In this document: positions 1 through 39,419 of the stretch, in pieces
How the letters are laid out: each line of letters begins with the position of its first letter
Numbering within the stretch: position 1 is the first letter of the stretch
Assembly (NCBI GenBank): GCA_030041415.1
Contig: JASHNX010000050.1
Location: 1-39,419, forward strand
Reading direction: 5' to 3'
DNA length: 39,419 nucleotides
Source: Candidatus Sulfotelmatobacter sp.
Lineage (GTDB): Bacteria; Acidobacteriota; Terriglobia; Terriglobales; Acidobacteriaceae
Made by a program: the position numbers and the translations under genes
The notes under the pieces: model-generated
Database searches by the model: none
What the model was told of the DNA's origin: nothing
Seen by the model: the letters and a program-made list of their open reading frames with translations, nothing else

Positions 1-244
1 AAATGCTGATGCGCGCCCGTTTGTCGCCGTTCCTGCCGACCGAAACCGCGGTCACCTTACCGTCAGCAGGCGAGACCACCGCACCCTCGGCCTCAGGAAT
101 AACACGCTCGGGATCGCGAAAGAACCACAAGAAAAATGCAGCCAGCAACACGGGAGTTACGGCCCAGGCAGGGTTGGCAAACCATCCGACGAGCAACCCC
201 GCCGCCATCATTGCCAGCGCGTAATAGTAGCCGTCGCGAACCAT
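1..244 (-). CDS. psd: Phosphatidylserine decarboxylase, N-terminal part (runs off window)
   Basis: Only the first 81 codons are in the window; the gene continues past base 1. The start is the ATG at 244-242. The protein opens with two hydrophobic stretches (about residues 7-20 and 27-39), then [20 protein letters not shown] (residues 38-57) and DGKVTAV. The FRDPER and VVSPADGKV motifs are typical of the short, membrane-anchored phosphatidylserine decarboxylases that convert phosphatidylserine to phosphatidylethanolamine. The GS self-cleavage site that makes the pyruvoyl group lies outside the window. No other minus-strand gene is close upstream, and a TATAAT box lies just before the start, so it probably has its own promoter with a very short leader. 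Family assignment is firm from the motifs; activity cannot be judged from this fragment. Confidence 0.85.
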
Positions 245-255
245 GGGATTCCATA

Positions 256-261
256 ATTATA
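256..261 (-). promoter_or_regulatory. Candidate -10 box for psd
   Basis: On the minus strand this reads TATAAT, a perfect sigma-70 -10 hexamer, 11 bases before the psd ATG at 244. I see no good -35 at 16-18 bases; a GTTG-containing stretch lies near the expected place. Transcription would begin only a few bases before the start codon, so the messenger would be nearly leaderless. Confidence 0.35.
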
Positions 262-367
262 GAGCACACGTTGGCAGACAACGCTCCTGTCCCCAAGAAT
301 TGGCGTGGGGCAAGTTGGCGTAAGTGCAAATAAAGAAAGGCAGTGGTGCGCCCCGTGGAAAAGATGG

Positions 368-392
368 AAAAATGCGGCAGCGGCGATGCCGC
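368..392 (-). terminator. Candidate intrinsic terminator after the DUF465 gene
   Basis: Six-base arms GCGGCA (374-379) and TGCCGC (387-392) enclose a 7-base loop. On the minus strand the stem is followed at once by ATTTTT. It lies 22 bases after the stop codon at 415. The T run is short, so this is a moderate call. Confidence 0.45.
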
Positions 393-414
393 TTTTCGAC
401 TGGGCGGCGGTGTT

Positions 415-645
415 TTAGGCTACGTGTGTGCCGAACTGTTGCCGGTACTGACGTTCGATCGATTGCATCTGATCTTTGAGCCGTAGTTTGAGCTTCTTTA
501 AGCGAATCTCTTCCAGCTTTTCGTCTTCGCTCAGATAGCGTTTCTGGGTGAGAGAATCAAGACGAGTGGAATACTGCAGGTGTTCCTGGGCCAGTCTGCG
601 AAGTTCTTCGTGATTGGCCAGGAGAGCGTCATTAGGAGTCACCAT
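415..645 (-). CDS. DUF465 / YdcH-like small coiled-coil protein
   Basis: A 76-residue charged, helical protein. It contains the pattern of the DUF465 (YdcH) family: HEELRRLAQEH near the N-terminus, then a LSEDEKLEEIRLKKLKLRLK segment leading into a basic coiled coil. The function of the family is not established. The start is the ATG at 645, because GGAGG lies 8 bases before it; an in-frame TTG 15 bases upstream lacks such a site. It is followed by a hairpin with a T run. It is monocistronic as far as can be seen, lying between psd and rimI on the same strand. Confidence 0.75.
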   Translation of the reverse strand: MVTPNDALLANHEELRRLAQEHLQYSTRLDSLTQKRYLSEDEKLEEIRLKKLKLRLKDQMQSIERQYRQQFGTHVA

Positions 646-758
646 CCAGTGGACCTCCAACCGGGATTTATACGCTCAAGCTAGCACAGCCCCAAAAATG
701 GTTCAATGCCCAAATCTGGTGCATTCAGGCAGGAGATAAATACAACAAAACGCTTGAC

Positions 759-1250
759 TTAGCAAACTTTAAGTCGATACAGGATTGCATCTTCAGGGGG
801 ATCCTGATAATAATTTTGCCGCAAACCCGCGATTTCGAATCCAGACTTCTCGTATAACCTCCGGGCCGCCTGATTCGACTCCCGGACCTCCAGAAATATG
901 TTTGCAACATAAGTCTCTCGCGAATAAGCAAAGAGTTGAGAGAGAAGCAGGGCGCCAACGCCTTTACGCCGCGATTCGACGCTGACCACGAGATTCTCCA
1001 GTTCGCACTCGCCGTTGGTTCTGCGCGCGATGAGGAAGCCGAGAAGTTTGGGCTGCAGCTGTTTTCCTTCGTTCGCCAGCCGGTCCCGGTCGTCCTCAGC
1101 GATCCAGGCACATTGCTCTGATAGGGAGTCAGGAATAGATAGAAACAACTGCTCATAGTGCTGTCTGCTCCAGTGTGCGGCGGATGTGGCCTCCCGTTCG
1201 AGAGTTATGATGGCGGAAGCGTCGGCGGCATTGGCTCGTCTGACACGCAC
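759..1250 (-). CDS. rimI: Ribosomal-protein-alanine N-acetyltransferase (RimI-like GNAT)
   Basis: A 163-residue GNAT acetyltransferase. Visible features are the N-terminal strand VRVRRANAADASAI, the acetyl-CoA binding segment ESRRKGVGALLL (R-x-x-G-x-G type), and the C-terminal NQAARRLYEKSGF motif that is almost diagnostic of RimI-type enzymes. RimI acetylates the N-terminus of ribosomal protein S18 in Escherichia coli; the substrate here is inferred. The chosen start is a GTG one base after the tsaB stop, with GAGAAG about ten bases upstream inside the end of tsaB. tsaB-rimI is a common pair in bacteria. The length is normal for the family. I found no ATG in a better place. Confidence 0.85.
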   Translation of the reverse strand: MRVRRANAADASAIITLEREATSAAHWSRQHYEQLFLSIPDSLSEQCAWIAEDDRDRLANEGKQLQPKLLGFLIARRTNGECELENLVVSVESRRKGVGALLLSQLFAYSRETYVANIFLEVRESNQAARRLYEKSGFEIAGLRQNYYQDPPEDAILYRLKVC

Positions 1251-1251
1251 G

Positions 1252-1956
1252 CTAAGGTTTCTTCTCGAGAATTTCCGCGTCAGTGCGCCGGATATAATTC
1301 GCCTCCAACTGGTCGGGCGTCGCGGTAACGCCGGATCTGATTTTGCTCCACCCCAGGCGCGCAACATCGGCGGCAGAAATCGATTCGATTGTTGTAAGCC
1401 GCAGTCCCGCAGACTTGGCCGCTTGGGCGATCGCAGCATCTGGAGTCGCGACGTTCCATCCCACTGCCCGCGCAAGAAAATCAGAGCGTTTTAGAAGCTT
1501 CTCGTCATTGAGTGGGGCAGATGACATCGCATCGGTCGTTGAAATCTCATATTCCCCTACATAAACATCTTCGCGGCCAGCATCCAGACCAACCATAACT
1601 TTGCCTTTAACGCCGCTTGCGACCGCGCAGACTTCGAGCATCGAGACGGCGGCGATTGGTTTTGCCAAAATCTCCGCAAGCGCCTTTACCGCGACGAGGC
1701 CGACGCGGAGTCCAGTGAACGATCCCGGCCCAGAAACCACGGCAAAAGCGCCAATTGCCTCTTTGGTGTAGCCATTGCTCGAAATCAGCGTGGAAATCTG
1801 TGGAATCAGTTGCGCGGAGAAAGTGCCCCCAACCAGCGGCATGATCTCGATAATCTCGAATTCTTCGGGGATGTCACTATCTTTGACTCTCTCTTCGACA
1901 CGCGCGAGAGCGATGCTGCCTTGCTTTCCGGAGGTGTCGATGGCGAGAAGAAGCAT
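1252..1956 (-). CDS. tsaB: tRNA threonylcarbamoyladenosine biosynthesis protein TsaB
   Basis: A 234-residue protein of the ASKHA fold. It begins MLLLAIDTSG and carries SGPGSFTGLRVG at residues 75-86, the signature of TsaB. TsaB works with TsaD and TsaE to place the threonylcarbamoyl group on A37 of ANN-decoding tRNAs. The length matches the family. rimI follows after one base, implying co-transcription and translational coupling. The ATG at 1956 lacks a strong ribosome binding site, but the conserved first strand begins there, so the start is well fixed. tsaD and tsaE are not in the window. Confidence 0.92.
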   Translation of the reverse strand: MLLLAIDTSGKQGSIALARVEERVKDSDIPEEFEIIEIMPLVGGTFSAQLIPQISTLISSNGYTKEAIGAFAVVSGPGSFTGLRVGLVAVKALAEILAKPIAAVSMLEVCAVASGVKGKVMVGLDAGREDVYVGEYEISTTDAMSSAPLNDEKLLKRSDFLARAVGWNVATPDAAIAQAAKSAGLRLTTIESISAADVARLGWSKIRSGVTATPDQLEANYIRRTDAEILEKKP

Positions 1957-2020
1957 GGAGGCATTCTAATTGGTCACGAATCGTTGCTGGGGAGGTTTGG
2001 AAGTTTCAGCAAGGTGGCAA

Positions 2021-2065
2021 AAAGCAGGTTCCTCGCCCGGCCTCCGTCCGTGTTCGGAATGACAT
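2021..2065. repeat. Intergenic REP-like element between mce and tsaB
   Basis: The minus strand reads ATGTCATTCCGAAC, then a GC-rich middle, then GCGAGGAACCTGCTT. From memory this resembles a dispersed bacterial repeat of the pattern GTCATTCCGAGC...GAGGAATCTGCTT. It has the same layout as the translated element at 37277-37370 (GTCATCCTGAGC...GAAGGATCT). It sits just after the mce stop codon. Family membership is by pattern only; no genome-wide count is available. Confidence 0.45.
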
Positions 2066-2072
2066 CTCTTGA

Positions 2073-2471
2073 TTATTTATCCTGCACAAGCTCCAGGAGC
2101 ACCCCGCCGGTGCTGGAGGGATGGACAAAAACATATCGATGCCCCCCAGCACCTGTCTTGATTTCATCCGACACGAGGCGCACGCCGTCTTTTTTCAGCC
2201 GATCGACGGCCGCAGATAGATTCGGCACCCTCAAGCAAACGTGATGCAAGCCTTCCCCACGTTTGGCGATGAATCTTGCGATCGTGGAATCCTCCGAAGT
2301 CGCTTCCAGCAATTCCAGGCGGGCTTCGCCGACGGGAATCATCACAACACGCACACGCTCATGGTCGACAACTTCTTCCGGCGAAATGCTGAGCCCGAGT
2401 TTTTCGTAGATCGACTTCGCCGCAGTAAGCGACTTTACCGCGACGCCGAGATGATCAATGCTAAATTCCAT
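2073..2471 (-). CDS. mce: Methylmalonyl-CoA epimerase
   Basis: A 132-residue protein of the glyoxalase / vicinal-oxygen-chelate fold, with two beta-alpha-beta-beta-beta modules. It starts MEFSIDHLGVAVKSL; the likely metal ligands are H7, E53 (in RLELLE), H76 or H77 (in GEGLHHVCLRV) and E127 (in GVLLELVQ). The enzyme interconverts (R)- and (S)-methylmalonyl-CoA in propionate and odd-chain or branched-chain catabolism. It lies 26 bases after meaB on the same strand, a typical partner, and the two probably share a messenger. The methylmalonyl-CoA mutase itself is not in the window. Length and motifs are normal. Confidence 0.92.
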   Translation of the reverse strand: MEFSIDHLGVAVKSLTAAKSIYEKLGLSISPEEVVDHERVRVVMIPVGEARLELLEATSEDSTIARFIAKRGEGLHHVCLRVPNLSAAVDRLKKDGVRLVSDEIKTGAGGHRYVFVHPSSTGGVLLELVQDK

Positions 2472-2497
2472 GCGTCGTCACTCTTGTCATTCCTGCT

Positions 2498-3568
2498 TTA
2501 TCTTCTTCCAGCCTTCCCTGCAATCTCCTCCACCAGCGTATACGGATCGCGTTTGTGCTCGGCAACCTCTGCCGCCAGCTTCTCCAGATTTCCATCGCTC
2601 AGCTGGGCGCGAGCTTTTTCGAGCATAGTATCGCGCAGCATTTCGACCAGACGCGCCCGCCAGTTTTCTGCACTTTTGCGCAGCGCCAGATTCTGCTTCT
2701 TCAAGTATGACTCATAATCGGCAATGGCTCCCCCCAGTTCGTCGATCCCTTTGCCTTCGCTAGCAATCGCCTTCACAATCGGAGGAACCCATCCATCGCC
2801 CCGCGTAGCCAGCGATTGCAGCGCGCGGATTTCTTTTTCAACGTGCTCGGCGCCGTCGCGGTCGCTTTTGTTGATCACAAAAATGTCAGCGATCTCCATG
2901 ATGCCGGCTTTGATGGTTTGCACATCATCGCCCATGCCCGGCACCAGAATCACGATCGTAACATCGGCGAGGCGAACGATATCGACCTCATCCTGGCCGA
3001 CGCCGACGGTTTCGATCATGATGAGGTCGCGCCCGGAAGCGTCGAGCGCAGTCGCAACGTCTGCCGTGGTGCGCGCGAGCCCGCCCAGCGACCCGCGCGT
3101 CGCCATGCTGCGAATGTAAATGCCGGGATCAGAAAAGTGTTCCTGCATGCGGATGCGGTCGCCGAGAATCGCGCCGCCAGTGTACGGGCTGGTCGGGTCG
3201 ACGGCGATGATCCCGATCGTGTAGTTGTCGTCGTTTACCGGTGCCCCATTCAAGCCACGTTCTTTGTGGCTTGAATGGGAATCCGTGAAATCGGTTGCCC
3301 CATCCTTATCTCGCGCACTTTGCGAGACAGGGTGGGGACGTTGGGTCTTCCGATAGAAGCGCGCCAGTTGATCAACCAGCGTGCTCTTCCCCGCTCCGGG
3401 CGCGCCCGTGAGACCGATAACGCGGGCGTGGCCCGTGTACGGAAATAGAGCCTTAAGCAGATTGGACCATCCGGGCGCACGATTCTCGACTGTCGAGATC
3501 GCACGCGAAAGCGCGCGCACGTCGCCGGAGCGCAGGGAAAAGATCAAATTCGTGTAGCTGTCGTCCAA
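2498..3568 (-). CDS. meaB: Methylmalonyl-CoA mutase-associated GTPase MeaB (ArgK family) with in-frame insertion
   Basis: A G3E-type P-loop GTPase that guards and repairs B12-dependent methylmalonyl-CoA mutase. From the start used here: P-loop GAPGAGKST at residues 55-63, then IIAVDPTSP, GGAILGDRIRM, the ETVGVGQDEVD segment and the NKSD guanine-specificity motif. Between helix 1 (about residue 76) and the next strand (about 113) there are some 34 extra residues encoded by a double-hairpin repeat (3245-3337); without them the protein would have the usual 320 or so residues. The reading frame is open back to 3748, with a TTG there and an ATG at 3658, but those upstream residues look non-coding and have no ribosome site. 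I chose the TTG at 3568 because the family homology starts there and the TTG is kept in the decayed copy near 5829. The start is uncertain. Confidence 0.88.
   Translation of the reverse strand: MDDSYTNLIFSLRSGDVRALSRAISTVENRAPGWSNLLKALFPYTGHARVIGLTGAPGAGKSTLVDQLARFYRKTQRPHPVSQSARDKDGATDFTDSHSSHKERGLNGAPVNDDNYTIGIIAVDPTSPYTGGAILGDRIRMQEHFSDPGIYIRSMATRGSLGGLARTTADVATALDASGRDLIMIETVGVGQDEVDIVRLADVTIVILVPGMGDDVQTIKAGIMEIADIFVINKSDRDGAEHVEKEIRALQSLATRGDGWVPPIVKAIASEGKGIDELGGAIADYESYLKKQNLALRKSAENWRARLVEMLRDTMLEKARAQLSDGNLEKLAAEVAEHKRDPYTLVEEIAGKAGRR
3245..3337. repeat. Two back-to-back REP-like hairpins inside meaB
   Basis: Hairpin 1 has perfect 14-base arms at 3245-3258 and 3266-3279 around a 7-base loop. 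Hairpin 2 has imperfect 16-17-base arms at 3298-3314 and 3322-3337 around the loop gcacttt. The pair is read through in frame and adds about 34 residues to MeaB in a loop after the P-loop helix. The layout resembles a bacterial interspersed mosaic (REP/BIME-type) element. Confidence 0.75.
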
Positions 3569-3757
3569 ACGTTCAGTGTAAAACAGCCGGGTGAGAAAGA
3601 CACCTGCTGGAGAACAAGGATGAGTGTAATTCGGGATGTCGCACTCGTTTTCGAACATCGGCTGCCGGGTGAGCCGATACGACCTCCTCCAGATGTTGAA
3701 GCGCAGCAAGCGAGAAACATTGATTGCACTCCCAGTATGAAGGTCCAAACCTAAATG

Positions 3758-4195
3758 TTAGCGATGCACGAGCACGGGAATCTTTGAGTGTGTAAGGACC
3801 TTGATGGTTTCGCTACCGAGGACCATTGCCGAGACGCCGCGGCGTCCGTGGGAGGCCATGGTAATAAGGTCGCAACTCTTAGCCTTGGCAAGGTCGATAA
3901 TGGCCAGGTAAGGATGTTCATGTTCGGAGAGAACTGTCTCACAAGGAACTCCCGCGGCTTCGGCGGCGTTGCTGATGTCGCGAAGGAGTTTGGTCCTGGA
4001 TTGCGCCATTTGCTGGTTGTATTCGGCGCGGGTGTCTTCGACAGCCTCGGTATTGAGGGTAAAGACATGAAACGGGACCTTGACAGTGAGCACGGTAATC
4101 CTAGCGCCGATCGCCTTAGCCAGGCTGATGCCATGTCGAACCGCTTTGTCCGCGAGTTCCGATCCATCGGTTGCGATCAAGATGTTCTTGTACAT
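3758..4195 (-). CDS. Universal stress protein (UspA family)
   Basis: A 145-residue single Usp domain. The N-terminus MYKNILIATDGSELADKAV is the usual first strand with the ATP-contacting Asp, and the C-terminal GRRGVSAMVLGSET fits the G-2X-G-9X-G-(S/T) ATP-binding motif, so it is probably an ATP-binding Usp. AAGGAG lies 7 bases before the ATG. It lies 358 bases downstream of a CBS-pair gene on the same strand, a frequent association in stress-response clusters, and just upstream of meaB. The biological role of individual Usp proteins is usually unknown; a stress or energy-limitation response is inferred. Confidence 0.9.
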   Translation of the reverse strand: MYKNILIATDGSELADKAVRHGISLAKAIGARITVLTVKVPFHVFTLNTEAVEDTRAEYNQQMAQSRTKLLRDISNAAEAAGVPCETVLSEHEHPYLAIIDLAKAKSCDLITMASHGRRGVSAMVLGSETIKVLTHSKIPVLVHR

Positions 4196-4553
4196 GGCAA
4201 TTCTCCTTTTGGCGTTCCGTCGGATGCGCCATTAAATCCATCAAGTCACGCGACGGGCTGGGGGCACTTGACTGTGGATCGACGGCGACGAAGCTTCTGC
4301 TGGCTCCCTATCGAATATCGAAGTGGATCCGCAGCTTGAGATTCTTCCTCAATATCTAGGATCACCTCTCTTAGTCGTTTGTCAGTGTGCGAGGTCACGC
4401 AACGATGTGATCGAAGTGCAAGCGCCACACCTTGTAATCGCTGCGCATTAGGCGGCCAACCTGCGCCTTTAATTGACGGGTATAGCTACATGGGCCGGAG
4501 AGTCCGGACACTCCGGCGAAATGTCGAGCAGGGGAGAAATTCAAAGCGCGATG
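4196..4553. other. Gene-free stretch with an imperfect palindrome
   Basis: No convincing gene is seen in these 358 bases. The only clear structure is a 22-base near-palindrome at 4495-4516 (ccggag-a-gtccggac-a-ctccgg), in which ten of eleven base pairs match. It lies about 40 bases after the stop of the CBS-pair gene but has no T run on either strand. It could be a factor-independent stop for that gene or an operator for the downstream usp gene. Confidence 0.35.
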
Positions 4554-5006
4554 CTAGCCGGGGTACGAACCTACAACATAACCCTCCAGTTCGTGAATGA
4601 CTTCCTCCTGCTCCGAGATGATCCATTTCACAACATCGCCCAGCGAGACCACTCCCACGACAGCGTCGTTTTCCATGACCGGAAGGTGCCGAAAGCGATG
4701 CTCGGTCATGATCGCCATGCATTCGTCTACTGGCCTCCGTGGGTCGACGGAAACGATGGTGGTGGTCATGATTTCGCGAACTAGAATGTCCTTCGAAACA
4801 TGTCCCTGCAGCACTACTTTACGGGCATAGTCGCGCTCCGAGATTATCCCGATGAGTTGGTTCCCGGACATGACCAGTAAAGCGCCTACTCCGTATTCAG
4901 CCATTTTTTTAATGGCTTCATATACGGTTTGATCCGGAGATATGGAACGAATTCGATTCTCGCGCTTGTTTTGCAAGACCCTTGCAATCGTATGGGTTAG
5001 TTTCAT
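4554..5006 (-). CDS. CBS-domain pair protein
   Basis: A 150-residue protein made of two CBS domains (about residues 8-65 and 73-132) and a short tail. Each has the typical ending: GNQLIGIISERDYARKV in the first and ENDAVVGVVSLGDVVKWII in the second. Stand-alone CBS pairs bind adenosine nucleotides and are thought to sense energy state; the ligand is not known here. A strong AAGGGGG lies 6 bases before the ATG. A perfect inverted repeat lies 25-55 bases upstream. With the Usp gene downstream it suggests a small stress or energy-sensing group. Confidence 0.88.
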   Translation of the reverse strand: MKLTHTIARVLQNKRENRIRSISPDQTVYEAIKKMAEYGVGALLVMSGNQLIGIISERDYARKVVLQGHVSKDILVREIMTTTIVSVDPRRPVDECMAIMTEHRFRHLPVMENDAVVGVVSLGDVVKWIISEQEEVIHELEGYVVGSYPG

Positions 5007-5031
5007 AGAACCCCCTTACGAGACCTGGCTG

Positions 5032-5061
5032 ATTGCCGGATGGTAGCATTTTGCCGGCAAT
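5032..5061. promoter_or_regulatory. Inverted repeat upstream of the CBS gene, possible operator
   Basis: Eight-base perfect arms attgccgg (5032-5039) and ccggcaat (5054-5061) are separated by 14 bases. The right arm is itself embedded in a ten-base palindrome ttgccggcaa (5051-5060). It lies between the CBS gene (start 5006, minus) and the small plus-strand gene at 5163, where a shared operator could act. No regulator gene is adjacent. Confidence 0.35.
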
Positions 5062-5162
5062 GAGGCGGTGATCTGGCGCACCCAATGGGTGTGATTGAAA
5101 TCACTGAACGTAGGAAGCGAGCCGTAGTAACTTTGCGCCAGTCGTTGTGCAAGGGATGGGGA

Positions 5163-5384
5163 ATGGCGAGTACCTCATCGATGATCGCAATAGGTAAGCT
5201 GGCCATGGCTGGGGAACAAGCTGGATTCAAGATCGAGCAAATGATCGATATGCTCAACTCTGGGCTTCCTGTCGATGCACTTCTTCAGCTGATTGCTCGG
5301 GGGCTGGAAGAATCGGCATCCGCTTTGCCTTGCGTGGGTTCGTTTCGAACGAAACTGTCCGCTAATCGCTCCACGGAGGCGTAG
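5163..5384 (+). CDS. Small hypothetical protein (73 aa)
   Basis: I do not recognise the family with certainty. From the ATG at 5163 the protein has a regular amphipathic helical core: KLAMAGEQAGFKIEQMIDML followed by SGLPVDALLQLIARGLE. The ATG has AAGGGA about 8 bases upstream. It is followed after 3 bases by another small gene on the same strand with a good ribosome site, so the two look like an operon. These are the only plus-strand genes in the first 9 kb. The C-terminal 25 residues look less structured. It is likely to be expressed, but no function can be given. Confidence 0.5.
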   Translation: MASTSSMIAIGKLAMAGEQAGFKIEQMIDMLNSGLPVDALLQLIARGLEESASALPCVGSFRTKLSANRSTEA

Positions 5385-5387
5385 CTA

Positions 5388-5591
5388 ATGCCATCCTCCG
5401 ATCGCTATCTTCACTTCGAAAATATCGACATGGGCGAACCCGCCATCTCGGCACAATGCAGCCGTTGTGAGCGCGAGTTCGCCGCAGCCCCAAGAGCTAA
5501 TGAAAGAGTTGACGACGTGATCTTGCGCCTTCGAGCCGAGTTCAATGCTCACGAATGTCAGCTGAAGACCTTCGCTGAGAAGTCGGCGTGA
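5388..5591 (+). CDS. Small putative zinc-binding protein (67 aa)
   Basis: A 67-residue protein with a CSRC pair near residue 24 and a HEC motif (residues 55-57) after a helix VDDVILRLRAEFNA. The C-x2-C...H-x-C spacing suggests a single small zinc site, although this has not been shown. GGAGG lies about 8 bases before the ATG, and the preceding small gene ends three bases upstream, so the two are probably translated from one messenger. I recall similar short proteins in acidobacteria but cannot name the family. Confidence 0.6.
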   Translation: MPSSDRYLHFENIDMGEPAISAQCSRCEREFAAAPRANERVDDVILRLRAEFNAHECQLKTFAEKSA

Positions 5592-5657
5592 GGATTCTCT
5601 TTTGTGAACCGTCAATTGTTGTAATCAGGGCGATTACACTCACGTAGATTTTCGAAC

Positions 5658-5871
5658 CTACTCCTTCAGCAACTGCCTTGCAATCACCAGCCGTTGAATC
5701 TCGCTGGTGCCTTCGCCGATTCGTGCACAGCTTCACGTCGCGGTAAAACTTTTCGGCGGGATCGCCCGCGAAAGAGCGCGGTTCATCGCCGGAGCGAAGG
5801 GAGGAAATCAAATTTGCGTGGCTGTCCAAGCGTTTTCAGTGTAAAGCAGGAGGGAAAGAAAGGCACTTTCA
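5658..5871 (-). pseudogene. Chimeric scar: meaB 5' fragment joined to acyl-CoA dehydrogenase 3' fragment
   Basis: Bases 5658-5762 are a near-identical copy of 6437-6540, the last 34 codons and stop of the acyl-CoA dehydrogenase: I count two substitutions and one inserted base, which breaks the frame. Bases 5763 to about 5871 match 3500-3608, the first codons of meaB plus a little upstream, at roughly 80 percent. On the minus strand the order is meaB start, junction near 5762, then the dehydrogenase end. The reading frame across the junction (NLISSLRSGD... then [12 protein letters not shown]) is interrupted and not functional. This is what remains after a tandem duplication of a dehydrogenase-meaB block followed by an internal deletion. 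Confidence 0.8.
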
Positions 5872-5908
5872 GAAAGGCCATTGCGACTGCAGAGGGGTGT
5901 GTAGGGAA

Positions 5909-6433
5909 CTATCCAAGCCGACGCCGAATCGTTGTCGCGCCCATTTGAGCAGACCAGAAAACGAGAGCACCGATGGTCACGATCAGCAACGCGCCCAAGC
6001 TGCCGTCATAGGTTGCCATGATGAATGTATAGGGCGGGAGTAACGACATGGCAAACACGAGCATCCCCCCTCGAACCCCGTCAGCACCCGCGAATCCGGC
6101 TCCCGAAAATGTCGCTGCAAGCGTCATGAACGGTCCGCCAGTGAGCCATACGCCAACCAGCATTGCAGCGCCAGGCCATTTGAAATTTCGTCTCGTTGTG
6201 ACCCTGCGTCCGGCGAGATAGGCAGCAAGCAATGTTGATGGCATCAGAATGGTGGTCAGTCGTACCTGCGGCGAGCCGAAATCGCGACCCTCAGATATGT
6301 GAACCGTGACGTCAGGCAGCCAGAAGCTAAGGCCGCCCAGCAGTGCAAGCCAGAGCGCCGCCCTCCAGTTCTTCATACCTTTGGGCCCGCAGGAGGCCGG
6401 GCCCTCCCGTCGCCCTCCTCCCTCGTCTGCCAT
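5909..6433 (-). CDS. Small integral membrane protein, unknown function
   Basis: A 174-residue protein with about four hydrophobic segments (near residues 25-42, 62-75, 88-110 and 123-160) after a charged, glycine-rich N-terminus. I do not recognise a family. The ATG at 6433 lies 3 bases after the acyl-CoA dehydrogenase stop, and the AAGGAG formed by its last codons is 6 bases before this ATG, so the two are translationally coupled. A second ATG at 6376 would begin directly at the first membrane segment. A GC-rich hairpin (arms 6383-6389 and 6398-6404) lies between these two starts. It is placed between the dehydrogenase and the meaB-derived scar. Confidence 0.6.
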   Translation of the reverse strand: MADEGGGRREGPASCGPKGMKNWRAALWLALLGGLSFWLPDVTVHISEGRDFGSPQVRLTTILMPSTLLAAYLAGRRVTTRRNFKWPGAAMLVGVWLTGGPFMTLAATFSGAGFAGADGVRGGMLVFAMSLLPPYTFIMATYDGSLGALLIVTIGALVFWSAQMGATTIRRRLG

Positions 6434-6436
6434 TGG

Positions 6437-7579
6437 CTACTCCTTCAGCAACTGCCTTGCAATCACCAGCCGTTGAATCTCGCTGGTGCCTTCGCCGATC
6501 GTGCACAGCTTCACGTCGCGATAAAACTTTTCAGCGGGATAGTCTTTGATGAATCCATATCCGCCGTGAATTTGCACGCCTTCGTTGGCGCACTTGACGG
6601 CAACTTCGCTGGCGTATAGTTTCGCCATGGAAGATTCGAGCGTCGTTTTCAAACCTGCATCTTTCATCGAAGCCGCGCGCATGGTCAGCAGCCTCGCGGC
6701 GTCGATTTCGGTAGCCATGTCGGCCAGCTTCCACTGGATGGCTTGAAACTCTCCAATGGCTTTGCCGAATTGCTTGCGCTCTCGCGAATAGTTCAGAGCA
6801 GCTTCGTAGGCGCCTTGCGCCATGCCGAGAGAGAGTGCCGCAATTGAAATGCGCCCGCCATCGAGCACACGCATGGCGTCGATGAATCCGTCGCCTTCTT
6901 TGCCCAGAAGATTTTCGGCGGGAATTGCGCAGTCTTCAAAAATCAATTCTGCGGTATCACTGGCGCGCAGTCCGAGCTTGTTTTCTTTTTTGCCGGGACG
7001 AAATCCTTTTGTATCTTTGTCGACGATGAACGCGGAAAGGCCGTGGGTATTGGCTGCACGGTCTGTAACCGCAATTACCACAAGCGCGTCGGCGTAATGG
7101 CCGTTTGTGCAGAAAGTTTTTGTTCCGTTCAGAATCCAGGTGTTGCCGCGGCGCTTTGCGGTCATGCGAGCGCTGCCTGCATCCGAACCCGAGGAGGGTT
7201 CGGTCAATCCCCACGCGCCGATGAATTCGCCGGTAGCGAGCTTGCTGACATACTTCTTTTTTTGTTGTTCCGTGCCGGAAAGAAAAATGTGATTCGAGCA
7301 AAGCGAAGTGTGTGCAGCAACAATGATACCGACCGACCCATCGACGCGAGACAGTTCTTCGATCGCGAGAACATAGTCCACATAGCCCATGCCCGCGCCG
7401 CCATACTCGGCGGGAAAAACTGTTCCCAGCAGTCCAAGCTTGCCGAGTTCCTTGACTGTCACCAGAGGAAACTCACCAGCTTCATCCCACTTCATGACAT
7501 TGGGAGCAATCTCGCGCTCGGCAAATTCACGCACGCTTTTCTTCAGCTGTTGTTGCTCGTCGCTCAGTTGGAAATCCAA
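6437..7579 (-). CDS. Acyl-CoA dehydrogenase (short/medium-chain type)
   Basis: A 380-residue FAD-dependent acyl-CoA dehydrogenase that makes the first, alpha-beta, oxidation of an acyl-CoA and passes electrons to ETF. It carries the FAD-contacting [14 protein letters not shown] and the [17 protein letters not shown] helix. The C-terminal [19 protein letters not shown] is followed by GEGTSEIQR, whose Glu (about residue 363) matches the catalytic base. The start is taken as the TTG at 7579 (giving [12 protein letters not shown]) because GGAGGG lies just before it; a GTG at 7600 is also in frame. The substrate is unknown; with meaB and mce nearby a branched-chain or short-chain acyl-CoA is plausible. 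Its last 34 codons are duplicated at 5658-5762. Confidence 0.93.
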
Positions 7580-7799
7580 GAACCCTCCATCCGGCCCCAC
7601 CGATTCTGATTAGAACATAGCGATTACGGAGCGGAAAGTTACGTTGGGAAGGAAACGCGGAGGTCGATGAAACCCGCATCATTACCGGGTTTCGCGGCTA
7701 GAATACGCACGCGCTGACCGACCGTATGGTTTGCGAGGGAAGGATTCCTGAGTCTATCGAGAGCCAGCATCAGCGGCAGGGCAAATGAGGCAGAGAAAA

Positions 7800-8987
7800 C
7801 TAATGAATAACTTCCTGTGAGGAAAGGAACCGCTGAAATACCTCGTTCGAGAGCAACCGGCCACGTGAGGTCAGGCGAACAGAATTTTTCTGCTGCTGGA
7901 TCAGGCCACCGTTGACGAGTTCCCCGATTGTTTGATGAGCCGCGGCGATGGCGTCATCGCCAAACGTCTCCGCGAGCTTCTCCAGGTCAATACCCCGATT
8001 CAGCCGCAGACCGAGAAAAAAGCTTTCTTCCAGGCTTTCGGACCTTGAAACTGCCGTGCGGTTCAGCCCTTCCCCAGCGATGTATTTTTCCAGCGAATCC
8101 GGGGTAGAGAAGCGAATGGCGTCGATGCCGGCACCGGAAGACAACAGCATCGAGTGCGCGTCTACGCCGAACCCCAAATAGGGCTGCCGCGCCCAGTATT
8201 TCAAATTGTGAAGCGATTCGAAGCCCTTGCGGGCAAAGTTCGAAATCTCATACTGTGCAATTCCCGCCGATTCCAACTGCTCACAGGCTTGAAGATAAAA
8301 ATCGGCGACGGCTTCATCATCTGGAACGAAGTGAGCGTGGTAGCGCGTGCCACCGGCGAGCAGCTCGCGCCCCAGCCGCGAATCTTCATCGACCTCCAGC
8401 ATGTAGATGCTTGCATGTAGAGTCCCGGTGGCGATTAGTTCGTTCAGGGAAAAACGCCAGCTTTCCGGCGTCTGGTGCGGCAGTCCGGCGATGAGATCGA
8501 TATTGATGTTCGCAATACCGACCGAACGCAGCTGCTCTAGGTCACGCAGCACCGTCATGCGTTTGTGCCGCCGCCCAACCGCTGCTGCTTCCTCATCGAC
8601 AAACGATTGCACGCCCAGGCTCACTCTGTTGACTCCGCACTTCAGAAGGCAGTCGATCGATGCTTCCATCAACGTTCCCGGGGCGCATTCGACGGTGATT
8701 TCTGCCTCAGGAATTACGTCGAATTCGTCTCGTACAGCGGCAAAGATGCGCTCCAGTTGGGCCGGCGCCAAAATCGTGGGCGTTCCGCCACCCAGATAGA
8801 TGGAGTCGACTTCAGTTTCCATCTTGCCGCCCATCGTTTCGGCCGTTCGGCGAACGCTTGCAATATCCTCCCAAATCCGATTCACATAGCTCTCAAACTT
8901 TCCCGGCGAAAATACGTCTGACGCGAAGTTGCAATAGCTGCACTTCGTGCGGCAGAACGGGATGGAGATATATATGCCGAGAGCCAC
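7800..8987 (-). CDS. hemW: Heme chaperone HemW (radical SAM)
   Basis: A 395-residue radical-SAM protein. The iron-sulfur motif is C12-x3-C16-x2-C19 followed by Asn-Phe. True coproporphyrinogen dehydrogenase HemN has a further Cys two residues on; here the place is Phe21, as in HemW. Also seen are YLGGGTPT, ECAPGTL, NRVSLGVQSF and NIDLIAGLPHQT. HemW binds heme and is thought to deliver it to respiratory enzymes. The length fits HemW and not the longer HemN. It diverges from the ABC exporter gene at 9103. Confidence 0.92.
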   Translation of the reverse strand: MALGIYISIPFCRTKCSYCNFASDVFSPGKFESYVNRIWEDIASVRRTAETMGGKMETEVDSIYLGGGTPTILAPAQLERIFAAVRDEFDVIPEAEITVECAPGTLMEASIDCLLKCGVNRVSLGVQSFVDEEAAAVGRRHKRMTVLRDLEQLRSVGIANINIDLIAGLPHQTPESWRFSLNELIATGTLHASIYMLEVDEDSRLGRELLAGGTRYHAHFVPDDEAVADFYLQACEQLESAGIAQYEISNFARKGFESLHNLKYWARQPYLGFGVDAHSMLLSSGAGIDAIRFSTPDSLEKYIAGEGLNRTAVSRSESLEESFFLGLRLNRGIDLEKLAETFGDDAIAAAHQTIGELVNGGLIQQQKNSVRLTSRGRLLSNEVFQRFLSSQEVIH

Positions 8988-9102
8988 GCTTTCCTATTAT
9001 CCCATTGTCAGCGGCAAACCTTTTCATCTTGCAGCGGCGGCGGTCATCTATATGAGTTAACCTGTTAGCGTCTCGGCGTCCGGTTTGTCGCCGCTGGTTG
9101 CG

Positions 9103-11160
9103 ATGGCTCAAGAAGAAGAAATATTAGGAAAAGCGTATGACAGCCGGCTGATGGCTCGCCTGCTGAAATATCTGCATCCTTATCGATGGCAGGTCGCAAT
9201 TGCCCTGGTTTCGATTTTGCTCAAGTCGTTTGCCGACGTGCTGGGGCCGTATCTCACGAAGGTTGCGATCGACCGCTATCTGGCTCCGGCGAGAGGCGCG
9301 GCTTCCGGCTCGGCTTCGGGCATTTGGAGCTGGCTCAGCCCTCGGCCAATGACAGGCATCGCGCAGATCGCAGCGGTCTATCTCGGGCTACTGGTGATGA
9401 CGTTCTTGCTTGAGTTTCTGCAGACCTACTACATGCAGTGGACAGGCCAAAAGGTGATGTTCGATCTTCGCAGCCAGATTTTTCGGCATCTGCAGCGCCT
9501 GCACGTTGCATTCTTCGACAAGAACCCCGTCGGCCGTCTCGTCACACGCGTCACAACCGATGTCGACGCTTTGAACGAAATGTTCACGTCGGGCGTGGTT
9601 TCTATTTTTGAAGATCTATTTGTGCTGGTCGGCATTCTTGGGGTCATGTTGTGCATAAACTGGAAGCTGGCGTTGATCACGTTTGCTGTGCTTCCTTTCA
9701 TCGTCGTCGCTACCAAGGTTTTTCGCGACAAGGTCCGCGACTCCTATCGCCGTATCCGCGTGGCGATTGCCCGGATCAATGCCTACTTGCAAGAGCACAT
9801 CAGCGGCATGGTCGTGTTGCAGCTCTTCAATCGCGAGCGCAAGGCGTATAAACAATTTGTCGAGATCAACCGCGTGCACATGGACGCCTATAAGGATGCG
9901 ATTCTGGCGTACTCAATTTACTATCCCGTGGTTGAGGTTCTCTCGGCGATCGCGATTGCGAGCGTAATCTGGTTCGGCGGCGGCGATGTGATGCACGCCA
10001 TTTCTGTTCGCACGCTTGAAATAACCTATCGGCCTCACTTTGCAATTCGTGTCGTCACGGCATTTACCACACTTGGTGTTCTTGTGTCATTCATACAGTA
10101 CGCGCAACGCTTCTTCCGGCCGATTCAAGACTTCAGCGAGAAGTACAACATTCTGCAAGCGGCAATGGCGGCAAGCGAGCGAATATTCAAACTGCTCGAC
10201 ACCCCACCGCAGGTGGTTTCGCCTGCCGTAACCAACCGCGTCGAAGGACCAGGCCGCATCGAATTTGATCATGTGTGGTTCGCCTATCGCGAGACTCCAG
10301 TGGAAAATTCGCAAGATGGCGCAACGATGACCGCTCTGTCTTCCGCTTCGGAACAAACTCTGGTTGAGCCGGATTGGGTGCTGCGTGATGTGAGCTTTGT
10401 GATCGAACCGGGAGAAACCGTCGCGATCGTCGGCCACACCGGCGCAGGCAAAACCACGCTGATTTCTCTTCTCTTGCGCTTCTACGATGTGCAAAAAGGC
10501 GCGGTAAAGATCGACGGGGTTGACATCAGAGACATGGATCTCGCCGATTTGCGCAGCCGCTTCGGCGTAGTGCTGCAGGACCCATTCCTGTTTAGTGGCA
10601 CGATCGGCGGAAATATCCGCCTGGGCACTGAGCGCATCCGGGACGAAGATGTCGAACAGGCCGCAGAAGATGTGAACCTAGCCGATTTCGTGCGAACGCA
10701 GCCGAAAGCTTTCGAAGAGGAAGTACGCGAGCGCGGCTCGACCCTTTCAACCGGCCAGAAGCAATTAATTTCGTTTGCGCGCGCGCTGGCGCACGAACCG
10801 AAAATCCTCATTCTCGACGAAGCGACCTCCAGCGTGGATACCGAAACCGAATTCCGCGTGCGCGACGCTCTCAGCCATATGGTTGAAGGACGAACATCGT
10901 TGATCATCGCCCACCGCCTCTCGACCGTACAACGAGCCGACAAGATCATCGTGATGCACAAGAGTCAGCTTCGCGAAATGGGTACGCACCAGCAACTGCT
11001 GGCCCAACACGGGATTTATTACAAGCTCTATCAGCTGCAGTACAAGGATCAGGAGATCGACGTAGAGCGGGCACACCTTGGGCAGGCCGAAGACAAGCTC
11101 TCTTCCCCGGATGATTTCGGCTCGGCTCGGCCAGAAGTCACCGCTCGCGCTGACGACTAG
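9103..11160 (+). CDS. MsbA-like ABC exporter (membrane plus ATPase domains)
   Basis: A 685-residue half-transporter: a six-helix export domain (about residues 25-335) and an ATPase domain (about 385-620). Seen in order are Walker A GHTGAGKTT (about 444-452), the Q-loop VLQDPFLFSG, the signature LSTGQKQ, Walker B ILILDEATSSVD and the switch IIAHRLST. lpxB follows after 15 bases on the same strand, which favours lipid A or lipid-linked export (MsbA role), although this subfamily also exports drugs. Two segments look longer than usual: about 22 residues near 298-320, just before the conserved GVLVSFIQYAQRFFRPI helix, and about 25 residues near 400-424 in the first ATPase strand region. The ATG at 9103 is preferred to a TTG 18 bases upstream. 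Confidence 0.85.
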   Translation: MAQEEEILGKAYDSRLMARLLKYLHPYRWQVAIALVSILLKSFADVLGPYLTKVAIDRYLAPARGAASGSASGIWSWLSPRPMTGIAQIAAVYLGLLVMTFLLEFLQTYYMQWTGQKVMFDLRSQIFRHLQRLHVAFFDKNPVGRLVTRVTTDVDALNEMFTSGVVSIFEDLFVLVGILGVMLCINWKLALITFAVLPFIVVATKVFRDKVRDSYRRIRVAIARINAYLQEHISGMVVLQLFNRERKAYKQFVEINRVHMDAYKDAILAYSIYYPVVEVLSAIAIASVIWFGGGDVMHAISVRTLEITYRPHFAIRVVTAFTTLGVLVSFIQYAQRFFRPIQDFSEKYNILQAAMAASERIFKLLDTPPQVVSPAVTNRVEGPGRIEFDHVWFAYRETPVENSQDGATMTALSSASEQTLVEPDWVLRDVSFVIEPGETVAIVGHTGAGKTTLISLLLRFYDVQKGAVKIDGVDIRDMDLADLRSRFGVVLQDPFLFSGTIGGNIRLGTERIRDEDVEQAAEDVNLADFVRTQPKAFEEEVRERGSTLSTGQKQLISFARALAHEPKILILDEATSSVDTETEFRVRDALSHMVEGRTSLIIAHRLSTVQRADKIIVMHKSQLREMGTHQQLLAQHGIYYKLYQLQYKDQEIDVERAHLGQAEDKLSSPDDFGSARPEVTARADD

Positions 11161-11175
11161 CTTTACAATGCTCCC

Positions 11176-12354
11176 TTGCGAATCCTCATCTCAGCCGGCG
11201 AAGCCTCCGGAGAAATGTATGGCGCTCAGCTTATCGAAGCGCTGCGCCGGCGCGAACCATCTCTTGAGTTCTTTGGTGTCGGTGGCGAGCGCATGCGGGC
11301 CGCCGGATGCGACACTGTCGTTGACGCAAGAGACCTCTCCGTCGTCGGCATCACGGAGATCCTCAGTCATCTACCGAAAATCTACAGCCTCTTTCACAAG
11401 CTGATCGCTGAAGCTGACCAGCGCAAACCTGACCTGGCCGTCGTCATCGACTCGCCTGCGTTTAATTGGCGCGTCGCGCGAGAGATGAAGAAGCGCGGCA
11501 TTCCTGTCGTCTATTACGTTGCACCGCAGTTCTGGGCGTGGCGACAGGGAAGAGTCCGCCTTCTGCGCAAATACGTCGACCAAGAGCTGGTCATTTTCCC
11601 GTTCGAAGAAAAGTTCTATCGCGATCACGGAGTGGACGCGACCTTCGTGGGTCATCCGCTCGCCGACTTGCCGCAGCCTACCATCAGCCGCAGTGACTAC
11701 GCTCGGCAGTTCGACCTCGACGCGACGAGGTACTGGATCACACTGATGCCGGGCAGCCGCCTAAAAGAAGTGAGAATGAACCTGCCGACTATTTTAGAGT
11801 CGGTGTGTCAGCTCGGCAGCGGCCACGAATATCTTCTGCCAGTAGCGCCTACGCTGGACCGGGAAACCCTGCGGAATTTGATCGAGCAAACGCATGCAGG
11901 TGGACCACCGATCACACTTGTCCCGGAGTCTTTGCCCGCGCTCGCGCACTCGCGTGCCGGCATTATCGCGAGCGGCACAGCGACGGTCGAAGCGGCGATG
12001 ATGGGCACGCCATTCGTGATGGTTTACCGCGTCTCGTCTCTTACCTATTTTCTCGGCAAGCCCAGAATCAAGGTTCCATACTTTGCGATGGTCAACCTGA
12101 TTGTTGGAGAGCAGGTCGTGCCCGAACTTGTGCAGCGCGACTTTACCGCTGTGAATGTAGTGGCACATCTGCAGCAAATTCTGCCGGAGGGTTCGGCGCG
12201 CACCCGCATGGTCGAGGGCCTCACCTCGGTGAGAAACAAACTCAACGCTCCGGATGGGAAAGATCGTGCACTGGCGCCGCATGCGGCCGATCGTGCGGCC
12301 GAGATCATCTTTTTCTTCTTGCGCGATGGACACGGCGAAAAAGCGTTGAATTAG
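11176..12354 (+). CDS. lpxB: Lipid-A-disaccharide synthase LpxB
   Basis: A 392-residue GT19 glycosyltransferase. Recognised segments are ISAGEASGEMYGAQLIEAL at the N-terminus, GVGGERMRAAG, VIDSPAFNWR, YYVAPQFWAWRQGR, FVGHPLAD, MPGSRLKEV and SGTATVEAAMMGTPFVMVYR. The enzyme joins UDP-2,3-diacylglucosamine to lipid X to form the lipid A disaccharide at the inner membrane. It starts with TTG at 11176, since the first conserved residues (RILISAGE) begin there and no ATG is in frame upstream. It follows the MsbA-like exporter by 15 bases, probably in one messenger. Its presence indicates a lipopolysaccharide-bearing Gram-negative cell. Confidence 0.95.
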   Translation: MRILISAGEASGEMYGAQLIEALRRREPSLEFFGVGGERMRAAGCDTVVDARDLSVVGITEILSHLPKIYSLFHKLIAEADQRKPDLAVVIDSPAFNWRVAREMKKRGIPVVYYVAPQFWAWRQGRVRLLRKYVDQELVIFPFEEKFYRDHGVDATFVGHPLADLPQPTISRSDYARQFDLDATRYWITLMPGSRLKEVRMNLPTILESVCQLGSGHEYLLPVAPTLDRETLRNLIEQTHAGGPPITLVPESLPALAHSRAGIIASGTATVEAAMMGTPFVMVYRVSSLTYFLGKPRIKVPYFAMVNLIVGEQVVPELVQRDFTAVNVVAHLQQILPEGSARTRMVEGLTSVRNKLNAPDGKDRALAPHAADRAAEIIFFFLRDGHGEKALN

Positions 12355-12441
12355 GACCGCTAAGCTTGTGCTCGCACATCTTTTAGGGGAGAATCTTCAT
12401 CATAGCTTGCAGTCACGCTGTTTTGCTGGAGACTCTCCTTA

Positions 12442-14493
12442 ATGCAGATCGATCCCCGGCGCCTTCCCAGCGTTCTCGCGATCTCTTTTGCCTGCTTGAT
12501 CTTGGCGGTATTTTCGATTCCATCCTGGGCCGTCGAGAAAGCCCACTTGAGAGTTAACGACTATCAGATCGAAGCGGAACTGACGCCTCATCTTCACCAG
12601 ATTTCTGCGAAGGCTAAAGTCAAATTCACCGCGCTTCAGGATCTGAACGTCGCGATTTTTGAACTGCACAACGATCTGCGCGTGACCCGCGTTCTCGATG
12701 ACAATGGCCAGCCATTATCAGCCGAGCGCGTGACGCAGGATTCAACGGTACGCGTGGCATTGCCCAACGGGCTTGCCAAAGACGCTTCCACGTCGCTCAC
12801 CTTTGAATACGAAGGTACGCTGGAGACCGCGGACGACAGTCCCGTTCCCGGCCTCAAACTCGCCTACATCGGAGACGACACCAGTTACCTGCTCTATGCT
12901 GGTCGATGGTTCCCGGTGAGCGGTTACGGTCTGAATCGCTTTTCAGCAAACATCAGCATCACGGTGCCCGCTCATATGATGGTCATCGGAAGTGGCAAAT
13001 CGACGGTCACCGAAAATCCGCCCTCAAATAAACCGAATACCAATGGGCTCGCGACGAAGACATTTACCTTCGACTATGCGAAGTCTAGCTTTCCCGGGAC
13101 GATCATCGCTGGAGTTTTTCAGGAATACAAAAGCGACGAAGCCGGCATGGATTTGCACGTTCTCTTCAAGCCTACACATCAGGGGCTTGCTCCCGAATAC
13201 ACGAATACTGCAGTTCAGGAATTCACGTACTTCATTACGCTGTATGGCGCTCCACTCTCACAGAGGTTGAATGTAGTGGAACTGCCGGCGGACACCGTGC
13301 CTTATGCCTGGGCTCCGGAAATTGCTGCGATTGCCGGACCTTCGATCACGCAAAAGGTCAATTACCGCCTGCTTGCGAATGCTATTGCGCATCAATGGTG
13401 GGGCACGTCGGTGAGCCCGGCCTCAAAAGACGATTGGTGGCTAGTGGATGGATTTTCGCGCTACTCCGAGGCCATGTACGTGGAAAATGCCGCCGGACCC
13501 GCTGGCCTGGAGGAAGTTGTCAAGGACATGTCCGTCGGAGCGCTGGCGTACGACACGGTTCCGCTTTCCAGCGCCAGCAAACTCGACCCTTTCTCGACCG
13601 AATTTCAGTCGCTGGTTACCGACAAAGGCGGAATGATCCTGCACATGTTGCGCTGGGTAATGGGCGAAGACAAATTCCTCAAGACCATGCGCGAGTTCGC
13701 CGAGACCTACCAAAGCAAGTCTGCGACCATGGATGATTTCCGCTCGATCGCCGAGAAATATTATGGCGATCAACTTACCTGGTTTTTTTCACAATGGCTC
13801 GACTCCACGGGTGCCCCTGAGTTCAAACTCAAGTACACTGTTTATCGCCTCGGCAATGTACCCAAGGAAACCAGCACGGGAGCCAAGCCTGCCGGCTTCC
13901 GAGTAACCGGAGAGATTGCGCAGGATCTCGACCTGTTCCGCATGCCGGTGGATTTGCGTATTCAGACCGACGGACAAACTGAAAACAAAAAGATCGAAGT
14001 GGTTGGTACCAACTCAGCTTTTAGCGTGGAAACATTCGGACGCCCGCGCCGTATCGAGCTTGATCCGGATCACCACGTGCTCACGAATTCTTCTGATATC
14101 CGCCTCCGATCTTCCATCCTGCGCGGCCAGGCTCTGCAGCAGCAGGGAGACCTTTCCGGCGCGCTCGAGCAGTTCAATAAGGCTCTCGATCTCAACAAGA
14201 ACAGTTCGCTGGCGCACTATCGCGTGGCGGAGATTTTTTTCCTGCAGCGAAACTATCAGGCCTCGGCAAACTCCTATCGCTCATCCATCAATGGCGATGG
14301 AGATCCACACTGGACTGAAGTCTGGAGCCACATCCAACTGGGTAAGATTTTCGATATCACCGGACAGCGCGAACGCGCCATCAACGAATACCGGCAAGCG
14401 ATTCAGACGAACGATGACACTTTTGGAGCTCTCGAAGAAGCTCGCAAATATCTGCAAAAACCATTCGAGCGCCCCAAGAGCCAAGAACAATAA
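12442..14493 (+). CDS. M1-peptidase-like protein without catalytic residues, with C-terminal TPRs
   Basis: A 683-residue exported protein with a signal peptide at about residues 10-30 (cut probably after WA). An M1 (gluzincin) region runs from about 45 to 520. The zinc site should read HELAHQWWG; here it is N313-A-I-A-H317-QWWG, so the first His and the catalytic Glu are lost. The third ligand, expected 19 residues after the second His, is D336 (VDGFSRYSE) in place of Glu. The GAMEN substrate motif is also missing (APEIAAIAG in that region). Surrounding M1 fold sequences are kept. From about 555 to 670 there are two or three TPR repeats. It is probably a periplasmic non-catalytic binding or scaffold protein. 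It lies 87 bases after lpxB. Confidence 0.85.
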   Translation: MQIDPRRLPSVLAISFACLILAVFSIPSWAVEKAHLRVNDYQIEAELTPHLHQISAKAKVKFTALQDLNVAIFELHNDLRVTRVLDDNGQPLSAERVTQDSTVRVALPNGLAKDASTSLTFEYEGTLETADDSPVPGLKLAYIGDDTSYLLYAGRWFPVSGYGLNRFSANISITVPAHMMVIGSGKSTVTENPPSNKPNTNGLATKTFTFDYAKSSFPGTIIAGVFQEYKSDEAGMDLHVLFKPTHQGLAPEYTNTAVQEFTYFITLYGAPLSQRLNVVELPADTVPYAWAPEIAAIAGPSITQKVNYRLLANAIAHQWWGTSVSPASKDDWWLVDGFSRYSEAMYVENAAGPAGLEEVVKDMSVGALAYDTVPLSSASKLDPFSTEFQSLVTDKGGMILHMLRWVMGEDKFLKTMREFAETYQSKSATMDDFRSIAEKYYGDQLTWFFSQWLDSTGAPEFKLKYTVYRLGNVPKETSTGAKPAGFRVTGEIAQDLDLFRMPVDLRIQTDGQTENKKIEVVGTNSAFSVETFGRPRRIELDPDHHVLTNSSDIRLRSSILRGQALQQQGDLSGALEQFNKALDLNKNSSLAHYRVAEIFFLQRNYQASANSYRSSINGDGDPHWTEVWSHIQLGKIFDITGQRERAINEYRQAIQTNDDTFGALEEARKYLQKPFERPKSQEQ

Positions 14494-14515
14494 AGCAGCC
14501 TTTTTGGTCTCGCGT

Positions 14516-15409
14516 TTATCGTTTTCCGCTGACTTGCTTGCGTGTGCGCTGCGAATGCAGATTCGTGGCTGGCGCCGCGTTGAATGGCAAAACTTCTCCC
14601 AGCAGGAGTTTCCGCGGCTGATCGCCGGTCAGAGAAGAAGACCGCCGGGACGTATCCAACCTCTGGACACTGTTCGGTAGTAGCCGTACTCGCGTCCAGT
14701 CGTGGATCTGCGGACTAGGCTCAAACTCTACCTTTCGCAGCGCGTCTTTTCGCAGCGAATCACGGTCGAACAAGGAAACCGGGAAAGTTCTCAGTCCGAG
14801 GTTTTCGTTCGTCCGACCAGGCAGCGCATTCTGCTCTTTCTGCAGCCTTTCTACGCGCAAAACTGCTTTTTCAACCGTGCGCGCAAACTCGATCGCGCTG
14901 CCGTTGTCCCGGCCCTTTCGCAAACGCTTTTTCGCTTCCTGAGGAGAAAACCAGGTTCGATCACGACCTGCTTCCTTGGGTTTGGAAAGGCGCAGCACTT
15001 CGCATAGATGTGCGTTGACTGTAGTTTCCTTCACGAGCAACCTGCGTTTCGATTTTCCGCGCTTTCGAGAAATGTAGTGAGCGAACGAAGATTGTTCGAT
15101 TCTGCCGTGCACCCCGGCCTCTTCAAAAGCCTCCAATGCCGCTGCTTGCGCGGGTGTCAAGCCTGGTTCCGTGCTGCCTTTTGGAAAGGTCCAGCGTCTG
15201 CTCCCGCGAGTCCGTACCAGCAGGAATTCGATCTCTGTTCCCCGAATGCGATAGCATACCGCCGCCGTCTGCTGACATTCAGAGAGTTCCCTAAGATCCG
15301 AAAGACGGACGAACTCGGATGCATTGCGATCGTTTCTAATGTGCTTAGGAGCAATGTTTACGAGTGACCGGCGGAGCTTTACGTCTGCACGCATTTCAAT
15401 AGCGTGCAC
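14516..15409 (-). CDS. Nudix hydrolase-like protein with degenerate box and basic C-terminal tail
   Basis: A 297-residue frame. The Nudix domain spans about residues 44-195. The Nudix box runs from G78 to V100 and ends AFEEAGV: Glu 93, 96 and 97 and Gly 99 are kept, but the usual Glu at place 7 is Leu84 and the usual Arg at place 15 is Leu92. The TFPKG lead-in is typical of dinucleoside or diphosphoinositol polyphosphate hydrolases. The last 100 residues are basic, without a recognised domain. The frame starts with GTG at 15409; an ATG at 15394 and later starts are possible. It converges with the M1-like gene, 22 bases apart. Reduced or changed activity is possible. Confidence 0.7.
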   Translation of the reverse strand: MHAIEMRADVKLRRSLVNIAPKHIRNDRNASEFVRLSDLRELSECQQTAAVCYRIRGTEIEFLLVRTRGSRRWTFPKGSTEPGLTPAQAAALEAFEEAGVHGRIEQSSFAHYISRKRGKSKRRLLVKETTVNAHLCEVLRLSKPKEAGRDRTWFSPQEAKKRLRKGRDNGSAIEFARTVEKAVLRVERLQKEQNALPGRTNENLGLRTFPVSLFDRDSLRKDALRKVEFEPSPQIHDWTRVRLLPNSVQRLDTSRRSSSLTGDQPRKLLLGEVLPFNAAPATNLHSQRTRKQVSGKR

Positions 15410-15571
15410 GAAATTCTTCGCAAATGCCTAGAGCACAGCTTGGTTCCGGCGGTTGAAACTGATCTTCTCGGTTGTATGGGAATCCTCTTACATACTTGCG
15501 CGTGGCGAGCCGGAGACGACAGTATTCATGTTTGATCTGCGCCGTTTTTTCGGGAGAAATGTTTGGAAACC

Positions 15572-15910
15572 ATGCATTGCCTTCGCTGTGGCCGGGCAAT
15601 CGAGCCGGGACAGAAATCGGTTGCACTCTACATGTTTGCCCAAACCGTGGGAGTCAAGCCGCGGCAGAAGTCGACCGCTCATCGCATTTCATTTTGCCCG
15701 CAGTGCTCGGTCTCATTGGCAATGGGTCCGGCACCCGAGGGCGCTCTTAATGTCGCGGCGTGGGATATGATCCGCGACCTGGTTGCAGGCGATCCCGCTC
15801 TGAATCGCGCTGCCTGGGAAAGTTTAAACGGAGTAGTCGGGCTCCTGCCTGCGACCGGAACCGAAGGACGCTCTCGCACATCCCAAGCGGAGGGTTACTT
15901 CGAATTCTGA
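15572..15910 (+). CDS. Small zinc-ribbon-like protein (112 aa)
   Basis: The protein begins MHCLRCGRAIEPGQ and has a second pair in FCPQCSVSLAMGPAPEGALN. The two C-x2-C pairs, about 43 residues apart, should form one zinc ribbon. After it comes a helical segment (NVAAWDMIRDLVAGDPALNR). I recall similar short proteins in acidobacterial genomes but know of no function. The ATG at 15572 is chosen because the cysteine motif begins there; an in-frame TTG lies nine bases upstream. No neighbour is close enough to indicate an operon. Confidence 0.6.
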   Translation: MHCLRCGRAIEPGQKSVALYMFAQTVGVKPRQKSTAHRISFCPQCSVSLAMGPAPEGALNVAAWDMIRDLVAGDPALNRAAWESLNGVVGLLPATGTEGRSRTSQAEGYFEF

Positions 15911-16376
15911 TTTGGCACATTCTGATAATCAATCGCCCAGACCGCTAAACGCCCACCCACCGGAGCAGCTTCTTCTAGCGAGCGAAAAATGGCATCCCAT
16001 TGGACTTCTGTCATGTCTATTATTCCGGAAAAATCCGGATGGAATAGCCGGTTTGTTCGGAAAGCAGCGGCATATCTTGCTCTCTTGCTGATTATGACCT
16101 TCCTACGAAATCGTACGAAAACAGTTACGCTCGTCACTCTGCGATAGCCGGTGACAACACCAAGGTCATCCCCGGACTTGCCTCAACCGCCCAAAGTTTT
16201 CAACGGTAGATAACCTTTCCAGCCGTCCCACGGTCTAAATAACCAACGCTAGACGGGAACTTCGCATAACCCGCCTGCGTACCAACCAGCAGATGCATTG
16301 CAATAGCGATCAGGCGGGCTTGAGACCCCTCGCCTGATCGCTCCCGGGCCTCCACTCCGAAGTGTGGGGTGTAATT
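15911..16376. other. Gene-poor stretch upstream of the tandem ABC permeases
   Basis: No supported gene is seen in these 466 bases. A short minus-strand frame (16137-15895) is open but has no ribosome site. The main structure is the long inverted repeat at 16305-16342, listed separately. The region must contain the promoter for the permease pair, but I cannot point to a convincing -35/-10 pair. Confidence 0.4.
16305..16342. promoter_or_regulatory. Perfect 12-base inverted repeat before the permease operon
   Basis: Arms agcgatcaggcg (16305-16316) and cgcctgatcgct (16331-16342) match perfectly around a 14-base loop. It ends 34 bases before the ATG at 16377. There is no T run after it, so it is more likely an operator or a messenger hairpin than a terminator. 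MacB-like pairs in this phylum are often under PadR-type repressors, but no regulator is next to it here. Confidence 0.5.
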
Positions 16377-17624
16377 ATGCGAATGTTCATCGACATCATC
16401 CGGCAGTCGCTGGCCACCCTGTGGGCGCACAAACTGCGTTCGTTCCTGACGATGTTTGGCATCGCCTGGGGCGTCGGCTCCCTGCTGCTTCTCGTGGGTC
16501 TTGGTGAAGGGTTTCGCAGCGGCCAGGACAAAAACCTCGCCCAACTTGGCCAAGACATAATGTTCGTATTTCCCGGCCGCATCCCCGCCGTGGCCGGGAG
16601 CTACCAGTCCGGGCAACCCTACTACATCACCTACGGCGATTACTTCGCGATTCGCGATCAAGCCAAATTTCTGCGCGCGGTTTCCCCAGTACTCGAGCGC
16701 GATGATATTCGCGCGGTCAGCGACTACGGTTCTACCAGCGGCCAGGTGTTTGGCGTGGCCCCGGAATACAACCAGATTCGCAACACCCCGATTTCTCCGG
16801 GGCGCTGGTTCAATGCCGAAGACAATCTGCAGCGCCGCCGCGTTGCAGTCGTGGGATGGGAATTGCTCAAGAACATGTTCCCGGGCGAAGCCGCTGTCGG
16901 CAGCACCATCCTGCTGAACGACATGGATTTCCGTGTCATTGGCGTCATCCCAAAAATCGGTAAAGACGGTGAAAATGGCACCAACCATCGCATCTTCATA
17001 CCTTTCGACACGATGCGCAATCTTTTTCCGCTAACCGCCAAAAACTCGGAGAATGCCATTTCGTTTCTCAATTACCGACCAATCAAGAAAGAGTTGCACG
17101 TTGAAGCCATGAATGAAGTTCACGCCATCATCGCACGCCACCACGGGTTTGATCCTCACATTGAAGACGCTTTCAACGACTGGGACACGATCGATAGCTC
17201 GATTCGCGTGGCCAAGATTTTTGACGCCATGGATTGGTTTCTGGGTGTGGTCGGAGTTGTCACCCTCGCGCTTGGCGCCATTGGAGTGATCAATATCATG
17301 CTGGTATCGGTGACCGAGCGAACTAGGGAGATCGGTCTCCGGAAAGCGTTGGGCGCTACCCACCGCAACATCATGACGCAGTTTTTCATCGAAGGAGCAT
17401 TTCTCACGGCGTTCAGCGGGGGCATAGGGCTTGCGATCTGCACTGCGTTTGTCACGTTGCTGGCTCAGCTGCCTTCGCCGGAAGGATTTGACACGCCGCG
17501 CATCGTTCCGGCATCGGCGATCATCGCAATTCTTTCTTTATCGATGGCGGGTATTGTGGCGGGACTTTATCCCGCTCGCAAAGCTGCACTGCTACCCCCC
17601 GTGGAAGCGCTGCGGCAAGAATAA
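16377..17624 (+). CDS. MacB/FtsX-type ABC permease 1
   Basis: A 415-residue permease with four membrane helices: one near the N-terminus (about 20-42, after LWAHKLRSFLTMFGIAWGVGS) and three at the C-terminus (about 280-310, 335-360 and 370-395). A large periplasmic MacB_PCD domain lies between them. The segment GVINIMLVSVTERTREIGLR is the family signature, and ARKAALLPPVEALRQE is the usual end. Such permeases pair with a LolD/MacB-type ATPase to drive export by a periplasmic lever action. The next gene starts 18 bases later and encodes a second permease; no ATPase gene is near. The ATG at 16377 follows GGGGT by about six bases; an earlier GTG or TTG is less likely. Confidence 0.88.
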   Translation: MRMFIDIIRQSLATLWAHKLRSFLTMFGIAWGVGSLLLLVGLGEGFRSGQDKNLAQLGQDIMFVFPGRIPAVAGSYQSGQPYYITYGDYFAIRDQAKFLRAVSPVLERDDIRAVSDYGSTSGQVFGVAPEYNQIRNTPISPGRWFNAEDNLQRRRVAVVGWELLKNMFPGEAAVGSTILLNDMDFRVIGVIPKIGKDGENGTNHRIFIPFDTMRNLFPLTAKNSENAISFLNYRPIKKELHVEAMNEVHAIIARHHGFDPHIEDAFNDWDTIDSSIRVAKIFDAMDWFLGVVGVVTLALGAIGVINIMLVSVTERTREIGLRKALGATHRNIMTQFFIEGAFLTAFSGGIGLAICTAFVTLLAQLPSPEGFDTPRIVPASAIIAILSLSMAGIVAGLYPARKAALLPPVEALRQE

Positions 17625-17642
17625 TCAAGGTTTGGAGCAATT

Positions 17643-18881
17643 ATGTTCGGCGATCTTGGCAAACAGGCCTTTGGAGCGTTGAAGCACAACCGCCGGCGGT
17701 CCATTCTGACCATGCTGGGGATGGCGTGGGGCATTGCGACGGTGGTTTTGCTGCTCGCCTACGGAACCGGCTTCCAGGATGCACTGATGATCGCCTTCCG
17801 AACCTTCGGGGGAAATCTGATTGGCATTTTTCCGGGGCACACCTCTCTCCAAGCTGGCGGGACAAAGGCTGGAACCCAGATTCGGCTAACCCGCGACGAC
17901 CTCGACTACCTACGCGCCGAAGTCCCCATGCTTACACGTATTTCTCCGGAGGTCGATAAGCAAAGCCTGGTTTCTTTCGGTACGCGCAGCGGCAGCTATA
18001 ACGTGCACGGCATTTATTCCAGCTACGAGAAGATTCGTGCGCTCGAAGTCGGCGAAGGAGCATTTTTCGGCGAGCAGGATGATTACACGCATTCACGCGT
18101 GGCGGTCATTGGCTCGACGGTCAAGAAAAAACTTTTCTCCGGTCAGAATGCGATTGGCGAGAGCATTCGCATCGACGGCATCTCATACAAAGTGATCGCT
18201 ATTCTGCGCCATACGATCTCTAATGGCGATGAAGACATGAACTCGCTTGTCTATGTCCCATACAGCGCGATGAGCGACCTGAAAAATTCTTACTACCTTG
18301 ATGGCATTTTCATGGACTACGAAGGCGACCACGCCAAGTGCGCTGCGGCAGTACGCGATTCCATGGCGTTTCATCATGGATTCGACCCCAAAGATGACCG
18401 GGCGATTTTCGTTTTCGACGCTGTGAAAGATCTTGCCGACCTGACTGTGATTACGGTGGGCATCAAGATTTTGCTTGGGTTCATCGGCTTACTCACGCTT
18501 GGGATAGGCGGGGTCGGGCTAATGAACATCATGCTGGTTTCGGTTACGCAGCGTACGCGCGAAATCGGGATCGAGAAGGCTCTGGGCGCTCACGGCTGGC
18601 ATATTCTGTTTCAATTTCTTGCCGAGGCTCTGGCAATCACCGCGTTAGGCGGGCTGTTGGGCGTGTTGCTGGCGTATCTCGTTTCGTGGTCGGTTGGATC
18701 ACTTACCTTGTGGAGCGCCTTCATTGAGGACGCCAGCGAAGGCGACATTCACTTGTACATCAATACTGCCACGTTGATTTGGTCGACGGCGATTCTCAGT
18801 TTCGTCGGGATTGTCAGCGGCATGTTGCCGGCGATCAAAGCAGCGCGCCTCGATCCCATCGAAGCGCTGCGTTACGAGTAA
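17643..18881 (+). CDS. MacB/FtsX-type ABC permease 2
   Basis: A 412-residue paralogue of the preceding permease, with the same plan: N-terminal helix after KHNRRRSILTMLGMAWGIAT, a periplasmic domain, then three C-terminal helices with GLMNIMLVSVTQRTREIGIE and the ending IKAARLDPIEALRYE. GGAG lies 5 bases before the ATG. The two permeases differ enough to suggest a heterodimer and not a recent duplication. The ATPase must be supplied from elsewhere in the genome. The substrate is unknown; macrolides, lipoproteins and peptides are known cargoes in the wider family. Confidence 0.88.
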   Translation: MFGDLGKQAFGALKHNRRRSILTMLGMAWGIATVVLLLAYGTGFQDALMIAFRTFGGNLIGIFPGHTSLQAGGTKAGTQIRLTRDDLDYLRAEVPMLTRISPEVDKQSLVSFGTRSGSYNVHGIYSSYEKIRALEVGEGAFFGEQDDYTHSRVAVIGSTVKKKLFSGQNAIGESIRIDGISYKVIAILRHTISNGDEDMNSLVYVPYSAMSDLKNSYYLDGIFMDYEGDHAKCAAAVRDSMAFHHGFDPKDDRAIFVFDAVKDLADLTVITVGIKILLGFIGLLTLGIGGVGLMNIMLVSVTQRTREIGIEKALGAHGWHILFQFLAEALAITALGGLLGVLLAYLVSWSVGSLTLWSAFIEDASEGDIHLYINTATLIWSTAILSFVGIVSGMLPAIKAARLDPIEALRYE

Positions 18882-18961
18882 CGGATCGATTTTCAAGTCG
18901 CACACGCCTGCATTGCCGATCGTTCATCCTCATTGGGCGGCTTCTGTTCTACAATTCTTTG

Positions 18962-19279
18962 GTGCCGGAAACCAAAGCCGCTCGCCTCGATCGAGTGCTC
19001 GATCAATTAAGGCTGTATGAGCATCCACTCCTGGACTTCTCTGCGCGTGCCAAAGGCGATGGCGTCGAAGTTATTATCCAGTTCAAAGATAAATCGATTC
19101 CCGTTCACACCTACTACTTCGATCTGCATCCCCGCGATCTCGACCATCCGCAGTTCGAATGGACCTTCCAGCGCCAGCTCTATGACGCTCTCCACGACTA
19201 CTTTGTTGAGATGTTCATCCGCACGCCGCAGGATCGCGCGCTTCGGAGCCAAGAGGAGCGCCACCTCAAAGAACAGTGA
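18962..19279 (+). CDS. Conserved-looking small protein coupled to MidA-type gene
   Basis: A 105-residue protein from the GTG at 18962 (a TTG directly before is an alternative). I do not recognise a named family. It alternates strand-like and helical stretches: DGVEVIIQFKDKSIPVHTYY, then FEWTFQRQLYDALHDYFVEM, which is aromatic-rich. Its stop overlaps the GTG start of the methyltransferase gene by four bases (GTGA), a strong sign that the two are made together. It lies 80 bases after the permease pair. A role linked to the methyltransferase or its target is an inference from the overlap only. Confidence 0.65.
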   Translation: MPETKAARLDRVLDQLRLYEHPLLDFSARAKGDGVEVIIQFKDKSIPVHTYYFDLHPRDLDHPQFEWTFQRQLYDALHDYFVEMFIRTPQDRALRSQEERHLKEQ

Positions 19280-20421
19280 ATCCGCTGGGTGAAAAGTCGC
19301 TGCGAGACCGGATCGAGCAAGAAATCCGCGAGCGCGGCGCGATTCGATTCTCGCGCTACATGGAACTCTGTTTATATGATCGGGACGCCGGCTATTACTC
19401 GCGCAATACCGAACAGTTCGGCAGGACCGGAGATTTCTACACCTCGAGTGACGTGCATGCCGTATTCGGGCGACTGCTGGCACGGCAGTTTGAGGAAATG
19501 TGGCGGGTACTGGGCTCGCCCGCAGACATCAATCTGATAGAATTCGGCCCCGGCCGAGGCCTTTTTGCACAAGATGTTCTGGATTGGTCGGAAAAGAAAT
19601 TCCCGGATTTTTCCCGAGCATTGCACTATGTGCTGGTTGAACGCTCGCCCGCATTGCGTCAACGAATCGAAGCTAAGTTGGCTCGCCACATTGAATGCGG
19701 CCACGCTCACCTGCTCGAGCGTTACCGCACCGATGAACCGATCTCTAATGTCATTGTTTTCGCTAACGAATTCTTCGATGCTTTGCCAGTCGAGATTCTT
19801 AGCGAAAAAGGCTCGCTGCGCATCGATCTCGAAAACGGCCGCCTTGTTGAAACCTGGGCAAGACCGTCGCCCGAGGAGTTGGAATATCTCGACCGCTACT
19901 CAGTTCATCCAGAAGATAGCGAGCGACTGGAGGTTTGCCTCGCGGCACAAGAAATCATGGATCGCATCGCCGAACACATCGAACGTGGATTTCTCATCGT
20001 CATCGATTACGGCTATACGCGCGAAGAGCAACTTGCCGGCCGTCATCGCGGTACTCTGAAGGCGATCCGCCGCCATTCGATTAACAGCAACCCTTATCAA
20101 GCGCCTGGGGAACAGGACATCACCGCCGATGTGAACTTCAGCGCACTCACCGCTGTTTGCGAGAAACATACGCTGCAAACCCACAAGCTGATCACGCAAT
20201 CGCAGTTTCTTATGGGAATCGGCGAAGCCAACCAGCTTGGCGACGCCTTTGAAAACTGCCTTCTGCCACAGGAACAAGCGAAGGTTGCTCTGCAACTCAA
20301 GCATCTGATTACACCCGCCGGCATGGGCGAGAGCTTCCAAGTGCTCGCCGGCTACAAGGGCCTCACGCAGGAAGAATTTGAATCCTTAACTGGTCTCGGC
20401 TTTGGGGCAAGCCAGAGGTGA
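19276..20421 (+). CDS. MidA/NDUFAF7-type SAM-dependent methyltransferase
   Basis: A 381-residue protein of the DUF185 (COG1565) family. The SAM-binding motif I reads EFGPGRGLFAQD at residues 89-100; the N-terminal YMELCLYDRDAGYYS and the later NVIVFANEFFDALPVE and VIDYGYTREEQ are family hallmarks. The mitochondrial member NDUFAF7 methylates an arginine of a complex I subunit during assembly; the bacterial substrate is not established. It starts with GTG in a 4-base overlap with the preceding gene. It ends 11 bases before the convergent 3-hydroxyacyl-CoA dehydrogenase gene. Length and motifs are normal. Confidence 0.88.
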   Translation: MNPLGEKSLRDRIEQEIRERGAIRFSRYMELCLYDRDAGYYSRNTEQFGRTGDFYTSSDVHAVFGRLLARQFEEMWRVLGSPADINLIEFGPGRGLFAQDVLDWSEKKFPDFSRALHYVLVERSPALRQRIEAKLARHIECGHAHLLERYRTDEPISNVIVFANEFFDALPVEILSEKGSLRIDLENGRLVETWARPSPEELEYLDRYSVHPEDSERLEVCLAAQEIMDRIAEHIERGFLIVIDYGYTREEQLAGRHRGTLKAIRRHSINSNPYQAPGEQDITADVNFSALTAVCEKHTLQTHKLITQSQFLMGIGEANQLGDAFENCLLPQEQAKVALQLKHLITPAGMGESFQVLAGYKGLTQEEFESLTGLGFGASQR

Positions 20422-20432
20422 CTCAGACATTC

Positions 20433-21353
20433 TCAAGATTTGCCGGCTGGAATTGCTTCAGGGCGGGAAAACTTTGCTTTCACCGTTTCGCCTGCGCTCT
20501 CAGGATATTCATAAACTCCCCTACCCGACTTTCTTCCCAGCCGTCCCGCTCTTACATATTGCACCAATAGCGGGGCGGGCCGAAATTTCTCTCCCAGCGA
20601 CTTATGCAGATACTCCAGAATATTCAGCCGCGTATCGAGCCCAACTAGATCGACCAACTCGAACGGCCCCATGGGATGATTCAATCCCAGTTTTAGAGCC
20701 TTATCGATATCCCCCGCCGAGGCAATTCCTTCCTGCAGCATATAAAAGGCTTCATTGCCGATCATGGCGTTGATGCGGCTGGTGATGAAGCCCGGCGACT
20801 CCTTAATCACCACAACTTCCTTGCCCATGCGCCCGCCGACTTCGACCGCCGTAGCCAGCGTGTCTTTGTCCGTCTCTAGTGCGCGCACCACTTCGAGCAG
20901 CTTCATCTTGTGCACGGGATTGAAGAAATGCATGCCCAGACACTTCTTCGCACGATAGGTCACGCTGGCAATCTCAGTAACGCTCAACGAAGAAGTATTC
21001 GAAGCTAGAATCGTCGTCGGACGGCAGATCTTATCGAGCAGAGTGAAGATTTCAATCTTCGATTCCATCTCCTCCGGCACCGCTTCGATCACGAGATCCG
21101 CTTCACGTGCAGCTTCTTCCACCGAGCCCGCGTACTCCAATCTCTTGAAAGCCGCGTCGGCGGCGGAGGATTCGACCTTTCCTAACTCAACCGCCTTGTC
21201 GAGATTCACTCGAATCTCGGTTTCTGCCCGCCGGAGAGCCGTGGGCAGGAGGTCTTCAAGAATCGTTCGATAACCACCTAATGCCGCCGCATGCGCGATT
21301 CCGCGCCCCATGATTCCGGCGCCGATTACCGCAATGCTCTTGATCTCCGCCAC
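20433..21353 (-). CDS. 3-hydroxyacyl-CoA (3-hydroxybutyryl-CoA) dehydrogenase
   Basis: A 306-residue NAD-dependent dehydrogenase. The Rossmann motif GAGIMGRGIA is at residues 11-20. The catalytic pair is H142 (GMHFFNPVHKM) and E154 (KLLEVV). NTSSLSVTEIA and the C-terminal NHPMGPFELVDLVGLD are typical. It oxidises (S)-3-hydroxyacyl-CoA to 3-ketoacyl-CoA in beta-oxidation or butyrate metabolism. The start is GTG, and its first base is the last base of the preceding gene's TAG stop, so the two are coupled. Short-chain substrates are likely from the length (stand-alone, no hydratase domain). Confidence 0.93.
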   Translation of the reverse strand: MAEIKSIAVIGAGIMGRGIAHAAALGGYRTILEDLLPTALRRAETEIRVNLDKAVELGKVESSAADAAFKRLEYAGSVEEAAREADLVIEAVPEEMESKIEIFTLLDKICRPTTILASNTSSLSVTEIASVTYRAKKCLGMHFFNPVHKMKLLEVVRALETDKDTLATAVEVGGRMGKEVVVIKESPGFITSRINAMIGNEAFYMLQEGIASAGDIDKALKLGLNHPMGPFELVDLVGLDTRLNILEYLHKSLGEKFRPAPLLVQYVRAGRLGRKSGRGVYEYPESAGETVKAKFSRPEAIPAGKS

Positions 21354-21541
21354 TAGTGGCCCGCCTTTTCCAAATCTGCAATCGCTCCGTTGATTGCCCC
21401 ACTTGCCGCGCGCAGGGCCTCAGCCAGGCGCTTGCGCTCATCCGCGCTCATCGCCGGAATCGAAACTCCAATCCGGCGCAGCGTGGCCGTAATATCTTCC
21501 ACATAGTTCATTGAACGGATTAACTCACCAGATGCTGGCAT
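21353..21541 (-). CDS. Small helical protein coupled to 3-hydroxyacyl-CoA dehydrogenase
   Basis: A 62-residue protein, probably two or three helices, with no cysteines or membrane segment. I do not recognise it. The ATG at 21541 has AGGAG about six bases upstream; an earlier frame start at 21574 lacks one. Its stop TAG shares one base with the GTG start of the dehydrogenase, so it is first in a two-gene unit. It may simply carry the translation signal for the dehydrogenase, or be an accessory subunit; the sequence does not say which. Confidence 0.6.
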   Translation of the reverse strand: MPASGELIRSMNYVEDITATLRRIGVSIPAMSADERKRLAEALRAASGAINGAIADLEKAGH

Positions 21542-21727
21542 GAAGGCTCCTGTCATACGGATCTGCAGGCTCACCTCCGCTTCCCGCGTGAAAGAAAGCG
21601 GCAGAGCCGACCTTCTATTCTGTACGTGTCAGAGAATTTAGTAAAGGCACGCAGGATGAATGGGAGAAACTCATTGTGTTCAACGCCAACGAGTGACTTC
21701 CGGATTGCAATGTTGTGAGCGAATTTG

Positions 21728-21759
21728 TTGACTCCGCTTTAACCGGCAAAGTCTATAAT
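21728..21759 (+). promoter_or_regulatory. Candidate promoter for the HAD phosphatase gene
   Basis: TTGACT at 21728-21733 and a perfect TATAAT at 21754-21759 are separated by 20 bases, longer than the ideal 17. The -10 lies 52 bases before the ATG at 21812. The -10 is convincing; the -35 is weak. Confidence 0.4.
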
Positions 21760-21811
21760 CCCGATCAAATCTTTTAATGGCGCCTCTCAAAGGAGCGGGA
21801 ATCCAATCACC

Positions 21812-22645
21812 ATGGCAGATAACCCGATAAAGCGCTACATCTTCGCCAGCGACTTCGATCAGACTCTCACCTTCAACGATTCCGGTTACGTGCTCGCGGA
21901 ATTGGTTGGAATTCCGGTGGATGAGTTTGAACGCAAAGCCAAAGGTATGGCGAAGATTAACCTCGTCCAGCAGGGAGCAGAACTCGCGTACTTGTTATTG
22001 CACGACCCCGAATTCACGGCCAAGGTGCGCAAAGAACATCTTTACGAAGTCGGCAGGCGTATTCGCCTGAAGGGAGACATCAAGCTGCTTTACCAGATTC
22101 TTGCGACCGGCATCGACGGACACTTCTTCGATTTCTACGTTCTTTCTGCCGCGCCGGTTGAGGTCATTCACTCGGCACTGGAAGGAATTGTCCCGCAAAA
22201 TCACATTTTCGGCACCGAGTTTCGATACAAGCCGTCAGGAGAAATCGACACGATCGTTCGCGCGACTGCGGGCTATGGCAAAGTTGCCGTTCTCAACCAG
22301 TTGCTGGCTGAGCATGTGATCGGACCCGACCACGTGATTTACTCGGGCGATGGCAGTTCCGATATTCACGTGATGTTGCAGTTGAACGCGCGCGACGGCT
22401 TGACCATCGCAGTCTCTGAATCGCCCCACGTTTCACAGATCGCCAAGCGCACCGTACTTAGTACGAGCGCAGTCGCTGTGCTGGCGCCGATTCTGGAGGA
22501 GATTGCGGGATGGGAGCGCGCGCGCATTCGCAACTTCTTCGAAGCGAATGGAATGCTCATTCAGGAGTGGGAGCGGGTGCGCACGGACTGGCTGACGATC
22601 CGGCCCTCTATTCCCGATGCGATCGAACCAGTCGGCGCAGCATAA
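21812..22645 (+). CDS. HAD-superfamily phosphatase (MtnX/SerB-like)
   Basis: A 277-residue HAD hydrolase. Motif I is DFDQTLT with the nucleophile D14 and the acid D16. Motif II is the Ser in VLSAAP. A Lys in [12 protein letters not shown] can serve as motif III. Motif IV is [10 protein letters not shown] around residue 180. The cap is inserted between motifs I and II, as in subfamily IB enzymes such as phosphoserine phosphatase and MtnX. The true substrate is unknown. It stands alone between divergent and convergent genes, with a TATAAT 52 bases upstream; AAGGAG is present but further from the ATG than usual. Confidence 0.78.
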
Positions 22646-22697
22646 TCACAAGCACGAAGCCATAAAGCCGACCCGATTTTCGAGAGTTTACCGTCGT

Positions 22698-24485
22698 CTA
22701 CATTCCTTGCGCTTGCCGGAATCGCATTGCGCACTCCCGCCCCATAAAACGTTCCAGCAAAGCGGGCTCGGTTTTTCTGAGATCAACCATCATCAGACCG
22801 TCAAGGACATTGCCGAATTTGCGATCCACATTGAAGGCGAGCAGTTTGCCTCCGACTTTGGCATATTGACGGAGCAGAATTGGCAATCCCTTCTTGTCCG
22901 GTTCAACGTCGATCACCGGCTGCGAAAGACTATCGATATCGTGCAGTGCCCGGCACATCGCCCGGCAGTCCCACGGACGAAGCATCGCCGGACGAAATGG
23001 CCGCCGCGGTACGATCAGCTTTGCTAGCTCATTGTTTTCGGAGTGCGTCTCAAAAAAGCGGTAGATCATTTCACGCGACGTCTTGCTGTAATCGTTGCTG
23101 ATGCTGACCGCGCCGAAGAGCACCGGAGTACGACTGTGCTTAGCTACGAGGTGCGCAATTCCCTTCCACAGCAAAAGCAAGGGAGCAAACTGCCGCTGAC
23201 ATTCTGCTCGTACGAAAGAACGCCCCAGCTCGAGGGACGGGCCAATTTTTTCGAAAAGCTGCGCGTCATAACGAAAGAGGGTATTGGAATAGAGGCCGGA
23301 GATACCGTGCTGTCTGATGATCTCTGCGGTGTTTCCAGCCCGGTAAGCGCCGACCAGCTCTTGTTTGCCTCTGTTCCAGAGCAGTATCTGCAAATAGTAA
23401 TCATCGAAACGGTCAAGGTCCCGCGCTTTTCCTGTACCCTCTCCTGCGAGCCGAAATGTCAATTCACGCAGCCTTCCCAGCTCTCTCATGAGCAGTGGAA
23501 TCTCCATTGCTCTCGCAAAATAGGCGGCAAGTTCGCCGGATTCAGCGAGAAGGCGATCACCCGGTAATCTGCCAATTTCGTCGCTCAGCAATTCAGATTG
23601 TTCCGCAGATGCGACGCGGGTTTGGATACTCTCCGTGATCTTCGAGCGGATGATCTCAGGCCACGCCGCCTCCGACCGCTTACGCCGCGCCAGGAGATAT
23701 GTGCGCCAGCGCAGGTATTCGATTGTTTCCCGGCTGTCGCGAAGCGTGGCCATCGACTCTGGCGTAATCTCGCTTCCTATGCGAACTTCCACGGCGCGCC
23801 CCTGCTGCTGCAGGAACTCTTGCAGAAGAAAAGCGGTCCTCAGACGTGGGTGAATCATCCCCAGAAGGTGAAAGCTTACGCTGTTTCTCCCGCAAAAATA
23901 GACAGGCAGCGCCGACGCGCCCGTCATGCGGATGAGCCGGGCCGCAGCATCGTTCCACTTGGGATCGGCAATTTCGCCCTGCGGAAGCTGTAAGTGGGAA
24001 ACTTCCCCAGAGGGAAACACAGCGAGCATGCCTCCACGACGGAGCCAAGCCAATGCCGCGCGAAGCGCGCGCCGGTTGAGGTTCATCCCCTCGCGCGTTT
24101 GAAACGGATCGACAAAAATGCAATGCTGGGCCAACTCGGGAACCCCGCGTAGCAGAAAATTCGTCAGCACTTTCACATCGGTGCGTACCCGCGTCAGCAA
24201 AGCGGCGAGCACGGCGCCATCCAGCATGCCGAATGGGTGATTTGCCACGGCAACCACCGGTCCGTTTACGGGGATTCGATCAAGGTCGTCAGCGCCTACT
24301 TGCAAATCTACTTTCATTTCTGAAAGCAGATTTTCCAGGCCGAACCCCGCTTGACGCACGCGCCGGTACAAATCGCGCACTTTCTCCAGAGGAAGCAGCT
24401 TCTGCGCGAGCGGTGGAACGCCAGGCAGCATCACATCGGAAAACACTTCCGCCTGGACACTTTCCGCACTCAAGTTTTCAGGCAT
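22698..24485 (-). CDS. OlsF-like bifunctional acyltransferase (PlsC-type plus GNAT-type)
   Basis: A 595-residue two-domain protein. The N-terminal half (about 35-280) is a PlsC-type acyltransferase with AVANHPFGMLDG (H83, D89) and the FPSGEVSH motif, resembling the OlsA/hemolysin group. The C-terminal half (about 320-590) resembles the GNAT-like OlsB/hemolysin acyltransferases: DDYYLQILLWNRGKQELVGA, then YDAQLFEKIGPSLELGRSFV. This order is that of OlsF, which makes ornithine lipid in two steps: the GNAT half N-acylates ornithine and the PlsC half adds the second acyl chain. Ornithine as substrate is inferred. Phosphorus-free membrane lipids would fit a soil bacterium. Confidence 0.75.
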   Translation of the reverse strand: MPENLSAESVQAEVFSDVMLPGVPPLAQKLLPLEKVRDLYRRVRQAGFGLENLLSEMKVDLQVGADDLDRIPVNGPVVAVANHPFGMLDGAVLAALLTRVRTDVKVLTNFLLRGVPELAQHCIFVDPFQTREGMNLNRRALRAALAWLRRGGMLAVFPSGEVSHLQLPQGEIADPKWNDAAARLIRMTGASALPVYFCGRNSVSFHLLGMIHPRLRTAFLLQEFLQQQGRAVEVRIGSEITPESMATLRDSRETIEYLRWRTYLLARRKRSEAAWPEIIRSKITESIQTRVASAEQSELLSDEIGRLPGDRLLAESGELAAYFARAMEIPLLMRELGRLRELTFRLAGEGTGKARDLDRFDDYYLQILLWNRGKQELVGAYRAGNTAEIIRQHGISGLYSNTLFRYDAQLFEKIGPSLELGRSFVRAECQRQFAPLLLLWKGIAHLVAKHSRTPVLFGAVSISNDYSKTSREMIYRFFETHSENNELAKLIVPRRPFRPAMLRPWDCRAMCRALHDIDSLSQPVIDVEPDKKGLPILLRQYAKVGGKLLAFNVDRKFGNVLDGLMMVDLRKTEPALLERFMGRECAMRFRQAQGM

Positions 24486-24628
24486 GTTAAACGAATACTG
24501 CAGGCAGATTGCGCGTAGATGAAGGGGAAGTTAATTGCTAATGAAATTTGCTAGTAGAGGAAGCACGAAAGTAACCAGTTGATAATCGAAGATGTCAGCG
24601 CGCGTAGATTCAGTAGGGACTCAAAGCT

Positions 24629-26383
24629 CTAGGTCTCCAGCCGGAAACGCGTCTCCGCCAGAGCATAAAGCTTGCGCCAGACCAGGCGGTTAATGGTCAC
24701 TACCGTTGCCGCCATCATCATCGTCGCGGCCAGCAGCAGATGAAAGTCGCCGCTATCGGTAGCTTGGCTGATCGTCGCTCCGAGTCCGGTGATCGTGTAG
24801 GTGTGTCCCTTGAAATGAAAATACTCGGCGACGATGCTGGCATTCCAAGCCCCGCCGGAAGCGGTTACCAAACCGGTCACAAGATAAGGAAAAATCCCTG
24901 GCAGAATCAGTTTTTTCCAGCGCGCAACCCCTCGAATGCTGAATACTGAACAACATTCTTTCAAGTCAGTTGGGATAGCCATCGCTCCGGCGATCACGTT
25001 GAACAACACGTACCACTGCGTTCCCAACAGCAAGACTACGATCGAAGCCAGGCCCAGCCCGCCCCCGATTTGAATCAGCACCAGAAGGATGACCGGAAGC
25101 AGGGCTGTCGCGGGCACCGATGCGGCAATCTGCGCAAGCGGCTGCGCAATCCGCGCCAGTTTGGGATTCGATGCAATGGCTACGCCGGCGGGAATTGTCC
25201 AGAGCGTGCCTATCAGCAGAGCCAGGTTAACTCGCAGGAAGGTTGCACCCAGCCCGACTGCCACCTGGTGCAGTTCCGAACTTTGCAGGCCGCCCAGAAT
25301 CATCGCCACCCGAATTACGCCATACCCGATAGCAGCCAGCGCGAGCAGGAGGATCACCCCAGCTACCCAATTTCTCCACGCGGGCGAAGAGCGTGCATCA
25401 TTTTCACTTTTCTCTCTGCGGCTAAAAAACAACAACAGGCGTTCGCCCAGTGGATGTAAGGTCCTTTCGCGAAGTTTTGCCAGCCCGCCCGAATGCTGCA
25501 AAAGATTAAACACCCACGACTGCGGAACATCGGTGCTTTCCACTTGCTCGACTTTGAACTTTTCTGCCCACGCGATCACCGGCCGCCATATAAACTGGTC
25601 GAGCAACACGATGACTAGAACCATCGTGGCCACTCCCCATAAGATCGAAACCGTATCGCCTTCGCTGGCCGCAGTCTGCAGGTAAGAACCGAGGCCGGGC
25701 AGACGAAAATCTCGCGTTCCCAAGACAAACATTTCGCACACCATCAGAGCGAACCATCCACCAGCGACCGACATCATGGAGTTCCAGACCAATCCGATTG
25801 CCGAAAACGGCAGTTCCATCTGCATAAAGCGTTGCCACCAGCTGAAGCGATAAACTGCCGCCGCTTCCCGCATCTCCCTCGGAATACTTTTCAGCGAGGC
25901 GTAAAAGCTGAAGGCCATGTTCCACACCTGACCGGTGAAGATGAGAAGGATGGCGCCCATCTCCAAGCCCAACTGGCGGCCCGGAAAAAGAGCGACCATC
26001 GCGAGCATCACGCCCGGCAGAAAACTGAGAACTGGAATCGACTGCAGCACGTCGAGCAAGGGAATCATGAAGCGCTCAGCGCGCGGGTTATAAGCGGCGA
26101 CATAGCCATACACCAGCGTGAAAATCAGGCTAAGGACGTAGGCAATCGTGATGCGCAGCAGCGAGTACCCCGCATATGCAGGCAGAGCCCAAATGCTGCG
26201 CGAAATCTCAACCGATGGAGTAAACGGTCCGAACCAAGAATGTCCTACCGTTACGATTCCATAAAAAAGCGCGATCGCCGCCCCGAACATGATCACATCG
26301 GGCAAGCGCGAGACTTCGATGCTCGGCAACTGTGACCACAACCGATAGGCCGAGAACCCGCGAAGGCTGATCCCTTTTTTCAT
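24629..26383 (-). CDS. ABC importer permease, two fused NitT/TauT-type domains
   Basis: A 584-residue protein holding two BPD_transp_1 permease domains, each of about six helices, joined by a cytoplasmic linker around residues 290-330. The coupling (EAA) loops are visible: EMREAAAVYRFSWWQRFMQM in the first half and LKECCSVFSIRGVARWKKLI in the second. The domains resemble permeases of nitrate, sulfonate and bicarbonate importers. The ATPase gene lies immediately upstream (27879-26446). No periplasmic binding protein gene is nearby. The ATG at 26383 is chosen over a TTG 21 bases upstream. Substrate unknown; the fusion means one polypeptide can make the whole membrane channel. Confidence 0.85.
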   Translation of the reverse strand: MKKGISLRGFSAYRLWSQLPSIEVSRLPDVIMFGAAIALFYGIVTVGHSWFGPFTPSVEISRSIWALPAYAGYSLLRITIAYVLSLIFTLVYGYVAAYNPRAERFMIPLLDVLQSIPVLSFLPGVMLAMVALFPGRQLGLEMGAILLIFTGQVWNMAFSFYASLKSIPREMREAAAVYRFSWWQRFMQMELPFSAIGLVWNSMMSVAGGWFALMVCEMFVLGTRDFRLPGLGSYLQTAASEGDTVSILWGVATMVLVIVLLDQFIWRPVIAWAEKFKVEQVESTDVPQSWVFNLLQHSGGLAKLRERTLHPLGERLLLFFSRREKSENDARSSPAWRNWVAGVILLLALAAIGYGVIRVAMILGGLQSSELHQVAVGLGATFLRVNLALLIGTLWTIPAGVAIASNPKLARIAQPLAQIAASVPATALLPVILLVLIQIGGGLGLASIVVLLLGTQWYVLFNVIAGAMAIPTDLKECCSVFSIRGVARWKKLILPGIFPYLVTGLVTASGGAWNASIVAEYFHFKGHTYTITGLGATISQATDSGDFHLLLAATMMMAATVVTINRLVWRKLYALAETRFRLET

Positions 26384-26445
26384 AAATGCCGTTATTTCCC
26401 TCAACGGAATTCGCGATCGAGTCTTCGTGATCGAAGCTCGTAAAG

Positions 26446-27879
26446 CTAAGGCTCTCTCGAGTTCGAACTGCGCTTCTCGACCGCCGGTTCGGCGGATTTT
26501 TCACTGGGAGTTGGCCCGAGTTGGAGCCTCTCTACGTCTGAGGCCTCGGCTTGCGTCAGGCGGCCGCTATCGCGGTCATAATCGAAAATCTCGGCGTAGC
26601 GGCCCCAGTTCGTCGCTGTATCGAATTGCCGCTGTACCTCATCCTCAGTGAAGTGCTCATCCAGAATGTCGCGAAAGAAATCATCATTGATCGAGTGATC
26701 GGATTTTCGCTTCAGCACGTTGTCGATCTGTTTCAGGATCGTCACATGATCCAGCGCGGCTTGGCGGAACAACACTTTGCGTTTCTGAATATCCGCGTCC
26801 GCAAATTCCGCTCCCTGCGCGGAGAGTTGCACATCGCCCTCACGCAGCCAGGCAAAGCCCAACAATTGACACGCCTCGAGGATCGGGAGCAAATCCTCTA
26901 CGTCCATGACCAGGTCTTCGCTCAGCCGGAACAGGTCTTCCTTCCCCCCGCGATCGTGAAGCAGTTCGAGCAGGCCGGCGATTCCGCCGACACGTGCATG
27001 CGGGAGCATCTGATACTTGCTCAGCCGTAGCGGAGCCTGGCCTTTTTTCAAACCTCCCGGCGGCAACGCGATTTCGCCCGTGCTCTCCGGATCGGGCGGG
27101 GCATGTTCGACATCAGGCTCGGTCATCACTTTGTAGATGTAGTCGACGAGTTCGACAAAACGAGCAGATTTCCGGTCGCGCGGGTGCGAAATGCGCACAT
27201 TGATGTCTGACCGAATTCGCGCCGGATTTCGCCCCAGTACCACGATCCGGTCGGCCAGCATGACTGCCTCTTCGATGTTGTGCGTGACAATGAAAATGGC
27301 GCTGGTGGTCATTTTCTTATTTAGCCATAATTCCAGCAGCTCGCCCCGCAGATTCTCTGCTGTGAGGACATCGAGCGCGGAAAACGGCTCGTCCATGAAC
27401 AGAACTTCCGGTTCGACCACCAACGCCCGCGCAAAACCCACGCGTTGCTTCATGCCTCCGGAGAGCTCTTTGGGATAAGCGGTTTCGAAGCCATCAAGTC
27501 CAACGGTGTCGAGCGTACGGAGCGCGCGCTTTCGGCGTTCTATGGCCGCAACGCCCCGCGCCTGCAACGGTGCCTCAACATTTTCCAGTACTGTGAGCCA
27601 GGGGAACAACGCGAAACTCTGAAAAACGATGGCAACGTTCGGAACTTGTGAGTCCACAGGCTTGCCCTGCCAGAATAATGCTCCTGACGAAGGCTGCGAT
27701 AAGCCACTTAATATGCGCAGCAGGGTGGATTTCCCGCAACCCGAAGCACCAAGCAAGGCGACAATCTTCCCCGCTTCGATGGCAAAATCCATCAGCCCAA
27801 CAACCTGAATGCGCGTGCCATCCGGCTGCGGATACCATTTTTCGATAGCTCGGCCTTCGATAATTGGTGTACTCGGCAC
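26446..27879 (-). CDS. ABC importer ATPase with C-terminal AAA-associated domain
   Basis: A 477-residue protein. The ATPase domain covers about residues 5-255: Walker A LGASGCGKST (43-52), the Q-loop VFQSFALFPW, signature LSGGMKQRVG, Walker B VLFMDEPFSALD and the switch FIVTHNIEEAV. This is the NitT/TauT (NrtD/SsuB/TauB) type. The extra C-terminal part (about 290-455) resembles the helical AAA-associated domain found on some of these ATPases; it may regulate transport. The last 20 residues are charged and look disordered. It starts with GTG, with GGGGAG about six bases upstream. It ends 62 bases before the fused permease and is probably in the same messenger. Confidence 0.88.
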   Translation of the reverse strand: MPSTPIIEGRAIEKWYPQPDGTRIQVVGLMDFAIEAGKIVALLGASGCGKSTLLRILSGLSQPSSGALFWQGKPVDSQVPNVAIVFQSFALFPWLTVLENVEAPLQARGVAAIERRKRALRTLDTVGLDGFETAYPKELSGGMKQRVGFARALVVEPEVLFMDEPFSALDVLTAENLRGELLELWLNKKMTTSAIFIVTHNIEEAVMLADRIVVLGRNPARIRSDINVRISHPRDRKSARFVELVDYIYKVMTEPDVEHAPPDPESTGEIALPPGGLKKGQAPLRLSKYQMLPHARVGGIAGLLELLHDRGGKEDLFRLSEDLVMDVEDLLPILEACQLLGFAWLREGDVQLSAQGAEFADADIQKRKVLFRQAALDHVTILKQIDNVLKRKSDHSINDDFFRDILDEHFTEDEVQRQFDTATNWGRYAEIFDYDRDSGRLTQAEASDVERLQLGPTPSEKSAEPAVEKRSSNSREP

Positions 27880-27969
27880 GTAAACTCCCCATACCTTCTA
27901 TACACGATTGCCGCGGAGGCGCAAAGCTCACCCGCCGCTTTAACATTGCATTTACATTTTGGAGACTCT

Positions 27970-29496
27970 TCAGGCTGCGAAGTCTTGTTCCCGCAGAACG
28001 GGAATTTGTTGCGGTAGGCGGTCTGTGACCTCAACGAGGCGTGCCAGTTTCCTGCATAGTTCATCAGTGATCTGCGCCGACGAGAAGCGCCACTTCCAAT
28101 TGCCGTCTTCACGGCTGGGTGTGTTCATACGGGCCTCGCTTCCAAGACCCAGCACATCCTGTAAGGGAATCAAAGCCAGCTCGGCCACCGAACTCAGGGC
28201 CGAGCGAATAAACGCCCACTGAATGCCATCCGTGCAGCATCCGAGATAAGCTTCTGCGCTTCGGCGTACACGATCGTCAGCCGATGTATACCAGCCCACC
28301 GTTGTATCGTTATCGTGAGTTCCGGTGTAAATGACTTTCCCGGCAGCGCGATGCGGCAGATACATGTGCGCGCCCTCATCGCTGAAACCGAATTGCATTA
28401 CTGACATACCGGGAATTTTCAGCCTGTCCCGCAGAGCGTGGACTTCCGGCGTGATGTAGCCAAGATCTTCGGCAAAGAATGGCAGCCCGCCCAAAGCCTC
28501 GGCCAGTCTTTGAAACAGCGCGTCGCGAGGACCATCCACCCATCGTCCATTAATCGCAGTTGAGTCGCCCGCCGGAATTTCCCAGAACTGGTCGAACCCG
28601 CGAAAGTGATCGAGACGGATGTAATCGCAATTCCGCGTCGCCCACTGCAACCGCTCGATCCACCACTTATAACCGCGCTGTTTCATGACGTCCCAGCGGT
28701 ACAGAGGATTTCCCCATCGCTGCCCGGTCGCGCTGAAAAAATCCGGTGGCACGCCCGACACGACTTCGGGCTCGAGTTTGTCATTCAGACGGAAGAGTTC
28801 GGAGCGAGCCCAGACATCGGCGCTGTCATAGTTCACGAAAATTGCCAAATCGCCGACCAGCCGAACCCGGCGCTCGGAAGCGTATCTCCGCAACGCATTC
28901 CATTGCTCGTAGAACGCAAACTGCAGCGCGCAGCGGACCTGGAGATCTTCGGCTAATTCATTTCGCGCTTGCACAATGGCTTGGGGTTCGCGGCGTGCCA
29001 GTTCTGGAGGCCAGTGATTCCAGCTTGTTAACTTGTGCCGCGAACGAAGCGCATCGAACAAAACAAAATCATCGAGCCACTGTGCGTTCTCTTTGCAGAA
29101 GCATGCAAAGCGCTGCCGCGCCGATCCCGATGCAGTCTTAACAAATCCGCGCGCCGCTTCGAAGAGGACCGGCATTTTCGTTGCAAAAACCTGATCATAT
29201 TCAACGCGATCGGCCTCGGTGGGCAAATGCGAGAGCTTCGCGGCGTCAATCCAACCATGATCGGCGAGACGCTCGAGGCTAATTAGGAGTGGATTACCCG
29301 CGAAGGCAGAGATTGAGGAATAGGGAGAGTTGCCATAGCCCAGCGGTCCCAGCGGTAGAACCTGCCATAAACTCTGGCTTGCTAAAGCCAGTGAATCGAG
29401 AAAAGCGTACGCTGCGGGACCAAAGTCACCGATGCCGCCGCGCGAGGGCAACGACGTTGGATGTAGCAGAATGCCGGCAGCACGCGGAAACGGCAT
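27970..29496 (-). CDS. malQ: 4-alpha-glucanotransferase (amylomaltase, GH77)
   Basis: A 508-residue GH77 enzyme that transfers alpha-1,4-glucan segments between maltooligosaccharides. It begins with AAGILLHPTSLPSRGGIGDF. The catalytic residues are D296 in YIRLDHFRGF, E343 in FAEDLGYITPE and D395 in TGTHDNDT, the expected spacing. Also seen are LWQVLPLGPLGYGNSPYSS and VVSGVPPDFFSATGQRWGNP. The length matches Thermus-type MalQ. It stands between the ABC ATPase gene and the PpiD-like gene, all on the minus strand, with gaps of about 90 bases each, so an operon is possible but not proven. No other glycogen gene is in the window. Confidence 0.95.
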   Translation of the reverse strand: MPFPRAAGILLHPTSLPSRGGIGDFGPAAYAFLDSLALASQSLWQVLPLGPLGYGNSPYSSISAFAGNPLLISLERLADHGWIDAAKLSHLPTEADRVEYDQVFATKMPVLFEAARGFVKTASGSARQRFACFCKENAQWLDDFVLFDALRSRHKLTSWNHWPPELARREPQAIVQARNELAEDLQVRCALQFAFYEQWNALRRYASERRVRLVGDLAIFVNYDSADVWARSELFRLNDKLEPEVVSGVPPDFFSATGQRWGNPLYRWDVMKQRGYKWWIERLQWATRNCDYIRLDHFRGFDQFWEIPAGDSTAINGRWVDGPRDALFQRLAEALGGLPFFAEDLGYITPEVHALRDRLKIPGMSVMQFGFSDEGAHMYLPHRAAGKVIYTGTHDNDTTVGWYTSADDRVRRSAEAYLGCCTDGIQWAFIRSALSSVAELALIPLQDVLGLGSEARMNTPSREDGNWKWRFSSAQITDELCRKLARLVEVTDRLPQQIPVLREQDFAA

Positions 29497-29582
29497 GTAA
29501 CTCGAAAAAACACTTTCAACGCTTCGTACAAAGGATCAGCCCTGGGGCGCTCGATGTAACGCTGCGATCGAAGACAGCCGCT

Positions 29583-31568
29583 CTACATTCCAGGTTCGCC
29601 TTCGGGCCGCGTCAGCGTCTTCAACTCGTCCTGGTTGATCTTGATCTTACCCGACTTTTCCATCTGGTCGCGGAGGTTCGTCACAAACAATTCGAAAACC
29701 TGTTGCTCCTTCCCCTGCAAAATCGTGTCGCGAATCTGATCTTTTTTGGCCGCGTAGTCGGCCTCTGTTGGAGCCTGCACTTCAAGCATAGAAATGACCA
29801 CACCATTGCCGCCGCTCCTGATAGGACCGCTGACATCTCCTGGCTTCATGCTGAACGCAATTGACGCCTGGCCGGTCATCGAACCGATATCGGGAACTTG
29901 GCCATCTGGCGCGACGAAATCGGTGGTCTTGACCGTTGCGCCCAACTCCTTCGCCGCCTTTTTCAGGTCATGTTGCGCCTTGGCACGGTCGGAAAGTTCC
30001 TGAATCTTTTGAGAAAGCAGGACATTCGATCGTTCGCTCTTGAAATCCTCTTCCACCTTGGTACGAATCTGATCGAATGTCGGCGTGGATTGCGGCTTTA
30101 CCGCCAGCAACTGAAACACAACGAAGCCCTGTGAAGTTGGGGCCATCTCGGGCGCTGATTTTTCCTCAGCGGCAAAAACCGCGTCCGTAAACTGCGAGGC
30201 GGGGCCGATGCCCGGGACGACATCCTGGCGGCCGAAGAAATCCGGTGTCGTCACCGGAATGTGCTGGGCCGAGGCGGCAGCATCCAAGCCCACTTTCTGC
30301 GCCTGCTGCAGCAAGTCATCCGCCTGTTTCTGAGCCAGTTGCTGCGCCTGTTGCTGTTTGAGAATCGGCTCGATCTGGTCCTTAACCTCGTCCAGCGTCT
30401 TCATGTGGGCTTCCTGCTTCGCATCGACGCGAATGATGTGGAAACCGTAACTGCTCTTTACCAGATCGCTGATCTGTCCGATAGGCAATGAAAACGCCGC
30501 TTTCTCAAACTCGGGGACCGTGCGCCCTCGGCCAATCCATCCCAATGATCCCCCTTGCTTTGCGCTGCCCGGATCATCCGAGTATTTCTTGGCAAGTTCT
30601 TCGAAATTCGCGCCCCCTTTTAGCTGCTTGAGCAAATCTTCCGCGCGGCGCTGAGCATCCTGCGCACCTTTTTCGTCCACTTTGCCATCCGGCCCCGGAA
30701 GCGGCGTCTTGATCAGAATGTGGCTGACCTTCACCTGCTCCGGAGTGCGGTATTGATCCCGATGCTGGTCGTAATAAGCTTGCAGCTCCTGCTGCGTAAT
30801 CTGCACACCGCTTTCGACTTTCGAAGTATCGATGGCCGCGTACTTCACCTTTCGCTTTTCGGGAATCGAATTTGCATACGTCTTCTGATGGCTGTCGTAA
30901 AAAGCCTTCAGTTCGTCAGCAGTCGGATGTAAGCCCTTCTTTATATCTTCCTGCGTCAACACAGCGTAGTCGAACTTTACCTTGGTGTTCTGCTTATTGA
31001 ATTCTTGTCGAACTTCCCCGTCGCTCACGGTCGCGCTGCCGGTGATCACAGCCTGCAGTTTGCTGATCATAATCTCCTTGGCAACGTTGCTTTCAAAAAC
31101 CGCCGGCGTAAGGTTGGCCCGTTGCAGCATTTCTTCGTATTCGGTCTGGCCGATAAAATTTCCGCCGGGGAAGAAATATTCGGCATAGCGACCATGTTGC
31201 AGCTCGTCTTTCACCTCGTCGGGCGTGGCTTTGAACCCCATACGGTGTGCTTCCGCGAGCAGTGCCTCTCGATCGATCAATTGGTCTGCGGCGCGCTGTG
31301 CAAAGAATGGCAGGAGCATGGAAGCATTTTTTCCCAGCTGTGCCCCCTGTTGCTGCAGCATCTGGCGAGCCGCATCGCGCACCTGTTCAACGGTCACATC
31401 CTGGCCTTCGACCTTCGCGATCACGCCTTTGCCGGGAGTCCCTGTCAGCTCGCCTCCGAGACTACCCCCGGGGACAAGCACGATTACCATCGCGGCGCAA
31501 ATGACCAGTAAGAGTCCGCTGAGCACAATTTTCTTAATTGGACCTTCAGTTTGCAGGAATCGAATCAT
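29583..31568 (-). CDS. PpiD/SurA-like membrane-anchored peptidyl-prolyl isomerase
   Basis: A 661-residue foldase. An N-terminal membrane anchor (about residues 11-33, KIVLSGLLLVICAAMVIVLV) is followed by a SurA_N-type helical region (about 50-270). One PPIC rotamase domain (about 275-380; VKVSHILIK through GGSLGWIGRGRTVPEF to GFHIIRV) is followed by a second helical region with another partly conserved rotamase-like segment near 500-560. The plan is that of PpiD, which holds and folds newly exported proteins at the outer face of the inner membrane. The ATG at 31568 is chosen because the anchor begins there. A TATAAT lies 37 bases upstream. The gene diverges from the GH2 gene. Confidence 0.88.
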   Translation of the reverse strand: MIRFLQTEGPIKKIVLSGLLLVICAAMVIVLVPGGSLGGELTGTPGKGVIAKVEGQDVTVEQVRDAARQMLQQQGAQLGKNASMLLPFFAQRAADQLIDREALLAEAHRMGFKATPDEVKDELQHGRYAEYFFPGGNFIGQTEYEEMLQRANLTPAVFESNVAKEIMISKLQAVITGSATVSDGEVRQEFNKQNTKVKFDYAVLTQEDIKKGLHPTADELKAFYDSHQKTYANSIPEKRKVKYAAIDTSKVESGVQITQQELQAYYDQHRDQYRTPEQVKVSHILIKTPLPGPDGKVDEKGAQDAQRRAEDLLKQLKGGANFEELAKKYSDDPGSAKQGGSLGWIGRGRTVPEFEKAAFSLPIGQISDLVKSSYGFHIIRVDAKQEAHMKTLDEVKDQIEPILKQQQAQQLAQKQADDLLQQAQKVGLDAAASAQHIPVTTPDFFGRQDVVPGIGPASQFTDAVFAAEEKSAPEMAPTSQGFVVFQLLAVKPQSTPTFDQIRTKVEEDFKSERSNVLLSQKIQELSDRAKAQHDLKKAAKELGATVKTTDFVAPDGQVPDIGSMTGQASIAFSMKPGDVSGPIRSGGNGVVISMLEVQAPTEADYAAKKDQIRDTILQGKEQQVFELFVTNLRDQMEKSGKIKINQDELKTLTRPEGEPGM

Positions 31569-31604
31569 CTTCTTGATACTCCAGAGATATTTGCGGAATT
31601 TTGT

Positions 31605-31610
31605 ATTATA
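31605..31610 (-). promoter_or_regulatory. Candidate -10 box for the PpiD-like gene
   Basis: The minus strand reads TATAAT here, 36 bases before the ATG at 31568. I see no clear -35 at the usual distance. The region 31569-31766 is the shared upstream region of two divergent genes. Confidence 0.35.
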
Positions 31611-31766
31611 AACCACCGCTGACGCGGCCGATTGCCCATCCCATGCAGCGAAATTTTGGCTCCGCGAGCGCTTCCTGCAGTATCGCCTATTGAAACGTAT
31701 CAATAGACGTGTTATCCATCTAGTGCTCGACTTCCGCATGGATTCCTGCGGGAGCAGCCACCCATC

Positions 31767-34484
31767 ATGAACTTCACCAAACTGCTCGTGCGCGTTCAGA
31801 CGTTTTTCCAAATAGTCATTCTCTTCGTGGTCGGCTGTCAGGTCGCCGTCGTCGCACAAGGCGCCTCAAATCGTTCTGCGGAAAAAGCAAGCTCAGAGCG
31901 TCTCGTGCTTCGAGATTCGTGGATGCTGCAATCCTCCGCCAAAATTCAGGCGGACGGAAAAGTAATCTCTAGTCTCAACTTCGCCTCGAACGGATGGCAT
32001 CGCGCTACGGTTCCCACTACTGTTGTGGCTGCACTGGTCAAGGATAAGACGCTTCCCGATCCGTTTTTTGCCATGAACCTTCGGCAATTTCCTGGCGTCA
32101 CATACCCGATCGGCGGCAATTTCTCGAATATTGCCATGCAGCCGGATAGCCCGTACGCGGTCGCGTGGTGGTATCGCAAACAGTTCGCCGTGCCAGCTTC
32201 CTATTCGGGCAAGAGTGTCTGGCTGAATTTCAGAGGGATCAACTATCGTGCCGATGTCTGGCTAAACGGAAAGCAGATCACCGATTCGAATCAAATCGCT
32301 GGAGCATGGCGCACTTATGAATTAAACGTAACCAATGCGCTGAAGCCCGGCGCGGAAAACGTCCTCGCCGTACAGGTTTTTGCTCCTACTGAGAACGACT
32401 TTGCCATTACCTTCGTCGACTGGAATCCTGCCCCTCCCGACAAAAACATGGGGCTCTGGCGCGAGGTCTACCTGACTGCCAGTGGGCCGGTCGCTGTGCG
32501 CCATCCTGCCGTCGTATCGAAGCTGGACTTACCCGCTACAGATTCCGCGCGGCTTACGGTCACTGCACAACTTAAGAATGGAACCGACCATGCCGTGAAC
32601 GGAAAGTTAACCGGGCAGATCGACAACGTGAAATTTGAGCAGCCGGTTGAGCTGGCAGCAAACGAATCCAAAGACGTAACCTTCACGCCCGAACAGTATC
32701 CCCAGCTCGTGTTTGCAAACCCCCGCCTATGGTGGCCGGCGCAGATGGGTAAACCGAATCTTTACCCGCTCACGATGACCTTTGAAGTTAATGGCAAAGC
32801 CAGCGATCAGTCGCACTCTGAATTCGGCATTCGGGAAATCACTTCCGATCTCAACTCAGTCGGCGGCCGCGCATTTCATATCAATGGCAAGAATATTCTG
32901 ATTCGCGGCGGCGGCTGGACGCCCGACATGATGCTTCGCGAAGACTCGCAGCGCCTGCACGATCAGTTTCAGTATGTGCACGACATGGGCCTCAACACCG
33001 TTCGCCTCGAAGGCAAACTCGAGACCGACGAGTTCTTCGACATCGCCGACCACGACGGCATACTCGTGATGGCTGGCTGGTGCTGCTGCGACTTCTGGGA
33101 GCGTTGGAGCCGATGGAAGCCGGAAGATTACGAAATCGCGAAGCAATCGCTGCGTGATCAGATGTATCGCTTGCGAAGCCATCCCAGCCTGGTGATGTGG
33201 TTGAATGGCAGCGACAACCCGCCTCCGCCCGATGTTGAGCAGATGTATCTCGACATCGAAAAGCAGATGCTCTGGCCGAATCCAATCGTCTCCTCCGCGA
33301 CAGGAAAGCCAACCTCTGTTACCGGCGACAGCGGCGTAAAAATGACCGGACCCTATGAGTACATCGCTCCGGGTTATTGGGAAGAGGACAATCCGCAAAC
33401 GCGCAACGACCGCAAACAGTGCAACCCAGGCGGTTGCGGAGGCGCGTACGGCTTTAACACCGAAACCAGCATGGGGCCGGCCATTCCGCCGATCGAGAGC
33501 ATTCGAGCGATGGTCGGCAAAGATCACCTCTGGCCAATTGACGATGTCTGGAACTATCACGCCGGGGGCGGAGAATTTAAAACTCTGAACGTCTTCAGCA
33601 CTGCGCTGGAGCAACGCTACGGAAAATCGGGCAGCGTGGAAGATTACGCCTCCAAGTCGCAGATGCAAACTTACGAAGGCGTGCGAGCGATGTACGAAGC
33701 CTACAGTCGCAACAAGTATCAGTCTACCGGGGTCATCCAGTGGATGTTAAACAACGCCTGGCCTTCGATGATCTGGCATCTGTATGACTACTATTTGCGC
33801 CCAGGAGGAGGATATTTCGGCGCAAAGAAAGCGATGGAATCGCTGCACCCCATTTATGGATACGACGATCACTCAGTCTGGGTGGTGAGCAGCCAATATG
33901 AAGATGCGAAGGACCTGAAACTGACGACGAAGATCTATAACCTCGACATGACGGAGAAATTTTCGCACGAGGATTCCGTCGACGCACCTGCAGACAGCAC
34001 GGCGAAGGTCTTCGCCTTGCCGGACGTGGAGGGACTGAGCCCGGTTTATTTTCTTGTTCTGCGCCTTAGCGATTCAGCGGGCAAGCTGGTCGGCTCGAAT
34101 TTCTACTGGCTCTCTACCAAGCCCGAAACCATCGACTGGGCGAAATCCACTTGGTGGATGACCCCGACGGAATCGTTTGCCGATTACACTGCGCTATCTC
34201 AGTTGCCGAAAGTGAAGCTTAAGTTTTCTGAGCGCACTGAGCGCAAAGGCGAGGAGACTGTTACGCACGTAATGGTTGAGAATCCAAGCAAGAGCCTGGC
34301 ATTTTTCGTGCGGCTAAAAGTAGATAAAGGAATGCACGGCGAGGAAATTCTCCCGGTCGTTTGGCAGGATAACTATATTTCCTTGATGCCAGGCGAAAAG
34401 CGGGAATTGACAGCCACCTATCGCACGAGCGAACTAGGCACGGAGAAAGCTGAGGCGGAAGTCAGCGGCTGGAACGCGCAATAA
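31767..34484 (+). CDS. Secreted GH2 enzyme, exo-beta-D-glucosaminidase (CsxA)-like
   Basis: A 905-residue exported GH2 protein. The signal segment ends in VVGC (Cys24), which fits a lipobox, so it may be a lipoprotein; cleavage after VAQGA is the alternative. A sugar-binding jelly-roll (about 50-240) contains VWLNFRGINYRADVWLNGKQ. An Ig-like domain and the TIM barrel (about 365-680) follow. The acid/base is probably D483 in WLNGSDNPPPPDVE and the nucleophile E566 in FNTETSMGP, as in the exo-glucosaminidase CsxA, where the GSD motif replaces the usual N-E of GH2. Further Ig-like domains complete it. It would release glucosamine from chitosan ends; a mannosidase activity is a less likely alternative. 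Confidence 0.85.
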   Translation: MNFTKLLVRVQTFFQIVILFVVGCQVAVVAQGASNRSAEKASSERLVLRDSWMLQSSAKIQADGKVISSLNFASNGWHRATVPTTVVAALVKDKTLPDPFFAMNLRQFPGVTYPIGGNFSNIAMQPDSPYAVAWWYRKQFAVPASYSGKSVWLNFRGINYRADVWLNGKQITDSNQIAGAWRTYELNVTNALKPGAENVLAVQVFAPTENDFAITFVDWNPAPPDKNMGLWREVYLTASGPVAVRHPAVVSKLDLPATDSARLTVTAQLKNGTDHAVNGKLTGQIDNVKFEQPVELAANESKDVTFTPEQYPQLVFANPRLWWPAQMGKPNLYPLTMTFEVNGKASDQSHSEFGIREITSDLNSVGGRAFHINGKNILIRGGGWTPDMMLREDSQRLHDQFQYVHDMGLNTVRLEGKLETDEFFDIADHDGILVMAGWCCCDFWERWSRWKPEDYEIAKQSLRDQMYRLRSHPSLVMWLNGSDNPPPPDVEQMYLDIEKQMLWPNPIVSSATGKPTSVTGDSGVKMTGPYEYIAPGYWEEDNPQTRNDRKQCNPGGCGGAYGFNTETSMGPAIPPIESIRAMVGKDHLWPIDDVWNYHAGGGEFKTLNVFSTALEQRYGKSGSVEDYASKSQMQTYEGVRAMYEAYSRNKYQSTGVIQWMLNNAWPSMIWHLYDYYLRPGGGYFGAKKAMESLHPIYGYDDHSVWVVSSQYEDAKDLKLTTKIYNLDMTEKFSHEDSVDAPADSTAKVFALPDVEGLSPVYFLVLRLSDSAGKLVGSNFYWLSTKPETIDWAKSTWWMTPTESFADYTALSQLPKVKLKFSERTERKGEETVTHVMVENPSKSLAFFVRLKVDKGMHGEEILPVVWQDNYISLMPGEKRELTATYRTSELGTEKAEAEVSGWNAQ

Positions 34485-34569
34485 GGAACGACTTGTAAGT
34501 TTTAATTGAGTAATTTGGCAACTGGAATCCAGGCTATAACATTAGTAGGGGACGGTAGTCGGCGAAAGG

Positions 34570-35943
34570 CTATTCTTCTTCCGGAGGCAGTTCGAAGTCG
34601 ATCAGATTGCCGCGGAAGCCTCGTGTTTTGATAGCGCCAAACGCAATTCCTACGGCCATCCAGATCGCGCCTACAATTTTTGCCGGCCGGCTGAGGCTCA
34701 ACCACAGCAGCAGGCAAATGAAAAATCCCGCCAGAGGCGAAAAGAAATTCCAAAGGTTCCGGTTTTGATCGCGCACGAAGTAGTGCACAAACGCCGCCAG
34801 ATTCACTCCCATGAATGCAATGAGGGCGCCGAAGTTGAGCATCTCTGCGCCCAAACCGTAACTGACCACGAACGCTCCGAGCAAGGCTATTGCCCCGACA
34901 AAAATCACATTGTTGCGGGGGACGTGTTTCTTCGCATCCACCACGCCGAAAAACGATTGTGGCAGCGCCTTGCTGCGTCCCATGCCGTAAAGCAGGCGGG
35001 CCGCGCCGAGTTGCGCTCCCATGCCTGAGCCGAAATTTGCCACCAGAAGCGTGAAGCCGACGATGCCAAATAGCGGCGCCCACGCTTTTCCGGCGACGAA
35101 AGTAAATGCCGTGTCGATATTCGGGAAAGGATGAGTGGCCGGCCAGATCAGTTGCGCCGCATAGACCTCAAACGCAGAGAGAATTCCAATCACAAGACAT
35201 GTCAATACGGTCGCGAGCAAAATATTGCGCCGTGGATTTTCCGCCTCCTCGGAGAGTGTCGAAATTCCATCAAAGCCAATGTAGGTTAAAACGGCGATCG
35301 ATGTTCCTCCAAGCACGGCCCGGGTATTCCACAATTCAGGATCGTAAAAAGGTCGCGTGAAGAAAGCAGTACCGTCATGAGGCTGCCCAAAAATGTAATG
35401 AGCCGCCGCGAGAAAGAACAAAACGATTACAGCACCCATCCCGGCCGCCAATCCGGTGTTTACCCGCGCCGAGGTTTTCACACCCTGAATGTTCAGAACG
35501 GTGAAAAATGCGGCGAAGAAAACAGCCCATCCCCAATAAGGGATGCTCTGCACGACCGGCGTCCCGTGCGCGAAGTCCCGCGAAATCTGGCTGCACCAGA
35601 TGATGCAAATCATGGGGTTCAACATGTAATCCATCACCATGCTCCAGCCGGTGATGTATCCCAGTGCGGGATTGATCTCCTGCCCCACGTAGGTGAATGC
35701 CGAGCCCGCGCTCGGATATACACGGGCCATTTTGCCGTAGCTGAACGCAGTGAACAGCATGGCCACCATGGCGATGAGAATCGTCGTAACCACGTGGCCG
35801 CGCCCGCGGTCGCTGAGGACGCCGAATACCGACATGGGTGCCACCGGCTGAATAACGATGACGCCATAGAGGATCAAATCCCAAAGGGTAAGCGTGCGGC
35901 GAAGCCGCGGAGCGGTCGAGACAGACACCGAGGAAGTTTCCAT
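34570..35943 (-). CDS. APC-family amino-acid permease
   Basis: A 457-residue membrane protein with about twelve helices. The first helix region reads TLWDLILYGVIVIQPVAPMS, typical of the APC superfamily (LeuT fold); YIGFDGISTLSEEAENPRRN is the conserved segment between helices 6 and 7. The N-terminus (about 25 residues) and the C-terminal acidic end (ELPPEEE) are cytoplasmic. Proton-coupled amino acid or polyamine uptake is likely; specificity cannot be told. It lies between two unrelated genes with short gaps on both sides, so it is probably monocistronic. Confidence 0.9.
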   Translation of the reverse strand: METSSVSVSTAPRLRRTLTLWDLILYGVIVIQPVAPMSVFGVLSDRGRGHVVTTILIAMVAMLFTAFSYGKMARVYPSAGSAFTYVGQEINPALGYITGWSMVMDYMLNPMICIIWCSQISRDFAHGTPVVQSIPYWGWAVFFAAFFTVLNIQGVKTSARVNTGLAAGMGAVIVLFFLAAAHYIFGQPHDGTAFFTRPFYDPELWNTRAVLGGTSIAVLTYIGFDGISTLSEEAENPRRNILLATVLTCLVIGILSAFEVYAAQLIWPATHPFPNIDTAFTFVAGKAWAPLFGIVGFTLLVANFGSGMGAQLGAARLLYGMGRSKALPQSFFGVVDAKKHVPRNNVIFVGAIALLGAFVVSYGLGAEMLNFGALIAFMGVNLAAFVHYFVRDQNRNLWNFFSPLAGFFICLLLWLSLSRPAKIVGAIWMAVGIAFGAIKTRGFRGNLIDFELPPEEE

Positions 35944-36008
35944 GAGTCCGTTTATTGGATTATGGACTGGCGCGCAATGTCAACACTAAATCGATTCCGT
36001 AGGGTGGA

Positions 36009-39000
36009 TTATTCGTTTTTATTCGGATAATCGAACGAATATCCCCGCTGCTCGTTGCCCGACATGTGCCGCGTATTGTATTCGAGAAGATAGTTCAAGT
36101 GGGCATCATCGAGCGGGAACGACTGCTTCGGCGCGTAGGGGTAATCTTTCATGCTGAGAAACGGCAACGGGGCAACGAAATCGCCATCGGCGGCATAAAA
36201 ATCCATATCTTTTTCATAGCCGTACGCCGCGAAGAAATAATCGCGCACCCAGCCGGAAGGAAGTGCTGGTAATTTATCGGGATCGAAGTCGAGCTGCACC
36301 TCGTCGCCCGAACCGAATACAGCCAGCTGATCGTCAAGTTTCGTCAGCAACGGCAGTACATCTCCATAGCGCGTGTAACTTCCCGCGGGACGCGTATAGG
36401 GGCCCGTCGCGCTCGCTTTCTCGTAAATGTAGTTAACGTTTCCCGGCGGCGTGCCTTCAATCTTGTAGGGATATCCGTGGAATTCCAGATCGGCTTGCAC
36501 AAGTGGAATTTCTGATACATGCAAGGCGCCGTCATTCCAAAGCTCCACGTTCTCTGGTAGACCCCCGGCTTTAGCCGGGGGCGGAGCAGCCGAGGAGCGA
36601 GCAATCTCACTTGAGACAGGCTGTTTCGTGCGGTCGATCAGAATGCTATCCCAATAAATCTGCAGATTCGTCGTGATTCGAATTTTGCGCGTGCCTCTCG
36701 CTAACTTGCTGGTCAAATCGGCGGTCATCGTGCGCGGCCCACCGGCTGGGAATCCCATGTCATCGACCACACGCTGCCACTTTCCATTCGCGTCGAGCGC
36801 CTCAACAAATGGAGCGATCGCCTGCACTTCCGCCTGAGAAGCCGCATACATGCTGTTTGCTGAGAAATATTCCACTTCGCCGTGCATCAGGAGCCATAGC
36901 GGGCCACCGCGGTACGGTTCGCCCAAATCGAGCGTCAGAGTATGCGCCTGAGCGAAACCCTGAAATTGCGTGAGAGCAAAATCACCGAAGTAGCGATGCG
37001 CGAGAAGATCGGGCAAAACATCGTGCCCATGCTCATCCCATGCCCCTGTAGGCGGACGCGCATCGCGGCTGACTACAACCTTGAATTTGGGATACGGAGG
37101 ATTCGAAGCGAAGTATTCGTTCGGATAAACGTCGACGTCCTTCGGATGGTCAACCGCCAGCAATCGCACCTGATCGAGATAAACCGCCTCTTCCAGTGGC
37201 TCCATGAAACGGAAACTGAGAGTTGTTGCCGGTCGTTGGTCTTCGCCCGTTGGCCGCTTGGCGCCTGCCGTCTTCAGCTTGTCATCCTGAGCCGGCGCTT
37301 TTTGCGGCGAAGGATCTATGCAACCGGCCGAAGAATGCATAGATCCCTCGCTCCGCTCAGGATGACAAGCCGCGCGGAGAGTTTCCTTCTCCCGAATCAT
37401 GTCACGATCAATCTTGATCCACTCCACCGGACGCGGAACATCGCGCTGCCCCGCACCGATCCAGTGCCCGACCACTCCCGCGCCGAGCATATCGGCGACA
37501 AATTCGTAACGCTTGCCATTCCAGGCAAATAAAGTTGGGCATGAGCTTCCACGTCGATCTATCTCGGTAATGTCTTGTTGCTTGTCTCCCGCGACATTGA
37601 TTTCATCCTGCAGCACGCCGGTCGGCCACAATAAACGCACCACATCGGCTTGTTTTGCGTCGCCGAGGCCAACGGTGAGGTATGGCGAATTTTGACCGAG
37701 ATAACCATTCGATCCATAGATCTCAAACTTCTGCCGGTTGCCTCCTGCAAAAACCTCGACTTTCGTACCGATTGCTGATTTGTTATCAGCCACTCCCTTG
37801 AGTGCAAGGCGCAGCCAGTGATTCTGATTTCCGCCTTCGTTTCTTAAAAGTACCGCTGGCCCATGATTTTGCGTGATCAGCAGATCGACCGCGCCGTCGT
37901 TGTCGTAGTCGCCTGTGATGATTGCCCGCGGATGTTCAAGATGAATTTTGTCGAGGCCAACATCAGCGGTGACATCCTTAAATCCATCGGGACCAAGATT
38001 GCGAAACAGCTTGATCTCGCCCTTGCCCTCTTTTGTCTCGCCAACGGCAACCAGATCGACCCAGCCGTCGTTGTCGTAGTCGAAAGCGGCGACGCCGAAA
38101 GCGCGAACCCAGTTGGTTTCTGGAAGGTTCACTTGCTCGAAGGATCTACCGCGTTTGTTACGCCAAAGCACAATCCCAGGGCTCCCCGATTGTGTAAATG
38201 CGATATCCATCCAGCCGTCGTGGTCAAAGTCCAGCATGGCGATGCCGTGAGATCCACCTAGTTTCGGATCAGTCCCCGACGTCAATCGCGTGAAGGCGCC
38301 TTCGCGCCGATTTTCGTAAATAATGGGGTCATGAAGGACCTGTGCAGTTACCAAGTCAACAGCCCGGTCGTTGTTGATGTCACTCCCTTCCGAATTTAGG
38401 ACAGCTGATCCGCCTTCTAAGCCGATCTGGGCTATCGCAAACGAGCCGTTGCCATTGTTGCGCCACATCGTTCCCCCTGGCAGCCCGCCTAGCGTGCTGT
38501 CCTCGGGCAGGGACCGAGCCTCATCCGGTACGAGCTCCCTCGCAACAGGACAGGAGGCGCACGCATACCCCGTTCCTCCCTCATACAAATCCAAATCACC
38601 ATCATGATCGTAATCAATGAAATCGAGGCCATAGAAAGATCCGAGAACGAGTGAGGGGAATCCTGCCTGTTGGCTGATGTCCTCAAAAACCCCATTTTTG
38701 TTGCGATACAGCTTCATGTGGTCCCCAAAGCCCACCGCTAAATCCTCGAAACCATCGTTATCGTAGTCACCCGCCGTGCAATCCTTCGCAAGCTTCACGT
38801 TATCTAATCCGGATTTCGCTGTGACGTCTTCGAATTTGCCCATCCCGGCGTTGCGATACAGCCTCGCCGGGGTGGGGAGGAAGAGATCGATGCGACCATC
38901 GTTGTCGTAGTCGAGAAAACACGCTCCCGGCGTGAGGTACAGAGAGCCCTGAGTGCCCCTATAAGCCGGCATCTCCTCTTTGATTCCCGCCTCTTTCGTC

Positions 39001-39419
39001 ACATCCACAAACTTCACCTTAATCTGCGGCGGAGGTTTCAGCGTGGCCTGCGGCGACTCGACTGCGCGCGAATATTGTCCCTGCTCGCCATAGGCAAGGC
39101 TGATGGGTACGCCAAGTTTTTTCTCCGTAATGTATTGGAATTTCTTCAGATTTTGCCGCGCCTCGTCAACATTTCCCGATTGCTGGTACGCGCGCGACAA
39201 TCCAAACTCGGCCGAAGCGTGGAAGGGATTAATTTTTAGAGCGCGATGGAAAGCGTCAATCGCCTGTGGGAACTGCCGCGCCTGCACGTAGGATGCGCCG
39301 AGAAAATACCACGTGTCAGGATCATTTGAATCGATCTCTGCCACGCGTTTGAAATCGTTGATCGCTGTTTGCGCATCGCCGGTGTTCTTCGCGAGCAGGC
39401 CGAGGTTGTACCACGCCTG
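36009..39419 (-). CDS. TPR / FG-GAP (VCBS) / ASPIC-UnbV protein, N-terminus outside window
   Basis: At least 1,136 residues; the frame is open to the right edge, so the true start is beyond 39419. The visible part opens with TPR repeats (about 1-90). Seven or more FG-GAP/VCBS-type repeats follow (about 120-520), recognised by DYDNDGRIDLFLP, DYDNDGFEDLAVG, DYDHDGDLDLYEG, DFDHDGWMDIAFT and DYDNDGAVDLLIT; these are calcium-binding beta-propeller blades. An ASPIC/UnbV domain (about 525-600) contains NHWLRLALKG and LLWPTGVLQDEINV. The last 500 residues are a beta-rich region without a name I can give. Two hairpin repeats are translated in frame (near residues 683-714 and 946-953). Such proteins are usually exported; the function is unknown. 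Confidence 0.88.
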   Translation of the reverse strand, partial: QAWYNLGLLAKNTGDAQTAINDFKRVAEIDSNDPDTWYFLGASYVQARQFPQAIDAFHRALKINPFHASAEFGLSRAYQQSGNVDEARQNLKKFQYITEKKLGVPISLAYGEQGQYSRAVESPQATLKPPPQIKVKFVDVTKEAGIKEEMPAYRGTQGSLYLTPGACFLDYDNDGRIDLFLPTPARLYRNAGMGKFEDVTAKSGLDNVKLAKDCTAGDYDNDGFEDLAVGFGDHMKLYRNKNGVFEDISQQAGFPSLVLGSFYGLDFIDYDHDGDLDLYEGGTGYACASCPVARELVPDEARSLPEDSTLGGLPGGTMWRNNGNGSFAIAQIGLEGGSAVLNSEGSDINNDRAVDLVTAQVLHDPIIYENRREGAFTRLTSGTDPKLGGSHGIAMLDFDHDGWMDIAFTQSGSPGIVLWRNKRGRSFEQVNLPETNWVRAFGVAAFDYDNDGWVDLVAVGETKEGKGEIKLFRNLGPDGFKDVTADVGLDKIHLEHPRAIITGDYDNDGAVDLLITQNHGPAVLLRNEGGNQNHWLRLALKGVADNKSAIGTKVEVFAGGNRQKFEIYGSNGYLGQNSPYLTVGLGDAKQADVVRLLWPTGVLQDEINVAGDKQQDITEIDRRGSSCPTLFAWNGKRYEFVADMLGAGVVGHWIGAGQRDVPRPVEWIKIDRDMIREKETLRAACHPERSEGSMHSSAGCIDPSPQKAPAQDDKLKTAGAKRPTGEDQRPATTLSFRFMEPLEEAVYLDQVRLLAVDHPKDVDVYPNEYFASNPPYPKFKVVVSRDARPPTGAWDEHGHDVLPDLLAHRYFGDFALTQFQGFAQAHTLTLDLGEPYRGGPLWLLMHGEVEYFSANSMYAASQAEVQAIAPFVEALDANGKWQRVVDDMGFPAGGPRTMTADLTSKLARGTRKIRITTNLQIYWDSILIDRTKQPVSSEIARSSAAPPPAKAGGLPENVELWNDGALHVSEIPLVQADLEFHGYPYKIEGTPPGNVNYIYEKASATGPYTRPAGSYTRYGDVLPLLTKLDDQLAVFGSGDEVQLDFDPDKLPALPSGWVRDYFFAAYGYEKDMDFYAADGDFVAPLPFLSMKDYPYAPKQSFPLDDAHLNYLLEYNTRHMSGNEQRGYSFDYPNKNE
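36562..36581. repeat. Short GC hairpin translated within the ASPIC protein
   Basis: Perfect 8-base arms cccccggc (36562-36569) and gccggggg (36574-36581) around a ttta loop. It encodes a Pro/Ala/Gly-rich stretch (SSAAPPPAKAGGLPENV) between two better-structured segments. It looks like a second, shorter kind of REP-like element inserted in frame. Confidence 0.6.
37277..37370. repeat. Nested-palindrome REP-like element translated within the ASPIC protein
   Basis: Outer arms of 15 bases match perfectly (37277-37291 and 37356-37370, gcttgtcatcctgag and its complement). Inner arms of 11 bases match perfectly (37312-37322 and 37336-37346, ggatctatgca). The translation in the host frame contains CHPERSEGSMHSS, a peptide I know as a hallmark of this dispersed repeat where it has entered bacterial coding regions. 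It adds about 31 residues. Confidence 0.8.

Follow-up and report, generated by a model that had tools for sequence, protein, structure and literature searches.

Homology-facilitated illegitimate recombination (HFIR) is homologous at one end and illegitimate at the other, and partial duplications of the target on integration have been documented experimentally (PMC3240628). The process has been reported in Streptococcus pneumoniae, Acinetobacter baylyi and Pseudomonas stutzeri, and rarely in E. coli conjugation (PMC3240628). In the E. coli study, circularised molecules were also described to integrate by a single crossover, which produced duplications of 109-950 bp (PMC3240628). Furthermore, an HFIR-like mechanism has been proposed for the type VI immunity-gene arrays of Vibrio cholerae, which contain displaced remnants (PMC5361080). 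A literature search found nothing joining Sulfotelmatobacter with horizontal gene transfer, and a search on meaB, acyl-CoA dehydrogenase (ACAD), epimerase and Acidobacteria found nothing covering meaB.

The locus described here lies in a window of 39,419 nucleotides (the whole stretch of DNA analysed) from Candidatus Sulfotelmatobacter sp. It contains a 214-base pseudogene patch at positions 5658-5871 on the minus strand, in which the start of meaB is joined to the end of an ACAD gene. The patch itself is very probably without function. With moderate confidence, we regard it as the far edge of a short horizontal insertion of the HFIR type, whereby an incoming ACAD-membrane gene-meaB segment was joined into the tail of the resident ACAD. 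The likeness to HFIR is that foreign DNA has been added which borders on a homologous gene (ACAD) at one end and on an illegitimate joint with a very short overlap at the other; the difference is that the window holds the historical product only (PMC3240628). As in the Vibrio cholerae arrays, a new module sits upstream of left-behind resident sequence and the downstream genes are kept; unlike in those arrays, metabolic genes border the interval, the gene that serves as anchor is full length, and one stub derives from the incoming neighbour gene (PMC5361080). The locus also shares with circularised single-crossover integration a direct repeat of part of the target around the insert (109-950 bp there, 104 bp here), but no plasmid or circular intermediate is evident in this case (PMC3240628).

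The first-pass annotation, made from the letters alone, had described the patch as a copy of the ACAD 3' end abutting a copy of the meaB 5' end, and alignment of each half bore this out. Positions 5658-5762 match 6437-6540 at 97.1% identity over 105 aligned columns (E 9e-46), in two blocks of 63 nt at 100% and 42 nt at 95%. The 2 mismatches and one 1-base gap of this alignment reproduce the two substitutions and one inserted base noted earlier. The meaB half matches 3494-3603 at 77% over 113 columns (E 1.4e-17). Elsewhere in the window the 214-nt patch has no match better than E 0.08, and both halves are therefore far above chance. The halves meet at a common ATC on the minus strand (plus-strand GAT, 5760-5762), and this 3-base overlap provides the few bases of microhomology expected of the illegitimate end in HFIR. 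On the minus strand the gene order is ACAD, membrane-type gene, meaB head, ACAD tail, CBS, Usp and meaB (Table 1).

The 'membrane' label for 5909-6433 is a reading of its hydrophobic sequence, and a start at 6376 is possible for this gene. Neither this gene nor the small ORFs 5085-5384 and 5388-5591 had a Pfam match, and positions 1252-1956 are presumably tsaB. A Pfam scan of the nine proteins of 2073-8987 found no recombinase family (three had no match at all), and the flanking repeat is a 104-nt gene tail; a site-specific or transposon insertion is not indicated by either.

The membrane gene is also found directly before an intact meaB in a sister species, "Candidatus Sulfotelmatobacter sp. 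JOPF380" (hereafter G008). The G008 contig C275 begins inside the membrane gene at window position 6272 and contig C8 stops at window position 8233, with ACAD in the gap between them; this assembly gap separates the hemN contig of G008 from JASICF010000459.1. Window positions 5757-6272 are 92% identical to G008. For the flanks, pieces of 1-3603 match G008 at 76-80% and the main alignments on the other side at 79-83%; identity between the resident meaB and its G008 counterpart is about 80%. Within the insert, the membrane gene matches at 337/364 bases (92.6%), the spacer at 26/30, positions 5787-5878 in leader and head at 92/92, and positions 5763-5786 beside the joint at 19/24. The match is thus uneven, with an excess of differences beside the joint (p 3e-4) and a perfect stretch that has a probability of 8e-4 at the membrane gene's rate, both values having been computed after the data were seen. 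The excess beside the joint could reflect an error-prone joint.

At four-fold sites, 6 of 72 differ from G008 in the membrane gene, compared with 547 of 1212 across seven genes of the flanks (p 5e-11), which corresponds to a divergence of 8% against a background of 45%. The resident meaB differs from G008 at 58 of 155 four-fold sites and is therefore near background, so the fragment is not a copy of the resident meaB. For the origin of the insert, the four-fold test carries far more weight than raw identity: across 72 bins of 250 nt, the background has a mean of 0.806 (sd 0.064, maximum 0.914), and the insert bins (0.934 and 0.924) are the highest only narrowly, with two flanking bins also reaching 91%. 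A FastTree phylogeny of meaB heads and leaders, built from a short alignment of at most 32 relatives and the two window copies, paired the fragment with G008 (FastTree local support 0.93) and placed the resident meaB as sister to this pair (0.97). In the tree alignment, spacer included, the fragment agrees with G008 at 97/113 positions and with the resident meaB at 80/110, and the resident meaB agrees with G008 at 82/110. The four-fold test and the meaB-head tree together indicate a foreign origin of the inserted DNA, as is characteristic of HFIR. On these comparisons the membrane gene and meaB head (about 5763-6272, the limit of the G008 contig) are assigned to a G008-like lineage. The meaB fragment is truncated in the window and whole in G008, which suggests that the transfer ran from the G008-like lineage to the present genome.

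These results bear directly on the origin first proposed for the patch, namely that the genome's own ACAD-meaB block was tandemly duplicated, an inner piece was lost, and the CBS, Usp and membrane genes came later. Such a duplication would account for the meaB head being followed by the ACAD tail, which is the order of a tandem-duplication joint, and it is consistent with the ancestral ACAD-meaB neighbourhood and with tails that are same-lineage copies. However, a resident source is seen for the ACAD half and not for the meaB half: the meaB head groups with G008 rather than with the resident meaB, and it adjoins the same membrane gene as in G008, at 8% four-fold divergence against the 45% background. 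The 92/92 match to G008, the four-fold test and the tree rule out the genome's own meaB as the source of the head, and duplication of the resident block is very unlikely as an account of the locus. The gene conversion that had been invoked for the unequal divergence of the two halves is not needed, since they differ in parentage.

Table 1. Positions, strands and supporting evidence for features of the ACAD-meaB locus (window coordinates).
Feature	Position	Strand	Evidence
Radical SAM protein with HemN C-terminal domain	7800-8987		Pfam
Intact ACAD, source or partner of the tail copy	6437..7579	-	Pfam PF00441/PF02771/PF02770; tail match
Membrane-type gene, probably gained together with the meaB head from a G008-like lineage	5909..6433	-	No Pfam family; 337/364 nt as in G008; four-fold sites 6/72
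Spacer and meaB-type leader with TGCTTTACACTGA, G008-like	5830..5908	-	Alignment with G008, leader alignment, pattern search
Head of foreign (G008-like) meaB, presumed TTG start, truncated at the joint	5763..5829	-	G008 alignment (42 nt from 5829 downward exact), tree
Illegitimate joint, 3-nt microhomology (minus-strand ATC) common to meaB and ACAD	5760..5762	-	Alignments
ACAD 3' end copy including stop codon; one frameshifting inserted base near 5721	5658..5762	-	Alignments
CBS-domain gene in interval	4554..5006	-	PF00571
Universal stress protein (Usp) gene in interval	3758..4195	-	PF00582
Intact resident meaB, from which the fragment does not derive	2498..3568	-	PF03308; 80% to G008 meaB; four-fold 58/155 differ
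Glyoxalase-family protein	2073-2471		Pfam

The ACAD tail had been called a near-identical duplicate, and comparison across species upheld this. The tail copies differ at 2 of 104 bases, both at third-codon positions and both synonymous (Ala, Tyr), and by one inserted base. In 221 genome pairs with enough data (window included), the smallest tail difference was 7. Given that each of these pairs has at least 7 differences, the tail is a true near-identical copy, with both tails from one lineage or very close ones. The pair of synonymous changes is what alleles that had both once been functional might show, with two events being too few for proof. At the first differing site, the T of the intact gene occurs in 0 of 28 relatives, most of which have the C of the fragment. 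The same counts indicate that the direct ACAD partner was not as distant as G008, and direct pairing with the ACAD of a species at G008's distance, with no further steps, is ruled out. The favoured account therefore has to assume an intermediate carrier that was close, a crossover at the extreme end of ACAD, or subsequent gene conversion. The insert lies directly behind ACAD, where the G008 contigs leave their gap, and the tails are too alike for mapping a crossover with a distant donor.

In the HFIR reading that we favour, a close relative would have carried an ACAD-membrane gene-meaB allele of G008 descent (this allele is presumed, as is the linkage of ACAD and membrane gene in G008 itself). 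Its DNA would have entered a cell with the arrangement ACAD-(CBS, Usp)-meaB and paired homologously in ACAD, and the other end, broken inside meaB, would have been fused to the ACAD tail of the resident through the 3-base microhomology. Behind the inserted piece, the resident tail and the resident CBS-Usp-meaB would then follow. The outcome would be a membrane gene gained, an ACAD tail duplicated and a meaB stub left, with the resident ACAD and meaB both whole.

Two near-identical tails and the joint would be explained directly if a tandem duplication had occurred in the donor or after introgression. A unit of roughly 780 bp (ACAD tail, membrane gene, meaB head) of the G008-descent locus would have been duplicated, and homologous recombination in the second tail would have brought in CBS-Usp-meaB. 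The spacing between the ACAD-tail copies (778-779) agrees with such a unit, but at least two further steps are needed. Moreover, no second membrane-gene copy occurs among the matches listed for the query 5388-6436 in 45 genus genomes, and besides the own genome only G021 has two strong ACAD-tail places, without the membrane gene. This duplication is accordingly given a minor though appreciable chance. Alternatively, a piece comprising ACAD tail, membrane gene and meaB head may have come from a close relative in circularised form and entered the ACAD tail through a single crossover, with partial duplication of the target. This variant is equally workable as the HFIR route and, with one genome, indistinguishable from it, and the 104 bp duplicated here can be set beside the 109-950 bp target duplications obtained in E. 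coli conjugation (PMC3240628). It requires both circularisation and a crossover within about 100 bp, however, and is considered improbable.

The contig is an assembly without reads, and a tail repeat of this kind could confuse an assembler. A chimeric or mis-ordered metagenome contig would be in keeping with an assembly of 350 contigs and with the 63-nt exact tail repeat, which could mislead an assembler. On the other hand, the 3-nt overlap at the joint is not bridgeable without a real or chimeric read, and the membrane gene is present as a single copy in the assembly. The membrane gene is 92.6% rather than 100% identical to G008, so it is not G008 contamination. An artefact of assembly is therefore held to be very improbable.

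The wider ACAD-meaB neighbourhood was examined in 61 genomes (own included), 58 of which matched the region, and 40 stretches were fetched. Of these 40, 26 (25 genus members and G059, of another family) have both ACAD and meaB on a single contig; the remaining 14 are contig ends, contain just one of the pair, or were fetched for other reasons. Most genus members in which the positions of both genes could be established thus have them as neighbours. The pair usually has hemN upstream and, mostly, glyoxalase and tsaB-like genes downstream. There are exceptions: in G035 the two genes are about 28 kb apart on one contig in opposite orientation, in G029 they occupy separate contigs, with more than 20 kb on what should be the facing sides, and in G006, an apparent exception, ACAD is at a contig end and meaB inside another contig. 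The proposal that ACAD and meaB were once adjacent is thus supported by the survey, which points to an ancestral neighbourhood with exceptions.

The interval between the two genes is highly variable in length (52 to 6,378 bases in the 26 relatives). At E 1e-5, the window's interval has no sequence in common with the intervals of the 26 relatives, whereas among one another some relatives' intervals do have common sequence. The other fetched ACAD-meaB intervals gave no CBS, Usp or membrane-gene match at E 1e-5. Across the 40 fetched stretches, the lone CBS match outside the window is on a separate G024 contig and the lone membrane-gene match is in G008; relatives of the CBS gene are present elsewhere in many genomes, own included. 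Homologues of the membrane gene occur in 8 of 45 genus genomes (own, G008 and six others at 32-62% identity), and a contig scan for further carriers of the membrane gene returned the G008 contig alone. As to the native 3' flank of ACAD, by eye no relative's post-stop flank resembles either window flank, and the stretch behind the intact ACAD stop (6362-6438) matches the own genome only, among 45. It had been suggested that the genes now between ACAD and meaB arrived later. For CBS and Usp, their absence from the other fetched intervals fits such a lineage-specific arrival; for the membrane-type gene the suggestion needs amending, as it arrived with the meaB head and not separately.

Possible parallels were found within the genus. 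In G021, the ACAD end is present at two places (contigs C151 and C170) with 98.5% identity over 205 nt, and the two are unlike beyond the stop. On C151 (L030, 1-1092), the end is part of an almost complete ACAD located behind hemN; an open stretch of about 250 codons comes next, and after it sequence like the interval start in G011, G004, G010 and G002. On C170 (L051, 3726-3929), the last 200 or so ACAD bases, cut by the contig end, stand before a different interval and meaB. The G021 flank has a single occurrence in the G021 genome. Either the architecture is that of the window (ACAD, cargo, ACAD tail, interval, meaB) and assembly broke it at the repeat, or the bin combines two strains whose ACAD genes are near-identical and whose intervals differ. 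Such a mixture explains the observation as well as a real duplication does, and it would be an allele pair of the sort required by the favoured model. Judged from G021, the genus does contain close alleles or copies with different intervals.

Similar scars were sought in the 26 other ACAD-meaB intervals. In the middle of the G031 interval (L074), a decayed stretch of 47 nt resembles the end of the ACAD of G031 itself (77%, E 2e-4, a weak match), ends in the same AAAGATTAG and may be an earlier scar of this type. In the G011 interval, a repeat of 30 nt adjoins meaB, but it looks like a local repeat. The ACAD-meaB interval of the genus might be a recombinase-free hotspot that has repeatedly gained cargo by homology-anchored illegitimate joining, each gain leaving an ACAD-tail stub before the older interval. 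This reading gains weight from the two contexts of the ACAD end in G021 and has G021 and G031 as candidates for further cases, and it is put forward tentatively, as a possibility on the unlikely side.

Several other features of the region were observed. A conserved leader, roughly CTGCTTTACACTGATCGTTTG and ending at TTG, precedes meaB in most aligned relatives; it is present in the window at 3566-3585 and 5827-5848, the only places where the pattern occurs in the own genome, and may be a meaB promoter or a leaderless start. The resident meaB has an apparent in-frame insertion at 3234-3345 with hairpin-like repeats (inverted arms 3234-3258 and 3266-3290) and with two partial relatives elsewhere in the own genome, which is perhaps a palindromic element inside a coding gene. 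A dispersed repeat of 156 nt (5487-5642) ends 16 bases from the ACAD tail copy; a copy on G000:C5 (3776-3930) matches it at 98%, and the final 37 nt are found again on C136 at 92%.

The class of event considered here is ordinary, and its footprint is unusually readable. In uncultured soil bacteria, the patch offers a readable natural footprint of a short DNA transfer that involved lineages with about 80% identity. It also illustrates that an apparent scar of paralogous duplication can be xenologous, which alters what is inferred on gene order and gene age.
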